64,000 nt of DNA from Flavobacteriales bacterium (lineage in GTDB: Bacteria; Bacteroidota; Bacteroidia; Flavobacteriales_E; Vicingaceae). The notes beneath the pieces were generated by a model. That model did no database searches. It was not told the DNA's origin and saw nothing but the letters and a program-made list of their open reading frames with translations. The stretch spans positions 62,001 through 126,000 of the forward strand of contig JABTUP010000004.1 in the NCBI GenBank assembly GCA_015075325.1, written 5' to 3'. Position numbers and translations under genes: made by a program. This document shows positions 1-64,000 of this stretch, one piece after another. Each line of letters opens with the position of its first letter. Position 1 is the first letter of the stretch.

Positions 1-1
1 A

Positions 2-817
2 ACAGAAGTAAGCCTATTGAATAATTTTAGCAATACTCCTATTATTTCACGTGAAATGGAAGGAAGTTCTCTCTGGCGAAGAAACATAGTGCTTCATGGT
101 GCTTTTAGTGCTCAACACCAAAAAGACTTGGTAGAAAATGTGCTGGCACAATTTTTAAACGACCAAGAAGTGCAACAAACCTTATCGAATTACAAAGCCA
201 CCATGGTAGAAAAAGAAGGAGAAAAGTTTGAATATCTTGCTATAAAACCCATAGCAGAAAATGTTAAAAGCATTTCGGAAGCGGTTAAAGCGGTTGTAAC
301 CATTGTTACAAAAGATGGTCACGGTAGCGGTTGTATTGTTTCAAACGATGGTTATATTATTACCAACAGTCACGTTATTGCAAACAACGACACCAACATT
401 ACGGTTCTGTTTAGCGATTCTTCACACCTCAAAGCCAAGTTGATAGCTGCAAATATTAGTGATGATTTGGCTTTAATAAAAATTGACACCGCATTAACCT
501 ATGGTTTTGATGTAAATGAAGAAAAATTAATTGAAATAGGTACCGAAGTTTATGGTATTGGAGCTTACAACCTCGATGATTATACGGTCTCCATCTCAAA
601 AGGAATTGTTTCAAGTATAAGAAAAGTAGATGGCAAAGAATTCATTCAAACCGATGTAACCATTAATGGCGGCAACAGTGGTGGTGCTTTAATCAACACA
701 AAAGGTCAGTTGCTAGGAATTATTACAGCCAAAATGGTTGGTAAAGGCATTGAGGGTATTGGCTTTGTAATTCCTTACCACAAAATAAAAGAATCGTTAA
801 AAATTAAATTCGAGTAA
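2..817 (+). CDS. Trypsin-like serine protease (HtrA/DegP-type), 5' end cut by window
   Basis: The sequence shows a chymotrypsin-fold protease domain over the C-terminal two thirds: a His in YIITNSHV, an Asp in DDLALIKI and the nucleophile Ser in NGGNSGGAL make the expected triad. The family usually works on misfolded envelope proteins, but no PDZ domain follows here and no signal peptide is visible. The reading frame is open back to base 2, so the TTG at 17 is probably internal and the true start lies outside the window. The N-terminal ~90 residues are not a recognised domain. It is followed by a 120-bp gap holding only a doubtful 24-codon ORF. The protease fold is clear; the substrate is unknown. 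Confidence 0.85.
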   Translation, partial: TEVSLLNNFSNTPIISREMEGSSLWRRNIVLHGAFSAQHQKDLVENVLAQFLNDQEVQQTLSNYKATMVEKEGEKFEYLAIKPIAENVKSISEAVKAVVTIVTKDGHGSGCIVSNDGYIITNSHVIANNDTNITVLFSDSSHLKAKLIAANISDDLALIKIDTALTYGFDVNEEKLIEIGTEVYGIGAYNLDDYTVSISKGIVSSIRKVDGKEFIQTDVTINGGNSGGALINTKGQLLGIITAKMVGKGIEGIGFVIPYHKIKESLKIKFE

Positions 818-939
818 TTACTTCTGTCTGTAAGAGTCGGCAACGTGAAGCAACAGCGGAATGTTGGTGTATCGAGAACTCAGAAGAAAACTTCGCGATA
901 TGGATGACGATTTATTGGGTGGAATAAAAGAGTAACTCC

Positions 940-1452
940 TTAAACAAATAGTTTTTTCAACTCGGTAGCTTCAGAAGGCTTCATTTTGCCAGCTAAAATA
1001 AGGCTCAATTGACGGCGGCGAAGAGCTCCTTCAAAACGTGATTTTTCTTCATCAGTTTCTGGAATTACTTCTGGCACACTAATAGGGTTTCCAATTTGGT
1101 CAACTGCAACAAAAGTATATATTGCATTATTACATTGTTTTCTTTTCCCTGTTCGGTGGTCTTCCACAAAAACATCAATAAACACTTCCATCGACGAGTT
1201 AAACGTACGCGAAACTTTTGCTTCAAGGGTAACAATATCTCCCAATTTTATTGGGTGCGAAAACGAAACATTGTTTACCGAAGCGGTAACAGTAACTCTA
1301 TTGCTGCATCGATGTGCCGAAATAGCTGCACAAATATCCATCCAGTGTAATAATTTACCTCCCATTAAATTTCCCAAGGTGTTGGTATCGTTAGGCAACA
1401 CTATTTCTGTCATTATGGTTAAAGTTTCTGCTGCTTTTTTTGTTTTACTCAT
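940..1452 (-). CDS. Acyl-CoA thioesterase, hotdog fold (YciA/BACH type)
   Basis: 170 residues, a normal length for the hexameric hotdog acyl-CoA thioesterases that hydrolyse acyl-CoA to free acid and CoA in the cytoplasm. The N-terminal segment LPNDTNTLGNLMGGKLLHWM matches the family core helix with its conserved Asn/Asp, and a second conserved stretch ASVNNVSFSHPIKLGD follows. The C-terminal tail (ALRRRQLSLILAGKM) is typical of Bacteroidota members. The gene stands alone on the minus strand, 36 bp downstream of the hepT stop. Substrate chain length cannot be read from the sequence. Confidence 0.9.
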   Translation of the reverse strand: MSKTKKAAETLTIMTEIVLPNDTNTLGNLMGGKLLHWMDICAAISAHRCSNRVTVTASVNNVSFSHPIKLGDIVTLEAKVSRTFNSSMEVFIDVFVEDHRTGKRKQCNNAIYTFVAVDQIGNPISVPEVIPETDEEKSRFEGALRRRQLSLILAGKMKPSEATELKKLFV

Positions 1453-1488
1453 GGTATTTTATTTGTTTTCTTCGAAAAGAGTTGTAAT

Positions 1489-1803
1489 CTAAATTTTTAG
1501 TTTTGGTAAATGATTAATGACGATACTCCAAATTAATTCATCAGAAATAACATCATATCCATGAATAATTCGATTTCTTGTACCCACAATTTTTCGTGCA
1601 TTTTCTAATCCAAAATCATTGTCTTTTTTGATTATTCTGTTTACTGCCTCTCCAATGATTTCGATATTTCGCTCAATTGCTCTTTTTGTTTTTGTATCGT
1701 TGGAGTAAGTTTCAACGGTTTTAGGAAGATTTTCAAAATATCCTTCAATTTCATTAATGGATTGAATAATGTCGTAAAGCCAAGTTTTAATTTCGCTATC
1801 CAT
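1489..1803 (-). CDS. hepT: HepT-like HEPN toxin (DUF86)
   Basis: 104 residues, all-helical, carrying the HEPN RNase signature RX4HXY as RNRIIHGY near residue 76. HepT proteins are RNases or translation toxins held off by a partner minimal nucleotidyltransferase; in the studied Shewanella pair the antitoxin AMPylates the Tyr of this motif. The Arg, His and Tyr are all present, so the active site looks intact. The start overlaps the end of the upstream nucleotidyltransferase gene by 8 bp, the usual arrangement of MntA-HepT operons. Function is assigned from family and gene pairing. Confidence 0.88.
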   Translation of the reverse strand: MDSEIKTWLYDIIQSINEIEGYFENLPKTVETYSNDTKTKRAIERNIEIIGEAVNRIIKKDNDFGLENARKIVGTRNRIIHGYDVISDELIWSIVINHLPKLKI

Positions 1804-2095
1804 AAATCAGGTGTTTAGATGATTCAACGGATTGACGGAAATAAGGGTTATTTATCGCTTTCTCTTCTAACAAATCTACTTCTCGTTTTAACAATTTTTC
1901 TAAGGAGAATTTTAAATCAAAATAATTGTCGGCGTATTCATAAACATCTACATTACTAAAGTCAACAACAAAATCGATATCACTTGATTGATTAAATCTA
2001 TTAGATAAAACCGAACCAAAAACAAACAATTTCTGAACCTTGTGTTTTTCACATAAAGTTCTTATGGCTTTTATATTTCGATTTATGATGTTCAT
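1796..2095 (-). CDS. mntA: MntA-like minimal nucleotidyltransferase antitoxin
   Basis: 99 residues with the nucleotidyltransferase motif GSX10DXD complete: GSVLSNRFNQSSDIDFVVDF near residues 27-46. This is the catalytic signature of MNT antitoxins, which AMPylate the HEPN partner. It is the first gene of a two-gene minus-strand operon with hepT, overlapping it by 8 bp. A TAATTTTG box lies 4 bases upstream of the ATG (minus-strand reading of 2100-2107), so the transcript may be nearly leaderless. With both active sites intact the pair is probably a working toxin-antitoxin module. Confidence 0.88.
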   Translation of the reverse strand: MNIINRNIKAIRTLCEKHKVQKLFVFGSVLSNRFNQSSDIDFVVDFSNVDVYEYADNYFDLKFSLEKLLKREVDLLEEKAINNPYFRQSVESSKHLIYG

Positions 2096-2099
2096 GACG

Positions 2100-2107
2100 C
2101 AAAATTA
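2100..2107 (-). promoter_or_regulatory. Candidate -7 box for mntA-hepT
   Basis: On the minus strand this reads TAATTTTG, a perfect match to the Bacteroidota -7 consensus TAnnTTTG. It ends only 4 bases before the mntA ATG. No convincing -33 TTTG was found, so the call rests on one element. Confidence 0.4.
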
Positions 2108-2163
2108 CGAAACTTTAGGTGCGAAAAATTTTGTTTTACACCAAAATTTTAGGTAGATTTTTT

Positions 2164-3435
2164 TTACAATTCACTAACAAACAAGTTTAAAAGTCTAAAA
2201 CAATCTTCAAATTCGGTAAGCGGTAAAGTTGCTGCTTTATCGTCAATATCGTGGTAGGCTTTTATTCCACCAAGAGTGTAAATAAAAAAAGCTGGAACTC
2301 CTTTTTCGGAAAACCAATAGTGGTCGCTGTTGGCAGCTTTTCCTCTAATTTTTATTTCTTTCAAAAGTTTTTTTTGATTGTTTATTTCAACCAATTTATT
2401 AAAATGGGCTTGAAATACGGAGCCATTTACCACTTGTATTCCATCATCGCCAGTTCCCAATAAATCTAAATTGATTAAAAAATTGATATTTTTTAGCGGA
2501 AACAAAGGATTTTCGGTATAAAATTGAGAGCCAATAATACCCGATTCTTCGGCACCAAAAGCCATAAAAACAATGGTTTTTTCGGGAACATTTTTACTGT
2601 AATGCTCAGCCAAATTTAACATCATGGCTACACCACTAGCATTGTCGTTTGCTCCAGGAAAATAAATGTTTTTACCCATTTTACCTAAGTGGTCGTAATG
2701 AGCCGAAAATACCAAAACAGAATCGGGATATTTTGTTCCTTTTACCAAACCAATTACATTTTGCGAAGTATAGTTGAGTAAAAACTGTTGGTCGATTTTT
2801 ATACTGATATTTTTTGCAAAACTGTTTAGTGCCGTTCGCATAACACGAAGCGTTACAAAATCGGTTACAGAAGTAGAAAGGTGGTGAGTAAGTTTATTTT
2901 CTTCTAAAAAAATAATTCCCGATGCTCCTACAGCATTTATTTTCAACAAATTAAATTCGTTGATTTTTGATTTTGCTCCAATATTATCAATAACAATAAA
3001 CTTGTTTTCAAAAAACCGTTGGTTCGAAAGTTTTTTTAATTGTTTTAATGTTGGCACATTCGATTCGTTGTACCAAATCAATTGAAAATCGCCTTGCATT
3101 TTGCAAGAATTGGGCTCTACTAAAAAATCAATTCCTGCAAGCAAATTTTTGTTTTCTAGTTGCACTTCAATCGCTCCAGGAAACGTATTGATAGGATAAG
3201 AAAAGGATTGAAAATAACTTGTTCCAATTGTTGATAGTCCCAATTTTTTAAACTCTTCGGCTATGTATTGAGCTGCTTTGGCTTCACCATCTTCAACAAC
3301 TCCTCTTCCAGCAAAATAAGGTGAGGTAAGTGTATCAACAACTTGCTTTGCGTAAGTTAAATTTTGAGCAAAACTTTGCTTGCAACATGCAACAACAATG
3401 CAAAACACAAGAATTTTACTCAGTAAATTCATCAA
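2164..3435 (-). CDS. Secreted M28 family zinc aminopeptidase
   Basis: 423 residues starting with a signal peptide (hydrophobic run, then CCKQSFAQ). The M28 co-catalytic zinc ligands appear in order: His in FSAHYDHLG, Asp in GANDNASGVA, Glu in FGAEESGIIG, Asp in NSDHYWFSEKG and His in AYHDIDD. The preceding ~200 residues resemble a PA-type insert. M28 enzymes release N-terminal amino acids from peptides, here probably in the periplasm or outside the cell. It lies 8 bp downstream of the coiled-coil gene ending at 3444, so both are likely in one minus-strand transcript. Confidence 0.9.
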   Translation of the reverse strand: MMNLLSKILVFCIVVACCKQSFAQNLTYAKQVVDTLTSPYFAGRGVVEDGEAKAAQYIAEEFKKLGLSTIGTSYFQSFSYPINTFPGAIEVQLENKNLLAGIDFLVEPNSCKMQGDFQLIWYNESNVPTLKQLKKLSNQRFFENKFIVIDNIGAKSKINEFNLLKINAVGASGIIFLEENKLTHHLSTSVTDFVTLRVMRTALNSFAKNISIKIDQQFLLNYTSQNVIGLVKGTKYPDSVLVFSAHYDHLGKMGKNIYFPGANDNASGVAMMLNLAEHYSKNVPEKTIVFMAFGAEESGIIGSQFYTENPLFPLKNINFLINLDLLGTGDDGIQVVNGSVFQAHFNKLVEINNQKKLLKEIKIRGKAANSDHYWFSEKGVPAFFIYTLGGIKAYHDIDDKAATLPLTEFEDCFRLLNLFVSEL

Positions 3436-3443
3436 GAGTTATT

Positions 3444-4094
3444 TTACAAAAAACGACGTTCAACCAATTGATAGAAAGTTACCACGTAATCACTTTCGTT
3501 ATCCCAATTTAGGGTTGTTTTAATAGCATTTAAATGCTCTTGTGCATTGATAAGTGAACCACAAGAATCAATAGTTTTAATGGTTTCATTAAACAACGCC
3601 ATATCTTTTTTAAACAATTCGTTGGCAAACAAATAGCGGTCGTTTAGCGAAAAAGCATCTTTTAAGGATGACAACGGTAAGTGCGAAAATTTTTCGCCAA
3701 CTGACGATTTTTCGACTGGTTTTGTTGGTTCGGGTTTTATTTCTTCTTGCTTGGCTTCTACAATTTTGGATTGCTCTTCTTTTGGTGCAACTTCTTCAAT
3801 TTTTGGTGTTTCAATTATTTCTGGTTCCAAATCAGCTTCTGGTTCTGAAATACTAACTACAGACTCCTGAACACTAATGATTGTAGCTTCTTTTTTGAGA
3901 TTTTTTTTGTTCTCCTCTAATTCTTTTACCGTATGTTTTAATATAGTCGCAACCTCTAAAAGTTTTCCAATTTTCGACATCATTACACTTACTTCAAGTG
4001 CAGGCAAATGCTCGTGATCGGTAAAACGCTCAGAGTGTTCGTTGATGTTAGCTAAAAGTTGATTAAATTCTTTACGTAATTGTTCCATTTCCAT
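3444..4094 (-). CDS. Conserved Bacteroidota protein with Glu/Lys/Pro-rich linker
   Basis: 216 residues, no signal peptide. Residues 1-70 look like a helical coiled coil. Residues ~70-135 form a low-complexity Glu/Lys/Pro-rich linker, and residues ~140-216 form a compact conserved C-terminal domain (SLNDRYLFANELFKKDM ... WDNESDYVVTFYQLVERRFL). This architecture recurs as an uncharacterised protein in Bacteroidota; no function is known to me. It is divergent from tdk, with a shared 55-bp intergenic region, and lies directly upstream of the M28 peptidase on the same strand. Confidence 0.75.
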   Translation of the reverse strand: MEMEQLRKEFNQLLANINEHSERFTDHEHLPALEVSVMMSKIGKLLEVATILKHTVKELEENKKNLKKEATIISVQESVVSISEPEADLEPEIIETPKIEEVAPKEEQSKIVEAKQEEIKPEPTKPVEKSSVGEKFSHLPLSSLKDAFSLNDRYLFANELFKKDMALFNETIKTIDSCGSLINAQEHLNAIKTTLNWDNESDYVVTFYQLVERRFL

Positions 4095-4116
4095 GAGAGG
4101 TGAGTTTAAAAAATGT

Positions 4117-4124
4117 TACTTTTG
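4117..4124 (+). promoter_or_regulatory. Candidate -7 box for tdk
   Basis: TACTTTTG, matching TAnnTTTG, 25 bases before the tdk ATG, a spacing that allows a short 5' UTR. It sits in the divergent gap between tdk and the minus-strand coiled-coil gene. Confidence 0.45.
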
Positions 4125-4149
4125 AAAACAAATTTAACAAGTTTAACGC

Positions 4150-4725
4150 ATGTTTTTAGAAAATACTACAAATCCGATTAAAAAAAGAGGTTGGATAGAG
4201 GTAATTTGCGGTTCAATGTTTTCGGGAAAAACCGAAGAATTGATTCGCCGAATGAAACGTGCACAATTTGCAAAACAAAGCGTAGAAATTTTTAAACCCG
4301 AAATAGATACTCGCTACGATGCCGAAAAAGTAGTTTCGCACGATGCCAACGAAATTCATTCAACGCCAGTTCCATCATCTTCTAACATTATTTTATTGGC
4401 AAACAACGTGGATGTGGTAGGTATTGACGAAGCACAATTTTTTGATGATGAATTGGTAAATGTTTGTAATCAACTTGCTGCAAGTGGCGTTCGAGTTATT
4501 GTTGCAGGTTTAGATATGGATTTTAAAGGCAAACCTTTTGGTCCCATGCCAGGAATTATGGCGTGTGCCGAATATGTTACAAAAGTGCATGCCATTTGTG
4601 TAAAATGTGGCGAGTTAGCACATCACTCGCACCGAATGGTTGCCGAAGAAAAATTGGTTCATTTGGGCGAAACAGATGCTTACGAACCGTTGTGCAGAAG
4701 TTGTTTTAATCTTGCAAAAAAATAA
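4150..4725 (+). CDS. tdk: Thymidine kinase, type II
   Basis: 191 residues, the usual length for type II thymidine kinase, which phosphorylates thymidine to dTMP in the salvage pathway. Visible motifs are the P-loop [14 protein letters not shown], the Walker B-like [11 protein letters not shown], and the zinc knuckle pairs CVKC and CRSC that hold the lasso domain. The ATG start is preceded by a TACTTTTG box. It is followed on the same strand by an alanine racemase gene whose 5' end is odd. Confidence 0.95.
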
Positions 4726-4764
4726 GACACTAATTAGTACAAAAGAATTGGTGTAATTCGTGTC
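4726..4764. repeat. Dispersed hairpin element between tdk and alr
   Basis: The segment begins GACACTAATTAGTAC and ends AATTGGTGTAATTCGTGTC, so its outer arms can pair imperfectly. Related 'acac..att' elements recur between genes in Bacteroidota, and another stands near 63474-63525. It lies just where the alanine racemase start should be. Confidence 0.4.
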
Positions 4765-4770
4765 AAAAAA

Positions 4771-5898
4771 ATTAAACTTATTAAAAAATTAAAATACGAT
4801 ACCACCCTCGAAATCAACTCCAAAAACTTGGTTTCAAACCTAAATTACTTTAGGTCTAAGTTACTACCTACTACCAAAATAATGGTTATGGTAAAAGCTT
4901 ATGGTTATGGATTAGGTCCTTTTGGAGTTTCAAAACTGGTTGAAAATAATGCGGTTGATTATTTAGGTGTTGCCAATATTTTAGAAGGAGTTGAACTTCG
5001 AAAAGCAGGAATTACCCTTCCAATAATGATAATGAAACCCGAATTGGAAAGTTTTGATTTAATTATTGAATACCAATTAAGCCCGGTAATCTTTTCATTT
5101 CACTCGTTCCAAGCATTATTAAAAGCACTAAAAAAATATCCAACAAAATTAGAGACGTACAACATTAATATTAAGATAGATACAGGTATGCACCGATTGG
5201 GTTTTAGTCCTGAAGAAGTGCCTGAATTAATAAAGCAATTAAAAAAACATACCAACATAAAAATAGAAAGCGTTTTTTCTCATTTAGCCGCGTCCGACCA
5301 ACCCGAACACGATGAATTTACGCATTTTCAAATTCAGTTATTTGAAAAATTATCTGGCGAAATAGCACAAAGCACCCCCTACAAATTTGATAAGCACATT
5401 TTAAATTCTAACGGAGCACTGCGTTTTACCCATGCACAATACGATATGGTTCGAATTGGCATTGGTTTGTATGGTTTTGTATCCGACCCAAAAGATGCAA
5501 AACACATTAAAAATGTAGCGGTGTTAAAAACCAAAATTGCTCAGCTAAAAACTATTCCAAAAGGCGATTCGGTTGGTTATGGAAGAAGAGGCTTAGCTAA
5601 AAAAGAAACTTTAATAGCAACAGTTCCTATAGGCTATGCCGACGGAATTAGCCGACGAATAGGCAACGGAAATTGGCAAGTTAAACTAAACGGAAAATTT
5701 GCTCCAACCATTGGCTCGGTATGTATGGATATGTTGATGATTGATGTTACTGGAATTGATTGCAAAGAAGATGACGAAGCATTTATCTTTTACGACCAGG
5801 CTTCAACAAAACAGCTTTCCGAATTACTACAAACCATTCCTTACGAAATTTTATCCTCTATTTCCCCGAGGGTAAAACGGTTGTTTTTAAGCAAATAA
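4771..5898 (+). CDS. alr: Alanine racemase (start uncertain)
   Basis: PLP enzyme interconverting L- and D-alanine for peptidoglycan. The PLP lysine is in VKAYGYG, the catalytic Tyr region is SVGYGRRG, and VPIGYADGISRR follows. The sequence resembles the Alr half of the Bacteroidota MurF-Alr fusion, but no MurF domain precedes it. The N-terminal strand (DTTLEINSKNLVSNLNYFRS) is conserved in the family, yet there is no ATG upstream in frame: the frame is open from 4738 and offers only ATT at 4771 or 4780, or TTG at 4828, which would delete the strand. A GTG at 4760 would enter the frame if the seven-A run at 4765-4771 had eight. The start given here is a compromise. Confidence 0.85.
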   Translation: MKLIKKLKYDTTLEINSKNLVSNLNYFRSKLLPTTKIMVMVKAYGYGLGPFGVSKLVENNAVDYLGVANILEGVELRKAGITLPIMIMKPELESFDLIIEYQLSPVIFSFHSFQALLKALKKYPTKLETYNINIKIDTGMHRLGFSPEEVPELIKQLKKHTNIKIESVFSHLAASDQPEHDEFTHFQIQLFEKLSGEIAQSTPYKFDKHILNSNGALRFTHAQYDMVRIGIGLYGFVSDPKDAKHIKNVAVLKTKIAQLKTIPKGDSVGYGRRGLAKKETLIATVPIGYADGISRRIGNGNWQVKLNGKFAPTIGSVCMDMLMIDVTGIDCKEDDEAFIFYDQASTKQLSELLQTIPYEILSSISPRVKRLFLSK

Positions 5899-6028
5899 AC
5901 CCTCCGAATAGCAGTACTTTTGTTAAATTTATGATGAAAATCATGTTTTGGTTTTGATTTTTAACGAAATTTGCCGTTACATTCTATTTAACACAATTAA
6001 TAGTTAATATTCACTAAATCTTATAAAT

Positions 6029-9000
6029 ATGAAAAAATTTACTTTATTAATGTCATTTATTCTGCTGCTCAGTTGGCAAGGAATGACGCAAACAACACTT
6101 TATTTAACCACTTCGGGCGGGAGTTATCCAACTGAAAAATGGGTTAATATTACCGACGGACCTAATGGGACAGGTACTGTTTTATGGGCTCAAGGAGATG
6201 GAAATTATGGTAATGGACAAGGATTGGTAACAGATTCTGCTTTTACCATTGTTAATGGCACTACGTACTACATCAATTGTTATGACCGTTATGATGATAG
6301 TTGGGATGGTACAACTTATCAAATAAGAACAGCCCCTGCTGGAGGTGGTATTTTAGTTGCAAACAATGGTGGTGTTAGCCCCGATGATGGCAATGATGAT
6401 GATGCTTCTGGCAGCTGGGAGGTAATGGATGATGAACGAGAATCATCAGAGGCTTTTTCTTACATGCCTGCCGCTTGTATGCAACCATCAAATTTATCAG
6501 CTACTTTAGTAACATCAAACTCTGCCAGTTTAGGTTGGATAGAAAATGGAAGTGCTACTTCATGGAATGTTGAATGGGGAACATCTGGTTTTACACAAGG
6601 AACAGGAAATATGGTTTCAGGAACAACAAACAATCCTGAACCTATTACAGGTTTATCACCATCAACTACATACGAATTTTATGTTCAAGCTGATTGTGGT
6701 GGTGCTGGAACAAGTACTTGGGTTGGACCTTATGCTTTTACTACAGCAGGTACTTGTGGAGTATTTACTGTTGATTTAGAAGATTCTTATGGTGATGGCT
6801 GGAACGGTGGATACATTGACATTTATATTAATGGTGTTTTATATGCTGGAAATATTACGTTGGCAGGTGGTTATGGACCAGAAACAGTACAAGTACCTGT
6901 TAATAATGATGATATTGTTTCTATTGATTATACTGCAGGAAGTTTTTCTTATGAAAATGAATATCGTGTTTATAATCAATCAGCTGTTTTAGTTGCAACT
7001 GAAGGTGCATCAGAGGTTACTCCTAATGATATTGGAGACTATACTATTCCAACAGGATTAACTGCTTGTCCTTCTTGTCCAGACCCTTCTTTATTAACTG
7101 CAACTGCTGTTACTGCAACCTCTGCTAGTTTAGGTTGGTTTGAAAACGGTTCTGCTACTTCATGGAATGTAGAGTGGGGAACATCTGGATTTACACAAGG
7201 AACAGGAAATATGGTTTCAGGAACAACGAACAATCCTGAACCTATTACTGGTTTATCACCATCAACAGCATACGAATTTTATGTTCAAACTGATTGCGGT
7301 GGTTCAGGAACAAGTGCTTGGGTTGGTCCGTTTGCATTTACCACAGCTTGCAACGCCTTTAATGTTCCTTTCCAAGAAGGATTTAATTCTAGTTCAACTT
7401 CTGAAAACTGCTGGAAAGTAGTAGATAATAATGCTGATACTGAAGAGTGGGATTTAGATTATACTACTAGCCCATATGAAGGTGACCAAGTAGCAATAAT
7501 TTATACTGATTTTAGTGGAGGAGCAAACGACGATTATTTAATTTCTCCTCAAATTAACTTAACAGGAAATGAACGACTACGCTTTTATCATAGAGCTCAA
7601 GATACTGATGAACCAAATGATTTTAAGGTAAAAATTTCTACAACAGGAAATAATCCTTCTGATTTTACGACTGAATTAAGTAGTATAACTTCTTCATCAA
7701 CTACTTATCAAGAAGTTATTATTAACTTAAGTGCTTACTCAGTTCCAGTATATATAGCCTTTCATATTCCTTCTGGTGGATTAGATGGTTGGAGATTATA
7801 TGTTGATGATGTTAATGTTGAAGCACTTCCTGCTTGTCCAGACCCTTCTTTATTAACTGCAACTGCTGTTACTGCAACCTCTGCTAGTTTAGGTTGGTTT
7901 GAAAACGGTTCTGCTACTTCATGGAATGTAGAGTGGGGAACATCTGGATTTACACAAGGAACAGGAAATATGGTTTCAGGAACAACAAACAATCCTGAGC
8001 CTGTTACTGGTTTATCACCAGCAACTGCATACGAATTTTATGTTCAAGCTGATTGCGGTGGTTCGGGAACAAGTGCTTGGGTTGGTCCGTTTGCATTTAC
8101 CACTTTATGTTCAGCTCCTGTAATTTCTTCTTTCCCATGGGCAGAAAACTTTGATGGTGTAACAACTCCTGCAATGCCTTGCGGATGGATAGTTGACAAT
8201 GTTAATGCGGATACTTATACTTGGATTACTGGAACTACAGCAAGTTCGGCTCCTAACTCTATGCAAGTAAGATGGAATAGCTCTGAGGCAGCTAACGATT
8301 GGTCATTTACTCCTGAATTAGTGTTAGTTGGCGGACAAACCTACCAGTTATCTTTTAATTTTGCTGTTGCAGGAACTACTTTCCCAGAAAAATTAAAAGT
8401 AATGTATGGTTCTGCTCAAAATGTTGCTGGTATGACAGATTTATTGTTTGACAGTACATTAACCAATACCGTTTTTGATACTGCTTTTGCAACATTTACT
8501 CCAGCAACTTCTGGTTCTTATTTTATTGGTTTCCATAATTATAGTGATGCAAATATGTTTAGAATTTATGTTGATGATGTTACTGTTGAAGAAGTAATGA
8601 CTGATACTTGTTCTATACCATCTAATCTAAGTGCTTCTAACATTACTCCGTCTTCTGCTTTATTAGATTGGACAGAAAATGGAAACGCAACTGAATGGGA
8701 TATTGAATGGGGATTACAAGGTTTTACATTAGGAACAGGTAACGCAGAACATGTTTTATCAAAACCTCACTTGTTAAATAATGTATTAACTCCTAATACA
8801 GCTTATGAATTTTATGTTCGAGCTGATTGTGGTAATGGAGATACTAGCTTGTGGGTTGGACCATATCTATTTGTAACACCTCCTTGTATGCCTATTGGGT
8901 TAGAATTAGGTAATGATACTACATTATGTTCAAATCAATCGTTAACTTTAAACGCACCTGCTGGCGGACCTTACGGATATTCATGGTCAACTACCGAATC

Positions 9001-9379
9001 TACTTCTTCAATAACAGTTGATACTGCAAGCTTAGGAGGAAATGGTACTTACAACATTACCGTAAGTGTAATTGATTTCTCTAACATGTGTATTTATAAT
9101 GACGCAATTAATGTTACTTTCTCAATTTGTACTGGTATAAAAGAAAACTCATCAATTGGTTTTGCGGTTTATCCAAATCCAACCAATGGAATGTTAACTA
9201 TTAGAGCAAATGAAAAAGGAACTATTGAAATAACCAACTTACAAGGTAAAGTGGTTTACAAAAACAGTTTAAACAGCAGCTCTCAGGTAATTAATTTATC
9301 TGAAAATGCAAAAGGTGTTTATTTTGTAAGCATCACAACCGCTAAAGGAGTTGAAGTACAAAAAATAGTAATTCAATAA
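6029..9379 (+). CDS. Secreted FN3/choice-of-anchor J protein with T9SS type A sorting domain
   Basis: 1116 residues with an N-terminal signal peptide (ends near QGMTQ). Fibronectin type III-like modules begin near residues 151, 351, 603 and 861. Between them lie jelly-roll (choice-of-anchor J / cleaved adhesin) modules near 445-600 and 695-855, each ending in LYVDDV- or IYVDDV-type strands. The last ~75 residues are a T9SS type A sorting domain (FAVYPNPTNGMLTIR ... GVYFVSITT). Such proteins cross the outer membrane by the type IX system and are attached or released. FN3 modules 2 and 3 are almost identical at DNA level, pointing to recent duplication or gene conversion. Ligand unknown. Confidence 0.88.
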   Translation: MKKFTLLMSFILLLSWQGMTQTTLYLTTSGGSYPTEKWVNITDGPNGTGTVLWAQGDGNYGNGQGLVTDSAFTIVNGTTYYINCYDRYDDSWDGTTYQIRTAPAGGGILVANNGGVSPDDGNDDDASGSWEVMDDERESSEAFSYMPAACMQPSNLSATLVTSNSASLGWIENGSATSWNVEWGTSGFTQGTGNMVSGTTNNPEPITGLSPSTTYEFYVQADCGGAGTSTWVGPYAFTTAGTCGVFTVDLEDSYGDGWNGGYIDIYINGVLYAGNITLAGGYGPETVQVPVNNDDIVSIDYTAGSFSYENEYRVYNQSAVLVATEGASEVTPNDIGDYTIPTGLTACPSCPDPSLLTATAVTATSASLGWFENGSATSWNVEWGTSGFTQGTGNMVSGTTNNPEPITGLSPSTAYEFYVQTDCGGSGTSAWVGPFAFTTACNAFNVPFQEGFNSSSTSENCWKVVDNNADTEEWDLDYTTSPYEGDQVAIIYTDFSGGANDDYLISPQINLTGNERLRFYHRAQDTDEPNDFKVKISTTGNNPSDFTTELSSITSSSTTYQEVIINLSAYSVPVYIAFHIPSGGLDGWRLYVDDVNVEALPACPDPSLLTATAVTATSASLGWFENGSATSWNVEWGTSGFTQGTGNMVSGTTNNPEPVTGLSPATAYEFYVQADCGGSGTSAWVGPFAFTTLCSAPVISSFPWAENFDGVTTPAMPCGWIVDNVNADTYTWITGTTASSAPNSMQVRWNSSEAANDWSFTPELVLVGGQTYQLSFNFAVAGTTFPEKLKVMYGSAQNVAGMTDLLFDSTLTNTVFDTAFATFTPATSGSYFIGFHNYSDANMFRIYVDDVTVEEVMTDTCSIPSNLSASNITPSSALLDWTENGNATEWDIEWGLQGFTLGTGNAEHVLSKPHLLNNVLTPNTAYEFYVRADCGNGDTSLWVGPYLFVTPPCMPIGLELGNDTTLCSNQSLTLNAPAGGPYGYSWSTTESTSSITVDTASLGGNGTYNITVSVIDFSNMCIYNDAINVTFSICTGIKENSSIGFAVYPNPTNGMLTIRANEKGTIEITNLQGKVVYKNSLNSSSQVINLSENAKGVYFVSITTAKGVEVQKIVIQ
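7076..7344 (+). repeat. Intragenic FN3 repeat, copy 1
   Basis: 269 bp encoding the second FN3 module of the adhesin-like protein. It matches 7835-8103 without gaps and with only a handful of base changes, mostly silent or conservative. The first module (about 6482-6748) is a more diverged relative. Confidence 0.9.
7835..8103 (+). repeat. Intragenic FN3 repeat, copy 2
   Basis: 269-bp near-identical partner of 7076-7344, in the same reading frame of the same gene. Recombination between the two would delete 759 bp (253 codons) in frame, leaving a shorter but intact protein. Confidence 0.9.
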
Positions 9380-9400
9380 GTTTAGTAAAAGGGTATTTAA

Positions 9401-9434
9401 AAAGGCTTGAAGAAAATTTCTTCAAGCCTTTTTT
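9401..9434. terminator. Bidirectional intrinsic terminator
   Basis: Perfect long hairpin: arms AAAGGCTTGAAGAAA and TTTCTTCAAGCCTTT around one base, followed by a T run on the plus strand. It stands between the convergent ends of the T9SS adhesin gene (9379) and the YfhO-like gene (9439) and can serve both. Confidence 0.85.
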
Positions 9435-9438
9435 TTAG

Positions 9439-11583
9439 CTAGTTCTTACTTAATTTCCAAAATAGTAAAATGACTAATAAATACCCTAACAAACTAATAA
9501 TAAAAGCATAAATTAACTTTGGAGAATCATACACAAACTCAACAACTCCATCAGTGTTTCTTGGAATTTCAACACCCATAACCATTTCATTTACTTGATG
9601 AACAGGCAATTCCGCCCCATTTAAATACGCTTTCCATAAATAATGGTGGTTTTGGTTTAAAACAAACCACTGACTTTCATTTGCTGCATTAGTTACTTTA
9701 GCTGAAAATTTGTTATAATCTACTTTTATTTCGTTAATGGTTGTTGAGTGTTCAATTATATTTATTGACGTGGGTGTTCCCCAAATATAACCAGGCTTTA
9801 ACGAATCTCCTGGTTGATAAACATGGTTTGGAAAATAAAACAAAGGATTTTCTAAAACTCTTTCAAAAGCTCCACTTATTTTCGAATTATCAAATGCTTT
9901 AAAACGCATTGGATTATATCCAGTTGATGAAATTGTTTTGTTAAAAGTGGCTACGTTCATCCAAACACCTTTTGTGGTCATCAAACCTTGAGTATCATCA
10001 AGTTGTTTAAAAGGCGTGCTGTTGTAGGTTTGATTTAGTTCGTTTGGTAATGAATTAAAATAAGTTTTAAACTCGTTATATTCAATATTGTAATAAAGTG
10101 TTGTTGGTCCAGTTAAACGAATTTGAGAGGTTGTATCTAATAATAAAAAGAGCAATAAAGTTTTAAAAATAGAAAGTTTCAATGTTTTTGTTAATAGAGC
10201 AGTAATTATCAAAATCAAGAAAAAAACAACTACATTAACCAATAAATGAGCATAAAAGCTAGTTGAGTGAAACTCTGTTAAGTCAAAAATTTGTTCAATG
10301 TTTTTATTAATTTCTTCTGGCGTAGTATTTATTCCAGCATAAATAAAAAAGCCTAAGAAAATAAAAATTAACCCCCAAGTAACCTTTTTTTCAACACCAG
10401 AAAATCCTTCGTTTTGGAAAACCTTTTTTAGCCAAAATCCAGCCAAAAGCAACATGCAAAGCATAGCATAAACCCTAAAAAATGATGGATGGCGAAACAA
10501 TCCAAAACCTGGTAAATGATAAAAATATTGATAAATGAAAAGCTGGTCGCCAAAAGCTAAAAGCATAGATAATACTACTCCAAAAAGTAATGTATAAGCA
10601 TATTTTCCTGCTTTTTTGATTTGGGTTAATGAAAGTATAAAAGCAAATAAACCTAATAACCCAATTGAAGCATTTCGCATGGATAAATCGGTTAGCTTAA
10701 ACCAATCACAATCAGAAATAACGGTGTATGGAAACAAAAACGACCAATAATCGGCAAACACAAAGGGGTTTGAAAGTAAAAAGCCTTGGTATTCTAACTT
10801 ATCGGCACGATTAAAATATGGAGAAAAATCTAAATACGATTTGATGTAAGGCAACAGTAAAACCACCATGGTTACAACCAACAAAACTCCACCTAACACA
10901 TTTGTTTTAATTGATACAAATGATGTTCGATTGTTCCAAAATTGGTAGAGAAACATTCCAATAAAAATGTACGCCAAAATAATAGTAAAAGCTGGACTGG
11001 CACTGGTTATTTGCATAGCAACGAAAACAGCCGTTAGTAACATGTATTTGTACTTTTGTGAATCGAAAAACTTGAGCAAAGCCCAAATACACCAAGGCAA
11101 CCAAGCAACACCAACCAAAAAAACCATGAGTTGTGCCGATCCTACCATAAACCCAGAAAGTGCAAAACTTAAGCCGAGAATAAATGCTGTTTTTTTACAC
11201 TGATGAATATAGTTGCTTAATTTGTACATGCCCAAACCTGCAATAACAAAACAGCTCATTAATTCAATCATCAAAGAAGTGATGTCGTATTTTCCAAAAA
11301 GCATAAGCACCCAAACCAGCGGATACCAACAACCACTTTGTAAATCGGCATAACCAGGATAACCAAAAAGCTGAAAAGGATTCCAAAAAGGCAAATGCCC
11401 GTTCCATAAATAATCACTAATAAAATAACGATAAGGTAAATAACCGTTGATATTATCCCATTTTGGAATATATTGAAATAATGTAAAAGGATATAAAACT
11501 GCTAAAATGATAAAAACCAGTAAAATAGAATACTGGTGAGTTATAAAAAAGTTTTTTAAAGTTGTTCTAAATTGATTTAACAT
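9439..11583 (-). CDS. YfhO-like polytopic membrane protein
   Basis: 714 residues with a dozen or so hydrophobic segments and a soluble stretch near residues 480-680. The N-terminal region after the first TM helix (PKWDNINGYLPYRYFISDYL, then HLPFWNPFQLFGYPGYAD) matches the YfhO family, GT-C-fold membrane proteins implicated in glycosylating envelope polymers. One TM helix lies at the C-terminus. It is downstream of, and only 6 bp from, a GT2 glycosyltransferase that probably makes the lipid-linked sugar donor. The sugar and acceptor are not known. Confidence 0.8.
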   Translation of the reverse strand: MLNQFRTTLKNFFITHQYSILLVFIILAVLYPFTLFQYIPKWDNINGYLPYRYFISDYLWNGHLPFWNPFQLFGYPGYADLQSGCWYPLVWVLMLFGKYDITSLMIELMSCFVIAGLGMYKLSNYIHQCKKTAFILGLSFALSGFMVGSAQLMVFLVGVAWLPWCIWALLKFFDSQKYKYMLLTAVFVAMQITSASPAFTIILAYIFIGMFLYQFWNNRTSFVSIKTNVLGGVLLVVTMVVLLLPYIKSYLDFSPYFNRADKLEYQGFLLSNPFVFADYWSFLFPYTVISDCDWFKLTDLSMRNASIGLLGLFAFILSLTQIKKAGKYAYTLLFGVVLSMLLAFGDQLFIYQYFYHLPGFGLFRHPSFFRVYAMLCMLLLAGFWLKKVFQNEGFSGVEKKVTWGLIFIFLGFFIYAGINTTPEEINKNIEQIFDLTEFHSTSFYAHLLVNVVVFFLILIITALLTKTLKLSIFKTLLLFLLLDTTSQIRLTGPTTLYYNIEYNEFKTYFNSLPNELNQTYNSTPFKQLDDTQGLMTTKGVWMNVATFNKTISSTGYNPMRFKAFDNSKISGAFERVLENPLFYFPNHVYQPGDSLKPGYIWGTPTSINIIEHSTTINEIKVDYNKFSAKVTNAANESQWFVLNQNHHYLWKAYLNGAELPVHQVNEMVMGVEIPRNTDGVVEFVYDSPKLIYAFIISLLGYLLVILLFWKLSKN

Positions 11584-11589
11584 CGATGA

Positions 11590-12321
11590 TTATCTGGAAT
11601 AATAATTTCTAATTTTTAATAACTCAAACGGCACTTTTAACATATAAAATAGGCTTATTTTTGAGCCAGGAACTTCTTTCCACTCCAACAAAGGTAATTC
11701 AATTACACTTTTAAGTAAAGTTTCTCTACCCACTAAATTTTGGTAACGAGCCAACAATTCAACATCAAAAATCCATTTAGTAATAAACTTTTCTTTAAAC
11801 AACTCTTCAACTAAGTTTGCTTCAAAAATTTTAGCTCCACATTGCGAATCATAAACTGGTAAATTCAAAATATTGCTAGTGAAAGTTGCGAAAATTCTAC
11901 CAAAAATATGGCGTTTTGTAGAGCGTTCAATGTTAGAACCAAGTCGTTTAAATCTTGTTCCTATTACTATTTTAATAGAAGAAGTTGATTCAAAACAAGC
12001 AATAAATCTTACTGCTTCTGAAAGTGGTGTTGATAAATCTGCATCCCAAAACCCCAAATAAAAATATCCTTTACCAATTAAACTCAACAACCCTTTTCGA
12101 ACCGCTTCAGCTTTTCCTTGGTTTGTTGGTAATGAAACAAAATTAATGTTTGGATGATTGGCACAAAGTTTTTCTAAAAGTTCTTGGGTATTGTCGGTAC
12201 TACCATCGTTTACAAAAAGTAGCGAAAAATTTGGGTGCTCGTTCACAAATGCAACAAATTCGTTAACCAAAATTCGTTCGGCTTCGTTGTAGCAAGGTAT
12301 AACAATACAACATTTTTGCAT
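11590..12321 (-). CDS. GT2 glycosyltransferase, dolichyl/polyprenyl-phosphate glucosyltransferase type
   Basis: 243 residues forming a GT-A fold: VIPCYNEAERI at the N-terminus, FVNDGSTDN, the metal-binding segment GFWDADLSTP, and YDSQCGAKIFEA, which is typical of the DPG-synthase-like branch. This branch transfers a sugar from a nucleotide donor to a lipid phosphate at the inner face of the membrane. There is no C-terminal TM pair. It is the first gene of a pair with the YfhO-like protein, consistent with a donor-maker plus membrane transferase. Confidence 0.85.
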   Translation of the reverse strand: MQKCCIVIPCYNEAERILVNEFVAFVNEHPNFSLLFVNDGSTDNTQELLEKLCANHPNINFVSLPTNQGKAEAVRKGLLSLIGKGYFYLGFWDADLSTPLSEAVRFIACFESTSSIKIVIGTRFKRLGSNIERSTKRHIFGRIFATFTSNILNLPVYDSQCGAKIFEANLVEELFKEKFITKWIFDVELLARYQNLVGRETLLKSVIELPLLEWKEVPGSKISLFYMLKVPFELLKIRNYYSR

Positions 12322-12415
12322 GGTTGGTTTTTAATAGCAAAAAGAAAATAAAACCCGTTCTTTTATGCTGTAAATCTAATTATTATTTTTACCATTCTAA
12401 AACAGAAAATACCTC

Positions 12416-13519
12416 TTGAACCAAAACTTATTATACTCCATTGCGTTAACTGCCATTCCAAACATTGGCGATATTACTGCCAAAAAATTAATTGCTTATT
12501 GTGGAAGTGCCGAACAGGTTTTTAACGAAAAAAAACCAGCCTTAGAAAAAATTCCTGGTATTGGCGAAGTAAATGCCCAAAGTATTATTCAAAACAAAGC
12601 ATTTGCATTAACCCTTGCAGAAAACGAGTTGACTTTTATTGAAAAACACCACATTAAAGCTCTAACTTTTTTTGATGAGAACTATCCAAAACGACTTACT
12701 CATTGCGAAGATGGTCCTTTGGTAATTTTTGCTAAAGGCGAATTTAACTTTAATGCTCCTAAAATTATTAGCATAGTAGGTACACGAAATGCAACCGAAT
12801 ATGGAAAAGATTTTTGCGAAAAACTAATTGCTGATTTAGCTCCTCACCGACCATTAATTTTGAGCGGTTTGGCTTTTGGCATTGATATTTGTGCTCACAA
12901 AGCAGCTATTAAAAACAACTTACCTACTGTTGCAGCTTTAGCTCATGGACTAGATAGAATTTATCCTAGCACACACACCTCAACAGCCAAACAAATGTTG
13001 GAAAATGGTGGTTTGGTCTCCGATTTTAGAAGCGGTACCAACCCCGACAGAGAAAACTTTCCAAAACGAAATCGTTTGGTTGCTGGTATTGCTGATGTAA
13101 CCATTGTAATAGAATCGAGCAACAAAGGAGGTTCGCTTATAACTGCCGAACTAGCCAACAGCTACAGCCGCGATGTATTTGCTTTGCCAGGACGAGTAAC
13201 CGATACGCAATCGGAGGGTTGTAACGCATTAATTAAAAGCAACAGAGCTCACCTGCTGCAATCGGTAAAAGATTTGGAATACATTATGGGTTGGAAAATT
13301 GAAGAGGCTAATAAACCTAATCAAACCAAACTTTTTGTTGATTTAACTGCCGAAGAAAAACTTTTGGTTGATGTGCTAAACCAGCAAGAAAAAACAAACA
13401 TCGACGATTTAGCCTTGTTAGCCAAACTACCTATGAGCAAAACAGCAAGTTTATTACTCGAAATGGAGTTTAAGAACGTGGTAAAATCTTTACCTGGAAA
13501 AATGTATAAGTTAGTATAA
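12416..13519 (+). CDS. dprA: DNA-processing protein DprA
   Basis: 367 residues. An N-terminal HhH-like region (IALTAIPNIGDITAKKLI; KIPGIGEVNAQSI) is followed by the DprA Rossmann domain with ISIVGTRNATEYGK, LSGLAFGIDICAHKAA, FPKRNRLVAGIAD and GGSLITAELA. A C-terminal winged-helix-like part follows. DprA loads RecA on incoming single-stranded DNA during natural transformation. The frame closes at 12398 and contains no ATG before the conserved N-terminus, so TTG at 12416 is the only reasonable start. Confidence 0.94.
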   Translation: MNQNLLYSIALTAIPNIGDITAKKLIAYCGSAEQVFNEKKPALEKIPGIGEVNAQSIIQNKAFALTLAENELTFIEKHHIKALTFFDENYPKRLTHCEDGPLVIFAKGEFNFNAPKIISIVGTRNATEYGKDFCEKLIADLAPHRPLILSGLAFGIDICAHKAAIKNNLPTVAALAHGLDRIYPSTHTSTAKQMLENGGLVSDFRSGTNPDRENFPKRNRLVAGIADVTIVIESSNKGGSLITAELANSYSRDVFALPGRVTDTQSEGCNALIKSNRAHLLQSVKDLEYIMGWKIEEANKPNQTKLFVDLTAEEKLLVDVLNQQEKTNIDDLALLAKLPMSKTASLLLEMEFKNVVKSLPGKMYKLV

Positions 13520-13522
13520 TTC

Positions 13523-14068
13523 TTATTTTCCCTCAATCCAATTCAAAATTTCCTCATCATTAGGCAGCGTTTTTGGGTGAACTACTTTTACCAAAAAGCC
13601 ATTTTCGTCTAGTAGGTATTTTTGAAAATTCCACAACACTTCCGAATCTTCTAATCCGTTTTTGGATTTTTGAGTTAAAAACTGATATACTTGGTTCATA
13701 TCATCACCTTTTACCGAAATTTTACCCATCATTGGAAAAGTAACACCATAATTCTTTTTACAGAAATCGGCAATTTGCTCGTTGCTTCCTGGTTCTTGAG
13801 CTCCAAAGTTGTTTGCTGGAAACCCAACTATTACAAAGTTTTGATTTTTATATTTTTCGTAAACAGCTTGCAATTGCTCGTATTGTGGAGTTAAACCACA
13901 TTCGGATGCAGTATTTACCAGCATTATTTTTTTCCCTTTTAGTGTGCTAAAGTCAAATTCGTTGCCGTAAAGGTCGGTTACTTTAAATTGATGAATGCTT
14001 TGTTTCATGGATTGAGCGTTTAATGTGATTGAAAAAAATAATAGTGTTGCGATAAACAAATTTCTCAT
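13523..14068 (-). CDS. Glutathione peroxidase family protein (exported)
   Basis: 181 residues from the chosen ATG, which opens a clean signal peptide (MRNLFIATLLFFSITLNAQS). A longer frame to 14110 would overlap the upstream exporter gene. The peroxidatic Cys is in NTASECGLTPQY (Cys in place of selenocysteine), the Gln in GFPANNFGAQEPG and the Trp in WNFQKYLL. Bacterial members usually reduce peroxides with thioredoxin. The signal peptide puts this one in the periplasm. It ends 3 bp from the dprA stop, convergent with it. Confidence 0.9.
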   Translation of the reverse strand: MRNLFIATLLFFSITLNAQSMKQSIHQFKVTDLYGNEFDFSTLKGKKIMLVNTASECGLTPQYEQLQAVYEKYKNQNFVIVGFPANNFGAQEPGSNEQIADFCKKNYGVTFPMMGKISVKGDDMNQVYQFLTQKSKNGLEDSEVLWNFQKYLLDENGFLVKVVHPKTLPNDEEILNWIEGK

Positions 14069-14078
14069 TTTTAGGGTT

Positions 14079-14699
14079 TTAAGTAAACAATATTTTAATA
14101 GCAATGGCAATTAAAAGTAATCCAAAGATAACATTAAATGTTTTTTGATATTGGTTGAACAATGTTCTTATTTTGGCTTGAGTAAAAAACACCGCCACCA
14201 AGCTAAACCAAATGGCTGTATTTAACATCATTAATCCTCCTAAAATTAACGCTATAAAAGTTGGAACATTTGGACCAATAACAAAAGTAAACAAGCTTAG
14301 AAAAAACAAGGTGGCCTTTGGGTTCAACACATTAGTTAAAAAACCAATTCGTATTGCTTTTAGCGGACTAATATCGTTTAAGTGTTCTTGTTTTCCTACT
14401 TCAATGTTGGAAGTTTTTGAGATAATAGACATTACTCCGATATAGCCCAAATAAGCCACTCCTAAATATTTGATGATATTAAAAATGAGTGGAGATGACT
14501 GGATAATCAATGCCAACCCAAAAACACAATACAACACATGAACTCCAATGCCAATTCCAAAACCAATAGCAGTGTAAATTCCTGTCTTACGCGAGTAAGT
14601 TAACGAGTTTCGCAAAGCCATTATAAAGTCTGGACCAGGACTCATTACTGCCATTAAATGAATGATTAAAACTGAACCAAAAAGTGGTAGATATTCCAT
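14079..14699 (-). CDS. LysE/RhtB family amino acid exporter
   Basis: 206 residues with about six hydrophobic helices. The N-terminal LysE signature is clear: MSPGPDFIMALRNSLTYSRK, then GIGIGVHVLYCVFGLALI, and the loop GFLTNVLNPKATLFFLSLF. The family exports amino acids or small amines across the inner membrane. It lies just upstream of the glutathione peroxidase on the same strand. Substrate not predictable. Confidence 0.9.
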   Translation of the reverse strand: MEYLPLFGSVLIIHLMAVMSPGPDFIMALRNSLTYSRKTGIYTAIGFGIGIGVHVLYCVFGLALIIQSSPLIFNIIKYLGVAYLGYIGVMSIISKTSNIEVGKQEHLNDISPLKAIRIGFLTNVLNPKATLFFLSLFTFVIGPNVPTFIALILGGLMMLNTAIWFSLVAVFFTQAKIRTLFNQYQKTFNVIFGLLLIAIAIKILFT

Positions 14700-14704
14700 A
14701 AATG

Positions 14705-15655
14705 TTAATAAACTACAATTCGGCTAATGGACTGTCTAGTTTCTGATGAAAACTTTACAAAATAAATACCTGATGGATATTTAGAAACATCAATTCTATT
14801 TTCTTTATTTGGATTTTTCTCTGAATAAATAATTTGACCTTTTACATCTGTAATAAACAAAGATTCTAATTTATCATTGTCTTCCATTTTGTAGTTAAAA
14901 TATTGATTGGTTAAATTTGGATATAATTCAACTTTTAGTTGATTATTTATTTCCTGTATAGAGCTTCCCAAATCAACAAATCCAACATTTATGTTGTCGA
15001 TTATCCATCCATCTTTATTAGTTTGAATACTATCGCTAATAAAATTAAATCGAACAATCATTGTGTCAGAATATATTTCTTTTGCAACAGGAAGCATCCA
15101 AATCCACTGAAAAGTTGTTGTTTTCCAATCAGAAGTGCCCGAAAACCCAAAATTTCCATTTTTCAAGGAATCATTAAAAGTGTACAAATTTTCGGAGTTG
15201 ATAAATGGCCAACTATAACAAGAAACACAAGATGAATCATTTATTACATTAACCCATGTTTGACCAGTATCATACGAAACCGTTATAAAACCACCATCAA
15301 TTAACGAATCAGTTTCGTATTTGTGGTCAAATTGAATGTACATATTAAAAGGAAATCCTGAATTATCCCACGCTCTAAAACCCAAATCAAAATAAGAATG
15401 ATTGTTTGGAGAATAAGAGTTAACAGAATCAGTCATGATAGCGTTTGGTAAAGAATTCGCTTGTCCGAAAAAAGTTTTATTTGTAGAACCTATAACCCAA
15501 TTGTTTTGTTGATTTGTTGTATCAATTACAACTTCTTTACTTGGATCCTCAAAATTAATTATGTGAATAGGAATTAAACCTTGATAACCGAGTTCTATTT
15601 GAGAAAATAGAGAGGAGGAAAAAAAGAATAAAATGACAGTAAGGATTTTATTCAT
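14705..15655 (-). CDS. Secreted protein with T9SS type A sorting domain
   Basis: 316 residues with a signal peptide ending near SSSLFSQ. The middle has an all-beta look and contains IIDNINVGFVDLG, resembling the end of a choice-of-anchor jelly-roll. The C-terminal ~75 residues form a type A sorting domain (VELYPNLTNQYFNYKM ... YPSGIYFVKFSSETRQSISR). It is therefore likely exported by the type IX system to the cell surface or medium. It stands 5 bp downstream-of-start spacing from the LysE gene on the same strand. No enzymatic motif seen. Confidence 0.82.
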   Translation of the reverse strand: MNKILTVILFFFSSSLFSQIELGYQGLIPIHIINFEDPSKEVVIDTTNQQNNWVIGSTNKTFFGQANSLPNAIMTDSVNSYSPNNHSYFDLGFRAWDNSGFPFNMYIQFDHKYETDSLIDGGFITVSYDTGQTWVNVINDSSCVSCYSWPFINSENLYTFNDSLKNGNFGFSGTSDWKTTTFQWIWMLPVAKEIYSDTMIVRFNFISDSIQTNKDGWIIDNINVGFVDLGSSIQEINNQLKVELYPNLTNQYFNYKMEDNDKLESLFITDVKGQIIYSEKNPNKENRIDVSKYPSGIYFVKFSSETRQSISRIVVY

Positions 15656-15699
15656 AATAATTTAGGTTTAAAATATGATTAAAAGTAATTAAAATTTAG

Positions 15700-16194
15700 T
15701 TAACCCAATTCCTTTTGGTAAGAAATCACATCCAATGCTCTTCCAAACTTTATTCCAATATTTTTTAGGTGTCCACATTTAAAATAACCGCAGCGTTCAA
15801 ACAATTTTAAGCTACCCGAATTTTCGGAAGTTATCACGCCAACCAAGTTTTTTATTCCTTGTTGTTTCGACACTTTTTCCATAAAATCGAGCACCTGCTT
15901 GCCAATTTGTTTACCTGTAAAATCGTGTTTAATGTACAATGTTACTTCGGCAGAAATATCGTACGCCTCTTTTTTTCTAAACTGACCAATGTAGCAAAAC
16001 CCAACAGTTTGGTTATCGGCTAAAATTACAAACGACTTGTAAACCGGATGATTTAACGAAAGTGTTTGCTCCATTTCTGCTTCGTTTACTTCCTCTAAAT
16101 GAAATGTAGCCGTAGAGTTTTTTACGTAATAATTGTAAATAGCCGTTACCTCAGCTAAATCGTTTTTTTCGATGGGTTTAAATGTAATATTCAT
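15700..16194 (-). CDS. GNAT N-acetyltransferase (phosphinothricin-acetyltransferase-like)
   Basis: 164 residues. It begins with the MNITFKPIEKNDLAEVTAIY pattern of PAT/YncA-like GNATs, has an acetyl-CoA loop region (DFTGKQIGKQVLDFM) and ends with SLKLFERCGYFKCGHLKNIG. The family acetylates primary amines of amino acids or analogues with acetyl-CoA in the cytoplasm. It is a single minus-strand gene followed on the other side by a long hairpin. Substrate unknown. Confidence 0.87.
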   Translation of the reverse strand: MNITFKPIEKNDLAEVTAIYNYYVKNSTATFHLEEVNEAEMEQTLSLNHPVYKSFVILADNQTVGFCYIGQFRKKEAYDISAEVTLYIKHDFTGKQIGKQVLDFMEKVSKQQGIKNLVGVITSENSGSLKLFERCGYFKCGHLKNIGIKFGRALDVISYQKELG

Positions 16195-16211
16195 GAAGTC
16201 AAAAGTAAAAT

Positions 16212-16251
16212 AACTTTCCGAATCCTGATAGCTATCGGGATTCGGAAAGTT
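16212..16251. terminator. 40-bp near-perfect palindrome, terminator of the efflux operon
   Basis: Arms starting AACTTTCCGAATCC and ending GGATTCGGAAAGTT, with GATAGCTATC at the centre and one mismatch pair. It lies directly after the stop of the RND adaptor gene (16258, minus strand). The core GATAGCTATCGGG recurs inside the metY leader (35083-35099), so it is also a dispersed palindrome. Confidence 0.75.
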
Positions 16252-16257
16252 GCTTTT

Positions 16258-17109
16258 TTAAGGTAAAATATTAACAAAAATCTTTTGCCCTACAATTAGT
16301 TTTTCTTCATCTTTTACATCATTAAAATGACCGTGAACTTTAACGGTGTTGTCGGGTTCAATTAAATCGTTTATTAAATAAACCGTTCCATTAATAGAAT
16401 CGGTTCCGTTTAAAAAGTAAAATGGCATGTCTTTTTTTACCTGAGAAATATACGAAGCCGAAACACTCATTTCTACATGCAAATGCGTTTTGTCAATAAT
16501 AGTAAAGAGGTGTGTTTCTGGACTCACTTTTGTTCCATTTTTCACATTTATTTTCACCACTGTACCATGTGTTTTGCTTCTAATTGTTAACCTGCTCGAA
16601 TTTGCTGTAAGTAGTTGTTCTGCATTAAACCCAATAGCTGTTAGCTGTTCTTTTAATCCAAAATAAGCCGATTTGGCTAACTCAAAATCTTTTACAATGG
16701 TTTGAAAATCTTTATCAGAAATAGATTTTGAAGCATACAACTGTTGATTACGTTCGTAATGTTGTTTTTGCCAATCGTAATTTGCTTTAGCCGATTTGTA
16801 TTCTTTTTGCAATAAGGCAAATTCGGGCGATTCTATTGCGGCGAGCAAATCTCCTTCTTTGATGTGCTGACCTTCTAAAACAGCTAAATCTATGATGTAA
16901 CCATTGGTTTTTGAAAAAATTTCATTTATTGAAGATGGAGGAACATCAACAACACCAAAACATTCGATAGTTGAAGCGATTGGAGCTTTAATTTCTTCTA
17001 TAGAATTGGTGGTTTCTACATCCTTTTGTTCTTCAATTGTTGTTGCTGTTTCGCTTCCGCATGCCATTAATCCAACTGAAGCAATGGCAATATATATATA
17101 ATTTTGCAT
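16258..17109 (-). CDS. RND efflux periplasmic adaptor (CusB/CzcB-like lipoprotein)
   Basis: 283 residues. A lipoprotein signal (SVGLMACGS) anchors it in a membrane facing the periplasm. The lipoyl/barrel-sandwich halves are visible around GYIIDLAVLEGQHIKEGDLL and HGTVVKINVKNGTKVSPETH, separated by a coiled-coil hairpin (residues ~105-165). This is the membrane-fusion subunit that couples the RND pump to the outer-membrane channel. It lies 11 bp downstream of the pump gene in a three-gene operon. It is short, lacking the long C-terminal extension of CusB. Confidence 0.9.
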   Translation of the reverse strand: MQNYIYIAIASVGLMACGSETATTIEEQKDVETTNSIEEIKAPIASTIECFGVVDVPPSSINEIFSKTNGYIIDLAVLEGQHIKEGDLLAAIESPEFALLQKEYKSAKANYDWQKQHYERNQQLYASKSISDKDFQTIVKDFELAKSAYFGLKEQLTAIGFNAEQLLTANSSRLTIRSKTHGTVVKINVKNGTKVSPETHLFTIIDKTHLHVEMSVSASYISQVKKDMPFYFLNGTDSINGTVYLINDLIEPDNTVKVHGHFNDVKDEEKLIVGQKIFVNILP

Positions 17110-17120
17110 GATTTTATATT

Positions 17121-20100
17121 TTAAAAATTGGTAGTTAAAAATTGATATTTTATTACATTTTGATTGTAATTGTTGAGCATATCTAGTTCGCTTAACGAGC
17201 CATCAATAACAATAGAGCTGAGTTTTATAAAATCAAAGGTGTTGATTTCTCCTAGATTTAATTTTTGCTGCAATTGCTCCAATCCTTTGATGTTTTCATT
17301 CATATTGGGTTGTTTTCCTTCAAAGGTTTTTTGCATCATTAAAATGTTTTGTTCCAACAATTTTAACTCATTTGCTAATTGTTTTTTTAAATTGTTTTGC
17401 TGAACAGTAATGGTTTCTTGTTGCAATCTATTGATGGTTAATTCATTTCGTTTACCACCAAAAAACAATGGAACAACCAAGCCTCCTTTTATACCCTGAA
17501 AGTTGTTTACTTTATCTAAACTTTGGTTGAAATATCCAACTTGAAAAGTGGGCTGAAAAGCCGATTTTATTACCTTTTGTTGTTGCTCCAATTGTTTTAT
17601 TTTCAATTCATTTTCGCTGTACAACGAATTGCTCAATGTGGCATTCAGTTGTATGGGCAACGCGGTTAAAACAGTATCTTTAACTTTAGCATCTAACCCC
17701 GATAAATACAGCAATTCTTGTTCGTTTTTAGCTGTTCCCGAAAAATAAAATTGAATTTTTTGACGCATCGAGTTGTTCAACTGTTGTATCAATAAATAAT
17801 CGGTGTTGTTAATCTCTCCAACCTTTAGCATTTGCTGATTATTTTTTTCAGCATCGCTGAGCAACTCACTAACTTGCTGAACCAGTTGCAAGGCATTTTT
17901 GTAATACAACCAATTGTAATATGAAGAGGTAATGTTGTATTTCACTTCATGATCCACTGTTTTTGCTTTTTGCGAAGCGAAATCAACACCCATTTGAGCA
18001 AATCTTCTTTTTGTGCTAATACTCCAAGGAGAACCAATGTCTTGCATAACTTCAATATAAGTATCCATTGCCTTGCCATCGTTTTGACCATGCTGAACGC
18101 CTACTTGTAATGGCTGAATGGTGTACGAATTTTTACGTTCGCTTTCCCATTGTTGCTTTTCTAACTCTACCAGCTTAACTTCTGGTCGGTTTTGTTGTGC
18201 TGAAGTAATTAATTCACTCAACCCTACTTCGTTTTGTGCCGATAAATTACTGAATGGGAAAAGTAAAGCAACTAGCACTATTGGAACTATTATTGTTTTT
18301 TTAGCTTTTTTCATACCTGAAAATAAATAGTAAAGTGCAGGAAGAACCAACAGCGTTAGCAAAGTTGATGTAATTAAACCTCCAATAACAACGGTTGCTA
18401 ATGGACGTTGAACCTCTGCTCCGTTTGATGTTGCTAACGCCATAGGTAAAAATCCTAATGACGCCACCAAAGCAGTCATTAACACTGGACGGAGTCGTGA
18501 GTTAGCTCCTGCAATAATCAACTCTTTTAAATCAGCATAAGAGCCTTGTTGTTTTAGCCTCACAAACTCGTTAATCAACACGATACCGTTTAACACTGCT
18601 ACTCCAAAAAGAGCTATAAAACCAATACCTGCAGAAATACTAAAAGGCATACCACGCATCCACAATGCTAATATACCGCCAATAGAAGCTAGCGGAACTG
18701 CCATAAAAATAATGAGCGATTCTTTTACCCTATCAAAAGCGATATACAACAACAGTAAAATAAACAGCAACGCAACTGGAACAACTATTTGTAGTCGATT
18801 TAATGCGTTTTGTAAATTTTCAAATTGTCCGCCATACTTAATAGTATAACCCGGAGGTAATGTAAGTTTAGCATCAAGTGTAGTTTGAATTTCTTCAACC
18901 AACGATGCCACATCTCTATCTCTAACATTTACACCAATGGTAATTCTTCTTTTAGCATCTTCTCTGGAAATTTGCATTGGAGCAATGGTTTCTTTAATTG
19001 CGGCAACTTCAGCTAAAGGTATTTTATCTCCCTCTTCATTGGTAACAAACAATTTATTTAATGATAAGGTTTGAATAGCCGAAGAATTTAATCGAACTAC
19101 CAAATCGAAATTACGTTCATTTTCATAAACCGAACCTACAGGAGAACCTCCATAAGCTGCTTTTATGGTATTGTTTACATCATCAACATTAATGTGATGT
19201 AAGGCTAATTTTGGTCGGTCGATAACAATACTCAATTGTTTTAATCCATCGGTTTGTTCCACTTTAACATCGCCAACTCCATTTACATTTTTAATAAACA
19301 ACGCTGTTTCATCAGCCAAGTGTTTAAGTTGTTTTACATCTTCACCAAAAATTTGAATGGCAATGTCGGTTTTTGCACCTGTCATCAACTCATTAAAACG
19401 CAACTGAATGGGTTGAGTAAACTCAAACGAAGCGTCTTTAATTACCGCTAATTTTTCTTTCATTTTAGCTATCAACTCTTCTCGAGTTTCGGCTGTTTTC
19501 CACTCCTCTTTGGCTTTAAGTAAAATCATAATATCGGCATCTTCAATTGCCATTGGATCGGTTGGCACTTCTGCCGTTCCAATTTTAGAAACCACATGAT
19601 TAACTTCAGGGAAATTTTCTTTTAGAATTTTCTCGGCACGAGTTGAGGTAGCTACACTTTTTTCAAGCGAACTACCTGGCTCAACAGCCATTTGCATAGC
19701 CAAATCGCCTTCTTCGAGGGTTGGAATAAACTCTGAACCCATAAATGAGAATACCAAAACAGACAATAACAACCCAATAACAGCTGATGAAAGTACTTTT
19801 TTCGGATGGTTTAACGCTAGTTTCAAGCTGGGTACATATTTCTTTTGAATAGCGTTTACTATTTTGTCAGAAAAGGTTTCTTTATCGCTAATGGTTTTAT
19901 TTAAAAACAATGCCGAAGCAACTGGAACATAAGTAACTGAAAGCAACAATGAACCCAAAATAGCAAAACTTACTGTTTGTGCCATAGGTAAAAAGGTTTT
20001 CCCTTCAATACCTTCTAGGGCAAAAATAGGTACAAATACTACCAAAATAATTAATACTCCAAATGCTGCGGTATTATAAATTTGACTGCTGGCTTCTTTT

Positions 20101-21407
20101 ATTTCGTTGTTCATTTGTTGAGCCGAAAGTGTTTTTCCTTTGTGTTTAACGTGCAGTACATGTAACACGCCTTCTACAATAATTACTGCTCCATCTACCA
20201 CTATTCCAAAATCTATTGCTCCAAGCGACATTAAATTGGCTGAAACTCCTAGCACATTCATTAAAATTAATGCAAACAACATGGCTAACGGAATTACCGA
20301 TGATACAATTAATCCTGCACGGAAATTCCCTAAAAACAACACCAAAACAAAAATTACAATTAAGCCCCCTTCTATCAGGTTTTTAAGTACCGTATTAATG
20401 GTTTTTCCCACCAATACCGAACGGTCTAAGTAAGGATAAATTTCAACACCCTTGGGTAATGATTTTTGAATTAATGCCATTCGCTCCTGTACTTTTTCAA
20501 CTGCATCAGAAGAGTTTGCTCCTTTTAACATCAAGGTAATACCACCAACCACTTCGCCTTTGCCATCCATGGTCATTGCTCCATATCGTTTTGGGCTTCC
20601 CAAACCTACTGTTGCAACATCTTTTATACGTACTGGCGTTCCTTCGTTTTTTATGATGATGTTTTCAATATCGGTAAAGTTTTCAGCTCGTCCTTCGGTA
20701 CGGATATAAAACGCGTTGGCTCCTTTTTCAATGTAACTACCGCCGCTGTTGTTGTTGTTTATTTTTAGTGCTTCTTCTACTTCATTTATGGTAACATTAA
20801 ATGCCATTAATGATGCTGGATTTACACCCACTTCGTATTGTTTTACTTTTCCGCCAAAGCTGCTTACCTCAATTATTCCTTGCAAACCTGCCAGTTGGCG
20901 TTTTACAATCCAATCCTGAATGGTTCGTATTTCCATAATATCAAACTGCTTTTCGTAGCCTGGCTGAACTTGAAGCACGTATTGGTATATTTCTCCCAAA
21001 CCTGTTGTAATAGGCATCATTTGTGGAGTTCCAAATTCGGCAGGAATTTCATCGCGAGCAATAATAAGCTGTTCGGCAACAAACTGTCGGGCACGCATAA
21101 TGTCAACATTGTCTTCAAATACAATGGTTACAACCGATAATCCATAACGTGAAATGCTTCGCACTTCAGTTACATCAGGTATGTTGGCAACCGACATTTC
21201 TATAGGAAAGGTGATGAATTTTTCTACCTCTTCTGCTGCCAATGTTGGCGATGAAGTAACTACTTGAACTTGATTATTGGTAATATCGGGTACAGCATCA
21301 ATTGCAATACTTCGGAGCGAAATAACTCCTGCAAAAATGAGTGCTACTATCATGAGCAACACCATTATCTTATTCTTTAGCGAATAAGCAATTATTTTTT
21401 CAAACAT
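17121..21407 (-). CDS. CusA/CzcA heavy-metal RND pump fused to a TolC/CusC-type channel domain
   Basis: 1428 residues. Residues 1 to ~1030 are a full CusA/CzcA-type inner-membrane pump: IDAVPDITNNQVQVVTSSP, the RND helix 4 segment GAIDFGIVVDGAVIIVEG, and AGIGFIALFGVAVLNGIVLI. A hydrophobic segment ending in LSAQ (about residue 1060) looks like an internal signal or TM link and leads into a ~365-residue coiled-coil OMF domain (residues ~1065-1428). The fusion thus unites inner-membrane pump and outer-membrane channel in one chain, a form known in Bacteroidota. It likely exports Cu(I), Ag(I) or divalent metals; the metal is not identified. Confidence 0.92.
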   Translation of the reverse strand: MFEKIIAYSLKNKIMVLLMIVALIFAGVISLRSIAIDAVPDITNNQVQVVTSSPTLAAEEVEKFITFPIEMSVANIPDVTEVRSISRYGLSVVTIVFEDNVDIMRARQFVAEQLIIARDEIPAEFGTPQMMPITTGLGEIYQYVLQVQPGYEKQFDIMEIRTIQDWIVKRQLAGLQGIIEVSSFGGKVKQYEVGVNPASLMAFNVTINEVEEALKINNNNSGGSYIEKGANAFYIRTEGRAENFTDIENIIIKNEGTPVRIKDVATVGLGSPKRYGAMTMDGKGEVVGGITLMLKGANSSDAVEKVQERMALIQKSLPKGVEIYPYLDRSVLVGKTINTVLKNLIEGGLIVIFVLVLFLGNFRAGLIVSSVIPLAMLFALILMNVLGVSANLMSLGAIDFGIVVDGAVIIVEGVLHVLHVKHKGKTLSAQQMNNEIKEASSQIYNTAAFGVLIILVVFVPIFALEGIEGKTFLPMAQTVSFAILGSLLLSVTYVPVASALFLNKTISDKETFSDKIVNAIQKKYVPSLKLALNHPKKVLSSAVIGLLLSVLVFSFMGSEFIPTLEEGDLAMQMAVEPGSSLEKSVATSTRAEKILKENFPEVNHVVSKIGTAEVPTDPMAIEDADIMILLKAKEEWKTAETREELIAKMKEKLAVIKDASFEFTQPIQLRFNELMTGAKTDIAIQIFGEDVKQLKHLADETALFIKNVNGVGDVKVEQTDGLKQLSIVIDRPKLALHHINVDDVNNTIKAAYGGSPVGSVYENERNFDLVVRLNSSAIQTLSLNKLFVTNEEGDKIPLAEVAAIKETIAPMQISREDAKRRITIGVNVRDRDVASLVEEIQTTLDAKLTLPPGYTIKYGGQFENLQNALNRLQIVVPVALLFILLLLYIAFDRVKESLIIFMAVPLASIGGILALWMRGMPFSISAGIGFIALFGVAVLNGIVLINEFVRLKQQGSYADLKELIIAGANSRLRPVLMTALVASLGFLPMALATSNGAEVQRPLATVVIGGLITSTLLTLLVLPALYYLFSGMKKAKKTIIVPIVLVALLFPFSNLSAQNEVGLSELITSAQQNRPEVKLVELEKQQWESERKNSYTIQPLQVGVQHGQNDGKAMDTYIEVMQDIGSPWSISTKRRFAQMGVDFASQKAKTVDHEVKYNITSSYYNWLYYKNALQLVQQVSELLSDAEKNNQQMLKVGEINNTDYLLIQQLNNSMRQKIQFYFSGTAKNEQELLYLSGLDAKVKDTVLTALPIQLNATLSNSLYSENELKIKQLEQQQKVIKSAFQPTFQVGYFNQSLDKVNNFQGIKGGLVVPLFFGGKRNELTINRLQQETITVQQNNLKKQLANELKLLEQNILMMQKTFEGKQPNMNENIKGLEQLQQKLNLGEINTFDFIKLSSIVIDGSLSELDMLNNYNQNVIKYQFLTTNF

Positions 21408-21508
21408 ATTTTTTGATTTTCGTTTTTACTTAATTGGAGAACTGTCTTAAAAAAAGGCAACTTCTAACTATTATTCTAAAAATGGCGTTTTTTATTTACA
21501 CACCCCAA

Positions 21509-21526
21509 CCCCTCTTTTTAGAGGGG
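21509..21526. repeat. Palindrome of the CCCCTC/GAGGGG family
   Basis: CCCCTC-TTTTTA-GAGGGG hairpin in the gap between the small His-containing gene and the RND pump. Similar ones stand at 28821-28842 and 38234-38256. Confidence 0.6.
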
Positions 21527-21553
21527 AAAATTGGTTCATTTTTAGAACTTTTA

Positions 21554-21949
21554 TTAAGCAAACGGTGGAGGACGAACGCTCCAAGCAGAAAGAAATCCTT
21601 CGGTTAAATTATCCGAATCAATCTCTTGTAATAAAACGGTTGATTCGGGTTGAATAACCTCAAATACATAAGGATTTAACGATGAAAACAAGAAAACAAA
21701 TACAAACGAAGTTGCATCAAGAACTACATCGTGGTTGTTTCTAACCACAAAGTTTTCCATTTCACCTTCTTCGGTAAACTCATGAAATAGTAATGCTAAA
21801 ACATCAACTATCGAAAAATCTTCTGATTGATGTAAAGCTGCATCTTGCTCAACAGTAATCTGTGATTTGTGTTGGTGAGGAATAAGATTATGCGACAATA
21901 CCAACAGCATTGCAACATAAATAAATCCGTATTTCACTGATTTTAACAT
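21554..21949 (-). CDS. Small exported protein leading the metal-efflux operon
   Basis: 131 residues from the ATG at 21949. A TTG six codons upstream overlaps a TAACTTTG -7 box and is unlikely to be the start. An N-terminal hydrophobic segment is followed by HNLIPHQHKS and a scatter of His, Glu and Asp (HQSEDFS, LFHEFTEEGEM) that could bind metal, and the protein ends SVRPPPFA. Short proteins of this kind often precede RND metal-efflux genes in Bacteroidota. The role is not known; a periplasmic metal-binding accessory is an inference. Confidence 0.6.
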   Translation of the reverse strand: MLKSVKYGFIYVAMLLVLSHNLIPHQHKSQITVEQDAALHQSEDFSIVDVLALLFHEFTEEGEMENFVVRNNHDVVLDATSFVFVFLFSSLNPYVFEVIQPESTVLLQEIDSDNLTEGFLSAWSVRPPPFA

Positions 21950-21954
21950 CAATA

Positions 21955-21962
21955 CAAAGTTA
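21955..21962 (-). promoter_or_regulatory. Candidate -7 box of the metal-efflux operon
   Basis: Reads TAACTTTG on the minus strand, a perfect TAnnTTTG, ending 5 bases before the ATG at 21949. It argues for the ATG and against the upstream TTG as start. Confidence 0.45.
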
Positions 21963-22044
21963 CGCAATTTACATGTGCTTGATTAAAAAAAAGTAGAAAT
22001 CTTCAAGGTTATAAAAATCTTGAAGAGTTAAAAATCATTTAAGA

Positions 22045-22842
22045 TTAAGAGTTGTCGCCATCAATTAAACCACCTAAACCGCCCAAAATACTTCCTTCTC
22101 CTTTACGAGAACCTCCCAATTGAGGTGCTGAAGCAACTATTCTTCCTGCCAAACGGCTGAATGGCAAAGACTGAATCCATACCTTGCCTGGACCAGAAAG
22201 TGATGCAAAGAAAACTCCTTCGCCACCAAACAACGTATTTTTAATTCCTCCAACAAATTCAATATCGTAATTTACATCTCTGGTTAATGCCACCAAACAA
22301 CCCGTATCTACATGTAATTTTTCGTCTGGTAGTAGCGTTTTTTCAATAATGGTACCTCCTGCATGAATAAAAGCCAATCCATCACCTTCCAATTTTTGCA
22401 TAATAAACCCTTCGCCGCCAAACAAACCTGTGCCTATTTTCTTTTGAAATTCAATGCCTACAGCTACTCCTTTTGCTGCACACAAAAAAGCATCTTTTTG
22501 GCACACCACTTTACCTTGGTATTGCGACAAATCGAATGCTACCACTTTGCCTGGGTAAGGAGCTGCAAAGGTTACTTGTTTTTTTCCATGTCCCATGTGG
22601 GTATAAGCGGTTAAAAACAAACTTTCGCCCGTTAACAATCGTTTTCCTGCCGAAAGCACTTTGCCAAAAAAACCTGTTTCCTGACCAGAGCCATCGCCAA
22701 AAATAGTTTGCATTACTATTTCGGAATCTTTCATCATTAAACTTCCTGCCTCAGCAACAATGGTTTCTTGTGGATCGAGTTCAATTTCAACGCACTGCAT
22801 ATCGTCGCCAATAATTTTATAATCTATTTCGTGTGCATTCAT
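22045..22842 (-). CDS. AIM24 / TIGR00266 family protein
   Basis: 265 residues forming repeated beta elements rich in Gly: ETIVAEAGSLMMKDSEIVMQ, LFGGEGFIMQKLEGDGLAFI, and NTLFGGEGVFFASLSGPGKV. This is the TIGR00266/AIM24 family, bacterial relatives of a mitochondrial inner-membrane organising protein. Their bacterial role is undefined. The C-terminus is Gly-rich (ILGGLGGLIDGDNS). The gene is single, on the minus strand, at the border of the accessory patch. Confidence 0.9.
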   Translation of the reverse strand: MNAHEIDYKIIGDDMQCVEIELDPQETIVAEAGSLMMKDSEIVMQTIFGDGSGQETGFFGKVLSAGKRLLTGESLFLTAYTHMGHGKKQVTFAAPYPGKVVAFDLSQYQGKVVCQKDAFLCAAKGVAVGIEFQKKIGTGLFGGEGFIMQKLEGDGLAFIHAGGTIIEKTLLPDEKLHVDTGCLVALTRDVNYDIEFVGGIKNTLFGGEGVFFASLSGPGKVWIQSLPFSRLAGRIVASAPQLGGSRKGEGSILGGLGGLIDGDNS

Positions 22843-22903
22843 GTTTTTTATTTTTTAAAGTTTAAAATTAGGAAAAGAAAGCTATGACTATTCAACTTTT
22901 TTA

Positions 22904-22985
22904 TTGAAAATTTTTATTCTCGATACATTCCGCAATACTGCGGAACAATCAAATTGATAAATTTTCTTACAAATACACAACGGGT
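22904..22985 (-). repeat. 82-bp inverted repeat, left copy
   Basis: Reverse-complement match to 24635-24716 with 78 of 82 bases identical; the outer 43 bases are identical. It includes the hairpin core TTCCGCA-ATAC-TGCGGAA and the TTCTCGATAC box. On the minus strand it still reads as the tail of the DUF2971-like gene (VRKF, VPQYCGMYRE), so this copy is a gene fragment plus palindrome. The rest of 22843-23192 shows no gene. Confidence 0.85.
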
Positions 22986-23192
22986 TTTTAAAGTAAAAAT
23001 AACTAAACTAAATTTTTACTAGAAATCTTAATTAAAATTATTGTTATTTAAGTTATTTGGTGTTTTTCTTAATTAATAATGATCTTTTTAAGAATGATTA
23101 AATTGAAATAAACTTTATATCATAGGCATACCAAGAAGCAAGCTTTTTAATTATTTTCAATAGATATTAAGATTAAGTAAAATTTAATTTTT

Positions 23193-23200
23193 TACATTTG
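23193..23200 (+). promoter_or_regulatory. Candidate -7 box for the DUF3800 gene
   Basis: TACATTTG, matching TAnnTTTG, three bases before the ATG at 23204. The TTG that could serve as an earlier start lies inside this box. Confidence 0.45.
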
Positions 23201-23203
23201 AAT

Positions 23204-23848
23204 ATGTTAGTTTTTATTGATAAGTCTGGCGATTCGGGTTTTAAATTAGGTAGTGGTTCTAGCGAATATTTTACTGTTGCATTAGTTGTTTTTAACGATT
23301 TAGATGAAGCTAATGCTTGTGATAGTAGAATTCAATTGTTAAAACGCGAACTTGGAAAGTCTGAGCAATGGGAATTTCATTTTAAAGAAAATTCAAATAA
23401 AATACGAGAGCAGTTTATTAAAGCTGTAACAAAATATGAATTCTTTTATTATTCGATAGTTATCAATAAGAAGAATATATATTCAGATAACTTATCAAGC
23501 AATAAAGATTCGTTTTATAAATATACCTGTAGTTTGGTATTTGAAAATGCAAAAGATAAACTCGACAATGCTATTGTTTTAATTGATGAAAGTGGAAACA
23601 ACGATTTTAAGAAAAGCTTATCAAATTACCTTAAAAAGAGAATGAATGACTATGAAAGAAAAGTGATTAAAAAAGTAAAAATGCAAAAATCGCACACCAA
23701 CAATTTGCTTCAGTTAGCCGATTATGTTGCTGGTATAATTAATAGAAGTGTACTTGGTAAAGATGATATTGAATTCCGGAAAATGATTGCTGAACGAGAA
23801 ATATTGGTTCAAATTTGGCCTCAAAATTTAGGCAATAAAAAATCCTAA
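23204..23848 (+). CDS. DUF3800 domain protein
   Basis: 214 residues. N-terminal MLVFIDKSGDSGFKLGSGSS matches the DUF3800 first-strand signature (usually DESGD; here DKSGD). A second acidic motif LIDESGNNDF lies near residue 128, and HTNNLLQLADYVAGI near residue 166. The spacing of acidic residues is RNase H-like and suggests a nuclease, though none is characterised to my knowledge. Members are common in accessory and defence-rich regions. It stands between the two arms of an 82-bp inverted repeat, next to a truncated DUF2971-like gene. ATG 23204 was chosen over TTG 23198, which lies in the promoter box. Confidence 0.82.
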   Translation: MLVFIDKSGDSGFKLGSGSSEYFTVALVVFNDLDEANACDSRIQLLKRELGKSEQWEFHFKENSNKIREQFIKAVTKYEFFYYSIVINKKNIYSDNLSSNKDSFYKYTCSLVFENAKDKLDNAIVLIDESGNNDFKKSLSNYLKKRMNDYERKVIKKVKMQKSHTNNLLQLADYVAGIINRSVLGKDDIEFRKMIAEREILVQIWPQNLGNKKS

Positions 23849-23899
23849 CTCTATTCCGAAGAAACGCAGATGATAAACACCACAATTCGAGTTAGGATT
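23841..23899 (+). terminator. Long-loop inverted repeat at the DUF3800 3' end
   Basis: Arms AATCCTAACTC (23841-23851) and GAGTTAGGATT (23889-23899) are perfectly complementary across a 37-base loop. The left arm contains the stop codon. There is no long T run, so it may be an RNA-stability structure rather than a terminator. The rest of 23849-24151 holds one palindrome (23994-24020) and no gene. Confidence 0.4.
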
Positions 23900-23993
23900 A
23901 AATTCCATCACAAATTTATATAAATTTTTTGATATCAGTAATTTGTTTTCAACTTTTCTAAAGTTATAGCTTGTTGCAACCTTTAAAAACAAA

Positions 23994-24020
23994 CAAAGCT
24001 TTTTAAAAAAGCTTTGCTTC
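23994..24020. repeat. Dispersed AAGCTTTTTnAAAAAGCTT palindrome, copy 1
   Basis: Hairpin with arms around TTTTTAAAAAA, flanked by CAAAGC and GCTTTGCTTC. Related copies are at 35514-35539 and 36788-36817. No coding role. Confidence 0.6.
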
Positions 24021-24151
24021 TAAAGTTATTTTGCTCCATTCCAACCAATCATTTACAAATTTAAAACGGAACGAGTTACGCTTCACTAATTTTTTAAGCC
24101 TTATTTTACAAGCATTCTATTTAATAATTATTACACAATAAAACTTACAAA

Positions 24152-24706
24152 ATGATGTACTTTTTATTATCCAAAATCAGGTTTAAATTTGAAAATCAAA
24201 TAAGAAATATTATGGATTTGACCAAAATAAATAAATTGAACCTACTAAAGCAATTTCCTTTATACAAATATTTACCGAGTCACCATTTAGGTAACTTTCT
24301 AAAAAATGGAGAAATATTATTTAGAAATCTAACCTATTTTAAAGAATATGAAGATGCAAAAAAAAGAGGCGATAAAAAAGAAGGAGGTATTTATAATAAT
24401 CCAACAGATGGATTTGAAATAAAAAATATCACACAAAATACCGAATTTAAAGCAAATCACACTATTAATTGCATAAACTCAGACGATGTGTTTGTTTTCT
24501 GTCTATCAAAAAATCATGATAAAAAACTTTATAAAGAATTTGAAAGTGATTGTTGTGTTGAAATAACTAACGTTCATGAGTTTACAAAAAAATTAGGAAG
24601 GTCGTTGAAGTCTATGGAGTATGAATATGATAATACCCGTTGTGCATTTGTAAGAAAATTTGTCAATTCGAGTGTTCCGCAGTATTGCGGAATGTATCGA
24701 GAATAA
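24152..24706 (+). CDS. DUF2971-like protein, C-terminally truncated
   Basis: 184 residues, or 165 from a second ATG at 24209-24211. The segment YLPSHHLGNFLKNGEILFRN and the following NLTYFKEYEDAKKRGDKKEG resemble the start of DUF2971 proteins, which usually run to 250-300 residues. Here the frame ends inside a palindromic repeat: the last residues (VPQYCGMYRE) are encoded by the hairpin element. The likeliest reading is a gene cut off by repeat insertion or rearrangement. The function of the family is unknown. An inverted copy of its 3' end lies at 22904-22985. Confidence 0.6.
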   Translation: MMYFLLSKIRFKFENQIRNIMDLTKINKLNLLKQFPLYKYLPSHHLGNFLKNGEILFRNLTYFKEYEDAKKRGDKKEGGIYNNPTDGFEIKNITQNTEFKANHTINCINSDDVFVFCLSKNHDKKLYKEFESDCCVEITNVHEFTKKLGRSLKSMEYEYDNTRCAFVRKFVNSSVPQYCGMYRE

Positions 24707-24716
24707 AAATTTTCAA
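24635..24716 (+). repeat. 82-bp inverted repeat, right copy
   Basis: Partner of 22904-22985. It covers the last ~24 codons of the DUF2971-like frame and 10 bases beyond. The outer 43 bases, which include the TGCGGAA hairpin and the ATCGAGAA box, are identical between copies; the inner 39 bases differ at four places. Confidence 0.85.
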
Positions 24717-24726
24717 CAAAAAAAAG

Positions 24727-24778
24727 TGTGTTCTCGATACTTTTTCTTTCAGAAAAACTCGAACAGACACTTTTTTTT
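24727..24778 (+). terminator. Hairpin with TTCTCGATAC / CTCGAACAGAC boxes and T8 tail
   Basis: GTGTGTTCTCGA pairs imperfectly with TCGAACAGACAC, and the inner TTTTTCT/AGAAAAA arms pair perfectly; eight T follow. It has the same box plan as the hairpin inside the 82-bp repeat, so it is a second member of that element family serving as a terminator. Confidence 0.65.
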
Positions 24779-24882
24779 ATTATAAATTTCCCTAAATGCA
24801 CAACTTGTTAAATAGATGTTTTCGACATTAATCAAAAGCTTGATAGTTGAATTTATATTGATGATACGAAAGTTTTTTACTC

Positions 24883-25338
24883 TTATTTTTTATAATTCGT
24901 TTCATAAATGGTTACCCAATCTTTTACCGTCATTTTTTTCATCAATTCGCCAATTAACTGATACGGAATTTCGTCGAGTTTTTTAAAACGTATGCAACTT
25001 TTTCCCATATCGAGTTTTTGCTTGCTGTGTTTAGGATATTCGGCAACAAACCAATTCAACAAATCAGGGTTGGCATAAATGCCCATGTGGTAAAAATTAA
25101 TGGAATTTTTTTGCGAAGCAATTCCTGCAAATGGTAGCGGTTCGCTTGGTTTACAATGGTATCCAGTAGGATAAATGCTGTGAGGCACGACATAACCCAA
25201 CCCGCCATAACTAATGGCTGCTTCAAACCCTTTTGGCAGGTTTTTTACAATAATGTTGTGCAGTTTATTAAAAGGTTCTGCTCTGTCGGCAGGAAGATTG
25301 GTTAAAATCTCTTGTACTGTTGTTCCGTTTGCTTTCAT
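24883..25338 (-). CDS. DUF1801 (YdhG-like) protein
   Basis: 151 residues. MKANGTTVQEILTNLPADRA opens with the DUF1801 helix, followed by GFEAAISYGGLGYVVPHSIY, FAGIASQKNSINFYHMGIYA and KSCIRFKKLDEIPYQLIGEL. The family has a CyaY/YdhG-like alpha-beta fold and no established activity. It is single, on the minus strand, in the accessory patch between a hairpin terminator and the DUF1016 nuclease gene. Confidence 0.88.
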   Translation of the reverse strand: MKANGTTVQEILTNLPADRAEPFNKLHNIIVKNLPKGFEAAISYGGLGYVVPHSIYPTGYHCKPSEPLPFAGIASQKNSINFYHMGIYANPDLLNWFVAEYPKHSKQKLDMGKSCIRFKKLDEIPYQLIGELMKKMTVKDWVTIYETNYKK

Positions 25339-25388
25339 GTGGTGCTGTTTAAAATTGATGCTAACATGTGTATGACTGAATGCGTTGA

Positions 25389-26423
25389 CTATTTTATCTC
25401 GTTTATTAATAATTTTAATTCTTCTTTACTCGGTAATACGGTCTTGTATTTACTTGCAAATATTTGTTCGTTATTTTCGGGTAATGTGTATTCTACAACA
25501 GCTTCACTTTTGTTTTGGCAAAGAACAATCCCAATGGTTTTATTTTCGTCATCTAATCTGATTTCTCTGTCGTAGTAATTTACATACATCTGCATTTGTC
25601 CAATATCTTGGTGTTTTAACTCACCAATTTTTAAGTCAATAAGAACAAAACACTTTAGTATTCTGTTATAAAAAACTAAATCAATGCGAAAATGTTTGTC
25701 GTCAAATGAAATTCGCTTTTGTCTTGCTACAAAAGTAAATCCTGTTCCTAATTCAAGTAAAAAGTGTTCAAGTTTATCGATTATTCCTTGCTCTAAATCA
25801 CTTTCAGAATAAGCAGATTTTTCTGGAAGCCCAATAAATTCTAAAATATAAGGGTCTTTAATTGCGTCTTTTGGCTTTTCTAAGATCAATCCATTTTCTG
25901 AAAGCTTTTTAACTTCATCTTTATCTCTGCTTAAAGCAAGCCTAGTATATAATGCTGAATCATATTGTCTATCTAGTTCTCTTACACTCCAATTGTTTTT
26001 TTCAGCTTCTATTTCGTAGAACTTTCTTTCGTTTTCATCATCAATCCGCATTAGTTTTAAATAGTGCGACCAACTCAATTGGAAATTAGCAGATACTGTC
26101 TGTTGAATTACTTTTACAGAATTAGCAGACACTGTCTGTTGTTTTTGATAAACAAGGTAAAAGTTCCTCATTTGCTGAATATTGGTTATTGAAAAACCCT
26201 TTCCAAATTCCTTAGTTAACACTTTTGATAGTTCTTTTAATAGAGATTTTCCATAGTCAGCTCGCTCTTTACCATTTTGTTCTTCTTCAATAATCATTCG
26301 TCCAATCTCAAAATAGGTTTGAACCATTATAAAATTGACATTTCTTACAATTTGCTGTCTAGCAGAATGAAGTAATTCAATAGCTCGACTAATGAAATCT
26401 GAATTTTGAAGTTTATTTGTCAT
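25389..26423 (-). CDS. PDDEXK nuclease-domain protein (YhcG/DUF1016)
   Basis: 344 residues. The N-terminal DUF1016_N domain (residues ~10-175) starts SRAIELLHSARQQIVRNVNF. The C-terminal PD-(D/E)XK domain includes FRIDLVFYNRILKCFVLIDL, where Asp ... Asp-Leu-Lys (DLK) replace the usual D..ExK, and GQMQMYVNYYDREIR. Relatives are linked to R-M loci, mobile regions and replication-associated repair; catalytic activity is inferred. The repeated NS(V/A)-QQTVSAN segments near residues 100-115 look like a small internal duplication. A 51-codon ORF ends one base upstream, suggesting coupling. Confidence 0.9.
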   Translation of the reverse strand: MTNKLQNSDFISRAIELLHSARQQIVRNVNFIMVQTYFEIGRMIIEEEQNGKERADYGKSLLKELSKVLTKEFGKGFSITNIQQMRNFYLVYQKQQTVSANSVKVIQQTVSANFQLSWSHYLKLMRIDDENERKFYEIEAEKNNWSVRELDRQYDSALYTRLALSRDKDEVKKLSENGLILEKPKDAIKDPYILEFIGLPEKSAYSESDLEQGIIDKLEHFLLELGTGFTFVARQKRISFDDKHFRIDLVFYNRILKCFVLIDLKIGELKHQDIGQMQMYVNYYDREIRLDDENKTIGIVLCQNKSEAVVEYTLPENNEQIFASKYKTVLPSKEELKLLINEIK

Positions 26424-26424
26424 T

Positions 26425-26580
26425 TTATAAGTTTTCTTTTTCAGCAGTTTTCCAAAACTGATTTAACTCTACTAATTGAGGTTCTGTGAGATTAACAGTT
26501 CCTTTTCCTCCTTCAAATTTACTAATTTCTTGTTCCAACTTAAATTTACTTTTTGGAGTACCAAGAAAAGAAATAATCAT
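26425..26580 (-). CDS. Possible small ORF or gene remnant upstream of the DUF1016 gene
   Basis: 51 codons from ATG (MIISFLGTPKSKFKLEQEIS ... FWKTAEKENL), ending one base before the DUF1016 ATG. The frame continues open about 27 codons upstream without an ATG (FASQVNLLICLNVQNKDY), so this may be the tail of a once longer gene. No family recognised. Its tight spacing to the next gene is the main support. Confidence 0.4.
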   Translation of the reverse strand: MIISFLGTPKSKFKLEQEISKFEGGKGTVNLTEPQLVELNQFWKTAEKENL

Positions 26581-26693
26581 TTTATAATCTTTGTTTTGAA
26601 CATTTAAGCAGATAAGGAGGTTTACTTGTGATGCAAAATCAAAATCTTTTGTTTTATAATCTTAATAATTCTTTAAGAGCTTTTCTTGCCTTT

Positions 26694-27227
26694 TTATTGG
26701 TTATTAAGTTTTGCATAAATATCTAAACTTATAAATTTTCCATTTTTAATTTCACAGTCTTTCATTGTTCCTTCGTGAATAAAATCGAGTTTTTTCATTG
26801 CGTTTTTGCAGTTTACGTTGTCTGTTTCTACAAAACCTTCAATTCTGTGTAAATCCATGTTTTTAAAACCGTAGTTGCAAATCAACGGCATCACTTCAGT
26901 CATTATTCCTTTGCCCCAAAATGCTGTTAAAAGCCAAAAACCAATTTCTGCTTTTTTATGCTCTTTATTTAAACTATTTAACCCTCCAGCACCGTAAAAA
27001 GTTTTATTGTTTAACGAACAAATTGCCCACCAAATTCCTGTTTTTTCTTTTTCTAAATCGGCAAAAAATTTCATTTGGGCTTTTGTTTCTTCAAGCGTGT
27101 TGTAACTTACGCCGTAATACTTTATGATTTTGGGGTCGGAAAGCCCTTTGTAAACATTCGCTAAGTCGCTATCAACAAATTGTCGCAGCAAAAATCGTTC
27201 TGTTTTTATTGTCGGAAATTCAAGCAT
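26694..27227 (-). CDS. GNAT acetyltransferase, RimJ/RimL-like
   Basis: 177 residues. Family landmarks are MLEFPTIKTERFLLRQFVDS at the start, GFWLLTAFWGKGIMTEVMPL (acetyl-CoA loop strand-helix), HRIEGFVETDNVNCKNAMKK and KLDFIHEGTMKDC. RimJ/L-like enzymes acetylate protein N-termini or small amines, and this branch is often carried as an isolated cassette. It is flanked upstream (on its own strand) by a ~125-bp imperfect hairpin region and a Fic remnant. Confidence 0.9.
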   Translation of the reverse strand: MLEFPTIKTERFLLRQFVDSDLANVYKGLSDPKIIKYYGVSYNTLEETKAQMKFFADLEKEKTGIWWAICSLNNKTFYGAGGLNSLNKEHKKAEIGFWLLTAFWGKGIMTEVMPLICNYGFKNMDLHRIEGFVETDNVNCKNAMKKLDFIHEGTMKDCEIKNGKFISLDIYAKLNNQ

Positions 27228-27241
27228 TTTTATTTTTTATA

Positions 27242-27367
27242 ACGGTGGTGGTATGAAAAGTAACGGATTTTTAAGCACTAACTTTTCGGATTATTACTGG
27301 CTTTTAATTTATAAAACTCATTTTCGATTAAGTGATTTAACCGCTATTTTTTATATACGTTGTTGGC
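27242..27367. repeat. Imperfect ~125-bp foldback between GNAT and Fic remnant
   Basis: On the minus strand one end reads GCCAACAACGTATATAAAAA with TAGCGG just after it, and the other reads CCGTTACTTTTCATACCACC and then ACCGTTAT. GTATATAAAAAATAGCGG and the complement GTATGAAAAGTAACGG nearly match, giving a foldback with AAC and GTT at its tips. It resembles a recombination site of the attC kind in plan but does not fit the RYYYAAC/GTTRRRY consensus exactly. Confidence 0.35.
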
Positions 27368-27368
27368 T

Positions 27369-27515
27369 TTAGTTTTTTGCAAATTCAATTAGTGGTTTAA
27401 CATTTCCATTGTCAGCTTCTTTCAATGCATTTATATACTCTTTTCTAATTTCGTTAGCTTTTACCATATTTGACTGATGCCACGCAAATATATCATTTCC
27501 AAATATAACCAAAAA
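27369..27515 (-). pseudogene. Remnant of a Fic/DOC-family gene (C-terminal end only)
   Basis: Read on the minus strand, an open stretch gives GNDIFAWHQSNM and then KANEIRKEYINALKEADNGN ending PLIEFAKN-stop. This matches the C-terminal end of Fic-domain proteins of the 'mobile mystery protein B' type, where 'R..YI.AL..AD.G....L..F' is conserved. The catalytic HPFxxGNG helix is absent and a stop lies just upstream, so only a fragment remains. It is cut at the end of the metZ-like gene region. Confidence 0.6.
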
Positions 27516-27516
27516 A

Positions 27517-28683
27517 CTACCTCAACGCTTGTTCAATATCGGCAATAATATCGTTGATGTGTTCTAAGCCCACCGAAACCCGAATTAAGCCGGGCAATAT
27601 GCCAGTTTCTAATCGTTCTTGTTCGGTAAGTTTGCTGTGTGTGGTAGAGGCTGGGTGTGTGGCTATGCTTCGGGTGTCGCCCAAGTTTGCCGACATCGAA
27701 ATCATCTGCAATTGGTTTAAAAATTGTCGCCCTTTTTCTAAGCCTCCTTTTACATTAAAACTTACCATTCCGCCACCGGCTTTCATTTGTTTTTTGGCAA
27801 TTTGGTATTGTGGGTGCGATGGCAAAAAGGGGTATTTTACCCATTCCACTTCGGGGTGTTGTTCCAACCATTGGGCAAGTTTTAGGGCATTTTCGGAGTG
27901 TCTGTCCATACGTACCGCAAGGGTTTCTAAACTTTTAGACAATATCCAAGCATTAAATGGCGAAAGTGCTGGTCCCGAATGTCGGGCAAAAGCTTTTATG
28001 TCGGTAATCAATTCTTTTTTTCCTGCAATTAATCCGCCCAACACACGCCCTTGTCCGTCGATGTATTTGGTTGCCGAATGAATAACCAAATGGGCTCCAT
28101 ACTTAATGGGTTGTTGCAAGTATGGGGTTGCAAAACAATTGTCGACCAACAACAACAGTTGGTGTTGTTGTGCAAAATTGCCGAGCCATTCCAAATCTAA
28201 AATGTCAATTCCCGGATTGGTTGGGGTTTCAATAAACAATATTTTGGTGTTGGGTGTTACAGCATTTTTCCAGTTTTGGGTATCGTTGGCATCAACATAG
28301 CTGTGAGTAATGCCCCATTTGGGAAGTAATTTGGTTAGCACCGTGTGTGTAGAACCAAATATTGAGCGGCAAGCCAACACATGGTCGCCTTGTTTTAGCA
28401 AAGCTGCCAAACTGGTAAAAACCGCAGCCATGCCAGTAGCCGTTGCCCAGCCAGCTTCGGCACCTTCGAGCAAACAAATTTTATCAATTAGCTCGGTAGT
28501 ATTGGGGTTTGAGTAGCGACTGTAAATGTTACCTTCTTGCTCGTCGGCAAACAAGGCACGCATTTGCTCGGCATCATCAAAAACAAAGCTGGATGTTAAA
28601 TGTAGTGCGGTAGAATGTTCGTTGTATTGCGAATGTTCGTTTTGTGTTCTTATGGCTTGTGTTTCAAAGTTTTTGAAGTTCAT
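27517..28683 (-). CDS. metZ: O-succinylhomoserine sulfhydrylase-type trans-sulfuration enzyme
   Basis: 388 residues from ATG 28683 (a longer frame to 28701 adds six residues). Cys/Met metabolism PLP fold: SRYSNPNTTELIDKICLLEG, the PLP lysine in VIHSATKYIDGQGRVLGGL, and TRSIATHPASTTHSKLTEQE. It condenses an activated homoserine with sulfide, or acts as a gamma-synthase; MetZ is the closest pattern, and MetB is the alternative. It is the last gene of the sulfur cluster, on the same strand as cysH and metX/metY. Confidence 0.85.
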   Translation of the reverse strand: MNFKNFETQAIRTQNEHSQYNEHSTALHLTSSFVFDDAEQMRALFADEQEGNIYSRYSNPNTTELIDKICLLEGAEAGWATATGMAAVFTSLAALLKQGDHVLACRSIFGSTHTVLTKLLPKWGITHSYVDANDTQNWKNAVTPNTKILFIETPTNPGIDILDLEWLGNFAQQHQLLLLVDNCFATPYLQQPIKYGAHLVIHSATKYIDGQGRVLGGLIAGKKELITDIKAFARHSGPALSPFNAWILSKSLETLAVRMDRHSENALKLAQWLEQHPEVEWVKYPFLPSHPQYQIAKKQMKAGGGMVSFNVKGGLEKGRQFLNQLQMISMSANLGDTRSIATHPASTTHSKLTEQERLETGILPGLIRVSVGLEHINDIIADIEQALR

Positions 28684-28700
28684 CTTATTTTTATAAAACA

Positions 28701-28722
28701 CTTCGACAGGCTCAGTGTGACA
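28701..28722. repeat. Dispersed CTTCGACAGGCTCAGTGTGA element
   Basis: A short sequence frequent between genes in Bacteroidota genomes, here directly upstream of the metZ-like start. TGACGAAG follows at 28733-28740 and can pair with its first bases. Confidence 0.45.
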
Positions 28723-28820
28723 TTGTAGAGCGTGACGAAGAATATGGGTTTAATGTATTTTATAGCTTGTTGTAATTTTTATTTGTTGACTCTCCCTTGC
28801 CTACGCAAAAGCTTGGCTTT

Positions 28821-28842
28821 CCCCTCTCTTGCAAGAGAGGGG
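28821..28842. repeat. 22-bp perfect palindrome after osmC
   Basis: CCCCTCTCTTGCAAGAGAGG plus GG is a perfect palindrome, 16 bp beyond the osmC stop. It lacks a T run; it may end the osmC transcript or stabilise it. It belongs to the same family as 21509-21526 and 38234-38256. Confidence 0.6.
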
Positions 28843-28858
28843 TGGGGGTGAGTTGAAT

Positions 28859-29269
28859 TTATTTTATGTCATAACTTGTTGTAATATTTATTTCGTTGCT
28901 TAGGCTTAAAATTACCGAACAGTATTTGGTAACAGTAAGTTCAATGGCTTTTTCTAATTGGGGAGCCGCTATGTTTCCCCAAACCAAAAAGTGCAAGTGA
29001 ATGCTGTTAAAATTTTTGGCTACATTATCGTTTCGAGTGGCAGAAATTTGTACTTCGTAATCGGTTAAATCTTGTTTTTGTTTTTTTAAAATCATTGCCA
29101 AGTCGATGCTTGCACAACCTCCCAAGCCCATTAACACCAATTCCATAGGTCGAGCACCTTTGCCTTCGCCGCCAATTTCGGTATTAGCATCAATGTTTAC
29201 GGTAATGTTAGCTGGAGTTGTGGCTTCGTAATGAAATGCCTTGTTTTTTCTTTTTAAATGTATTTCCAT
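28859..29269 (-). CDS. OsmC family protein
   Basis: 136 residues, OsmC/Ohr fold. MELVLMGLGGCASIDLAMIL carries the first redox Cys, and AIELTVTKYCSVILSLSN carries the second, matching the two-Cys peroxidase pattern. OsmC-like proteins reduce organic peroxides or handle persulfides. Placement three bases after a thiosulfate permease pair and near cysH suggests a role in sulfur (sulfane or persulfide) handling, an inference from context. It is the last gene of the run 30244-28859. Confidence 0.88.
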   Translation of the reverse strand: MEIHLKRKNKAFHYEATTPANITVNIDANTEIGGEGKGARPMELVLMGLGGCASIDLAMILKKQKQDLTDYEVQISATRNDNVAKNFNSIHLHFLVWGNIAAPQLEKAIELTVTKYCSVILSLSNEINITTSYDIK

Positions 29270-29272
29270 AAG

Positions 29273-29686
29273 TTAATGAGGAAGTTTTTCTTTTACTATT
29301 CCGTAAACCAAAGTGCCTAAAAAAGCTGCTAAAATGGGTATAATAATGATGTAATTTCCAGCTCCTAAATGAACAAACAATGGTGCAGTACAAGCACCAA
29401 CTAAAGCCCATCCTAATCCGAATAAAATGCCGCCAAAAAAATTGGCTTTGGGTAAAAATGGTTTTGGTTTTAAGTCAATCGGTTCGTCTTTAATGGTAGT
29501 TAAATGAACTCCTTTAATAATTAAAACCGAAATAATTCCGGTAACTACCGCCGAACCAATAACGCCAAACAAATGAAACGATTGGAAATGAAACATTTCT
29601 ACAATTCGATACCACGAAATGGCTTCGGATTTAACAAGTACAACACCAAAATAAAACCCCAATAAAATGTATTTTATATTTTTCAT
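29273..29686 (-). CDS. YeeE/YedE-type thiosulfate permease, C-terminal half (DUF6691)
   Basis: 137 residues, about four TM helices. The motif GLGWALVGACTAPLFVHLG contains the conserved Cys of the YeeE/TsuA family, which passes thiosulfate across the inner membrane by transient Cys-thiosulfate contacts. In this layout the permease is split in two genes; this is the second. It is adjacent to the first half (29687) with no gap, so the two are surely co-translated. Confidence 0.88.
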   Translation of the reverse strand: MKNIKYILLGFYFGVVLVKSEAISWYRIVEMFHFQSFHLFGVIGSAVVTGIISVLIIKGVHLTTIKDEPIDLKPKPFLPKANFFGGILFGLGWALVGACTAPLFVHLGAGNYIIIIPILAAFLGTLVYGIVKEKLPH

Positions 29687-30244
29687 TTATAAGATATAAT
29701 TAAGAATTAAAAATGTGCCAACTACTCCTCCAATAAAAAACCCAAATACCGAAACCAAAGAGGCTTTACTAAATAAGCTTAACCCCATTATGGCATGCCC
29801 AGAGGTGCATCCATCGGCATATCGAGAGCCAAATCCAATAAAAAAACCACCCATTAAAAGCAATAATCCGTATTCCGACAAAAGGTTCGACCAATTAAAA
29901 ATGGAAAGCGGAAAAATGCCTTCTACTTCAATTTCTTTTTCAAAAAAATATTGATTTGCATTAGTTGATAGCTCTCCCATTTCAATTTTAGTCAATTGAA
30001 AAAGAACAATACCCGAAAGCATAATGCCAAGAACAAACCAAAGAGTCCATTGTTGTTCTTTAAAATTGTACTTAAAATAGCTTTTGTTCGATAGTTTTAA
30101 AGCAGAACAAACGTATCGAAGCGAAGAAGATACGCCAAACTGTTTGTTGCTGGTTAAAATTAACAACGGAACAGTTAACCCGATTAAAGGCCCTGAATAA
30201 TACCAAGGCATAGGCTTTAAAAAAAAGTCGATTAAAAAATCCAT
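29687..30244 (-). CDS. YeeE/YedE-type thiosulfate permease, N-terminal half
   Basis: 185 residues with four or five TM helices. GSRYADGCTSGHAIMGLSLF holds the conserved DGCTSGH Cys motif, and an earlier segment (WYYSGPLIGLTVPLLILTSN) holds the first helix. Pairing with the downstream 137-residue half gives the full set of conserved cysteines. It lies 32 bp after cysH on the same strand, which links thiosulfate uptake to assimilatory sulfur reduction. Confidence 0.9.
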   Translation of the reverse strand: MDFLIDFFLKPMPWYYSGPLIGLTVPLLILTSNKQFGVSSSLRYVCSALKLSNKSYFKYNFKEQQWTLWFVLGIMLSGIVLFQLTKIEMGELSTNANQYFFEKEIEVEGIFPLSIFNWSNLLSEYGLLLLMGGFFIGFGSRYADGCTSGHAIMGLSLFSKASLVSVFGFFIGGVVGTFLILNYIL

Positions 30245-30276
30245 GTAAATAGGTTGTTTTTAGAAATAGTAAATGT

Positions 30277-31122
30277 TTACAAATGTAATCCACACTCGGT
30301 TTTAGGACTGTTGTTCCAGCGGCCTTCTCGCCCTTCGCCTGGCACTGTGCAATGTTTGCATCCAATAGAAAAATACCCTTTTGCTATTAATGGATGAAAA
30401 GGCAAATCGTTTTTTTTAATGTATGCTTCACGTTCTTCTTTGGTAACATCTAAAAGCGGATAAAATTTTAAAATTCCACCACGGTCTTCAAAAATATCGA
30501 GCGATGAACGGTGATCGCTTTGCCATTTCATTAGCCCCGAAACCCAAACCGTATAGTTTTCTTTAATTATTTCCAACGGTTTTACTTTGTTTATCGAGCA
30601 ACACAAATCGGGGTCTTTTTTCCATGTTTCATCTTTTGTGGTAAAATCGTGTTCCCATTTTTCGGCAGTAACATCTTCTACCTTTAACCCATACAATTGG
30701 GTGAGTTGTTCTTTGTAAGCTAAAGTTTCGTCAAAATGATAACCTGTATTGATAAAATATATTTTTTGCTCGGGATTTATTTTAGAAAACACACGCAACA
30801 AAAATGCTGAAGTAGCAGCAAATGATGAAGTTAGCATAATTTCGTTGGCAGCAAAATCCTTGTATAATTCTTCTATTCTTTCGGTTACCGAAAGGGCACG
30901 GTATTTTTGGTTTAAGGCTTTTATTTCAAGCTCAGTAAATGTTCGTTTAATTTGTTCCAATACAATACTTTTTTTGGTTTCAAAAGGAATCGACGAAATT
31001 GATGTTTTCTTTTTACTTTTTAGCTGATGAAAATCATTCCACTTCGTTTTTTTTGAAAATGTGTTTTCATTTTTTTTGAAGCAACTAAAGTACGCAATAT
31101 TGTTTGTTTTAACTAAATACAT
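30277..31122 (-). CDS. cysH: Phosphoadenylyl/adenylyl-sulfate reductase
   Basis: 281 residues in the longest form. Adenine nucleotide alpha hydrolase fold: TSSFAATSAFLLRVFSKI near residue 98, INTGYHFDETL, the DLCCSINKVKPL Cys pair, SIGCKHCT and the tail ECGLHL. The CC...CxxC set binds a [4Fe-4S] cluster, so APS rather than PAPS is the likely substrate, giving sulfite. The first ~65 residues are Lys/Ser-rich and not seen in the family; a TTG at 30960 (residue 55) is an alternative start that gives a standard length. It overlaps nothing and lies 12 bp after the homoserine dehydrogenase gene. Confidence 0.9.
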   Translation of the reverse strand: MYLVKTNNIAYFSCFKKNENTFSKKTKWNDFHQLKSKKKTSISSIPFETKKSIVLEQIKRTFTELEIKALNQKYRALSVTERIEELYKDFAANEIMLTSSFAATSAFLLRVFSKINPEQKIYFINTGYHFDETLAYKEQLTQLYGLKVEDVTAEKWEHDFTTKDETWKKDPDLCCSINKVKPLEIIKENYTVWVSGLMKWQSDHRSSLDIFEDRGGILKFYPLLDVTKEEREAYIKKNDLPFHPLIAKGYFSIGCKHCTVPGEGREGRWNNSPKTECGLHL

Positions 31123-31134
31123 CGGCTAACTTTT

Positions 31135-32352
31135 TTAAGCATAAACCAATTGTATTTTATGTTTTAACTGTAAAAACAATTTTTGTTTTACATTTTCGCT
31201 TAGTGCAATAACCGAAACTTGGTGTAGGTTTAACAAGTCTTTGGCTTTAATTAAATCGGCAATTTTAATGCTTCCGTAACCTTGAGGACCGTTGAGCAAA
31301 ACAACGTCTTCCAAGTATTTTTCGAGCAGCGTAATTTTGTTGGAATACACCCAAATACTTTCTTTTGTTTCGTATTTCAATCGTTTGCCCGACGGAACAT
31401 GTTGGTAAGTATAAGTTGTTTTTTCTACGTTTTGGTAATCAGAAAAAACGACGTGTCCGGTTGGTAGTTTACCCGCACCTTTGCCTTTGAAAAACTGCGA
31501 ACCAATGTTTTTTGAAACAACTTCAACACCATTAAATTCATTTTTGATGTGAAACAAATCGTCGTTTTCGTCAACAAAAGTGGGCAAAACGCTTAACGTA
31601 AGTTTGTTGTTGTGGCTTTTTGCCGAAGCAACCAATTTTATTTTTAAGTTGTTTGCTTTTGCAAAATTAATGTCGCTGTTTTTAAGGTTATTAATGCCAA
31701 TGTTTAAAGCTTTTTCGGGAGTAATAAACTTGCCAAAAGCATGTGTGGTAAGAATTAACAATTTGTACAACGCATCAAAACCTTCAACATCGGCAGCAGG
31801 ATTAGCCTCTGCAAAACCTGCTTGTTGTGCTTGGTGTAATGCCTCTTGGTAACCAATTCCTTTTTCAAAAACTTGAGTTAAAACGTAGTTTGATGTGCCG
31901 TTTAAAATGCCTCGTATTTCAGTAATTTCATCAAAAGCATAATGCTCGTTAATTATTTTTATTATCGGAATACTTCCAGCAACAGCTCCTTCGTACAAAA
32001 ATTTTCCGCCAAATTGTTGCTCCAATTCTACCAACTCCTCCAAGTGATGGGCAATCATTTTTTTGTTGGAAGAAATTACTTTTTTACCTTGCTCTAATGC
32101 ATTTTTTACGATGTTAAAGGCTTCCTTGTAGTCGCTAATGAGTTCCACAACAGTGTTAATTTGGTTGTTTTGGAAAACATCATTTACATTGGTTGTAAAA
32201 TTTAGGTTGTCTGGAATTCTGCTTTTCGAAGCATTTTTTATAACAATGGTAGCCAATTGTTTATCATTATTGTTTTCTGCCAAATAATGGTAAAACCCCT
32301 GACCAACAGTTCCAAAACCGAATAATGCGGTATGTTTAGTTTGCGTACTCAT
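31135..32352 (-). CDS. hom: Homoserine dehydrogenase
   Basis: 405 residues. N-terminal Rossmann FGFGTVGQGFYHYLAE, catalytic-domain segments VISSNKKMIAHHLEELVELE and YEGAVAGSIPIIKIINEHYA, GILNGTSNYVLTQ, and AGFAEANPAADVEGFDALYK, the homoserine dehydrogenase signature. It reduces aspartate semialdehyde to homoserine, the branch point for Met and Thr. There is no aspartokinase domain. Its start overlaps the end of metX by 17 bp, so the two are translationally coupled in the methionine cluster. Confidence 0.93.
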   Translation of the reverse strand: MSTQTKHTALFGFGTVGQGFYHYLAENNNDKQLATIVIKNASKSRIPDNLNFTTNVNDVFQNNQINTVVELISDYKEAFNIVKNALEQGKKVISSNKKMIAHHLEELVELEQQFGGKFLYEGAVAGSIPIIKIINEHYAFDEITEIRGILNGTSNYVLTQVFEKGIGYQEALHQAQQAGFAEANPAADVEGFDALYKLLILTTHAFGKFITPEKALNIGINNLKNSDINFAKANNLKIKLVASAKSHNNKLTLSVLPTFVDENDDLFHIKNEFNGVEVVSKNIGSQFFKGKGAGKLPTGHVVFSDYQNVEKTTYTYQHVPSGKRLKYETKESIWVYSNKITLLEKYLEDVVLLNGPQGYGSIKIADLIKAKDLLNLHQVSVIALSENVKQKLFLQLKHKIQLVYA

Positions 32353-33385
32353 AAAGTTCTTTTTTTAATTTTTGGTTGATGTAAAAATTTTCAAACAGGG
32401 TTACCAATTGCTGTGTTTCAATTAAAAAACCATCGTGACCGTAAAGAGAATGAAGAATTGAGAATTGAGAATGAGGAATTTTGTTTGCTAACAATTCAGA
32501 TTCAGCAACAGGAAACAATACATCGGAACTGATGCCAACCACTAGTGTTTTTGCTTTTATTTTACTTAAGGCAGCGGTTATTCCGCCTCTGTTTCGCCCC
32601 ACATGATGGCTGTCCATTGCTTTTGATAAATACCAGTACGAAAAAGTATTAAAACGATTTACCAATTTTTCACCTTGGTAATTTTGGTAAGAAGAAGCAT
32701 TAAAATTGTCCGTTTTTTCTTCCAAATCTTCTTGCGAAACCTGATAGGTTTGATAGTTACGATAACTCAACAAAGCAATTGCTCGTGCTGCTTTTAAGCC
32801 TTTCAATCCAGCATCATCGCTGTACGAAAACCACGTTCGGTCGGCTTTTATTGCCAACCGTTGCGTTTCGTTAAAAGCAATTCCCCATGGCGAATGTTGA
32901 GCATTGGTTGCAATTAAAAACAGGTTTTTGATTAAATTGGGTTGTTGTATTGCCCATTCCACCGCTTGTTGTCCTCCCAACGAACCTCCCAACAACGTAT
33001 GAATACGTGTAATTTTGAGGTGTTGACGAAGTAATTCTAACGCTGCAACAATATCTCTGATAGTTATTTCAGGAAAGTTGTGGTAATATTTATTGCCTGT
33101 TTTTGGATTTACCGATAACGGATTGGTTGAACCATAAGGAGAACCCAAAACATTTGCACAAATAATAAAATGTGTTTCAGGATTGTAAAACTTGCCTTTG
33201 CCTACCAAACCATTCCACCACTCTTCGGGGTTGGAGTTGGCTGTGAATGCGTGTGTAATCCAAATTACATTGTTTTTTGCCGCATTTAATTTGCCCAAAG
33301 TGGTATAACCCAATTGGAATTCAGGAAGCGATTTTCCTGATTCCAATTGAAAGGGTTTGTTGTATTTAAAAAATTGTAGGTTCAT
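32336..33385 (-). CDS. metX: Homoserine O-acetyltransferase
   Basis: 349 residues, alpha/beta hydrolase: LGYTTLGKLNAAKNNVIWIT, the nucleophile elbow LLGGSLGGQQAVEWAIQQP (Ser in GGSLGG), VGISSDVLFPVAESE with the Asp, and LYGHDGFLIETQQL with the His. MetX activates homoserine with an acyl group, usually acetyl, for direct sulfhydrylation by MetY. It lies between metY and hom on the minus strand, 110 bp below the metY stop. Confidence 0.93.
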   Translation of the reverse strand: MNLQFFKYNKPFQLESGKSLPEFQLGYTTLGKLNAAKNNVIWITHAFTANSNPEEWWNGLVGKGKFYNPETHFIICANVLGSPYGSTNPLSVNPKTGNKYYHNFPEITIRDIVAALELLRQHLKITRIHTLLGGSLGGQQAVEWAIQQPNLIKNLFLIATNAQHSPWGIAFNETQRLAIKADRTWFSYSDDAGLKGLKAARAIALLSYRNYQTYQVSQEDLEEKTDNFNASSYQNYQGEKLVNRFNTFSYWYLSKAMDSHHVGRNRGGITAALSKIKAKTLVVGISSDVLFPVAESELLANKIPHSQFSILHSLYGHDGFLIETQQLVTLFENFYINQKLKKELYEYAN

Positions 33386-33495
33386 TGCTTCTTACTAATT
33401 AACTAATGCTCTTTTCTATTGATATTTTTTTGGCTACCCAACTAACTGATATACACTCATGGCTAAAGCCCATATAATCGGATAACACGAATTGT

Positions 33496-34851
<1,356 letters not shown>

Positions 34852-34853
34852 TT

Positions 34854-34920
34854 AATTGATAATTGATAATTGATAATTGATAATTGATAATTGATAATTG
34901 ATAATTGATAATTGATAATT
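34854..34920. repeat. 7-bp tandem repeat (AATTGAT) x 9.6 just upstream of metY
   Basis: Nine full AATTGAT units plus AATT, without a single mismatch, ending 14 bases before the metY ATG (minus strand unit ATCAATT). It is in the 5' untranslated region, so copy-number change would alter leader spacing or structure rather than reading frame. Confidence 0.95.
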
Positions 34921-35009
34921 TTTTTGATAGATTTTAAAGAGCATGGGAGTTCCTTTCGGAAAACCTACACCTTTAAATTTCGAGAAATGTTAACGGAAAT
35001 AAAGATGTA

Positions 35010-35189
35010 TTAACACATGCAGCAGCACATGCAACACATCATCATTACTGAAGATAATTCAGTAAAAAAGCTGGAAGACCGAACCCCGATAGCTATCGGG
35101 AGGAAGTCCGAAGTAATCACTTTTCTAAGATTTGAAAATCTCTCGGATTTGTTGTTTTGATTGTTTGTTTTTGTTTTCATTTTTGTCAT
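35010..35189 (-). CDS. Met/Cys-rich leader peptide upstream of metY
   Basis: 59 codons from ATG 35189, or 56 from ATG 35180 in the same frame. Opening MTKMKTKTNNQNNKSERF, a middle SNLRKVITSDFLPIAIG, and the end SSVMMMCCMCCCMC-stop, in which 11 consecutive residues are Met or Cys. The ORF starts three bases after the last P1 nucleotide of the SAM-I riboswitch and ends 170 bases before metY. A run of regulatory codons matching the pathway's products is the mark of an attenuation leader peptide. I recognise no characterised family; function is inferred from position and codon content. The perfect hairpin CCCGATAG/CTATCGGG lies within the ORF. Confidence 0.75.
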   Translation of the reverse strand: MTKMKTKTNNQNNKSERFSNLRKVITSDFLPIAIGVRSSSFFTELSSVMMMCCMCCCMC

Positions 35190-35191
35190 TT

Positions 35192-35319
35192 ATTTATATT
35201 TTCCACGCCTATGGCGTGGTTAGGATTTGGCACCGGTTTTCCAACCACGCCGAAGGCGTGACTTTTAGTTGGTTGCCAGAAGGTCGTAGAGCCTAATCTC
35301 TCGCTTCTTCTTTATAAAT
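35192..35319 (-). promoter_or_regulatory. SAM-I (S-box) riboswitch
   Basis: On the minus strand, P1 pairs ATTTATA (35319-35313) with TATAAAT (35198-35192). P2 is GAAG...AGAG ATTAGG CTCT...CTTC with the kink-turn-like GA region. GGCAACC follows, then P3 (CCAAC...CACGCC TTC GGCGTG GTTGG), the conserved GGTGCCAAATCC, and P4 (CCACGCC ATA GGCGTGG). These are the conserved joins of SAM-I aptamers. The downstream gene, metY, is the expected target. The leader ORF start codon lies right after P1, so ligand binding may hide its ribosome entry site. Confidence 0.85.
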
Positions 35320-35361
35320 CAATCACAAATCTGATAAAGGATAGTGAATTGAATTGCGATG

Positions 35362-35391
35362 CAAATGTAATACAAAAATTTTATATACAAA
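35362..35391 (-). promoter_or_regulatory. Promoter of the metY leader (Bacteroidota type)
   Basis: On the minus strand TTTG (35391-35388), an 18-base spacer and TACATTTG (35369-35362) match the -33 TTTG and -7 TAnnTTTG consensus of the Bacteroidota primary sigma factor. Transcription would begin about 35355, some 35 bases before riboswitch P1. Confidence 0.75.
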
Positions 35392-35513
35392 ATATTATTT
35401 TGAATTTATTTAATAATAATTGAAATTCGATTGATTTTTAAAATAAAAATTAGTTTTTATAGAATATTGTTTGGTTAAAAGTAGATGCTTTCAAATTTAA
35501 ATCGGAATTTTTA

Positions 35514-35539
35514 GAAGCAAAGCTTTTTTAAAAAATTTG
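35514..35539. repeat. Dispersed GAAGCAAAGCTTTTTT palindrome, copy 2
   Basis: GAAGCAAAGCTTTTTTAAAA followed by AATTTG; related to 23994-24020 and 36788-36817. It stands at the 3' end of the serine hydrolase gene and may end its transcript. Confidence 0.55.
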
Positions 35540-35544
35540 TATCT

Positions 35545-36741
35545 TTAGTTAAGTTGAGCAATTTTTTCAAATAAATTTACCCAATCAGTTTTTCCGTAAT
35601 TAGTTCCTAATCGAACAATTACCATATTTTTTTCAGGACAAATAAAAATAAACTGACCAAGAATTCCTTCTGCCCTATAATTACCTGTTGGATAAACAAT
35701 GATATCTTTTTTTTCTCCATTAAAATAATCAAAACCCTTTCTATACATTTTTGGGTAAATGGTAGAATCAGAAATTATTTCCATTTTAGGATTGTGCCAA
35801 AAATGATTTTTGTACATAAAATAATTTAGTGGCTCATCGAACTCAGAGGTTTTTTTTATCCATTGCTCTGAAATCAGTTGTTTTCCGTTCCATTTTCCAT
35901 TATTGAGATAGAGTAATCCAAATTTTGCGAAATCTCTTGCACAAGCATTCAAACAACAAAATGCTTTTACGGTTGTATTGGTTTTACTATCAACACTCCA
36001 AGTTGCATCATGTTCCATGCCTAATGGAAGCCATATTTTTTCTTGCAAATATTGATTTAATGGTTTTTTAGTTGCATTTTCAACTATCTTACCCAATAGT
36101 TGAGTGTTAATACTTTTATACTCCCATTTTTTATTGGGTTCTTTATCTGCTTTTAATTTTAACAGGTATTTATTTAGATTTCTTCCATAATAATATTTAG
36201 CAACATCGCCATAAGGATTAAAGTAACTTTCGTTGTATTGAATACCCGACCTCATTTCTAAAAGATGTTTTATGGTTATGTTTTCAAATTTATTTGGAAT
36301 TAATTCAGGCAAATATTTTGTAATAGGGTCGTCAACAGAATTGATAAAACCTTCGTCAATTGCAATTCCAACTAATGCAGAAACAAATGATTTTGCAACA
36401 GAAAATGAAGGGTGTATTTCATTTTGATTATAATTTTCAAAATACTTTTCATAAAGAAGGGTATCGTTTCGAAGAATTAAAAATGCCAATGTTTTATCTT
36501 TTTCTATTCCTTGTTCAAAATCAAAGGTTTTATCTTCGAGTTTAATTTTTGGCAGATTTAATTTTGTATTGACTGTGTTTTGTTGAAAAACGAATTTAGT
36601 TTCACTTGAATTTACTTTAACATTTTTAAACTTTTCATCATCATTAATGTCGGCAAAATTCCACCAAAAAAATCGCCCAACATGACACGAACTGAAACTC
36701 AATAATGTTAAAACTAAAATTGAAATAAATTTGCGATTCAT
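35545..36741 (-). CDS. Serine hydrolase, class C beta-lactamase-like lipoprotein
   Basis: 398 residues from ATG 36741 (a longer frame to 36765 adds eight). A lipoprotein signal ends LLSFSSC. The SxxK motif is SFSVAKSF, and the Tyr motif region is WEYKSINTQLLG. Class C/DD-peptidase-like proteins of this kind hydrolyse peptidoglycan-related amides or esters; a true resistance role is not indicated. It is flanked on both sides by related palindromes (35514-35539 and 36788-36817). Confidence 0.88.
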   Translation of the reverse strand: MNRKFISILVLTLLSFSSCHVGRFFWWNFADINDDEKFKNVKVNSSETKFVFQQNTVNTKLNLPKIKLEDKTFDFEQGIEKDKTLAFLILRNDTLLYEKYFENYNQNEIHPSFSVAKSFVSALVGIAIDEGFINSVDDPITKYLPELIPNKFENITIKHLLEMRSGIQYNESYFNPYGDVAKYYYGRNLNKYLLKLKADKEPNKKWEYKSINTQLLGKIVENATKKPLNQYLQEKIWLPLGMEHDATWSVDSKTNTTVKAFCCLNACARDFAKFGLLYLNNGKWNGKQLISEQWIKKTSEFDEPLNYFMYKNHFWHNPKMEIISDSTIYPKMYRKGFDYFNGEKKDIIVYPTGNYRAEGILGQFIFICPEKNMVIVRLGTNYGKTDWVNLFEKIAQLN

Positions 36742-36787
36742 GTTTTTAAATAAAGTCCTAATCAAATTTAGTTTTAATTAAATTTAT

Positions 36788-36817
36788 GAGCAAAGCTTAT
36801 TAAAAAAACTTTGCTTC
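36788..36817. repeat. Dispersed GAGCAAAGCTTATTAAAA palindrome, copy 3
   Basis: Arms GCAAAG and CTTTGC around an A/T core, between the TauE/SafE 3' end and the serine hydrolase 5' end. Same family as 23994-24020 and 35514-35539. Confidence 0.55.
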
Positions 36818-36821
36818 TTGT

Positions 36822-37550
36822 TTATAGAAAATACTTTCCAACCTGAACAATAGAAGTGAGTACAATTACACCAAGTACAATATAACGAAACAGTTGCTGA
36901 GAAACTTTATGTAAAATAAGTTTGCCGCACCAACTACCAACAATACTGATGATAATTAAAACTGGAATGGTTACCAGAAACTCTTTTACCATGTAATCGT
37001 TTAAAAAATAAACCACTGCTCTACTCGAATCTACACCTAAATCGATTAATGCAGAAGTAGCAATAAAAATATCTTTTTCTAAATTAAAAGCAGTTAAGGT
37101 TAATCCTCGAATGGCTCCACCTGTACCAATTATACCTGCTAAAAACCCCGAAATTATTCCGCCAGTGTATAGGTTTTGGTTGTTGGTTTCGATGGTTTTG
37201 TTGGAGTAGAAAATAAGGTAAACAGACAGTAAAATAAGAATAAAACTCATTATTAATTCTAGCTCTACTTGAGGTACTATTTTGCTTAAAAAAGCACCTA
37301 TAATTACAAAAATTACAGCAGGAATGCCTAGCCGTAAGGCAATACGTTTGTCAATTCCTTTTCGGAACAAAACTATTTTGGAAAGATTGCTAAATACATG
37401 AAATAGGGCTGTAATGCCCAACACTACTTTAAAATCGAAAAAAATAGCGGCAATAGGCACAAACAAAATAGATGAGCCAAAACCACTTACTGTGCCAATA
37501 ACTTCGGCAACAAAAGCAAGAAGGTAAAACAAGTAATATTTTTCGAACAT
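36822..37550 (-). CDS. TauE/SafE family anion exporter
   Basis: 242 residues, seven or eight TM helices. FVAEVIGTVSGFGSSILFVP at the N-terminus and GIISGFLAGIIGTGGAIRGL in the middle are the two repeated TauE/SafE motifs. The family moves sulfite, sulfoacetate or related anions across the inner membrane. The gene is close to the sulfur cluster, which fits a sulfite or organosulfonate role, but the family is broad. Confidence 0.9.
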   Translation of the reverse strand: MFEKYYLFYLLAFVAEVIGTVSGFGSSILFVPIAAIFFDFKVVLGITALFHVFSNLSKIVLFRKGIDKRIALRLGIPAVIFVIIGAFLSKIVPQVELELIMSFILILLSVYLIFYSNKTIETNNQNLYTGGIISGFLAGIIGTGGAIRGLTLTAFNLEKDIFIATSALIDLGVDSSRAVVYFLNDYMVKEFLVTIPVLIIISIVGSWCGKLILHKVSQQLFRYIVLGVIVLTSIVQVGKYFL

Positions 37551-37629
37551 GGGTTTAGGTTGAACTTAAGCAAAAGTACTTTAATTGATTTAGAAAAAAG
37601 GCGTACTTTTAGTTTATAAACTTATTACA

Positions 37630-38121
37630 ATGACAGCATCTGAAACATTAGCTCAAGCAACCGATAGCACTCGCGATTTATTGTATTTTTATTTATCAAA
37701 ACTAGATAAATCGTTGTGGTACAAAACACCTGAAGTGAATGGCGAACAAATCAATTCAGTAGCTTGGGAATTGTGCCACATGGTTTGGGGTCAGGATTAT
37801 TTGATTTTACAAGCTTGTGCAAACCGTAGTTCTAACATTGCTTGGTTGGAAAAATTTGGTATTGGAAAACCTACCGTAAAAACAGCAGAACTACCAACAA
37901 TAGAAGAAATAAAAGAAGCACTTAAAATGGTTCATACACAATCGCTTGAAGTGATTAGAGGACTATCTGATAGTGATTTAGATTCGCCAAATCACATCAA
38001 TTTAGATTTTAAAAAAGGAAACAGTAAGCGACAAATTATTTACCACCATATTCGTCACGAAGGGGGACACATAGGTCACATTGGTTTACTGTGTAAATTG
38101 TTTGGTGCAAAAACGATATGA
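37630..38121 (+). CDS. DinB family protein
   Basis: 163 residues, four-helix bundle. The metal-binding His positions of DinB-like proteins are visible in WELCHMVWGQDYL and in IYHHIRHEGGHIGHIGLLCK. DinB/YfiT-like proteins are thiol-dependent or metal-dependent enzymes, often of unknown substrate. It is a single plus-strand gene, convergent with gyrB. Confidence 0.88.
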   Translation: MTASETLAQATDSTRDLLYFYLSKLDKSLWYKTPEVNGEQINSVAWELCHMVWGQDYLILQACANRSSNIAWLEKFGIGKPTVKTAELPTIEEIKEALKMVHTQSLEVIRGLSDSDLDSPNHINLDFKKGNSKRQIIYHHIRHEGGHIGHIGLLCKLFGAKTI

Positions 38122-38336
38122 TATTTTCCTCGTCATTTCGTACTCAATGTCATTAAGTTAAGAATATAAGAGTTTGATTTTAAATTTATTTTCTGAACTT
38201 ACTAACTCACCCCGACTATCTTCGATAGCCACACCCTCTCTTAATAAAGAGAGGGGAAAGATTGCTTTTAGCAATCAGGCGTGAATTGAAATAATGGAAG
38301 CATTGCCAATGCTGGTTTTTTCGCCATAAGACATAC
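38122..38336. other. Intergenic region with dispersed repeats
   Basis: No gene seen. It contains CCCTCTC-TTAATAAA-GAGAGGG (38234-38256), a hairpin of the family also at 21509 and 28821, preceded by CCCCGACTATCTTCGATAGC. Confidence 0.6.
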
Positions 38337-38368
38337 AAAAAAAAGGACAGATTTTAAACTGTCCTCAT
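38337..38368 (-). terminator. Intrinsic terminator of gyrB
   Basis: Minus strand: AGGACAG, a short A/T loop, CTGTCCT, and then a run of T. It stands 60 bases after the gyrB stop. Confidence 0.8.
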
Positions 38369-38432
38369 TTTTTGTATTTGAAAATTCCACTAACTATTTT
38401 TTAATACATTACCTATTTTTAATTGGTTAGTA

Positions 38433-40388
<1,956 letters not shown>

Positions 40389-40414
40389 TTATTTTACCTT
40401 TTTTTGAAGAGTAA

Positions 40415-40422
40415 CAAATATA
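40415..40422 (-). promoter_or_regulatory. Candidate -7 box for gyrB
   Basis: Minus strand TATATTTG, a TAnnTTTG match, 35 bases before the gyrB ATG. No clear -33 element. Confidence 0.4.
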
Positions 40423-40522
40423 ACCATTGTGCTTCGTTTAGCACGATTTTATATTGTTTTATATAGTTTAGTTATCAACAGAAAAATTAACAGTTTTTAG
40501 GGCTGTTATGACATGTTGAAAC

Positions 40523-40557
40523 AAAAAAAGGTCTGAAGAAAAATCTTCAGACCTTTT
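40523..40557 (-). terminator. Intrinsic terminator after the YceI gene
   Basis: Perfect 14-bp stem AAAAGGTCTGAAGA / TCTTCAGACCTTTT with a 4-base loop, followed on the minus strand by more T, 22 bp after the YceI stop. Confidence 0.88.
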
Positions 40558-40578
40558 AACCTCTATCAACAATTAAAA

Positions 40579-41166
40579 TTACTGTGCAGCAATTTTAAAT
40601 TTTATAGTAAACTCATCGTCGATGGTTTTATCGCCCAATCCTTCGAAAAATTTACCAGAACCATATTTAACATCGTACAATGTACGGTCAACTTTAACTT
40701 CAGCAAAAGCAGCTAACTTACCTTCTTTAATATCCATTTTAGTAGAAAATTCGATTGGTTTGGTAATTCCTTTAATCGTTAAATTACCAGATATTATTGA
40801 ATTACCGTCTTTTCCTGGAGTAACTTTTAATATATCTAAGGTTGCTGTTTTGTGGTTTTCAACATCAAAAAAATCGGCATTTTTTAAGTGACCAACTAAT
40901 TTTTGATTCCACTCTCCTTCTAAATCGGCACAAGTAATAGATGTCATGTCGATTACTACTTTTCCTTTTTCTAATTTGCCATCATGTAAATAAAGAGTTC
41001 CTTCTTTAATAGATATTCCACCGTTGTGCTGACCAGTAACTTTTTTACCAATCCATTCTACTGAACTTACTGAATTGTTAATTTTTAATTCACTGTTGTT
41101 GTGTGCATTTACAACTATTGTTGAAGCTAATGCAAAAGCTATACTTAAAATAATTTTTTTACTCAT
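40579..41166 (-). CDS. YceI family periplasmic protein
   Basis: 195 residues from ATG 41166, which begins a clean signal peptide (MSKKIILSIAFALASTIVVN); longer in-frame starts to 41253 lack one. YceI beta-barrel lipocalin-like motifs follow: VEWIGKKVTGQHNGGISIKE, GNLTIKGITKPIEFSTKMDI and EVKVDRTLYDVKYGSGKFFE. The family binds polyprenoids or amphiphiles in the periplasm. It is single, with its own terminator. Confidence 0.92.
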   Translation of the reverse strand: MSKKIILSIAFALASTIVVNAHNNSELKINNSVSSVEWIGKKVTGQHNGGISIKEGTLYLHDGKLEKGKVVIDMTSITCADLEGEWNQKLVGHLKNADFFDVENHKTATLDILKVTPGKDGNSIISGNLTIKGITKPIEFSTKMDIKEGKLAAFAEVKVDRTLYDVKYGSGKFFEGLGDKTIDDEFTIKFKIAAQ

Positions 41167-41344
41167 TGTTTTAGATTTTAGTTTTTTGTATTCGTGAGAC
41201 TTTGTGTTCATGTTATTAAATTTAAAATTCCATGCAAATATATGTATATACATTTAATGTTTATACATTTTAACAAAAAATTAACTCGTTTGCCAAGCTA
41301 ATCAATTGATTAACAATAATTAAAAAAATTTAAAGACAAAATGG

Positions 41345-41683
41345 TTATTTGATTTTTTTCTTCCAAACTTGGTATTTGTACACCATGTTATTGGCATCAA
41401 TATAGTAAATGTGTTCAATTTCCACTTGTTGCTTGGGTTTAGTTTCGGATGTAATCTCTTTAATTTTTCCAAAGTATGCTTCTCGTACCACATAAATATA
41501 GGCTTCGGCATTATCAAAAATTTTAATTTTTTGAGCAGCTCCTTTTTCTTTGAGCAATTCTACTTTAGATTTTCCTACTAAGGGACTGGTATAAGTAACA
41601 GGTCCTTCTGGTGAACAAGCAACTAAAAGAGCAAAAATTGATATGAAGAAAAGTTGTCGCACGAGATAAAGATAACTAAACAT
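41345..41683 (-). CDS. Small lipoprotein of unknown function
   Basis: 112 residues from ATG 41683; the longer frame to 41725 overlaps the cvpA end. A hydrophobic segment ending ALLVACS is a lipobox, so the mature protein is a short lipid-anchored chain starting at Cys. No family recognised (TYTSPLVGKSKVELLKEKGA; IYYIDANNMVYKYQVWKKKI). It lies just downstream of cvpA on the same strand. Confidence 0.65.
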   Translation of the reverse strand: MFSYLYLVRQLFFISIFALLVACSPEGPVTYTSPLVGKSKVELLKEKGAAQKIKIFDNAEAYIYVVREAYFGKIKEITSETKPKQQVEIEHIYYIDANNMVYKYQVWKKKIK

Positions 41684-41702
41684 TTGGGATAAACACAAGC
41701 AA

Positions 41703-42236
41703 CTAACGATTTTCAAATTCAACAATTTCCTCTGTAATTCTAGAAGTATCTAATTTTAAGTCTTTTATTCCTGGAATAATAAGTTGTGCAATTTTTTCAA
41801 CTGGTTTATACAATAACGAAGATTCTTTCTGTTTGGGCTTTATAAACTCCACTTCATTATTAAAAACATTTACTAAGTTTAAAATTATACTGATGATAAA
41901 AGCAAATTTTAAACTGCCAAAAATCAATCCTAGCAACTTATTAAAAAACCCTAATGCGGCTTTTTTTAGCACACTTTCTAACAATTTTGCCATTAAAAAA
42001 ACCACCACTACAATTAAAATAAAAACTACCGAAAAGGAAATTAAAGGCATTATGTTTTCAGCAATATCAAACACTTTGCTTAAATATTCAGCTGATAGGT
42101 AGGAAAATTTTAACCCTCCCCAAACGCCCAATCCTAAAGCAACAAACGAGGCAATTTCAATTACAAAACCCTTTACAAAACCTTTGTATGCTCCCCAAAG
42201 TAATGGTATTATAAAAACAATATCGAAATAATTCAT
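41703..42236 (-). CDS. CvpA family membrane protein
   Basis: 177 residues with four TM helices. MNYFDIVFIIPLLWGAYKGF and VKGFVIEIASFVALGLGVWG are the CvpA opening, and KLLGLIFGSLKFAFIISIIL the third-helix pattern. CvpA-like proteins are inner-membrane proteins linked to colicin V export and envelope or bile resistance; the exact role is unclear. Confidence 0.9.
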   Translation of the reverse strand: MNYFDIVFIIPLLWGAYKGFVKGFVIEIASFVALGLGVWGGLKFSYLSAEYLSKVFDIAENIMPLISFSVVFILIVVVVFLMAKLLESVLKKAALGFFNKLLGLIFGSLKFAFIISIILNLVNVFNNEVEFIKPKQKESSLLYKPVEKIAQLIIPGIKDLKLDTSRITEEIVEFENR

Positions 42237-42322
42237 TAGCTCAAAACTAATTATTGCTGTGTTTAGTGCTTATTTAATTGTTTAGTTTTTATCAATAACT
42301 CATTGTTTATAGTTCAATTCAT

Positions 42323-42330
42323 TAATTTTG
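42323..42330 (+). promoter_or_regulatory. Candidate -7 box, almost touching a start codon
   Basis: TAATTTTG ending four bases before the ATG at 42335, with TTG at 42304-42306 as a possible -33 element. It suggests a near-leaderless transcript. Confidence 0.4.
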
Positions 42331-42334
42331 TGCT

Positions 42335-42676
42335 ATGCAAACCAACGACATTGATGTAAACATAGAATGGGTTAAAGTTCAATTGTTTTTAAGAAAACGA
42401 TTTGAAGAAGTATTAGATATGCAATCTATTTTATACCTTATTGGCTTACAAGAATTGGGTATGAATCACCAACCTTTAAAAAAAGAACAAAAAATTGATG
42501 TAATACACATTGGTGTTTGTTCGGTTTTGCTTCCTTTGGGATATTATCAAAAAATTGGTATAGATAATGATGGTTGGCCTCATTTTAAAAACATAAAAAA
42601 ACTCCCCCACGACATGGTAGGGGAGCAACAAGATGTTTTTATGAAAAAGGCAATTATTAAGTACCTTAATTTGTAA
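42335..42676 (+). CDS. Conserved hypothetical protein
   Basis: 113 residues, cytoplasmic, no signal or TM segment. Recognisable as a recurrent Bacteroidota protein (WVKVQLFLRKRFEEVLDMQS, IHIGVCSVLLPLGYYQKIG, DGWPHFKNIKKLPHDMVGEQ) but without any function I know. It sits alone on the plus strand, convergent with the 42680-43153 lipoprotein gene by only 3 bp. Confidence 0.78.
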   Translation: MQTNDIDVNIEWVKVQLFLRKRFEEVLDMQSILYLIGLQELGMNHQPLKKEQKIDVIHIGVCSVLLPLGYYQKIGIDNDGWPHFKNIKKLPHDMVGEQQDVFMKKAIIKYLNL

Positions 42677-42679
42677 ATA

Positions 42680-43153
42680 TTATCTCAGTTTAATGGTTTC
42701 TCTGTAGTCGTTATCCTCACTTCGTTGTCTAACACTTTCAATTTTTACTACTTTATGTGCACTCAATGAGTCAGTCGAGGTTACAATCATACTGTTAATT
42801 TGATCGATTATAGTTGTATCAATAGCATTCCAAACAGTATCATAAACAATGGTTTGATTGGTTCTATAATAAACCACATCAACATCTAAAACTGCAGAGA
42901 ATTTAAAATCAAATTTAACATAACCAGCAGCATCTGTAGTTCCAGTTTTATCCATTTCAGCTTCGTTTACTGTGCTTCCCATTTTTGTTGCGTCATTACT
43001 TGGCCAAGCATGAACTGTTGCTCCTGCAGCAGGAATTCCATTTTCATCTAAAACCGTAATGTGTAAACTTGGAGAACGTTCTTTAGCACAAGAAAATGCA
43101 ATTACACCAACAAATAATAATAAAACGAGTTTAAAAGAAGTTAAGTTTTTCAT
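42680..43153 (-). CDS. Lipoprotein with Ig-like carboxypeptidase-regulatory fold
   Basis: 157 residues. A lipobox is seen in LFVGVIAFSCAKE. The segment LHITVLDENGIPAAGATVHA followed by DKTGTTDAAGYVKFDFKF is the usual carboxypeptidase-regulatory-like beta-sandwich. The rest has no known domain. It is likely anchored to the outer membrane facing the periplasm; function unknown. Confidence 0.75.
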   Translation of the reverse strand: MKNLTSFKLVLLLFVGVIAFSCAKERSPSLHITVLDENGIPAAGATVHAWPSNDATKMGSTVNEAEMDKTGTTDAAGYVKFDFKFSAVLDVDVVYYRTNQTIVYDTVWNAIDTTIIDQINSMIVTSTDSLSAHKVVKIESVRQRSEDNDYRETIKLR

Positions 43154-43195
43154 CTCTTTAATTTAAGTTTTCAAAACTATAATGGTTTAAATTAT

Positions 43196-43203
43196 TAGCT
43201 TTG
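43196..43203 (+). promoter_or_regulatory. Candidate -7 box for the PPIase-pheS run
   Basis: TAGCTTTG, matching TAnnTTTG, 23 bases upstream of the PPIase ATG (43227). It would drive the plus-strand run PPIase, pheS and possibly the histidine kinase. Confidence 0.5.
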
Positions 43204-43226
43204 TAATTAACAAATTTAATAAAAAA

Positions 43227-43919
43227 ATGTTCATAAATAAAAAAAATTCAATTTCTGTTCTTTTTGTCTTATTAATGAGTTTATTTTCATTTGCACAAAA
43301 AGCTCCAAAAACTTCGTTGATATTAATTTCTACATCGTTTGGTGATATTAAAATTAGTTTATACAATGAAACCCCAAAACATCGAGATAATTTTATAAAA
43401 CTAGTTAAAGAAGGCACCTTAGATGGTACATTGTTTCATCGGGTAATAAAGGATTTTATGATTCAAGGTGGCGACCCTGATTCGAAAAATGCGGTGGCTG
43501 GAGCAACATTAGGAGAGGGAGGTTTGGGTTATACTATACCTGCCGAATTTGTTCCTTCATTAATTCACAAAAAAGGGGTTTTAGCTGCTGCCAGAGAAGG
43601 TGATGCGGTAAATCCTGAGAAAGCATCATCAAGTTGTCAGTTTTATCTTGTTCAGGGAAGAAAATTTACTCGTGAAGAAATAGATAAAATGTTGAAAGGA
43701 AAAAATGCTCGTCGCGATGCTAAAATTACATACACTGATGAACAATATAAAACCTACGAAACTATTGGTGGAACTCCTCATTTAGATATGGATTATACTG
43801 TTTTTGGAGAAGTAATTGAAGGGCTAGATGTAATTGATAAAATTGCAGATGTAAAAAAAGATAAAAGAGACCGACCTTTAGAGGATATTAAAATGACCCT
43901 AAAGATTGTAAAAAAATAA
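43227..43919 (+). CDS. Peptidyl-prolyl cis-trans isomerase, cyclophilin type (exported)
   Basis: 230 residues with a signal peptide (NSISVLFVLLMSLFSFAQ). Cyclophilin core: GDIKISLYNETPKHRDNFIK, LFHRVIKDFMIQGGDPDSKN (active-site Arg and Gln), SSCQFYLVQGRKF and DYTVFGEVIEGLDVIDKIAD. It speeds proline isomerisation in envelope proteins. An insert of ~25 residues between SSCQFYLVQG and the final strands is common in Bacteroidota forms. It ends 2 bp before pheS. Confidence 0.93.
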   Translation: MFINKKNSISVLFVLLMSLFSFAQKAPKTSLILISTSFGDIKISLYNETPKHRDNFIKLVKEGTLDGTLFHRVIKDFMIQGGDPDSKNAVAGATLGEGGLGYTIPAEFVPSLIHKKGVLAAAREGDAVNPEKASSSCQFYLVQGRKFTREEIDKMLKGKNARRDAKITYTDEQYKTYETIGGTPHLDMDYTVFGEVIEGLDVIDKIADVKKDKRDRPLEDIKMTLKIVKK

Positions 43920-43921
43920 AC

Positions 43922-44944
43922 ATGAAAGAAAAGTTAACTGCATTAATTGCTGAAGTTGAACAATTTACAGCTCAAAAACCTGAGCAAGTAGAAGAGTTTA
44001 GAATTAAAATATTAGGAAGTAAGGGCATATTAAAAGATTTGTTTGCTGATTTTAAAAATGTACCGAACGAAGAAAAAAAAGAAGTTGGACAACTCATCAA
44101 CCAAGTAAAAGAAAATGCTCAAGCAAAAATTGATGCATTAAAAGCGGTATTCGAAAATGCTGTAAATTCAACCGAAACTATTGATTTAACTAAGCCTGCC
44201 TACCCCAATGAAGTGGGTAGCCGACACCCTATTTCTTTAGTTAAAAATGAAATTATTGAAATTTTTTCTCGCATTGGATTTACTGTTTCAGAGGGTCCAG
44301 AAATTGAAGATGATTGGCACAACTTTTCAGCATTAAATTTTCCGCCAGAACACCCAGCAAGAGATATGCAAGATACCTTTTTTGTTGAATCAGCAAATGG
44401 TGAAATGGCTTTGAGAACCCACACTTCTTCGGTGCAGGTTCGTATTATGGAAAACCAAAAACCACCCATTAGAACATTGTCGCCTGGCAGGGTTTACCGA
44501 AACGAAGCTATTTCGGCTCGAGCACATTGTTTCTTTCATCAAATTGAAGGTTTGTATATTGCCGAAAATGTGTCGTTTGCCGATTTAAAACAAACCTTGC
44601 TTTATTTTGCAAAAGAAATGTTTGGCGAACAAACTGAAATTCGTTTGCGACCATCCTATTTCCCATTTACCGAACCAAGTGCCGAAGTTGATGTTTCTTG
44701 CTCGGTTTGCAACAGCAAAGGTTGTAATGTGTGTAAATACTCAGGGTTTTTAGAAATATTAGGCTGCGGTATGGTTGATCCAAATGTGTTGGAAAATTGC
44801 GGAATCGATTCAAAAAAATACTCGGGTTTTGCTTTCGGAATGGGAGTTGAGCGTATTGCAATGCTAAAATACAAAATCAATGATTTACGATTATATTCTG
44901 AAGGTGATGTACGGTTTTTAAATCAATTTAAGGGTGCACTATAA
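43922..44944 (+). CDS. pheS: Phenylalanyl-tRNA synthetase alpha subunit
   Basis: 340 residues. N-terminal coiled coil (residues 1-95), then the class II core: HPISLVKNEIIEIFSRIGF, ALNFPPEHPARDMQDTFFVE (motif 1-2), RVYRNEAISARAHCFFHQIE, and FAFGMGVERIAMLKY (motif 3). It charges tRNA-Phe with PheT, which is not in the window. The gene directly follows the PPIase with a 2-bp gap. Confidence 0.97.
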   Translation: MKEKLTALIAEVEQFTAQKPEQVEEFRIKILGSKGILKDLFADFKNVPNEEKKEVGQLINQVKENAQAKIDALKAVFENAVNSTETIDLTKPAYPNEVGSRHPISLVKNEIIEIFSRIGFTVSEGPEIEDDWHNFSALNFPPEHPARDMQDTFFVESANGEMALRTHTSSVQVRIMENQKPPIRTLSPGRVYRNEAISARAHCFFHQIEGLYIAENVSFADLKQTLLYFAKEMFGEQTEIRLRPSYFPFTEPSAEVDVSCSVCNSKGCNVCKYSGFLEILGCGMVDPNVLENCGIDSKKYSGFAFGMGVERIAMLKYKINDLRLYSEGDVRFLNQFKGAL

Positions 44945-44959
44945 ACCTATTTTCTGCTG

Positions 44960-46789
44960 ATGAAAAAACTTTTTTTTGTTTGTTTTATTTTTATCAGCAC
45001 TACATCAATTGCTCAAACCAATTATATCGATAGTGTTTTACTCGCTATAAAAAATTTAACCCTTGAAGAACAAGTAAAACAAACCCTTATCATTCCTTAC
45101 GATGTAGTTGTAGCTAACACCCAAAAAGCTGAAACCGTTTTTTTAAACGCATTGGAACAAGCTAAAATTTTAGAAAACAAAGAGCTTGAAGCTGATGTGT
45201 ACAACCAACTCGCCTTAGTTTATGCTTTTCTTGGCGAATACGGAAAACGCTTATCGTATAACTTAAAAGCAATTAAAATATATGAAACCATAGGCAATAA
45301 ATCAAAAGCAGGTAACACTTATGGTGGTTTGGGTTATTCAATGTATCGACGAGATATAGATAAAGCCAAATATTACATGCTTAAAGGAATGAAACTTTTA
45401 GAAGAAGTTAATGATGAACTTTCGTTAAACCCAACCTACGATAATTACGGCGTTTTACAGCAAGTTTCTGGCAACACCGATAGTGCAATTTTTTTCTATA
45501 ACAAAGCACTAAAATTAAAATACAATCAAAAAGATAGTATCGGAATACCCTTTGCATTAGGTCATTTATCGAGTGCATATCTCGAAAAGAAAGATTACTC
45601 CAAGGCAAAAGAATACCTCGACGAATCGTATGCTATTCGTAAAAAAAGAAACGACACCTACGGCATTGCAGAATGTTTGGTATTGTATGGCGATTTTTAT
45701 TTTGCTCAAGAAAAATATACCGAAGCTATAAAATGGCTAAAAGCTTGTTATCAAATGGCAATAGAAAACAAGTACATTCACATGGCTCAGTATGTTAGCG
45801 AGCATCTTTCCATTTGTTTTGAAAAAACTGGAAATGTTTCTGAGGCAATTAACTATCTAAAAATTCAACAAAATTTAAAAGATTCGATGCTGAACGAAAA
45901 CACCAATAAAGCCATTGCAGAGCTAGAGGTGCAGTTCGAAACTGAAAAAAAAGAAAAAGAAATTATTGAACAAAAAATTAAAATAACCGAACAAGAGCTG
46001 AAAAATAAAGCACGAACCAACTCACTTCTAGTAGTAACAGGCATTTTGTTATTGGTTTTGGTTTCTGGTTACTTTATTTACAAACAGCAAAAACTAAAAC
46101 AACAACGATTAATTGAAGAAAACCGACTTAAAGACGAGTTGGCCCGAATTACTTTACAAAACGAACTTCACGAAGAACGCTTAAGAATTTCAAGAGATTT
46201 ACATGACAACATTGGCTCACAACTAACTTTTATTATTTCTTCGGTTGATAACATGAAGTATTTATTTAAAACAACCGACGAAAAATTAAACAACAAACTT
46301 TTAGATATTTCATCGTTTACTCGAACCACTATTACTCAATTACGCGACACCATTTGGGCTTTAAACAAAGAGCAAATTACGTTTGAGGATTTGGTTAACA
46401 GACTTCAAAAATACATTGAAACAGCAAAAATAGCTCAAGAGCAAATTGCATTTAAATTTGAAAATCAACTAAAATCAAACTTTTTACTTAACACCATTCA
46501 AGGAGTAAATTGCCACCGAATTGTTCAAGAAGCTATTAACAACTCCATAAAATACTCTGCTGCAACAAATGTTAAATTAGCTATTTTAGAAACAAACGAT
46601 ACCATCGTAATTCAAATAATTGATGATGGAATTGGTTTCGATATCAATAAAATATCGCAAGGTAACGGATTACAAAACATGAAAACACGTGCCGACAAAA
46701 TAAAAGCAACTTTTAAAATTGATTCATCTCCTGATAACGGCACAACCATTACTCTTACCATGCGTAAAGATACGTTAAATGCCGTATAG
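44960..46789 (+). CDS. TPR-containing sensor histidine kinase (NarX/LytS-like HisKA_3)
   Basis: 609 residues. Signal peptide (ISTTSIAQ), TPR repeats over residues ~60-310 in the periplasm (GEYGKRLSYNLKAIKIYETI; AKEYLDESYAIRKKRND), a coiled coil, one TM helix near 353-375 (NSLLVVTGILLLVLVSGYFI), and a cytoplasmic HisKA_3 domain with the phospho-His in ISRDLHDNIGSQLTF. A HATPase domain follows (DDGIGFDINKI; GNGLQNMKTRADKIKA). It phosphorylates the LuxR-type regulator encoded 44 bp downstream. The stimulus is unknown. Confidence 0.92.
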   Translation: MKKLFFVCFIFISTTSIAQTNYIDSVLLAIKNLTLEEQVKQTLIIPYDVVVANTQKAETVFLNALEQAKILENKELEADVYNQLALVYAFLGEYGKRLSYNLKAIKIYETIGNKSKAGNTYGGLGYSMYRRDIDKAKYYMLKGMKLLEEVNDELSLNPTYDNYGVLQQVSGNTDSAIFFYNKALKLKYNQKDSIGIPFALGHLSSAYLEKKDYSKAKEYLDESYAIRKKRNDTYGIAECLVLYGDFYFAQEKYTEAIKWLKACYQMAIENKYIHMAQYVSEHLSICFEKTGNVSEAINYLKIQQNLKDSMLNENTNKAIAELEVQFETEKKEKEIIEQKIKITEQELKNKARTNSLLVVTGILLLVLVSGYFIYKQQKLKQQRLIEENRLKDELARITLQNELHEERLRISRDLHDNIGSQLTFIISSVDNMKYLFKTTDEKLNNKLLDISSFTRTTITQLRDTIWALNKEQITFEDLVNRLQKYIETAKIAQEQIAFKFENQLKSNFLLNTIQGVNCHRIVQEAINNSIKYSAATNVKLAILETNDTIVIQIIDDGIGFDINKISQGNGLQNMKTRADKIKATFKIDSSPDNGTTITLTMRKDTLNAV

Positions 46790-46809
46790 CAAAGTTGTTT
46801 CAACTTAAC

Positions 46810-46817
46810 TAACTTTG
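46810..46817 (+). promoter_or_regulatory. Candidate -7 box before the response regulator
   Basis: TAACTTTG 16 bases before the ATG at 46834. It may give the regulator its own promoter in addition to read-through from the kinase gene. Confidence 0.35.
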
Positions 46818-46833
46818 GTAAAAACAAAACACC

Positions 46834-47487
46834 ATGCCAATAAAAATAGCAATAGCCGAAGACAATAATTTTCTTGCACAAGCAATTGAAGAAAAAATAT
46901 CGTTTTTTGACGACTTGAAATTTAAATTTAGAGGAGCAAACGGAGCAGAACTTATTGGAAAATTAGCTGCCGATAGCAATATCGACATAGTTTTAATGGA
47001 CATACAAATGCCCGAAATGAACGGTTTGGAAGCCACCGAATTGATAAAAGCAAAGCATCCACAAATTAAAGTGATAATGCTAACCGTGATGGACGATGAT
47101 GAAAACATATTTAATGCAATAAAAGCTGGTGCCGATGGATATTTACTCAAAGAAACCAATCCCGAAGAATTACATAATGGAATTAAACAAGTACTTGATG
47201 GTGGAGCGGCAATGACTCCTTCAATAGCATTAAAAACACTTAATTTACTTCGATTTCCACAACGTTTAACTCAAGATAAAATTCAACAAGAAGAAATTGA
47301 ATTGAGCAAACGTGAAATTGAAATTTTAGAACAACTTTCGAAAGGATTAAATTATCAAAGTATTTCCGACAACCTTATTATTAGCCCAGCAACAGTTAGA
47401 AAACACATCGAAAACATTTACAAAAAACTTCAAGTTCACAACAAAATTGAGGCCATCCAAAAAGCGGTAAAACACAATTTGTTGTAA
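46834..47487 (+). CDS. NarL/FixJ-type response regulator
   Basis: 217 residues. The receiver domain has acidic AEDNNF, the phospho-Asp in IVLMDIQMPEMNGLEA, and the Lys in DGYLLKETNPEELH. The C-terminal LuxR helix-turn-helix is LSKREIEILEQLSKGLNYQS and ISPATVRKHIENIYKKLQVH. It is the partner of the preceding sensor kinase and binds DNA as a dimer to control unknown targets. Confidence 0.95.
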   Translation: MPIKIAIAEDNNFLAQAIEEKISFFDDLKFKFRGANGAELIGKLAADSNIDIVLMDIQMPEMNGLEATELIKAKHPQIKVIMLTVMDDDENIFNAIKAGADGYLLKETNPEELHNGIKQVLDGGAAMTPSIALKTLNLLRFPQRLTQDKIQQEEIELSKREIEILEQLSKGLNYQSISDNLIISPATVRKHIENIYKKLQVHNKIEAIQKAVKHNLL

Positions 47488-47530
47488 AAGAAAATTTTTC
47501 TACTAGCTCATTAAAACTCACTAAATAAAC

Positions 47531-47538
47531 TATTTTTG
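47531..47538 (+). promoter_or_regulatory. Candidate -7 box before the DUF4271 gene
   Basis: TATTTTTG ending five bases before ATG 47544. It includes the G of a possible GTG start (47538), which is therefore unlikely to be used. Confidence 0.35.
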
Positions 47539-47543
47539 TGAGA

Positions 47544-48404
47544 ATGAGTTTAGTGTTCAACAATTATCAGCAACAAGTGCCATTGTCTAATAAAATTAGT
47601 AGCGATTCTGCTTTAACTAATTTAAGCACCAGCAACGCTTTAGACTCAGTAAGTCAAGATACGATTTATAAGTTAAACACTTTAGAAAAAATTCCTTTTC
47701 GAAAGGTTGATAAAGAACAAAACATTGATGCCAATTCAACCAAACAAGTACTTTTCGAACCCACTTTAAGAACAAACATTAACACCACTTGGCCTTCAAT
47801 TGTTTTAACCTTAGCTACATTACTTCTTGCTTTTACCAAGGCTTTCGGGTTAACTCGATTTCGACAAATTTATAAGTCGTTGTTTTCATTTTATGCAGCA
47901 CATGAAATTACACGAGAAGAACGCGTGTTTTTTCATCGAGTTAATTTTAGCCTTTTTATAATCTATTTAACCAATATTTCTTTGCTTTTATATTACTTAG
48001 TAAACACTTATAAGCCAGAATCTGACACATCATTTTTATTTCCAATAATTTTGATGGGCGTTGTTTTGGCATACCTCATAAAATTTGTTTCAAATGCAAT
48101 TTTAGCCTATGTGTTTTCTCACGAACAAATGACTCCATCATACTCCTACAATGTTTTATTGTACAATTATTTGTTTGGAGTTTTTCTCATTCCAGCCCTT
48201 GCATTAATTTATTTTTCTAATATAAACGACCTTTCTTTATTGAAATTTATTATTGTTCCGCTAATACTTATTGTATTAACAATCAGGTTTATTCGATTTT
48301 TTGTAATTGGTATTTCAAACAATATTTCTATTTTGTATATTATTTTGTACATTTGCACGCTCGAAATTTTACCATTGGTCGTTTTAGGAAAGTTTTTTAT
48401 CTAA
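47544..48404 (+). CDS. DUF4271 membrane protein
   Basis: 286 residues from ATG 47544. The N-terminal ~85 residues are soluble, then six or so TM helices (WPSIVLTLATLLLAFTKAFG; RVNFSLFIIYLTNISLLLYY; YNYLFGVFLIPALALIYFS). This family is restricted to Bacteroidota and commonly stands immediately before a uroporphyrinogen-III synthase gene, as here (40 bp). The function is not established. Confidence 0.85.
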   Translation: MSLVFNNYQQQVPLSNKISSDSALTNLSTSNALDSVSQDTIYKLNTLEKIPFRKVDKEQNIDANSTKQVLFEPTLRTNINTTWPSIVLTLATLLLAFTKAFGLTRFRQIYKSLFSFYAAHEITREERVFFHRVNFSLFIIYLTNISLLLYYLVNTYKPESDTSFLFPIILMGVVLAYLIKFVSNAILAYVFSHEQMTPSYSYNVLLYNYLFGVFLIPALALIYFSNINDLSLLKFIIVPLILIVLTIRFIRFFVIGISNNISILYIILYICTLEILPLVVLGKFFI

Positions 48405-48444
48405 AAAAACAACCCATTCGACTAAAAAACAAAAAGTTAGGAAG

Positions 48445-49206
48445 ATGTTGAAAGTGAAAAGTATTTTAGTTTCTCAACCAAAGCCAGAAACAGAAAAATC
48501 CCCTTATTTTGATTTAGCAGAACAATTAAAGGTTAAAGTTGACTTTAGACCATTTATTCACGTTGAAGGCGTACAAGCGAAAGAATTTCGTTTACAAAAA
48601 ATTAACTTGGCCGATTTTGATTCGGTAATTTTTACCAGCAGAAACGCCGTTGACCACTATTTTAGAATTGCAGAAGAAATGCGTTTTAAAATTACGGAAG
48701 AAATTAAATACTTCTGTATTTCTGAATCTACAGCACTTTATCTTCAAAAATACATTGTTTACCGTAAACGTAAAATTTTTTACGGACAACAAACTTTTGC
48801 CGATTTAATTACGGTTATTAAAAAACATAAAGACGGTAATTTTTTATTGCCAAGTGCCGATATCTTAAGCAAAAATATTCCTGAATTACTCGAAGCAAAT
48901 AAAATAAAATATACTGTTGCAACACTTTACAGAACAGTTTGTAGCGATTTATCTGATTTGAGTGATATTAAATACGATGTGTTGGCATTTTTTAGTCCAA
49001 GCGGTATAAAATCCTTGTTTCAAAATTTCCCCGATTTTAAACAAGATACAACACGGATTGCTGTTTTTGGGCCTACAACTGCCGAAGCTGCCAAAGAAGC
49101 TGGTTTAAGAGTTGATATTTCTGCTCCACAACCCGAAGCACCATCAATGACTAAAGCGTTGGAACTTTATATTAAAAAGGCAAACAAAGCGAGTAACGGG
49201 AAGTAG
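48445..49206 (+). CDS. hemD: Uroporphyrinogen-III synthase family protein
   Basis: 253 residues. HemD two-domain fold: VSQPKPETEKSPYFDLAEQL, VDFRPFIHVEGVQAKEFRLQ, DSVIFTSRNAVDHYFRIAEE, and FFSPSGIKSLFQNFPDF / GPTTAEAAKEAGLRVDISAP in the second half. It cyclises hydroxymethylbilane to uroporphyrinogen III in heme synthesis. The Bacteroidota form is divergent, and some copies in this context may have another role. It lies directly after the DUF4271 gene. Confidence 0.88.
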   Translation: MLKVKSILVSQPKPETEKSPYFDLAEQLKVKVDFRPFIHVEGVQAKEFRLQKINLADFDSVIFTSRNAVDHYFRIAEEMRFKITEEIKYFCISESTALYLQKYIVYRKRKIFYGQQTFADLITVIKKHKDGNFLLPSADILSKNIPELLEANKIKYTVATLYRTVCSDLSDLSDIKYDVLAFFSPSGIKSLFQNFPDFKQDTTRIAVFGPTTAEAAKEAGLRVDISAPQPEAPSMTKALELYIKKANKASNGK

Positions 49207-49288
49207 TTTTTCAGTCGTCAGTAATCAGTTCACAGTTTTCAATCTGTAGTTATCAAGTATCAGCAACTTGTTGATTGGCTTTTTTATG

Positions 49289-50275
49289 TTAAACATTCGA
49301 CAAAAGGTCTTGTTCTATCAAACGAAAAACTTCGTTTACTTCTTCCAAATTATTTCGTGTAACGAGTTGTGTGCGATATTCTTTAAAGTTTGGAATACTT
49401 TTAAAGTAATTTCCATAGTGAGGACGCATTTCTAACAATCCTAATTTTTCTCCTTTCCACTCAACCGCCATGTTTAAATGTTGTTTTACTGCATCAATTC
49501 TTTCTTGAAGCGAAGGTTTTGCTAAATGCTCTCCTGTTTTTAAATAATGTTTTATTTCATTAAAAATCCAAGGATAACCAATGCTTGCACGACCAATCAT
49601 CACGCCATCAACTCCAAATTTTTCTTTGTTTTCTTTTGCTTTCTCAGGAGTGGTAACATCTCCATTGCCAAACACTGGAATATGCATTCTAGGATTATTT
49701 TTTACATCGGCAATTAAACTCCAGTCGGCTTCCCCTTTATACATTTGTTTTCGGGTTCTACCATGAATGGAAATGGCTTTAATGCCCACATCTTGCAAAC
49801 GCTCGGCAACATCAACAATAAACTTGCTGTTTTCGTCCCAACCCAAACGAGTTTTTACGGTAACTGGTATGTTGGTCGATTTTACAATTTCGGCAGTTAA
49901 CCGCACCATTTTGGGAATGTCTTGTAAAATACCCGAACCAGCACCTTTGCAAACTACTTTTTTTACTGGGCAGCCGTAATTAATGTCAATAATATCAGGG
50001 TTTGCAGCAGCGGTAATTTCGGTTGCTTGTTTCATCGATTCAATATCGCCACCAAAAATTTGAATACCTATTGGGCGTTCGTATTCAAAAATATCGAGTT
50101 TTTTTAAGCTTTTTGCTGCATCTCTAATCAATCCTTCCGACGAAATAAATTCGGTGTACATTAAATCGGCACCATGCTTTTTACACAACGCACGAAATGG
50201 TGGGTCGCTCACATCTTCCATTGGTGCTAAAAGCAAAGGAAAATCGCCCAATTCTATATCACCTATTTTTACCAT
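49289..50275 (-). CDS. dusB: tRNA-dihydrouridine synthase
   Basis: 328 residues. The TIM-barrel Dus signature is LLLAPMEDVSDPPFRALCKK, GIQIFGGDIESMKQATEITA, the catalytic Cys in DINYGCPVKKVVCKGAGSG, and ISIHGRTRKQMYKGEADWSL with VFGNGDVTTPEKAKE. It reduces specific uridines in tRNA using FMN and NADPH. Single gene. The 'gtcatcagt' style repeats at 49207-49265 lie between its end and hemD. Confidence 0.94.
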   Translation of the reverse strand: MVKIGDIELGDFPLLLAPMEDVSDPPFRALCKKHGADLMYTEFISSEGLIRDAAKSLKKLDIFEYERPIGIQIFGGDIESMKQATEITAAANPDIIDINYGCPVKKVVCKGAGSGILQDIPKMVRLTAEIVKSTNIPVTVKTRLGWDENSKFIVDVAERLQDVGIKAISIHGRTRKQMYKGEADWSLIADVKNNPRMHIPVFGNGDVTTPEKAKENKEKFGVDGVMIGRASIGYPWIFNEIKHYLKTGEHLAKPSLQERIDAVKQHLNMAVEWKGEKLGLLEMRPHYGNYFKSIPNFKEYRTQLVTRNNLEEVNEVFRLIEQDLLSNV

Positions 50276-50375
50276 TACGGTGCAAAGTTAGGGTTTTAAT
50301 TGGCAATAAATGAACCACTCAACAACATAGATTTATACTTTACAATAAGAGCTAGAAAACATCGTTAAGGTAATT

Positions 50376-50855
50376 ATGAATTTGAAAAAAATTGAGCAAA
50401 TAATATACACTATTATATTAATTCCTCTTGCATTAGTTTATTTACTTGTTATTCTATATCTAGCTGTTATTGGATATTGGTACATAAGATATCCCGACCC
50501 TGATTGCCATAACACAAATAAAATTTTTAATGAATATTCTCCAAATACCGTAGAATATAATACTGAATTAATACGATTGTTGAAGAAGACAGAAAGTTTA
50601 GAAACAAGTTATTGGTTAGGAGGTTACTTAGATCCTGAACATATCTCAATTTTTATTCAAAATGATAGTATTTGCACAATAGCACTTATAACAATTAATG
50701 AAAAACTCAAAGATGACGGTGGTTTTATGAATCATTTAATGGCGGTTAATGGAGTTTCTTACAATGGACCTTTGACTGGGGTTGAATTTGAATTTAGTAA
50801 TGACAAAGATAATCCTGAAATCTTTTTAGTAGCTGTAGAAGACATAATTGACTAG
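50376..50855 (+). CDS. Membrane-anchored hypothetical protein
   Basis: 159 residues. One N-terminal TM helix (IYTIILIPLALVYLLVILYL) followed by a soluble domain of ~125 residues (YWLGGYLDPEHISIFIQND; ISYNGPLTGVEF-like end). No family recognised. It stands convergent to the TM2/cysC pair with a 9-bp gap. Probably inner-membrane with the bulk in the periplasm or cytoplasm, which cannot be decided. Confidence 0.55.
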   Translation: MNLKKIEQIIYTIILIPLALVYLLVILYLAVIGYWYIRYPDPDCHNTNKIFNEYSPNTVEYNTELIRLLKKTESLETSYWLGGYLDPEHISIFIQNDSICTIALITINEKLKDDGGFMNHLMAVNGVSYNGPLTGVEFEFSNDKDNPEIFLVAVEDIID

Positions 50856-50863
50856 AGTAAAAT

Positions 50864-51226
50864 CTACTTCCCCTCACCACCCCACATGATAATTTTTTGG
50901 TTTTGTTCAAATTTAGAGAGGTCTTTGGTAAAAATAAGGTGAGCCAAATCAATGATAGGTAAAATGCCAAATCCGCCCAAGGTAACCGCATAAATAATTG
51001 GAGCTCCAGGTCGCGTTCCTAAATACACCCGATGTCCCCCGAGTGGACCTGTTAACAAAGTAAAAACAATGGCTTTTGCTCTCACATGTTTTCTTTTAGG
51101 AAGTTCTACCTGATGTGTAGTGTCGGTAACTAACGAATCGGACAAGAAAGGTTCTTCGCTATTAGCTTTTATGTTCAGCGAAAAAAAGAAAATTAGTAGT
51201 AAGGAAAATCCAACACCTTTAACCAT
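50864..51226 (-). CDS. TM2-domain protein
   Basis: 120 residues: signal peptide or TM at the N-terminus (GFSLLLIFFFSLNIKAN), a polar linker, then the TM2 pair FTLLTGPLGGHRVYLGTRPG and FGILPIIDLAHLIFTKDLSK. TM2 proteins are small, widespread and of unknown role. The ATG shares one base with the cysC stop (TAATG), so translation is coupled to CysC. Confidence 0.82.
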   Translation of the reverse strand: MVKGVGFSLLLIFFFSLNIKANSEEPFLSDSLVTDTTHQVELPKRKHVRAKAIVFTLLTGPLGGHRVYLGTRPGAPIIYAVTLGGFGILPIIDLAHLIFTKDLSKFEQNQKIIMWGGEGK

Positions 51227-51834
51227 TAGTTGGCTTTAATTAATGGCAACACTTTATTTAAAATTTCTTTTACCGATTGCTCCACTGTTTTGCCTTCGGT
51301 TTTAATAGCTAAAAATGGATGGGTTGGAGCTTCAAACGGTGCATTTATTCCTGTAAAATCTTTTATTTCGCCAGCTCTTGCTTTTTTATACAACCCCTTT
51401 ACATCGCGTTGTTCGCATATTTCGAGTGGCGTATTGATAAACACTTCTAAAAAATCTTCGGCACCAATTATTTCTTTAGCTTGTTGGCGAATTTCGTTGG
51501 TTGGACTCACAAAACAATTGATGGTAACCACGCCACAGTTTAAAAACAGTTTTGAAACCTCAGCAATTCTACGGATGTTTTCTTTTCGGTCGTCTTCGCT
51601 AAACCCTAAATTGTTGTTTATTCCTGCACGAATGTTATCGCCATCCAACACCTGAGTTAAAATTCCTTGGCTGTTTAATGCTTTTTCTAAGCCAATAGCT
51701 ATGGTGGTTTTACCCGAACCCGATAAACCTGTTAACCAAATTACCACAGCTTTTTGACGAAGTAACGATTCTTTATCTTTTCTTTGTAGTATGCTATCAA
51801 AAACCGGAAAAATATTATCTTGATGTGTTGTCAT
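51226..51834 (-). CDS. cysC: Adenylyl-sulfate kinase
   Basis: 202 residues. The P-loop is in TGLSGSGKTTIAIGLE, the APS-binding segment LDGDNIRAGINNNLGFSEDD, the Mg/phosphate region VSPTNEIRQQAKEIIG, and the lid CEQRDVKGLYKKARAGEIKD. It phosphorylates APS to PAPS, the sulfuryl donor. No ATP sulfurylase gene (cysDN or sat) lies in the window. The CysQ-type phosphatase that recycles PAP is 1 kb away on the other strand, and divergent deoC starts 36 bp off. Confidence 0.94.
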   Translation of the reverse strand: MTTHQDNIFPVFDSILQRKDKESLLRQKAVVIWLTGLSGSGKTTIAIGLEKALNSQGILTQVLDGDNIRAGINNNLGFSEDDRKENIRRIAEVSKLFLNCGVVTINCFVSPTNEIRQQAKEIIGAEDFLEVFINTPLEICEQRDVKGLYKKARAGEIKDFTGINAPFEAPTHPFLAIKTEGKTVEQSVKEILNKVLPLIKAN

Positions 51835-51870
51835 AATACAGCAAAATTAACAATTTAATAAACGTAGAAA

Positions 51871-52776
51871 ATGATTCCAGTATCGAACATTAATGAAATT
51901 CCAAGCTTAAGTCCTTCTTTTAGCTTGAGCAATGATTTTTCATCAGAAATTAACCAACTCATTGCTGGCGAATTTAACTATGCAACTAACGAAAAATTGT
52001 TGCAACTGTTGTTAAGCTTACTCGACTTAACCTCGCTCGAAGGAGCTGATACCAACCAAAAAATTGCTGCTATGGCAGATAAAGTAGTTGGACTAGAAAA
52101 ATATACCGAAATCAACAATGTTGCAGCCATTTGTGTTTATCCAACATTTGCAACTTTAGTTAGTAGCAAACTTAAAAATACTACGGTAAATACTGCTTGT
52201 GTGGCTGGAGCTTTTCCTTCGGGGCAATCGAGTTTAGCCATTAAATTGCAAGAAATTGCTTGGGCAATAGAGCAAGGAGCAACAGAAATTGACATGGTTA
52301 TTTCGCGAGGAAAATTATTGGAAAAAAACTATCAAGAAGTTTTTGATGAAATTGTTGCCATAAAAAAATGCTGCGGAAAAGTGCATCTTAAAGTAATTAT
52401 TGAAAGTGGCGAACTGAAAAACAATTTAAACATTAGAATTGCTAGTGATTTGGCTATGTATGCTGGTGCCGATTTTATTAAAACTTCAACTGGTAAAATC
52501 GCTGAGGGAGCAACCTATAATTCGGTTTACATTATGCTTCAGGCAATAAACGATTTTTATAAAGCAACTGGAATAAAAGTAGGTATGAAACCAGCTGGAG
52601 GTATTGCTGATATTGATACAGCGACAAATCATTTAAAACTAGTAGAAAAAACTGTTGGAACAGCTTGGTTAAACAATCATTTGTTTCGATTTGGTGCAAG
52701 CCGATTGGCAAATAATGTATTGAACGAACTAGCACAAAAATTAAATAAACCCGAATTACAAAATTACTTTAGCTAA
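51871..52776 (+). CDS. deoC: Deoxyribose-phosphate aldolase
   Basis: 301 residues, longer than the ~220-260 of many DeoC. TIM-barrel motifs: LLSLLDLTSLEGADTNQKIA (first Asp), VCVYPTFATLV-like strand, TEIDMVISRGKLLE, KVIIESGELKN, and the Schiff-base Lys in GADFIKTSTGKIAEGATY. It splits deoxyribose-5-phosphate to glyceraldehyde-3-phosphate and acetaldehyde. The stop is directly followed by the cysQ ATG (TAAATG), so the two share a transcript. Confidence 0.93.
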   Translation: MIPVSNINEIPSLSPSFSLSNDFSSEINQLIAGEFNYATNEKLLQLLLSLLDLTSLEGADTNQKIAAMADKVVGLEKYTEINNVAAICVYPTFATLVSSKLKNTTVNTACVAGAFPSGQSSLAIKLQEIAWAIEQGATEIDMVISRGKLLEKNYQEVFDEIVAIKKCCGKVHLKVIIESGELKNNLNIRIASDLAMYAGADFIKTSTGKIAEGATYNSVYIMLQAINDFYKATGIKVGMKPAGGIADIDTATNHLKLVEKTVGTAWLNNHLFRFGASRLANNVLNELAQKLNKPELQNYFS

Positions 52777-53577
52777 ATGACACGAGAAGAATTATTAATT
52801 ACTGCTATAAAAGCCGCATTAAAAGGTGGAGAAGAAATTCTTGCTATTTACGAATCGGAGTTTGCTGTTGAACACAAAGAAGACCGAACACCATTAACCT
52901 TAGCTGATAAAAACGCACATTTAGCCATTGAACAATGGTTAAATAAAACCAACTTACCCGTTCTGAGCGAAGAAGGCAAACAAACACCTTACGAAATTCG
53001 AAAAACTTGGAATCAGTTTTGGATGGTTGACCCACTTGATGGCACTCGCGAATTTGTAAAACGCAACGGAGAGTTTACTGTAAACATTGCCTTGATAGAA
53101 AACGGTGAAGCAACCATGGGCGTTATATACGTTCCGGTTACCGAAGAGCTTTATTTTTCTGATTTGCATATAGGAGCGTATAAAGTCTTCAGTCCTCAGT
53201 CTTCAGTCTTCAACTTAAATGAATTAATCACATCCTCAGAAAAATTACCGTTGAAGCAAAATCGCAAAAACTATATTGTGGTTGGAAGTCGTTCGCACAT
53301 GAGTGCAGAAACAGAAGCATATATGAACGAACTAAAAACAAAACATGGTGAAGTTGACATGCTATCGAAAGGGAGCTCGTTAAAACTATGTATGGTTGCC
53401 GAAGGCAGTGCCGACAGCTACCCGCGTTTTGCTCCAACCATGGAATGGGACACCGCAGCAGGACAAGCCATTGCCGTTGCATCTGGAGCCGATGTAATTA
53501 ATTGGGAAACCAAAAAACGTATGCTTTACAACAAAGAAAACTTATTAAATACCTGGTTTTTGGTAGAAAGAAATTAG
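52777..53577 (+). CDS. cysQ: 3'(2'),5'-bisphosphate nucleotidase
   Basis: 266 residues, inositol-monophosphatase fold. Metal ligands are seen in DRTPLTLADKNAH, LSEEGKQTPYE, WMVDPLDGTREFVKRNGEFT and APTMEWDTAAGQAIA. It removes the 3' phosphate of PAP left by sulfotransfer from PAPS, matching CysC nearby. Near residues 130-147 there is an in-frame insert coded by CTTCAGTCCTCAGTCTTCAG, a repeat otherwise typical of intergenic DNA in this window's family; the protein remains open. Confidence 0.93.
   Translation: MTREELLITAIKAALKGGEEILAIYESEFAVEHKEDRTPLTLADKNAHLAIEQWLNKTNLPVLSEEGKQTPYEIRKTWNQFWMVDPLDGTREFVKRNGEFTVNIALIENGEATMGVIYVPVTEELYFSDLHIGAYKVFSPQSSVFNLNELITSSEKLPLKQNRKNYIVVGSRSHMSAETEAYMNELKTKHGEVDMLSKGSSLKLCMVAEGSADSYPRFAPTMEWDTAAGQAIAVASGADVINWETKKRMLYNKENLLNTWFLVERN
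53189..53213 (+). repeat. In-frame CTTCAGTC tandem repeat within cysQ
   Basis: About three to four imperfect units of CTTCAGTC/CTCAGT in the cysQ reading frame (protein VFSPQSSVFN). Related CAGTCGTCAGTAATCAGT lies at 49211-49229 in an intergenic gap. It is in a surface-loop position, not in a metal-ligand motif. Confidence 0.7.
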
Positions 53578-53582
53578 TTTGT

Positions 53583-54614
53583 TTACTTTTCGAGTTTAGC
53601 ACCTAAAGCAATGGCTTCCAATTCACGAAGGAATTCACGTTTATCGAATTTTGGTGCAAATACATGACCATCTATACAAATTACGCGGTTTCGTTTTTCG
53701 TCAACAAATGAGTAACTTACAAATGGTCCTCCCATAAAATCGCCTTTTATTAACCATAAACCACGCAATTCTTTCGCATATAAGCCATTTAATGAAACTT
53801 CTTTTGCTTTCGGAAGGTATTCGGCATAGGTTTGCATAAAAGTGCTATCGTTTGTTCCTTTGATGTATTTTTTGGTAATCTCGTTGCGTTTATCTACCAA
53901 ACTGTTTACGGTAAAAGTAGAGTCGCTGGTGTATGGATACGAATACACCAACAATCCTTGGTTGATTGGGTGTTCTCCTGCTGTTTTATCTTTACGCAAC
54001 CAAACAAAATTAGAATCTTCAATTGCCACTCGGTAATAGCTTTCGAGATTCATTTCAAGGTTAAATTTGTTTTTTAGTACGTTGTTTGCTTTTGGGTTTT
54101 TATTTTTTGCGTATTGTTGGTTTAAGCGTTCTATTTCTTTGTTGTTAAAATAATCAGCTAATACTTTTGCGTTTTTTTCAATGGTTTGAGCAGCAATATC
54201 ATCGGTTGGAGCAGAAATGGTAACAACCAGTTGCGATTCCGACCACACATCGCTGTTAATGGTTAATTTATTTTTGGTTTCGGGGTTAATTTCCACCATT
54301 ATAATGTTGCGGTTGGTTTTAAAAATCTGGGCAAAATGCTGGCGAGGTAATTGAATAATATCAAATATCGGTTCTCGTTGTGGTAAACCCTCTTGTTCTT
54401 TGGCAAAGGCTTGCATAATGGCTTCACCTGTTTTGTTGTTCCAATAAAAAGAATCAACAACAACCAATAAATTACCCGATTTACCTGAAGCTCTGGGCAG
54501 AACCTTTTCGTTTATTTCGTCGCACGAGACCATGCCAAACGAAATTAAAAGAAAGGCAAACAGACTGAAATAATGATTTTCTTTAGCCAACTGGTTTAAT
54601 TTTAATTTTAGCAC
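53583..54614 (-). CDS. DUF4837 lipoprotein
   Basis: 343 residues. The lipobox is in LISFGMVSCDEIN, then LPRASGKSGNLLVVVDSFYW, EGLPQREPIFDIIQLPRQHF, and TYAEYLPKAKEVSLNGLYAK with the conserved C-terminal SYSFVDEKRNRVICIDGHVF. The DUF4837 family is a Bacteroidota lipoprotein group with no fixed function. Its start overlaps the end of the lytic transglycosylase gene by 32 bp, so the two are coupled. Confidence 0.85.
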   Translation of the reverse strand: MLKLKLNQLAKENHYFSLFAFLLISFGMVSCDEINEKVLPRASGKSGNLLVVVDSFYWNNKTGEAIMQAFAKEQEGLPQREPIFDIIQLPRQHFAQIFKTNRNIIMVEINPETKNKLTINSDVWSESQLVVTISAPTDDIAAQTIEKNAKVLADYFNNKEIERLNQQYAKNKNPKANNVLKNKFNLEMNLESYYRVAIEDSNFVWLRKDKTAGEHPINQGLLVYSYPYTSDSTFTVNSLVDKRNEITKKYIKGTNDSTFMQTYAEYLPKAKEVSLNGLYAKELRGLWLIKGDFMGGPFVSYSFVDEKRNRVICIDGHVFAPKFDKREFLRELEAIALGAKLEK

Positions 54615-56100
54615 CTTGTTTTAAACTTCTTGGATCTAATCCTTTATTGAGTTTTATGATATCGTCAACCGAAGTTCCTTCAAATTTGGCAGCTATTTTG
54701 TAAAACGTGTCGCCAGGCTTAACAGTATAATACACATATTTTTGATCGGTAGAAACTCTTGCTGCATTAAGTTGAGCACTTTTTACTTCTTGCACTTTTT
54801 GTTGAGTTGCAGCACTAGCTTTTGGGTAAATGTATAATGTTTGCCCTACTTGAAGCCTATCGCTAGTTAAATTGTTCCATTCTTTAATTTGGGTTGTTCG
54901 GCAGTTGTATTGTTGTGCAATTTTTGCTAATCCATCGCCACTTTTTACTTTATATACGATTGATTCGTTTCGTTGAGGTTCAACCACAATGTTTAAATCA
55001 AGTCCTTCTTTTTCTTTGGGTTTGTTTACTGTGTTTAGTGCATAAATTTGATCTTCATTGGTTAAAAACAAGCCTATTTTTTCGGCAGGTAAACAAAGTG
55101 TATTTCCTTTGCCTGTAGCAGGAATAAAATTTTGTTTGTAGGTTGGATTAAAATATTCTAAAAACTCTAGTGGAATATCTAAAGCTTGAGAAATTTGAGC
55201 AAAAGTTACATGGTTTTGAACCATTACTGTATCAACTTTAAAGCAACTAATTTGTGGTTTTATAGGTTGAATATTGTGCTCTGCGGCGTAGTTCATTACA
55301 TAAGCTACTGCCATAAATGCAGGTACGTAACCGTTGGTTTCACGAGGTAAAAAACTCATGATTTCCCAAAAATCAGTTTTACCTCCCGAACGACGAATGG
55401 CTTTATTTACATTGCCAGGACCACAGTTGTATGCTGCAAGAGCTAAATCCCAATTGTTGTACATTTTGTACAAGCTTTTTAGGTATAAACAAGCTGCTTC
55501 CGTCGATTTGTACACATCGCTTCTTTCATCATGGTAAGAAGTAACATTTAAGTTGTACATTTTGCCCGTTTCGTACATAAATTGCCATAAACCTGTTGCT
55601 CCAACTCTCGATTTTGCTTTTGGATTTAATGCCGATTCTACAATGGCTAAATATTTCAATTCTAAAGGCAAGTTGTGTTTGTCTAATTGCTCTTCAAAAA
55701 TGGGGAAGTAAATTGGTGCCAATCCCAACATTTTAGCGGTGGTTTTTTTTCTTCTTTTGGCATAAAGGTTAATGTATGCTTTTACATGAGCATTGAAAAC
55801 AAAATTAAAAGGTGAATTAGCGTCAAGCTTTTTCATTCTTCTAATGTAGGTTTCGTTGTCAAAATCGGGAATGGAATCAACGCTGTATTTAAATTTTGAT
55901 GATCTTGGCATGTCTTCTCCAATACCTAAACTTTCAAAATATTTAGAAAGCATAGCATTATCAATCATCATTAAAACAGGGTCGTCGGGCTTTAATTCAA
56001 AATTAGTTTTAGTTTTTGTAGTGTCTCCATCATTTGCGAAAACAACTGTTGACGATATAAAAATAGCAAGAAGAAGTGTGAAGATATTATTTTTACCCAT
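54583..56100 (-). CDS. Lytic transglycosylase with two LysM domains (MltD-like)
   Basis: 505 residues with a signal peptide (FTLLLAIFISSTVVFAN). The SLT domain runs from about residue 110 to 250: LKYLAIVESALNPKAKSRVG (catalytic Glu), TGLWQFMYETGKMYNL and AYNCGPGNVNKAIRRSGG. Two LysM modules follow near residues 380-430 (YKVKSGDGLAKIAQQYNCRT) and 455-503 (VKPGDTFYKIAAKFEGTSVD). It cuts peptidoglycan glycan chains to make anhydro-muropeptides. It lies first in a run with the DUF4837 gene. Confidence 0.94.
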   Translation of the reverse strand: MGKNNIFTLLLAIFISSTVVFANDGDTTKTKTNFELKPDDPVLMMIDNAMLSKYFESLGIGEDMPRSSKFKYSVDSIPDFDNETYIRRMKKLDANSPFNFVFNAHVKAYINLYAKRRKKTTAKMLGLAPIYFPIFEEQLDKHNLPLELKYLAIVESALNPKAKSRVGATGLWQFMYETGKMYNLNVTSYHDERSDVYKSTEAACLYLKSLYKMYNNWDLALAAYNCGPGNVNKAIRRSGGKTDFWEIMSFLPRETNGYVPAFMAVAYVMNYAAEHNIQPIKPQISCFKVDTVMVQNHVTFAQISQALDIPLEFLEYFNPTYKQNFIPATGKGNTLCLPAEKIGLFLTNEDQIYALNTVNKPKEKEGLDLNIVVEPQRNESIVYKVKSGDGLAKIAQQYNCRTTQIKEWNNLTSDRLQVGQTLYIYPKASAATQQKVQEVKSAQLNAARVSTDQKYVYYTVKPGDTFYKIAAKFEGTSVDDIIKLNKGLDPRSLKQGAKIKIKPVG

Positions 56101-56241
56101 AACGGTACTTTAAACTTTTTTATGTCTTCATTATTTTATGAAGAGCAATTATTATTGGTTTAAATTTTTCTATAAATCAAATACAGGAGCAGAAAATTTG
56201 GGTTTTTTGCTTCAATTTGGCAATTAGTATGCTGGAAAAGA

Positions 56242-56430
56242 TTATTTCAATTGGTCTTGACCTTCTTCTGGCTTTTGACCTTCTTTCATTCCGTCTTTAA
56301 ATTCTTTAATTCCAGAGCCTACACCTCTCATTAATTGAGGGATTTTTTTTGCACCAAACATAAGAATTACAACAATAGCAATAAGAATAATTTCTTGTGT
56401 GCCAAACATGCCTAATAATACAGTATTCAT
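56242..56430 (-). CDS. tatA: Twin-arginine translocase subunit TatA/TatE
   Basis: 62 residues. One TM helix (IILIAIVVILMFGAKKIPQL), the amphipathic helix with FGAKKIP and RGVGSGIKEFKDGMKEG, and a short acidic tail. TatA oligomers form the translocation pore for folded Tat substrates. No tatC is in the window. It lies between the lytic transglycosylase and CPBP genes on the same strand. Confidence 0.92.
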   Translation of the reverse strand: MNTVLLGMFGTQEIILIAIVVILMFGAKKIPQLMRGVGSGIKEFKDGMKEGQKPEEGQDQLK

Positions 56431-56492
56431 TTTTTTATTTTTTTATCCGTCAAAATACGACAGATGTTAAAGCGATTGTAAAATTAACAATT

Positions 56493-57416
56493 TTAGTTGA
56501 AAGAACTAATTTGTGGGTTTGGTTTGTTTAATCGCTTAAAAATCAACATTACTCCTAAAAGTAAAATTCCGCTAATTATTGTCGCTACCCAATTGGCATT
56601 TCCTTCAAACAAACTAATTTCGGTGTTGTTTATCATTTCTGGGTAAAAAAAGCTAAGCGTAACCACACTTCCGTTATTAATAAAATGCCCTAAAACAGGT
56701 AACCAAAGCGAACCCGACCAATAAAATACATAACCAAAAATTGCTCCCAACAACATGCGAGGTAAAAACCCATAAAACTGCATGTGCAAGGCACTAAACA
56801 AAATAGCTGTTACCCAAATTGCCACATGGTAATTTTTTATCCAATCAACCATAATTTTTTGGAGCACGCCTCTAAAAAGCAATTCTTCGCCAATAGCAGG
56901 AACAACAGCCACAATAAGCAACACGTACAAGAAACTCCCTAATCCGTTAAACGATAAAAACGCTTTGGTTAACTGTTCGGCACTTTGTTCGCTTTGCTTC
57001 ATCCAATGCTCAAGAGGTGTTAAAAAGTCGGGTAAAACTAAATTGCTGTTAAACTCAACCAACCAACTCATAAATGGCACAGAAATTACCATAATAATGC
57101 CCATTAATAACCAGTTTTTAGGAGTTGAAATTTTGTTTAGTGCTAACAATACTAATGGCTTTTTAGTTACTATTAGTCCATAAACAACTGGCGGAACAAT
57201 AAAAACTCCTATTGCACTCATCAATTGAAAAAACTTTAACCCTGCTATTACATCAGGATTGGTGTAATCGTTAAAACTTTGTAAATCGAAACCGAAAAAA
57301 ACAACCACCAATAGCCCTGCAACTATTGAAAACAAGGTTGCTGAAAACACACAAAGCATGGCAATTAGTAACAATTGCATGGTTGGTTTTTGGAATATTG
57401 AAGTGTTGTTGTTCAT
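56493..57416 (-). CDS. CPBP family intramembrane glutamic endopeptidase
   Basis: 307 residues, about eight TM helices. The CPBP/Abi motifs are GEELLFRGVLQKIMVDWI (Glu-Glu and Arg), ALHMQFYGFLPRMLLGAIFG and PVLGHFINNGSVVTL. The family includes Rce1-like CAAX proteases, and in bacteria it often acts in peptide processing or immunity. The target is unknown. 63 bp upstream of tatA on the same strand. Confidence 0.9.
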   Translation of the reverse strand: MNNNTSIFQKPTMQLLLIAMLCVFSATLFSIVAGLLVVVFFGFDLQSFNDYTNPDVIAGLKFFQLMSAIGVFIVPPVVYGLIVTKKPLVLLALNKISTPKNWLLMGIIMVISVPFMSWLVEFNSNLVLPDFLTPLEHWMKQSEQSAEQLTKAFLSFNGLGSFLYVLLIVAVVPAIGEELLFRGVLQKIMVDWIKNYHVAIWVTAILFSALHMQFYGFLPRMLLGAIFGYVFYWSGSLWLPVLGHFINNGSVVTLSFFYPEMINNTEISLFEGNANWVATIISGILLLGVMLIFKRLNKPNPQISSFN

Positions 57417-57574
57417 GGTTTTTCATCATAGCGGGTTAAACCCACCAATCTATTTTTTATTTATTCATTTCTCTTTTTGTTGCTCGCAGATATCGCTGAT
57501 TTTCGCAAATTATTCTCCCAAAATCACTTTATACTTTACAAACTTTCTACTTTATGAACTTTTAACTTTATGAA

Positions 57575-60500
57575 CTAAAGATGTCCTCCTAAAACCCCTG
57601 TTTTTTTGAATTTTTTGGTTTCTCCGTTTAATTTAAATGCTTCAAAATAAATGACGTAAATACCTATAGCTGCTTTTTCGTTGTTTTCGTTAATACCATC
57701 CCAACTAAAAGTGCCTTTTGTTCCTAAAAGTTCGTTTAATAATAGGTTTTTAATCAAACGTCCTTTAGCATCGTAAATTACTATGTTTGCCACATATCCT
57801 GCCTCAGCAAATTGATACGAAATGTTTAACATATCATCCACACCATCGTTGTCGGGCGAAAAAGTTTCTGGGCTAATGCTAATGCCATCGGTAATTTCTA
57901 CTTTCTGGAATTGTGAGTTTTCGTAGCCTGGTGTTGCAAAACCAACATCTTCGGCAGCCGAATGCCAGTTGGTATTGTCGTTGCTAGGTCGGTTGTAATC
58001 AATTCGCTCCAACGAAACACCTTTTGTATCGTTTAACAAAGCAAAATGTAGGTCTTCGTTATACTTAAAATTGTCAACCGCTTGATTTAAATTGTTTAGC
58101 AAATAAACATGCCCAACACTATTGTTGTAAGTTGGTAATGTTTCCATTTGCAACATTCTATCTTCTTTGGCATTGATGTATTCCATTTTTATGTTTGCCA
58201 CATCTTTGGTTAAAACTAAAAACTGGTTAGGTAAAAGAATAAAAGGCTCGGTTGTAATTACTTTTCGGTTGGAAATGCTGTCGTTATCGAAATTAGCCAA
58301 TTCCCAATTTTGCAGGTTAATGTATTTTGATGAATTGTTGTAAATTTCTACAAAATCGCTACCGCCAGTAAATGGGTTAAACAATACTTCGTTGATTACT
58401 ACATCTCCTGCTAATCCTTGCTCAGGTAATGAAAACGATGCTGATAAATTGGCGGTATTACCCACACAATCTGCAACACCAGTAATAGAAATCGAGTAAG
58501 TAGTTTGTGGTGCCAATTTGTTGGATAAATTCAACACGTAAATTTTACTGGTTTGTTGTTGAACAGAAGTTATTACTATTCCGTTGTTGATGGTTACAGA
58601 GTCAAAATAAATAGTTTCGTTAAACACCAACTGAACGGTAGAATCGTTTAATGCATAAACACCCAACAATACTGGGGCAGTGATGTCGGGATTTAATCCA
58701 AATATAGAGTTTTGAGTTCCAGGCGTTCCGCCAAACCATTTGGTAGATGCTCTCCAATTGTTTTCTTCGCCACAAGGGTTGTTGGCGTCTATCATTTCTA
58801 AACTCCAACCACCATCTTTTTTAGTGTCATCTTGGTACCAGGTATCAACATAATTTACCTGATGAATAACTTCACCTGAATTGTTGATTAATTTGATTTC
58901 GTCGTCCGAACTATTTAACGAAGGGAAACTACTAACGCCTATCACTTTCCCATAAGGTGTAAATTGGCTAATGGCACTTGTTCCACAAACTACAACATAC
59001 TCGTTTGGGAATAATTTTCCCGATAAAAATCCGCTGGTTGTTGATGGATCGGAAATTCTTAAGCTACTTAAATCAATTGCTTTGGTTGAGTTGTTGTACA
59101 ATTCCAAGTACTCAAAAAGAGGTAATCCAATTGAAGGATCGGGGTCAGGAAAAATTTCGTTAATAATTATTTCAAAAGGCTGTGGCGAAATGCCAATTCC
59201 GAAATAAATACTGTTGGGAATTAACGTGTTTCCGCTACAATCGCTTGCATTGTTAATTTGTAAAGAATAAACTGTTGCCGAATCTAAGATTGGATTTACA
59301 TTAATTAAAATTGAATTTGGATTTTGTCCAACAACCATTGAAACCACATTTATTCCACCAGAAAGAGTAATCGAAGCATTTGCTAAACTACTGCTGTCCA
59401 TGGTTTCGTTAAAATAAACAGTTAGTTGAGTTAAACTGTTTACCTCAACATTCAACATTTTAGGGTTGGTTAAATCAGGTGCAACATCGTAAACGGAGTT
59501 TTGCGTTCCAGGTGTTCCACCATCCGTACTAAAAGACCCTATCCAATTTAATGCTCCACTACAAGGTTGTGTTGGGTTAATTAACTCTAACGAATATCCG
59601 CCATCATCTTTTACGGCATCCTGATACCAGCTGATATTGTATGCCACCAAATCAAGCAATACATTGTTGTTGTCTAATAAAGTTAAACTATCACCCCCAT
59701 TTGCAAGTGCAGTAAAAGAAGAAATTCCGATAACCGAACCAAACGAAGAATAAAGTGCTGTATCTGTTGAATTACATAAAATAACATAGCTGTTTGGAGC
59801 GAGAATGTAGTTGGGTAATAATTTAACAGTAGTAGAATTTACAAATTTCCATCCCGAAAGGTTGTAGGCATTTGCCGAAGGGTTGTACAATTCTACAAAT
59901 TCGGCATCGGGCAAACCAACTTGAGGTGTAGGGTCGGCATGAATTTCATTAATGACAACATCTCGGTAATTTGGAACCACAACCACAATGTACATAAATG
60001 TTTCTGTAGCATTTATTATGGTATTTCCACTTAAATCTTCTACATTATTTACAGTTAAGGTGTTTAGTATGTTGTTGCCAAAAGACGTTGAAAAAGTTAA
60101 ATGAACCAACGATGAATCTACCACATCTCTTGTTGCTGATATTGGATTTCCTAACCCATTATCTGCTGAATAATTCAACGTATTTTGTGCTGAGTTTAAA
60201 TCTACTGTTTCGTTAAAATACACATCTAAATTAGTGGTATTAACCACCACAACAGAGTCGATTGCAGGAGGTGTAACATCGGCACCAATTACACCCACAT
60301 AAAAATTATCGAAAAAGTGATTGTTTATTGCCGATGCAGCTGATGATTGTTCAATCAATATTCCAAAATAAGAAGATGTATTTACGGAATTATCAACTAT
60401 AGAGCCTGCGTTAGTGTAAGTCCCCAAAATACCATCATCATAGTTTAATGTCCACAAATCTGCTGCATCACGAGTTACTTTAATTCTAAATGGATTGTTG

Positions 60501-60928
60501 GTGCTACTGTTTACACTTCCGTTTACACCGTCTATCAATAGCGTTACTATTCCTGAGTTTATTTTATAAAGCTTAATATCATCATCAGTACTGCCAATAC
60601 GAACAAAATATCCATTATTGGTATAAGCTATGATTGAAGAATCTGAAATAAGAAAAACATTTACATAATTAGCTCCAGAAGTTGCAAACTTTAAATTAAT
60701 ATCGAAAACAAATTCGACATTTAATGCTATAGTTGAGGGAGTACTAAGAATGTAAGTAGATGCTCCTGGACTATTTGATTGAAGTTGGTTAGAATTAACT
60801 TGGAAAAAAGAATTATCTCCACTCCAAACAGGATTATTGGTAAAATCGCCATCAGTAAAATCGTCAGAAAATTGAGCTTTTGCACTAAATGAATAAGCTA
60901 ATATTAAAAAGAAAAATAGTTTTTTCAC
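57575..60928 (-). CDS. Lamin-tail-domain protein with gliding/T9SS type B C-terminal domain
   Basis: 1117 residues, signal peptide (LILAYSFSAKAQ). An N-terminal jelly-roll-like region runs to residue ~215, followed by three lamin-tail (LTD) modules starting near residues 318 (VVINEIHADPTPQVG), 584 (IIINEIFPDPDPSIG) and 838 (DVVINEVLFNPFTGG). Bridging Ig-like segments mention DSVVVVNTTNLDVYFNETVD. The last ~105 residues (SPETFSPDNDGVDDMLNISY; IGIYVIYFEAF) are a gliding-motility-associated type B sorting domain. It is thus T9SS cargo. LTD modules are known in surface nucleases and adhesins, but no nuclease domain is seen. Confidence 0.88.
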   Translation of the reverse strand: MKKLFFFLILAYSFSAKAQFSDDFTDGDFTNNPVWSGDNSFFQVNSNQLQSNSPGASTYILSTPSTIALNVEFVFDINLKFATSGANYVNVFLISDSSIIAYTNNGYFVRIGSTDDDIKLYKINSGIVTLLIDGVNGSVNSSTNNPFRIKVTRDAADLWTLNYDDGILGTYTNAGSIVDNSVNTSSYFGILIEQSSAASAINNHFFDNFYVGVIGADVTPPAIDSVVVVNTTNLDVYFNETVDLNSAQNTLNYSADNGLGNPISATRDVVDSSLVHLTFSTSFGNNILNTLTVNNVEDLSGNTIINATETFMYIVVVVPNYRDVVINEIHADPTPQVGLPDAEFVELYNPSANAYNLSGWKFVNSTTVKLLPNYILAPNSYVILCNSTDTALYSSFGSVIGISSFTALANGGDSLTLLDNNNVLLDLVAYNISWYQDAVKDDGGYSLELINPTQPCSGALNWIGSFSTDGGTPGTQNSVYDVAPDLTNPKMLNVEVNSLTQLTVYFNETMDSSSLANASITLSGGINVVSMVVGQNPNSILINVNPILDSATVYSLQINNASDCSGNTLIPNSIYFGIGISPQPFEIIINEIFPDPDPSIGLPLFEYLELYNNSTKAIDLSSLRISDPSTTSGFLSGKLFPNEYVVVCGTSAISQFTPYGKVIGVSSFPSLNSSDDEIKLINNSGEVIHQVNYVDTWYQDDTKKDGGWSLEMIDANNPCGEENNWRASTKWFGGTPGTQNSIFGLNPDITAPVLLGVYALNDSTVQLVFNETIYFDSVTINNGIVITSVQQQTSKIYVLNLSNKLAPQTTYSISITGVADCVGNTANLSASFSLPEQGLAGDVVINEVLFNPFTGGSDFVEIYNNSSKYINLQNWELANFDNDSISNRKVITTEPFILLPNQFLVLTKDVANIKMEYINAKEDRMLQMETLPTYNNSVGHVYLLNNLNQAVDNFKYNEDLHFALLNDTKGVSLERIDYNRPSNDNTNWHSAAEDVGFATPGYENSQFQKVEITDGISISPETFSPDNDGVDDMLNISYQFAEAGYVANIVIYDAKGRLIKNLLLNELLGTKGTFSWDGINENNEKAAIGIYVIYFEAFKLNGETKKFKKTGVLGGHL

Positions 60929-60983
60929 AGGTTTTATTTATAGTGAGATGATGCTAATTTAATACTTTAATATTTTGTTGAGA

Positions 60984-63404
60984 TTAAAAATTATATCCGA
61001 AACTCAATTTTATCGTGAAATTTTCGCTTTGTTTAGTCAATTGGTAAGGTCCGTAACGGAAAAAACCAGCAACACCAAAAGAGGTAAAATTTATTTTTAT
61101 TAAATTGTTTATCGATAATCCTGATTCATAATAACCTTTTTCCATGGTTTTAAAAGCTTCTCCGCCATGATTTTGTTGGTTTGAAAGCGTGCCAAATCCA
61201 ATGTTGGTTGACAATACCAACTCTGGTTGAAATTTTTTGGTTTTTAGTAACAAGCTACCAAAGTTGTGTTTTAAATGAATGTTTACAAATCGGTCGGAAA
61301 AAAACTCGTAAGGGAGCATGGTTTCAAAAGCTAAATCGCTAGCAATAAGAAATGAATTGGGCATAAAAGTACCCAACGAGGTATTTAGTTTGTGTACTGG
61401 AGCATCTCCAATTGTTATTCCTGATTCTACATAAAAACTTGGTTGTCCAATATTTTTTATACGAAATGCTTTTTCAGTTTTAACGGTTATTCGGGTGTAT
61501 TCAAACTCACCGTACGAATTATTTAATCCTTGTGCAATTCGAGCATACAAAATGGGGTATTTGGTTGGTTTAGCATATTTGTATTTGCTTGTTTGAATAA
61601 TTTTTTGCTTAAACGCATACCTAAATTCGGCACCAACTTCATTAAACAAAAAACTATTGTCGTGCAACCAAGTTAAATCGTTTATTTTTTTTAGGAAATA
61701 ATAATTATCGGTAACGTCAACTGTTTCTTGGTTTGCAAACAAATAAACCCTTAAATACCTAAGTGTTCTAAATTTTAAACGGGCTTCAATTTTTTCGTTA
61801 TTGTTCATCTTACTCATGTAGAAATAACGATTTCCTGCAGAGCTAAGTAGAGGAATTTTGTAATTAAAAAACTGAACGGTTCCAGGTTCTGCCACGTCTT
61901 TTTCGTACGATAGATTTAATTCGATATCATAATTTCGATGTATAAAAAAGTTAACATCTCCGCCATATTTAAAAGTTTTATCTTTAATGCCATAAGCTCC
62001 GTATCCACCAAGGCTAAACACTTTTGAAAATTGGCTATTGGTGTGTAAGCCTGCTCCAAACCGAAAACTTTCATAATCGTTGTAGCTTAAAAATTGGTCT
62101 AAATCTAAATTAACAAAACCCCATTTTATTTTACCAGTAAGCAAAGCTTCTAATGTTCCTAATTTTTTATCAAAATTTTCGGCTTTACCAATACTGTCAA
62201 CTACGTGGTACGTTTTCTTTTCTTTTTCGGATAAGCTGTCGCCCCTGTATTTAAACCAAAAGTCTTCATCTTTTTTGGTTACATCATCGGCAACTTCGGT
62301 GGTTACAATTCCAAATTCATTCTTTTTTAAATCGGGGTTGATATCAATATTTTTGAGGTACGATTTTCCAATACCTAACATTTTAACATTATTGATGAAA
62401 GCGGTTTTAAACAAAATGGTGGTATTGAGTTGCACAGGAAACCAACTGTTTTCAATTTTTTCATACTGTTGTTGAATTTTTATACCAAAAGATTCGGGTT
62501 CTTCATTGGGTTCTGCCATAACATTTTGAACAGCATACCCATCGGTGTTGATGTACAATAACCCTTTTAATCCTTTAAAGTTTTTTCCTTTTTTTGGTCG
62601 AAACGAAATCACAAAAACAGTATCTGTACCCGAAAAAGTGGTGTCTTCAATTAAAAAGAAATATTTGCTTGTGCTATTTGTGCTAATTGGATTTAAATAA
62701 CTACTCCCAGCAACATTCAACATTTCGTTATAGAACGAAAACGACTGAATTTCGGTAGCAATTAACGAAAAGGTATTGTTTTGCAAACCAGAAACTCTGG
62801 AGGCTAAAACTTTTTCGTAGCTTTTGTCGGGCAACATGTATTTCCGTTCGGTAACCGACTCCATTAAAAAAATGTGTTGTTTTTCCAATATATCAACTGT
62901 TCGTTGGGTAATCGAATCTTGCTCTTTTAACTTTTCAGGATTGTTGAGCAAGGTGCTATCCACATCGCCTGTTATAAAAAGTTTGTTATACGATTCGTAT
63001 TTAAAATTGAGGCTTTTCTCAGGGTTGTGAATTTTTCTGTTTTCCACCACTTTATTGATGATGGCATGAGCAGGATTTTCGCCAGGCAACAGCGTAAATT
63101 CGGAAAGCTGATAACTGGTTGGAATTAACGTAATAACGATTGAATTTTTTCCTGAAACATCTATTTGTTTAGGTTCATAACCCACATAACTTAGTTTTAG
63201 CGAAGTAATTGGTGTTGCCGATTGAATACTAAAAAGACCGTCGATATTGGAAGTAACACCCGTTTTTTGATTTGCTAAAATGTTTACAAAAGCTAATGGT
63301 TCTTTTGTATTTTCATCCACCACTTTCCCTTTTAGGGTGTATTGCGAAAATACTGTTTGAAAAAACAGTAATCCTAAAAATAGTAGTGAAAATTTGCGTT
63401 TCAA
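60984..63404 (-). CDS. DUF5686 outer-membrane protein with carboxypeptidase-regulatory N-terminal domain
   Basis: 806 residues with a signal peptide (LLFLGLLFFQTVFSQ). Residues ~22-95 form a CarboxypepD_reg-like sandwich (YTLKGKVVDENTKEPLAFVN; SIQSATPITSLKLSYVGYEP). The remainder is DUF5686, rich in aromatic beta strands and ending NFTIKLSFGYNF, the Phe-terminated end usual for outer-membrane barrels. Members sit in the outer membrane of Bacteroidota; the role is undetermined. It lies 55 bp upstream of the lamin-tail gene and is transcribed with it. Confidence 0.85.
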   Translation of the reverse strand: MKRKFSLLFLGLLFFQTVFSQYTLKGKVVDENTKEPLAFVNILANQKTGVTSNIDGLFSIQSATPITSLKLSYVGYEPKQIDVSGKNSIVITLIPTSYQLSEFTLLPGENPAHAIINKVVENRKIHNPEKSLNFKYESYNKLFITGDVDSTLLNNPEKLKEQDSITQRTVDILEKQHIFLMESVTERKYMLPDKSYEKVLASRVSGLQNNTFSLIATEIQSFSFYNEMLNVAGSSYLNPISTNSTSKYFFLIEDTTFSGTDTVFVISFRPKKGKNFKGLKGLLYINTDGYAVQNVMAEPNEEPESFGIKIQQQYEKIENSWFPVQLNTTILFKTAFINNVKMLGIGKSYLKNIDINPDLKKNEFGIVTTEVADDVTKKDEDFWFKYRGDSLSEKEKKTYHVVDSIGKAENFDKKLGTLEALLTGKIKWGFVNLDLDQFLSYNDYESFRFGAGLHTNSQFSKVFSLGGYGAYGIKDKTFKYGGDVNFFIHRNYDIELNLSYEKDVAEPGTVQFFNYKIPLLSSAGNRYFYMSKMNNNEKIEARLKFRTLRYLRVYLFANQETVDVTDNYYFLKKINDLTWLHDNSFLFNEVGAEFRYAFKQKIIQTSKYKYAKPTKYPILYARIAQGLNNSYGEFEYTRITVKTEKAFRIKNIGQPSFYVESGITIGDAPVHKLNTSLGTFMPNSFLIASDLAFETMLPYEFFSDRFVNIHLKHNFGSLLLKTKKFQPELVLSTNIGFGTLSNQQNHGGEAFKTMEKGYYESGLSINNLIKINFTSFGVAGFFRYGPYQLTKQSENFTIKLSFGYNF

Positions 63405-63473
63405 CGAGGTATTTTTTTTATCGCTGTGAATTTACGCTATTAATCTAAATTTTTGTTTGAATTTGTATAAATT

Positions 63474-63637
63474 GAACACTGATGACACAGATTAATAAGA
63501 TTTACACGGATTCTTCTATTTGTATTAAAAAATAATAAACTATGATTTCTTCTCCTGCGAAGGCAGGAGTCAAAACCACAACACATTCAATTAAATAATT
63601 ATGTTTATCCTATTCATCAGCGTTATCTGCGTTCCAT
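63474..63637. repeat. Cluster of dispersed Bacteroidota intergenic repeats
   Basis: Contains ACACAGATTAATAAGATTT with TACACGGATT (63485-63512), the hairpin CTCCTGC GAA GGCAGGAG (63552-63569) and CATCAGCGTTATCTGCGTTC (63617-63636). These mark the gap between the DUF5686 gene and the radical SAM gene; no gene is seen in 63405-63671. Confidence 0.5.
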
Positions 63638-63671
63638 AAATTTTAAAAAATGCTTTTCGTAATTTTGATGA

Positions 63672-64000
63672 ATGGCAAGTTCGTTTTCCGACCAACTCAC
63701 TCTTTTATCGTCGCTTACATTTAATCGAGGGATTAATGTGTTAAAAATATACTGGAGTTATTTCTGGTCAAAACTTTCGAAAAACGGAACAATTACTGGT
63801 TTGCCTTTAAGCATTACCATTGAACCAACCACCGCTTGTAATTTGGGTTGCCCCGAATGCCCAAGTGGCTTAAAACAATTTACCAGAGCAGAGGGAAATC
63901 TAAAAACCGATTTCTATAAAAAAATAATTGACGAGGTTAAACATCATGCTTTTTACCTCAACTTTTATTTTCAAGGTGAGCCTTACATCAACCCAAATTT
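63672..64000 (+). CDS. Radical SAM protein, N-terminal part (runs off the window)
   Basis: 109 codons present, starting ATG at 63672 (MASSFSDQLTLLSSLTFNRG). The radical SAM signature CX3CX2C is TACNLGCPECPSGLKQF near residues 59-75, binding a [4Fe-4S] cluster for SAM cleavage, and NFYFQGEPYINPN follows. Such proteins often carry a C-terminal SPASM domain, outside the window. An alternative GTG at 63738 would start inside the conserved N-terminus. Substrate unknown. Confidence 0.85.
   Translation, partial: MASSFSDQLTLLSSLTFNRGINVLKIYWSYFWSKLSKNGTITGLPLSITIEPTTACNLGCPECPSGLKQFTRAEGNLKTDFYKKIIDEVKHHAFYLNFYFQGEPYINPN

What the first reader, a model, noticed from the sequence alone, without database searches (positions are those of the whole stretch)
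35010..35391. Two-tier sulfur sensor before metY: SAM-I riboswitch plus Met/Cys-run leader peptide
In order on the minus strand: promoter TTTG-N18-TACATTTG, a SAM-I aptamer (35319-35192), then an ORF of 56-59 codons ending in MMMCCMCCCMC and a stop, then metY. The aptamer, the ORF and its codon run are seen in the sequence. SAM-I riboswitch control of metY-type genes is established. The inference is that the ORF is an attenuation leader: ribosomes would stall on the Met/Cys codons when charged tRNA is short and so change the downstream RNA fold, while the riboswitch senses SAM and may control translation of the leader itself. I know of polycysteine leader ORFs reported in mycobacteria, but of no described Bacteroidota case joined to a riboswitch.
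Basis: partly seen in the sequence, partly recalled or inferred. Interest (0 to 1): 0.92.

Follow-up and report, generated by a model that had tools for sequence, protein, structure and literature searches.

The report
SAM riboswitch gating a Met/Cys leader
In this bacterium and many relatives, the RNA in front of the genes that make methionine and cysteine carries two sulfur sensors in a row, a SAM riboswitch and a short cysteine/methionine-rich test gene, whose combination looks like an undescribed two-key switch for sulfur metabolism.

Summary
Confirmed and strengthened. The minus strand at 35391-34933 holds, in order: a Bacteroidota-type promoter, a SAM-I aptamer (62.4 bits), a 56-codon ORF ending MMMCCMCCCMC-stop, and mutually exclusive hairpins, before a metY-metX-hom-cysH gene run. 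The ORF is not chance: in the window's order 18 of 20 SAM-I sites before metY/metX have such an ORF (4 or more Cys in its last 16 residues), against 0 of 38 before metH. A second family, sampled without selecting for it, repeats this (13 of 15 metY sites). I collected 95 distinct leader peptides; pure poly-Cys versions precede cysH and sulfite-reductase operons. The run is under purifying selection. In the window's order the leader and spacer form a covarying trp-type attenuator: masking a ribosome on the Cys codons flips terminator to antiterminator, masking one on the stop codon restores it; 0 of 1000 shuffles of the window copy match. Extended P1 ends at the leader start codon and no terminator lies between, so SAM probably gates leader translation. 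Weak points: the window's terminator lacks a U-tract, the read-out outside the order is mostly unresolved, and there are no expression data. No published precedent found; a new composite of known kinds.

The parts
35362..35391 (-). Promoter TTTG-N18-TACATTTG
   Evidence: Sequence; TAnnTTTG found upstream of 69/93 homologous aptamers vs 8% background; sigma-A element in PMC9723704
35191..35320 (-). SAM-I riboswitch aptamer
   Evidence: RF00162, 62.4 bits
35181..35331 (-). Extended P1 helix: 5' arm 35331-35313, 3' arm 35198-35181, ending at the leader ATG 35180
   Evidence: Duplex prediction -9.5 kcal/mol, 0 nt between last paired base and ATG; native better than swapped arms over 93 loci
35010..35180 (-). 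Leader peptide ORF, 56 codons plus stop (59 if ATG 35189 is used)
   Evidence: conserved position, frame and terminal run
35013..35045 (-). Met/Cys codon run MMMCCMCCCMC
   Evidence: pN/pS 0.35 in the run, 0.63 in the body, in related pairs
34998..35046 (-). Helix 1:2: the codon run pairs with bases just after the leader stop
   Evidence: Window fold; arm-swap test p<=0.0005 in the order
34966..35009 (-). Helix 2:3 (antiterminator): 35009-34996 with 34981-34966
   Evidence: Window fold with masked ribosome; arm-swap test p<=0.0005 in the order
34933..34977 (-). Hairpin 3:4 (terminator-like, poor U-tract in this copy)
   Evidence: Window fold; U-tract terminators found in about half of the order's homologues but not in this copy
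33496..34839 (-). metY, O-acetylhomoserine sulfhydrylase
   Evidence: TIGR01326, 675.6 bits
32336..33385 (-). metX-type homoserine O-acetyltransferase
   Evidence: TIGR01392 327.7 bits, below its cut-off of 500 but the best family
31135..32352 (-). Homoserine dehydrogenase
   Evidence: PF00742; NF004976 304.3 bits
30277..31122 (-). cysH, phosphoadenylyl-sulfate reductase
   Evidence: NF002537 204.9 bits; PF01507
27517..28701 (-). metZ-type O-succinylhomoserine sulfhydrylase, same strand, end of the probable operon
   Evidence: NF006003 523.4 bits

Best explanation
A two-tier, cis-acting sulfur switch. Tier 1: a SAM-I aptamer whose extended P1 helix covers the start region of a short ORF, so that bound SAM should block translation of that ORF. 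Tier 2: the ORF is a ribosome-stalling leader peptide ending in Met/Cys codons, coupled to a trp-type attenuator with competing hairpins 1:2, 2:3 and 3:4. High SAM: leader untranslated, 1:2 and 3:4 form, operon off. Low SAM with charged Cys/Met-tRNA: the ribosome reaches the stop codon and covers segment 2, 3:4 forms, operon off or basal. Low SAM with scarce Cys-tRNA (and probably Met-tRNA): the ribosome stalls in the run and covers segment 1, 2:3 forms and excludes 3:4, so the metY-metX-hom-cysH genes are read. Shown by computation: aptamer, ORF conservation, selection on the run, covariation of 1:2 and 2:3, stall-dependent refolding, P1 adjacent to the leader ATG. Inferred: SAM binding, leader translation, stalling, termination, AND logic.
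For: Aptamer 62.4 bits. Leader ORF at 18/20 metY/metX SAM sites vs 0/38 metH sites in the order, repeated in a second family. 95 distinct leaders, about 6 Cys in the last 14 residues and almost none before. pN/pS 0.35 in the run; substitutions 110/111/167 by codon position. Arm swaps weaken 1:2 and 2:3 (p<=0.0005 each; controls not significant). Masking a stalled ribosome raises 2:3 and lowers 3:4, masking the stop codon reverses it, beyond shuffles (window copy 0 of 1000). Stall positions that favour 2:3 on average coincide with the Met/Cys codons. P1 ends a median 2 nt from the leader ATG with no room for a terminator between. Downstream genes make both Met and Cys; pure-Cys leaders precede cysH and sulfite-reductase genes.
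Against: The window's 3:4 hairpin has almost no U-tract. The 3:4 arm alone shows no covariation signal in the order. Outside the order the generic refolding test is not significant. In the window fold, stalls at the first three Met codons do not flip the switch. Two members of the order have degraded runs (L073, L078). Folding ignores co-transcriptional kinetics and assumes a 31-nt footprint. No expression, termination or ribosome data.
Confidence: 0.72

Rival explanations
1. The two sensors act independently: the leader attenuator responds to Cys/Met-tRNA, and the aptamer acts by another route (mRNA stability, Rho access, pausing) rather than by gating leader translation.
For: Only helix geometry supports gating. 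Known double leaders in Salmonella mgtCBR act additively (PMC3641672).
Against: P1 ends at the leader start codon in nearly all of 93 loci and no separate expression platform fits between aptamer and leader. metH copies in the same genomes have a direct terminator instead (L026).
Confidence: 0.15
2. Read-out is Rho-dependent termination or translational occlusion rather than intrinsic termination; the leader still senses Cys/Met-tRNA.
For: Poor U-tract in the window copy; non-significant refolding outside the order; Fluviicola-type loci where the run pairs with the metX start region.
Against: In the window's order the start region of the main gene is not freed by stalling (p 0.78), and U-tract hairpins are present in about half of the homologues.
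Confidence: 0.25
3. The ORF encodes a functional Cys/Met-rich peptide, for example a metal-binding one, not a regulatory leader.
For: Cys/Met-rich tails could bind Cu(I) or Zn; the run's residues are conserved.
Against: The body drifts, the run's place relative to the stop and the hairpins is what is kept, it occurs only between an S-box and Met/Cys genes in the samples, and its codon content follows the operon.
Confidence: 0.04
4. Chance ORF downstream of an ordinary SAM-I riboswitch.
For: Short ORFs are common in AT-rich leaders.
Against: 18/20 vs 0/38 and the second family; selection on the run.
Confidence: 0.01

Closest known systems
SAM-I / S-box riboswitch (RF00162)
   Same: Aptamer, target pathway, off polarity, and occlusion of a start region by P1 as in translational SAM-I switches (PMC2258182).
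   Different: The occluded start is that of a leader ORF, not of the metabolic gene.
Ribosome-mediated (trp-type) transcription attenuators
   Same: Leader ORF with codons of the product amino acid and competing 1:2, 2:3, 3:4 hairpins.
   Different: Preceded by a riboswitch at the leader's own start; Met and Cys counted together; weak U-tract in this copy.
Polycysteine leader ORFs of mycobacteria (PMC1262725; Canestrari 2020, cited in PMC13236596)
   Same: Short ORF with terminal Cys codons before sulfur genes.
   Different: No riboswitch; PMC1262725 reports no conserved terminator hairpins there; different phylum.
uORFC-8-2 motif before cysS in Rhodobacterales (PMC8632094)
   Same: Cys codons in a stem, second stem with U-run, attenuation proposed.
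   Different: Two Cys codons, tRNA synthetase target, no aptamer.
Salmonella mgtA / mgtCBR leaders (PMC3641672)
   Same: A leader RNA combining a proposed Mg2+ sensor with a proline-codon ORF.
   Different: Different signals; not reported as a riboswitch placed to gate the leader start in sulfur metabolism.
Bacillus clausii metE tandem SAM + AdoCbl riboswitches (described in PMC2258182)
   Same: SAM-I combined with a second sensor before a Met gene.
   Different: Two metabolite aptamers in parallel, each with its own terminator; no leader peptide.
Leader-peptide attenuators suspected in Flavobacterium psychrophilum (PMC9723704)
   Same: Leader-peptide transcription attenuation in a flavobacterium.
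   Different: Its main text describes no link to a riboswitch and no metY case; supplements were not searchable.

Membership tests
SAM-I riboswitch | Sequence and structure match to RF00162 above the gathering score | tested here: met
   62.4 vs 44.4 bits
SAM-I riboswitch | Binds SAM | not testable with these tools
   Needs in-line probing or equivalent
SAM-I riboswitch | P1 couples to an expression platform | tested here: met
   Extended P1 ends at the leader start codon; function not shown
Ribosome-mediated transcription attenuator | Conserved leader ORF with regulatory codons of the pathway's amino acids near its stop | tested here: met
Ribosome-mediated transcription attenuator | Mutually exclusive 1:2 and 2:3 hairpins | tested here: met
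   Arm swaps p<=0.0005; refolding beyond shuffles
Ribosome-mediated transcription attenuator | Intrinsic terminator (stem plus U-tract) as 3:4 | tested here: inconclusive
   Found in about half of the order's members, not in the window copy
Ribosome-mediated transcription attenuator | Ribosome stalling on the codons under amino-acid limitation | not testable with these tools
   Needs Ribo-seq or reporters
Mycobacterial-type polycysteine leader | Terminal Cys run before sulfur genes | tested here: met
Mycobacterial-type polycysteine leader | Homology by descent to the actinobacterial leaders | not tested
   Only the run is conserved even among Bacteroidota, so homology is unlikely to be testable by sequence; treated as 'works like', not 'is'
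uORFC-8-2 | Located before cysS with two tandem Cys codons, Rhodobacterales | tested here: not met
   metY/metX/cysH targets, Bacteroidota, usually three or more Cys codons

The most novel reading that the evidence does not exclude
A widespread Bacteroidota RNA logic device in which a riboswitch controls whether a codon-sensing leader peptide is translated, giving an AND gate (low SAM and scarce charged Cys/Met-tRNA) for sulfur assimilation, with the read-out changed between lineages (terminator in the window's order, ribosome-binding-site occlusion in Fluviicola-type) while the two sensors stay.
Probability: 0.55. Interest if true: 0.9.

Novelty: new variant of a known kind. Interest (0 to 1): 0.83.

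Why it matters
Riboswitches and ribosome-mediated attenuators are usually treated as alternative solutions. Here they appear wired in series, with the riboswitch's target being the sensor ORF of the attenuator, conserved in two families sampled without selection and in many further Bacteroidota loci. That makes the question of why a cell needs both SAM and charged-tRNA sensing directly testable in cultured species (Lewinella cohaerens, Thermoflexibacter ruber). Annotators should expect a small unannotated gene behind S-boxes before metX/metY in these lineages.

Tried and rejected
Searching for the leader as a protein found almost nothing by homology (best E about 0.016 elsewhere; one true hit at E 0.98): only the run is conserved, so searches had to go through the aptamer. 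Rfam at a permissive threshold showed no other RNA family. A global MAFFT alignment of the attenuator misaligned metX-type and metY-type arms, so the covariation test was done by swapping arms between loci. The 3:4 helix alone gave no significant swap signal within the order. A generic switch test in 50 loci outside the order was not significant. The class-wide one-gap pattern was dominated by chance hits. Hits of the GTDB scan without an aptamer or leader (mostly non-Bacteroidota) were discarded.

Full report
What is there. Reading the minus strand: a promoter TTTG-N18-TACATTTG at 35391-35362, a SAM-I aptamer at 35320-35191 (RF00162, 62.4 bits), an ORF of 56 codons at 35180-35010 (59 from an earlier in-frame ATG) ending Met-Met-Met-Cys-Cys-Met-Cys-Cys-Cys-Met-Cys-stop, 170 nt of spacer, and metY at 34839 (TIGR01326, 675.6 bits). 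The genes that follow on the same strand are a metX homologue, homoserine dehydrogenase, cysH (PAPS reductase), two YeeE/YedE-like proteins (my reading; weak family matches), an OsmC-like protein and metZ. The transcript therefore probably serves methionine synthesis and also sulfate reduction for cysteine, which fits a leader that counts both amino acids.

Is the ORF real? The window's order is represented by 46 genomes of one family; one of the matching public contigs is titled Vicingaceae. It has 58 SAM-I sites. By downstream gene, 38 precede metH and 20 precede metY or metX. Of the 20, 18 carry a small ORF with at least four Cys in its last 16 residues; the other two, L073 and L078, have degraded runs. 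None of the 38 metH sites has more than two such Cys. Because these sites were picked by aptamer alone, the association is not a selection effect. A second family (31 genomes, 25 genera, 70 sites parsed) was treated the same way: 13 of 15 metY sites and 3 of 7 metX sites have a leader with at least three terminal Cys, against 3 of 48 other sites; in those three the ORF starts more than 100 nt after the aptamer.

How far does it go? By my count about 78 are true aptamer-leader loci. Nearly all have Bacteroidota titles: Lewinella cohaerens DSM 23179, Thermoflexibacter ruber DSM 9560, and metagenome bins labelled Saprospiraceae, Haliscomenobacter, Crocinitomicaceae, Fluviicola and others. The rest lack an aptamer or a proper leader. 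With loci from the class search I have 95 distinct leader peptides of 30-56 residues, with about six Cys in the last 14 positions and almost none before; TGT and TGC are used equally, 292 to 281. This set was partly selected by the CysCysCys pattern; the two family samples above were not. Thermoflexibacter ruber has two such loci, before cysH-cysD-cysN-type genes and before a sulfite-reductase operon, both ending in six or seven Cys with no Met in the run (gene names there are my reading of the translations). Two other cysH loci are also pure Cys. Rfam confirms SAM-I aptamers in 14 of 15 representatives.

Selection. In 22 related pairs, substitutions fall 110, 111 and 167 on codon positions 1, 2 and 3. 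pN/pS is 0.63 in the body and 0.35 in the run, and indels keep frame apart from alignment artefacts. Some pairs share members, so these are not fully independent counts. The pattern is that of a leader peptide: the body drifts and the terminal codons are kept.

The attenuator. In the window's order the run pairs with the bases right after the stop (1:2), those bases pair with a segment about 30-45 nt downstream (2:3), and that segment is also the 5' arm of a further hairpin (3:4). Swapping arms between 14 dissimilar loci weakens 1:2 from -9.79 to -7.75 and 2:3 from -10.31 to -7.28 kcal/mol (p<=0.0005 each), while control segments show nothing and 3:4 is not significant. Masking a 31-nt footprint on the Cys codons raises 2:3 from 5.1 to 11.7 expected pairs and lowers 3:4 from 9.4 to 5.1; masking the stop codon returns 3:4 to 9.7. 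These shifts exceed dinucleotide shuffles of the spacer (deduplicated n=14, Wilcoxon p 0.005, 0.0004, 0.0004). For the window copy, none of 1000 shuffles reaches the combined switch score. Scanning the stall site, positions 39 to 12 nt before the stop favour 2:3 on average, which is where the Met and Cys codons sit; the effect reverses at the stop. In the window copy specifically, mainly stalls in the CCC core (and at two codons upstream of the run) flip the fold, with some dependence on the stretch folded, so Cys is the better-supported signal and Met less so.

The read-out is less certain. Hairpins with U-tracts exceed shuffles in about half of the order's members, but the window's own 3:4 hairpin has almost no U-tract. 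Outside the order the same kind of refolding test is not significant. In five Fluviicola-type loci the spacer is only about 40 nt, and the run AAATGTGTTGT pairs with ACAAYAYATTT directly before the metX ATG. Pairing there drops from 0.58-0.60 to 0.22-0.35 when the run is masked. That would be a translational version of the same idea.

The riboswitch tier. No terminator fits between aptamer and leader: the P1 helix, extended beyond the Rfam model, ends a median of 2 nt before the leader ATG (96% within 15 nt), with native pairing better than swapped (-7.55 vs -5.51, p 0.0005, 93 loci; part of this helix is the aptamer's own P1). In the window it ends directly at ATG 35180. SAM-I switches that hide a ribosome-binding site in P1 are known (PMC2258182); here the hidden site would be that of the leader. 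With no leader translation the model gives 1:2 plus 3:4, which is off, the usual polarity of SAM-I. The sum is an AND gate, which I infer and have not shown.

What is known. The open-access library searched gave no paper joining a SAM riboswitch to a Cys/Met leader. The parts are known separately: S-boxes in Bacteroidetes (PMC2211319), polycysteine leaders in mycobacteria (PMC1262725), a Cys uORF before cysS (PMC8632094), leader attenuators suspected in Flavobacterium psychrophilum (PMC9723704), and combined sensors with codon-rich leaders in Salmonella mgt genes (PMC3641672). Most subscription papers and the F. psychrophilum supplements could not be searched. I therefore call it a new variant (a serial composite) of known kinds.

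Noticed in passing
window 35085-35100: The palindrome CCCGATAGCTATCGGG lies inside the leader ORF, in a stretch of about 14 codons that the nearest relatives lack. It occurs at three places in this genome, so a dispersed repeat may have entered the leader in frame.
   Followed up: partly
window 34853-34920: A perfect tandem array of the 7-base unit TAATTGA (9.7 copies) sits between the attenuator and metY; the relatives read here lack it.
   Followed up: partly
L026 and the other metH loci of the order: SAM-I riboswitches before metH in the same genomes have no leader ORF; in L026 a direct hairpin plus T-run follows the aptamer. The same aptamer family thus seems to use two different platforms in one genome.
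   Followed up: partly
L117, L163, L175, L223, L235: Fluviicola-type loci have a 40-nt spacer in which the Cys run can pair 11 bp with the metX start region: a likely translational version of the attenuator.
   Followed up: partly
L204 and L207 (Thermoflexibacter ruber DSM 9560): Two separate sulfate-assimilation operons in one genome each carry a SAM-I aptamer plus a leader ending in six or seven Cys codons.
   Followed up: partly
L163 (CP034120.1) and L160 (CALPRR020000053.1): Records titled Glaciecola amylolytica and Candidatus Kuenenia carry loci that look like those of Crocinitomicaceae-type Bacteroidota; the titles are probably wrong.
   Followed up: no
window 35260-35203: Two similar hairpins, CACGCC-TTC-GGCGTG (35260-35246) and CCACGCC-ATA-GGCGTGG (35219-35203), sit in different stems of the aptamer, as if copied from one another.
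   Followed up: no
L129, L156, L209: Sediminibacterium/Chitinophagaceae SAM-I sites before a cystathionine gamma-synthase-like gene also hold a short CysCysCys stretch in the spacer; weak and not in the usual position.
   Followed up: no
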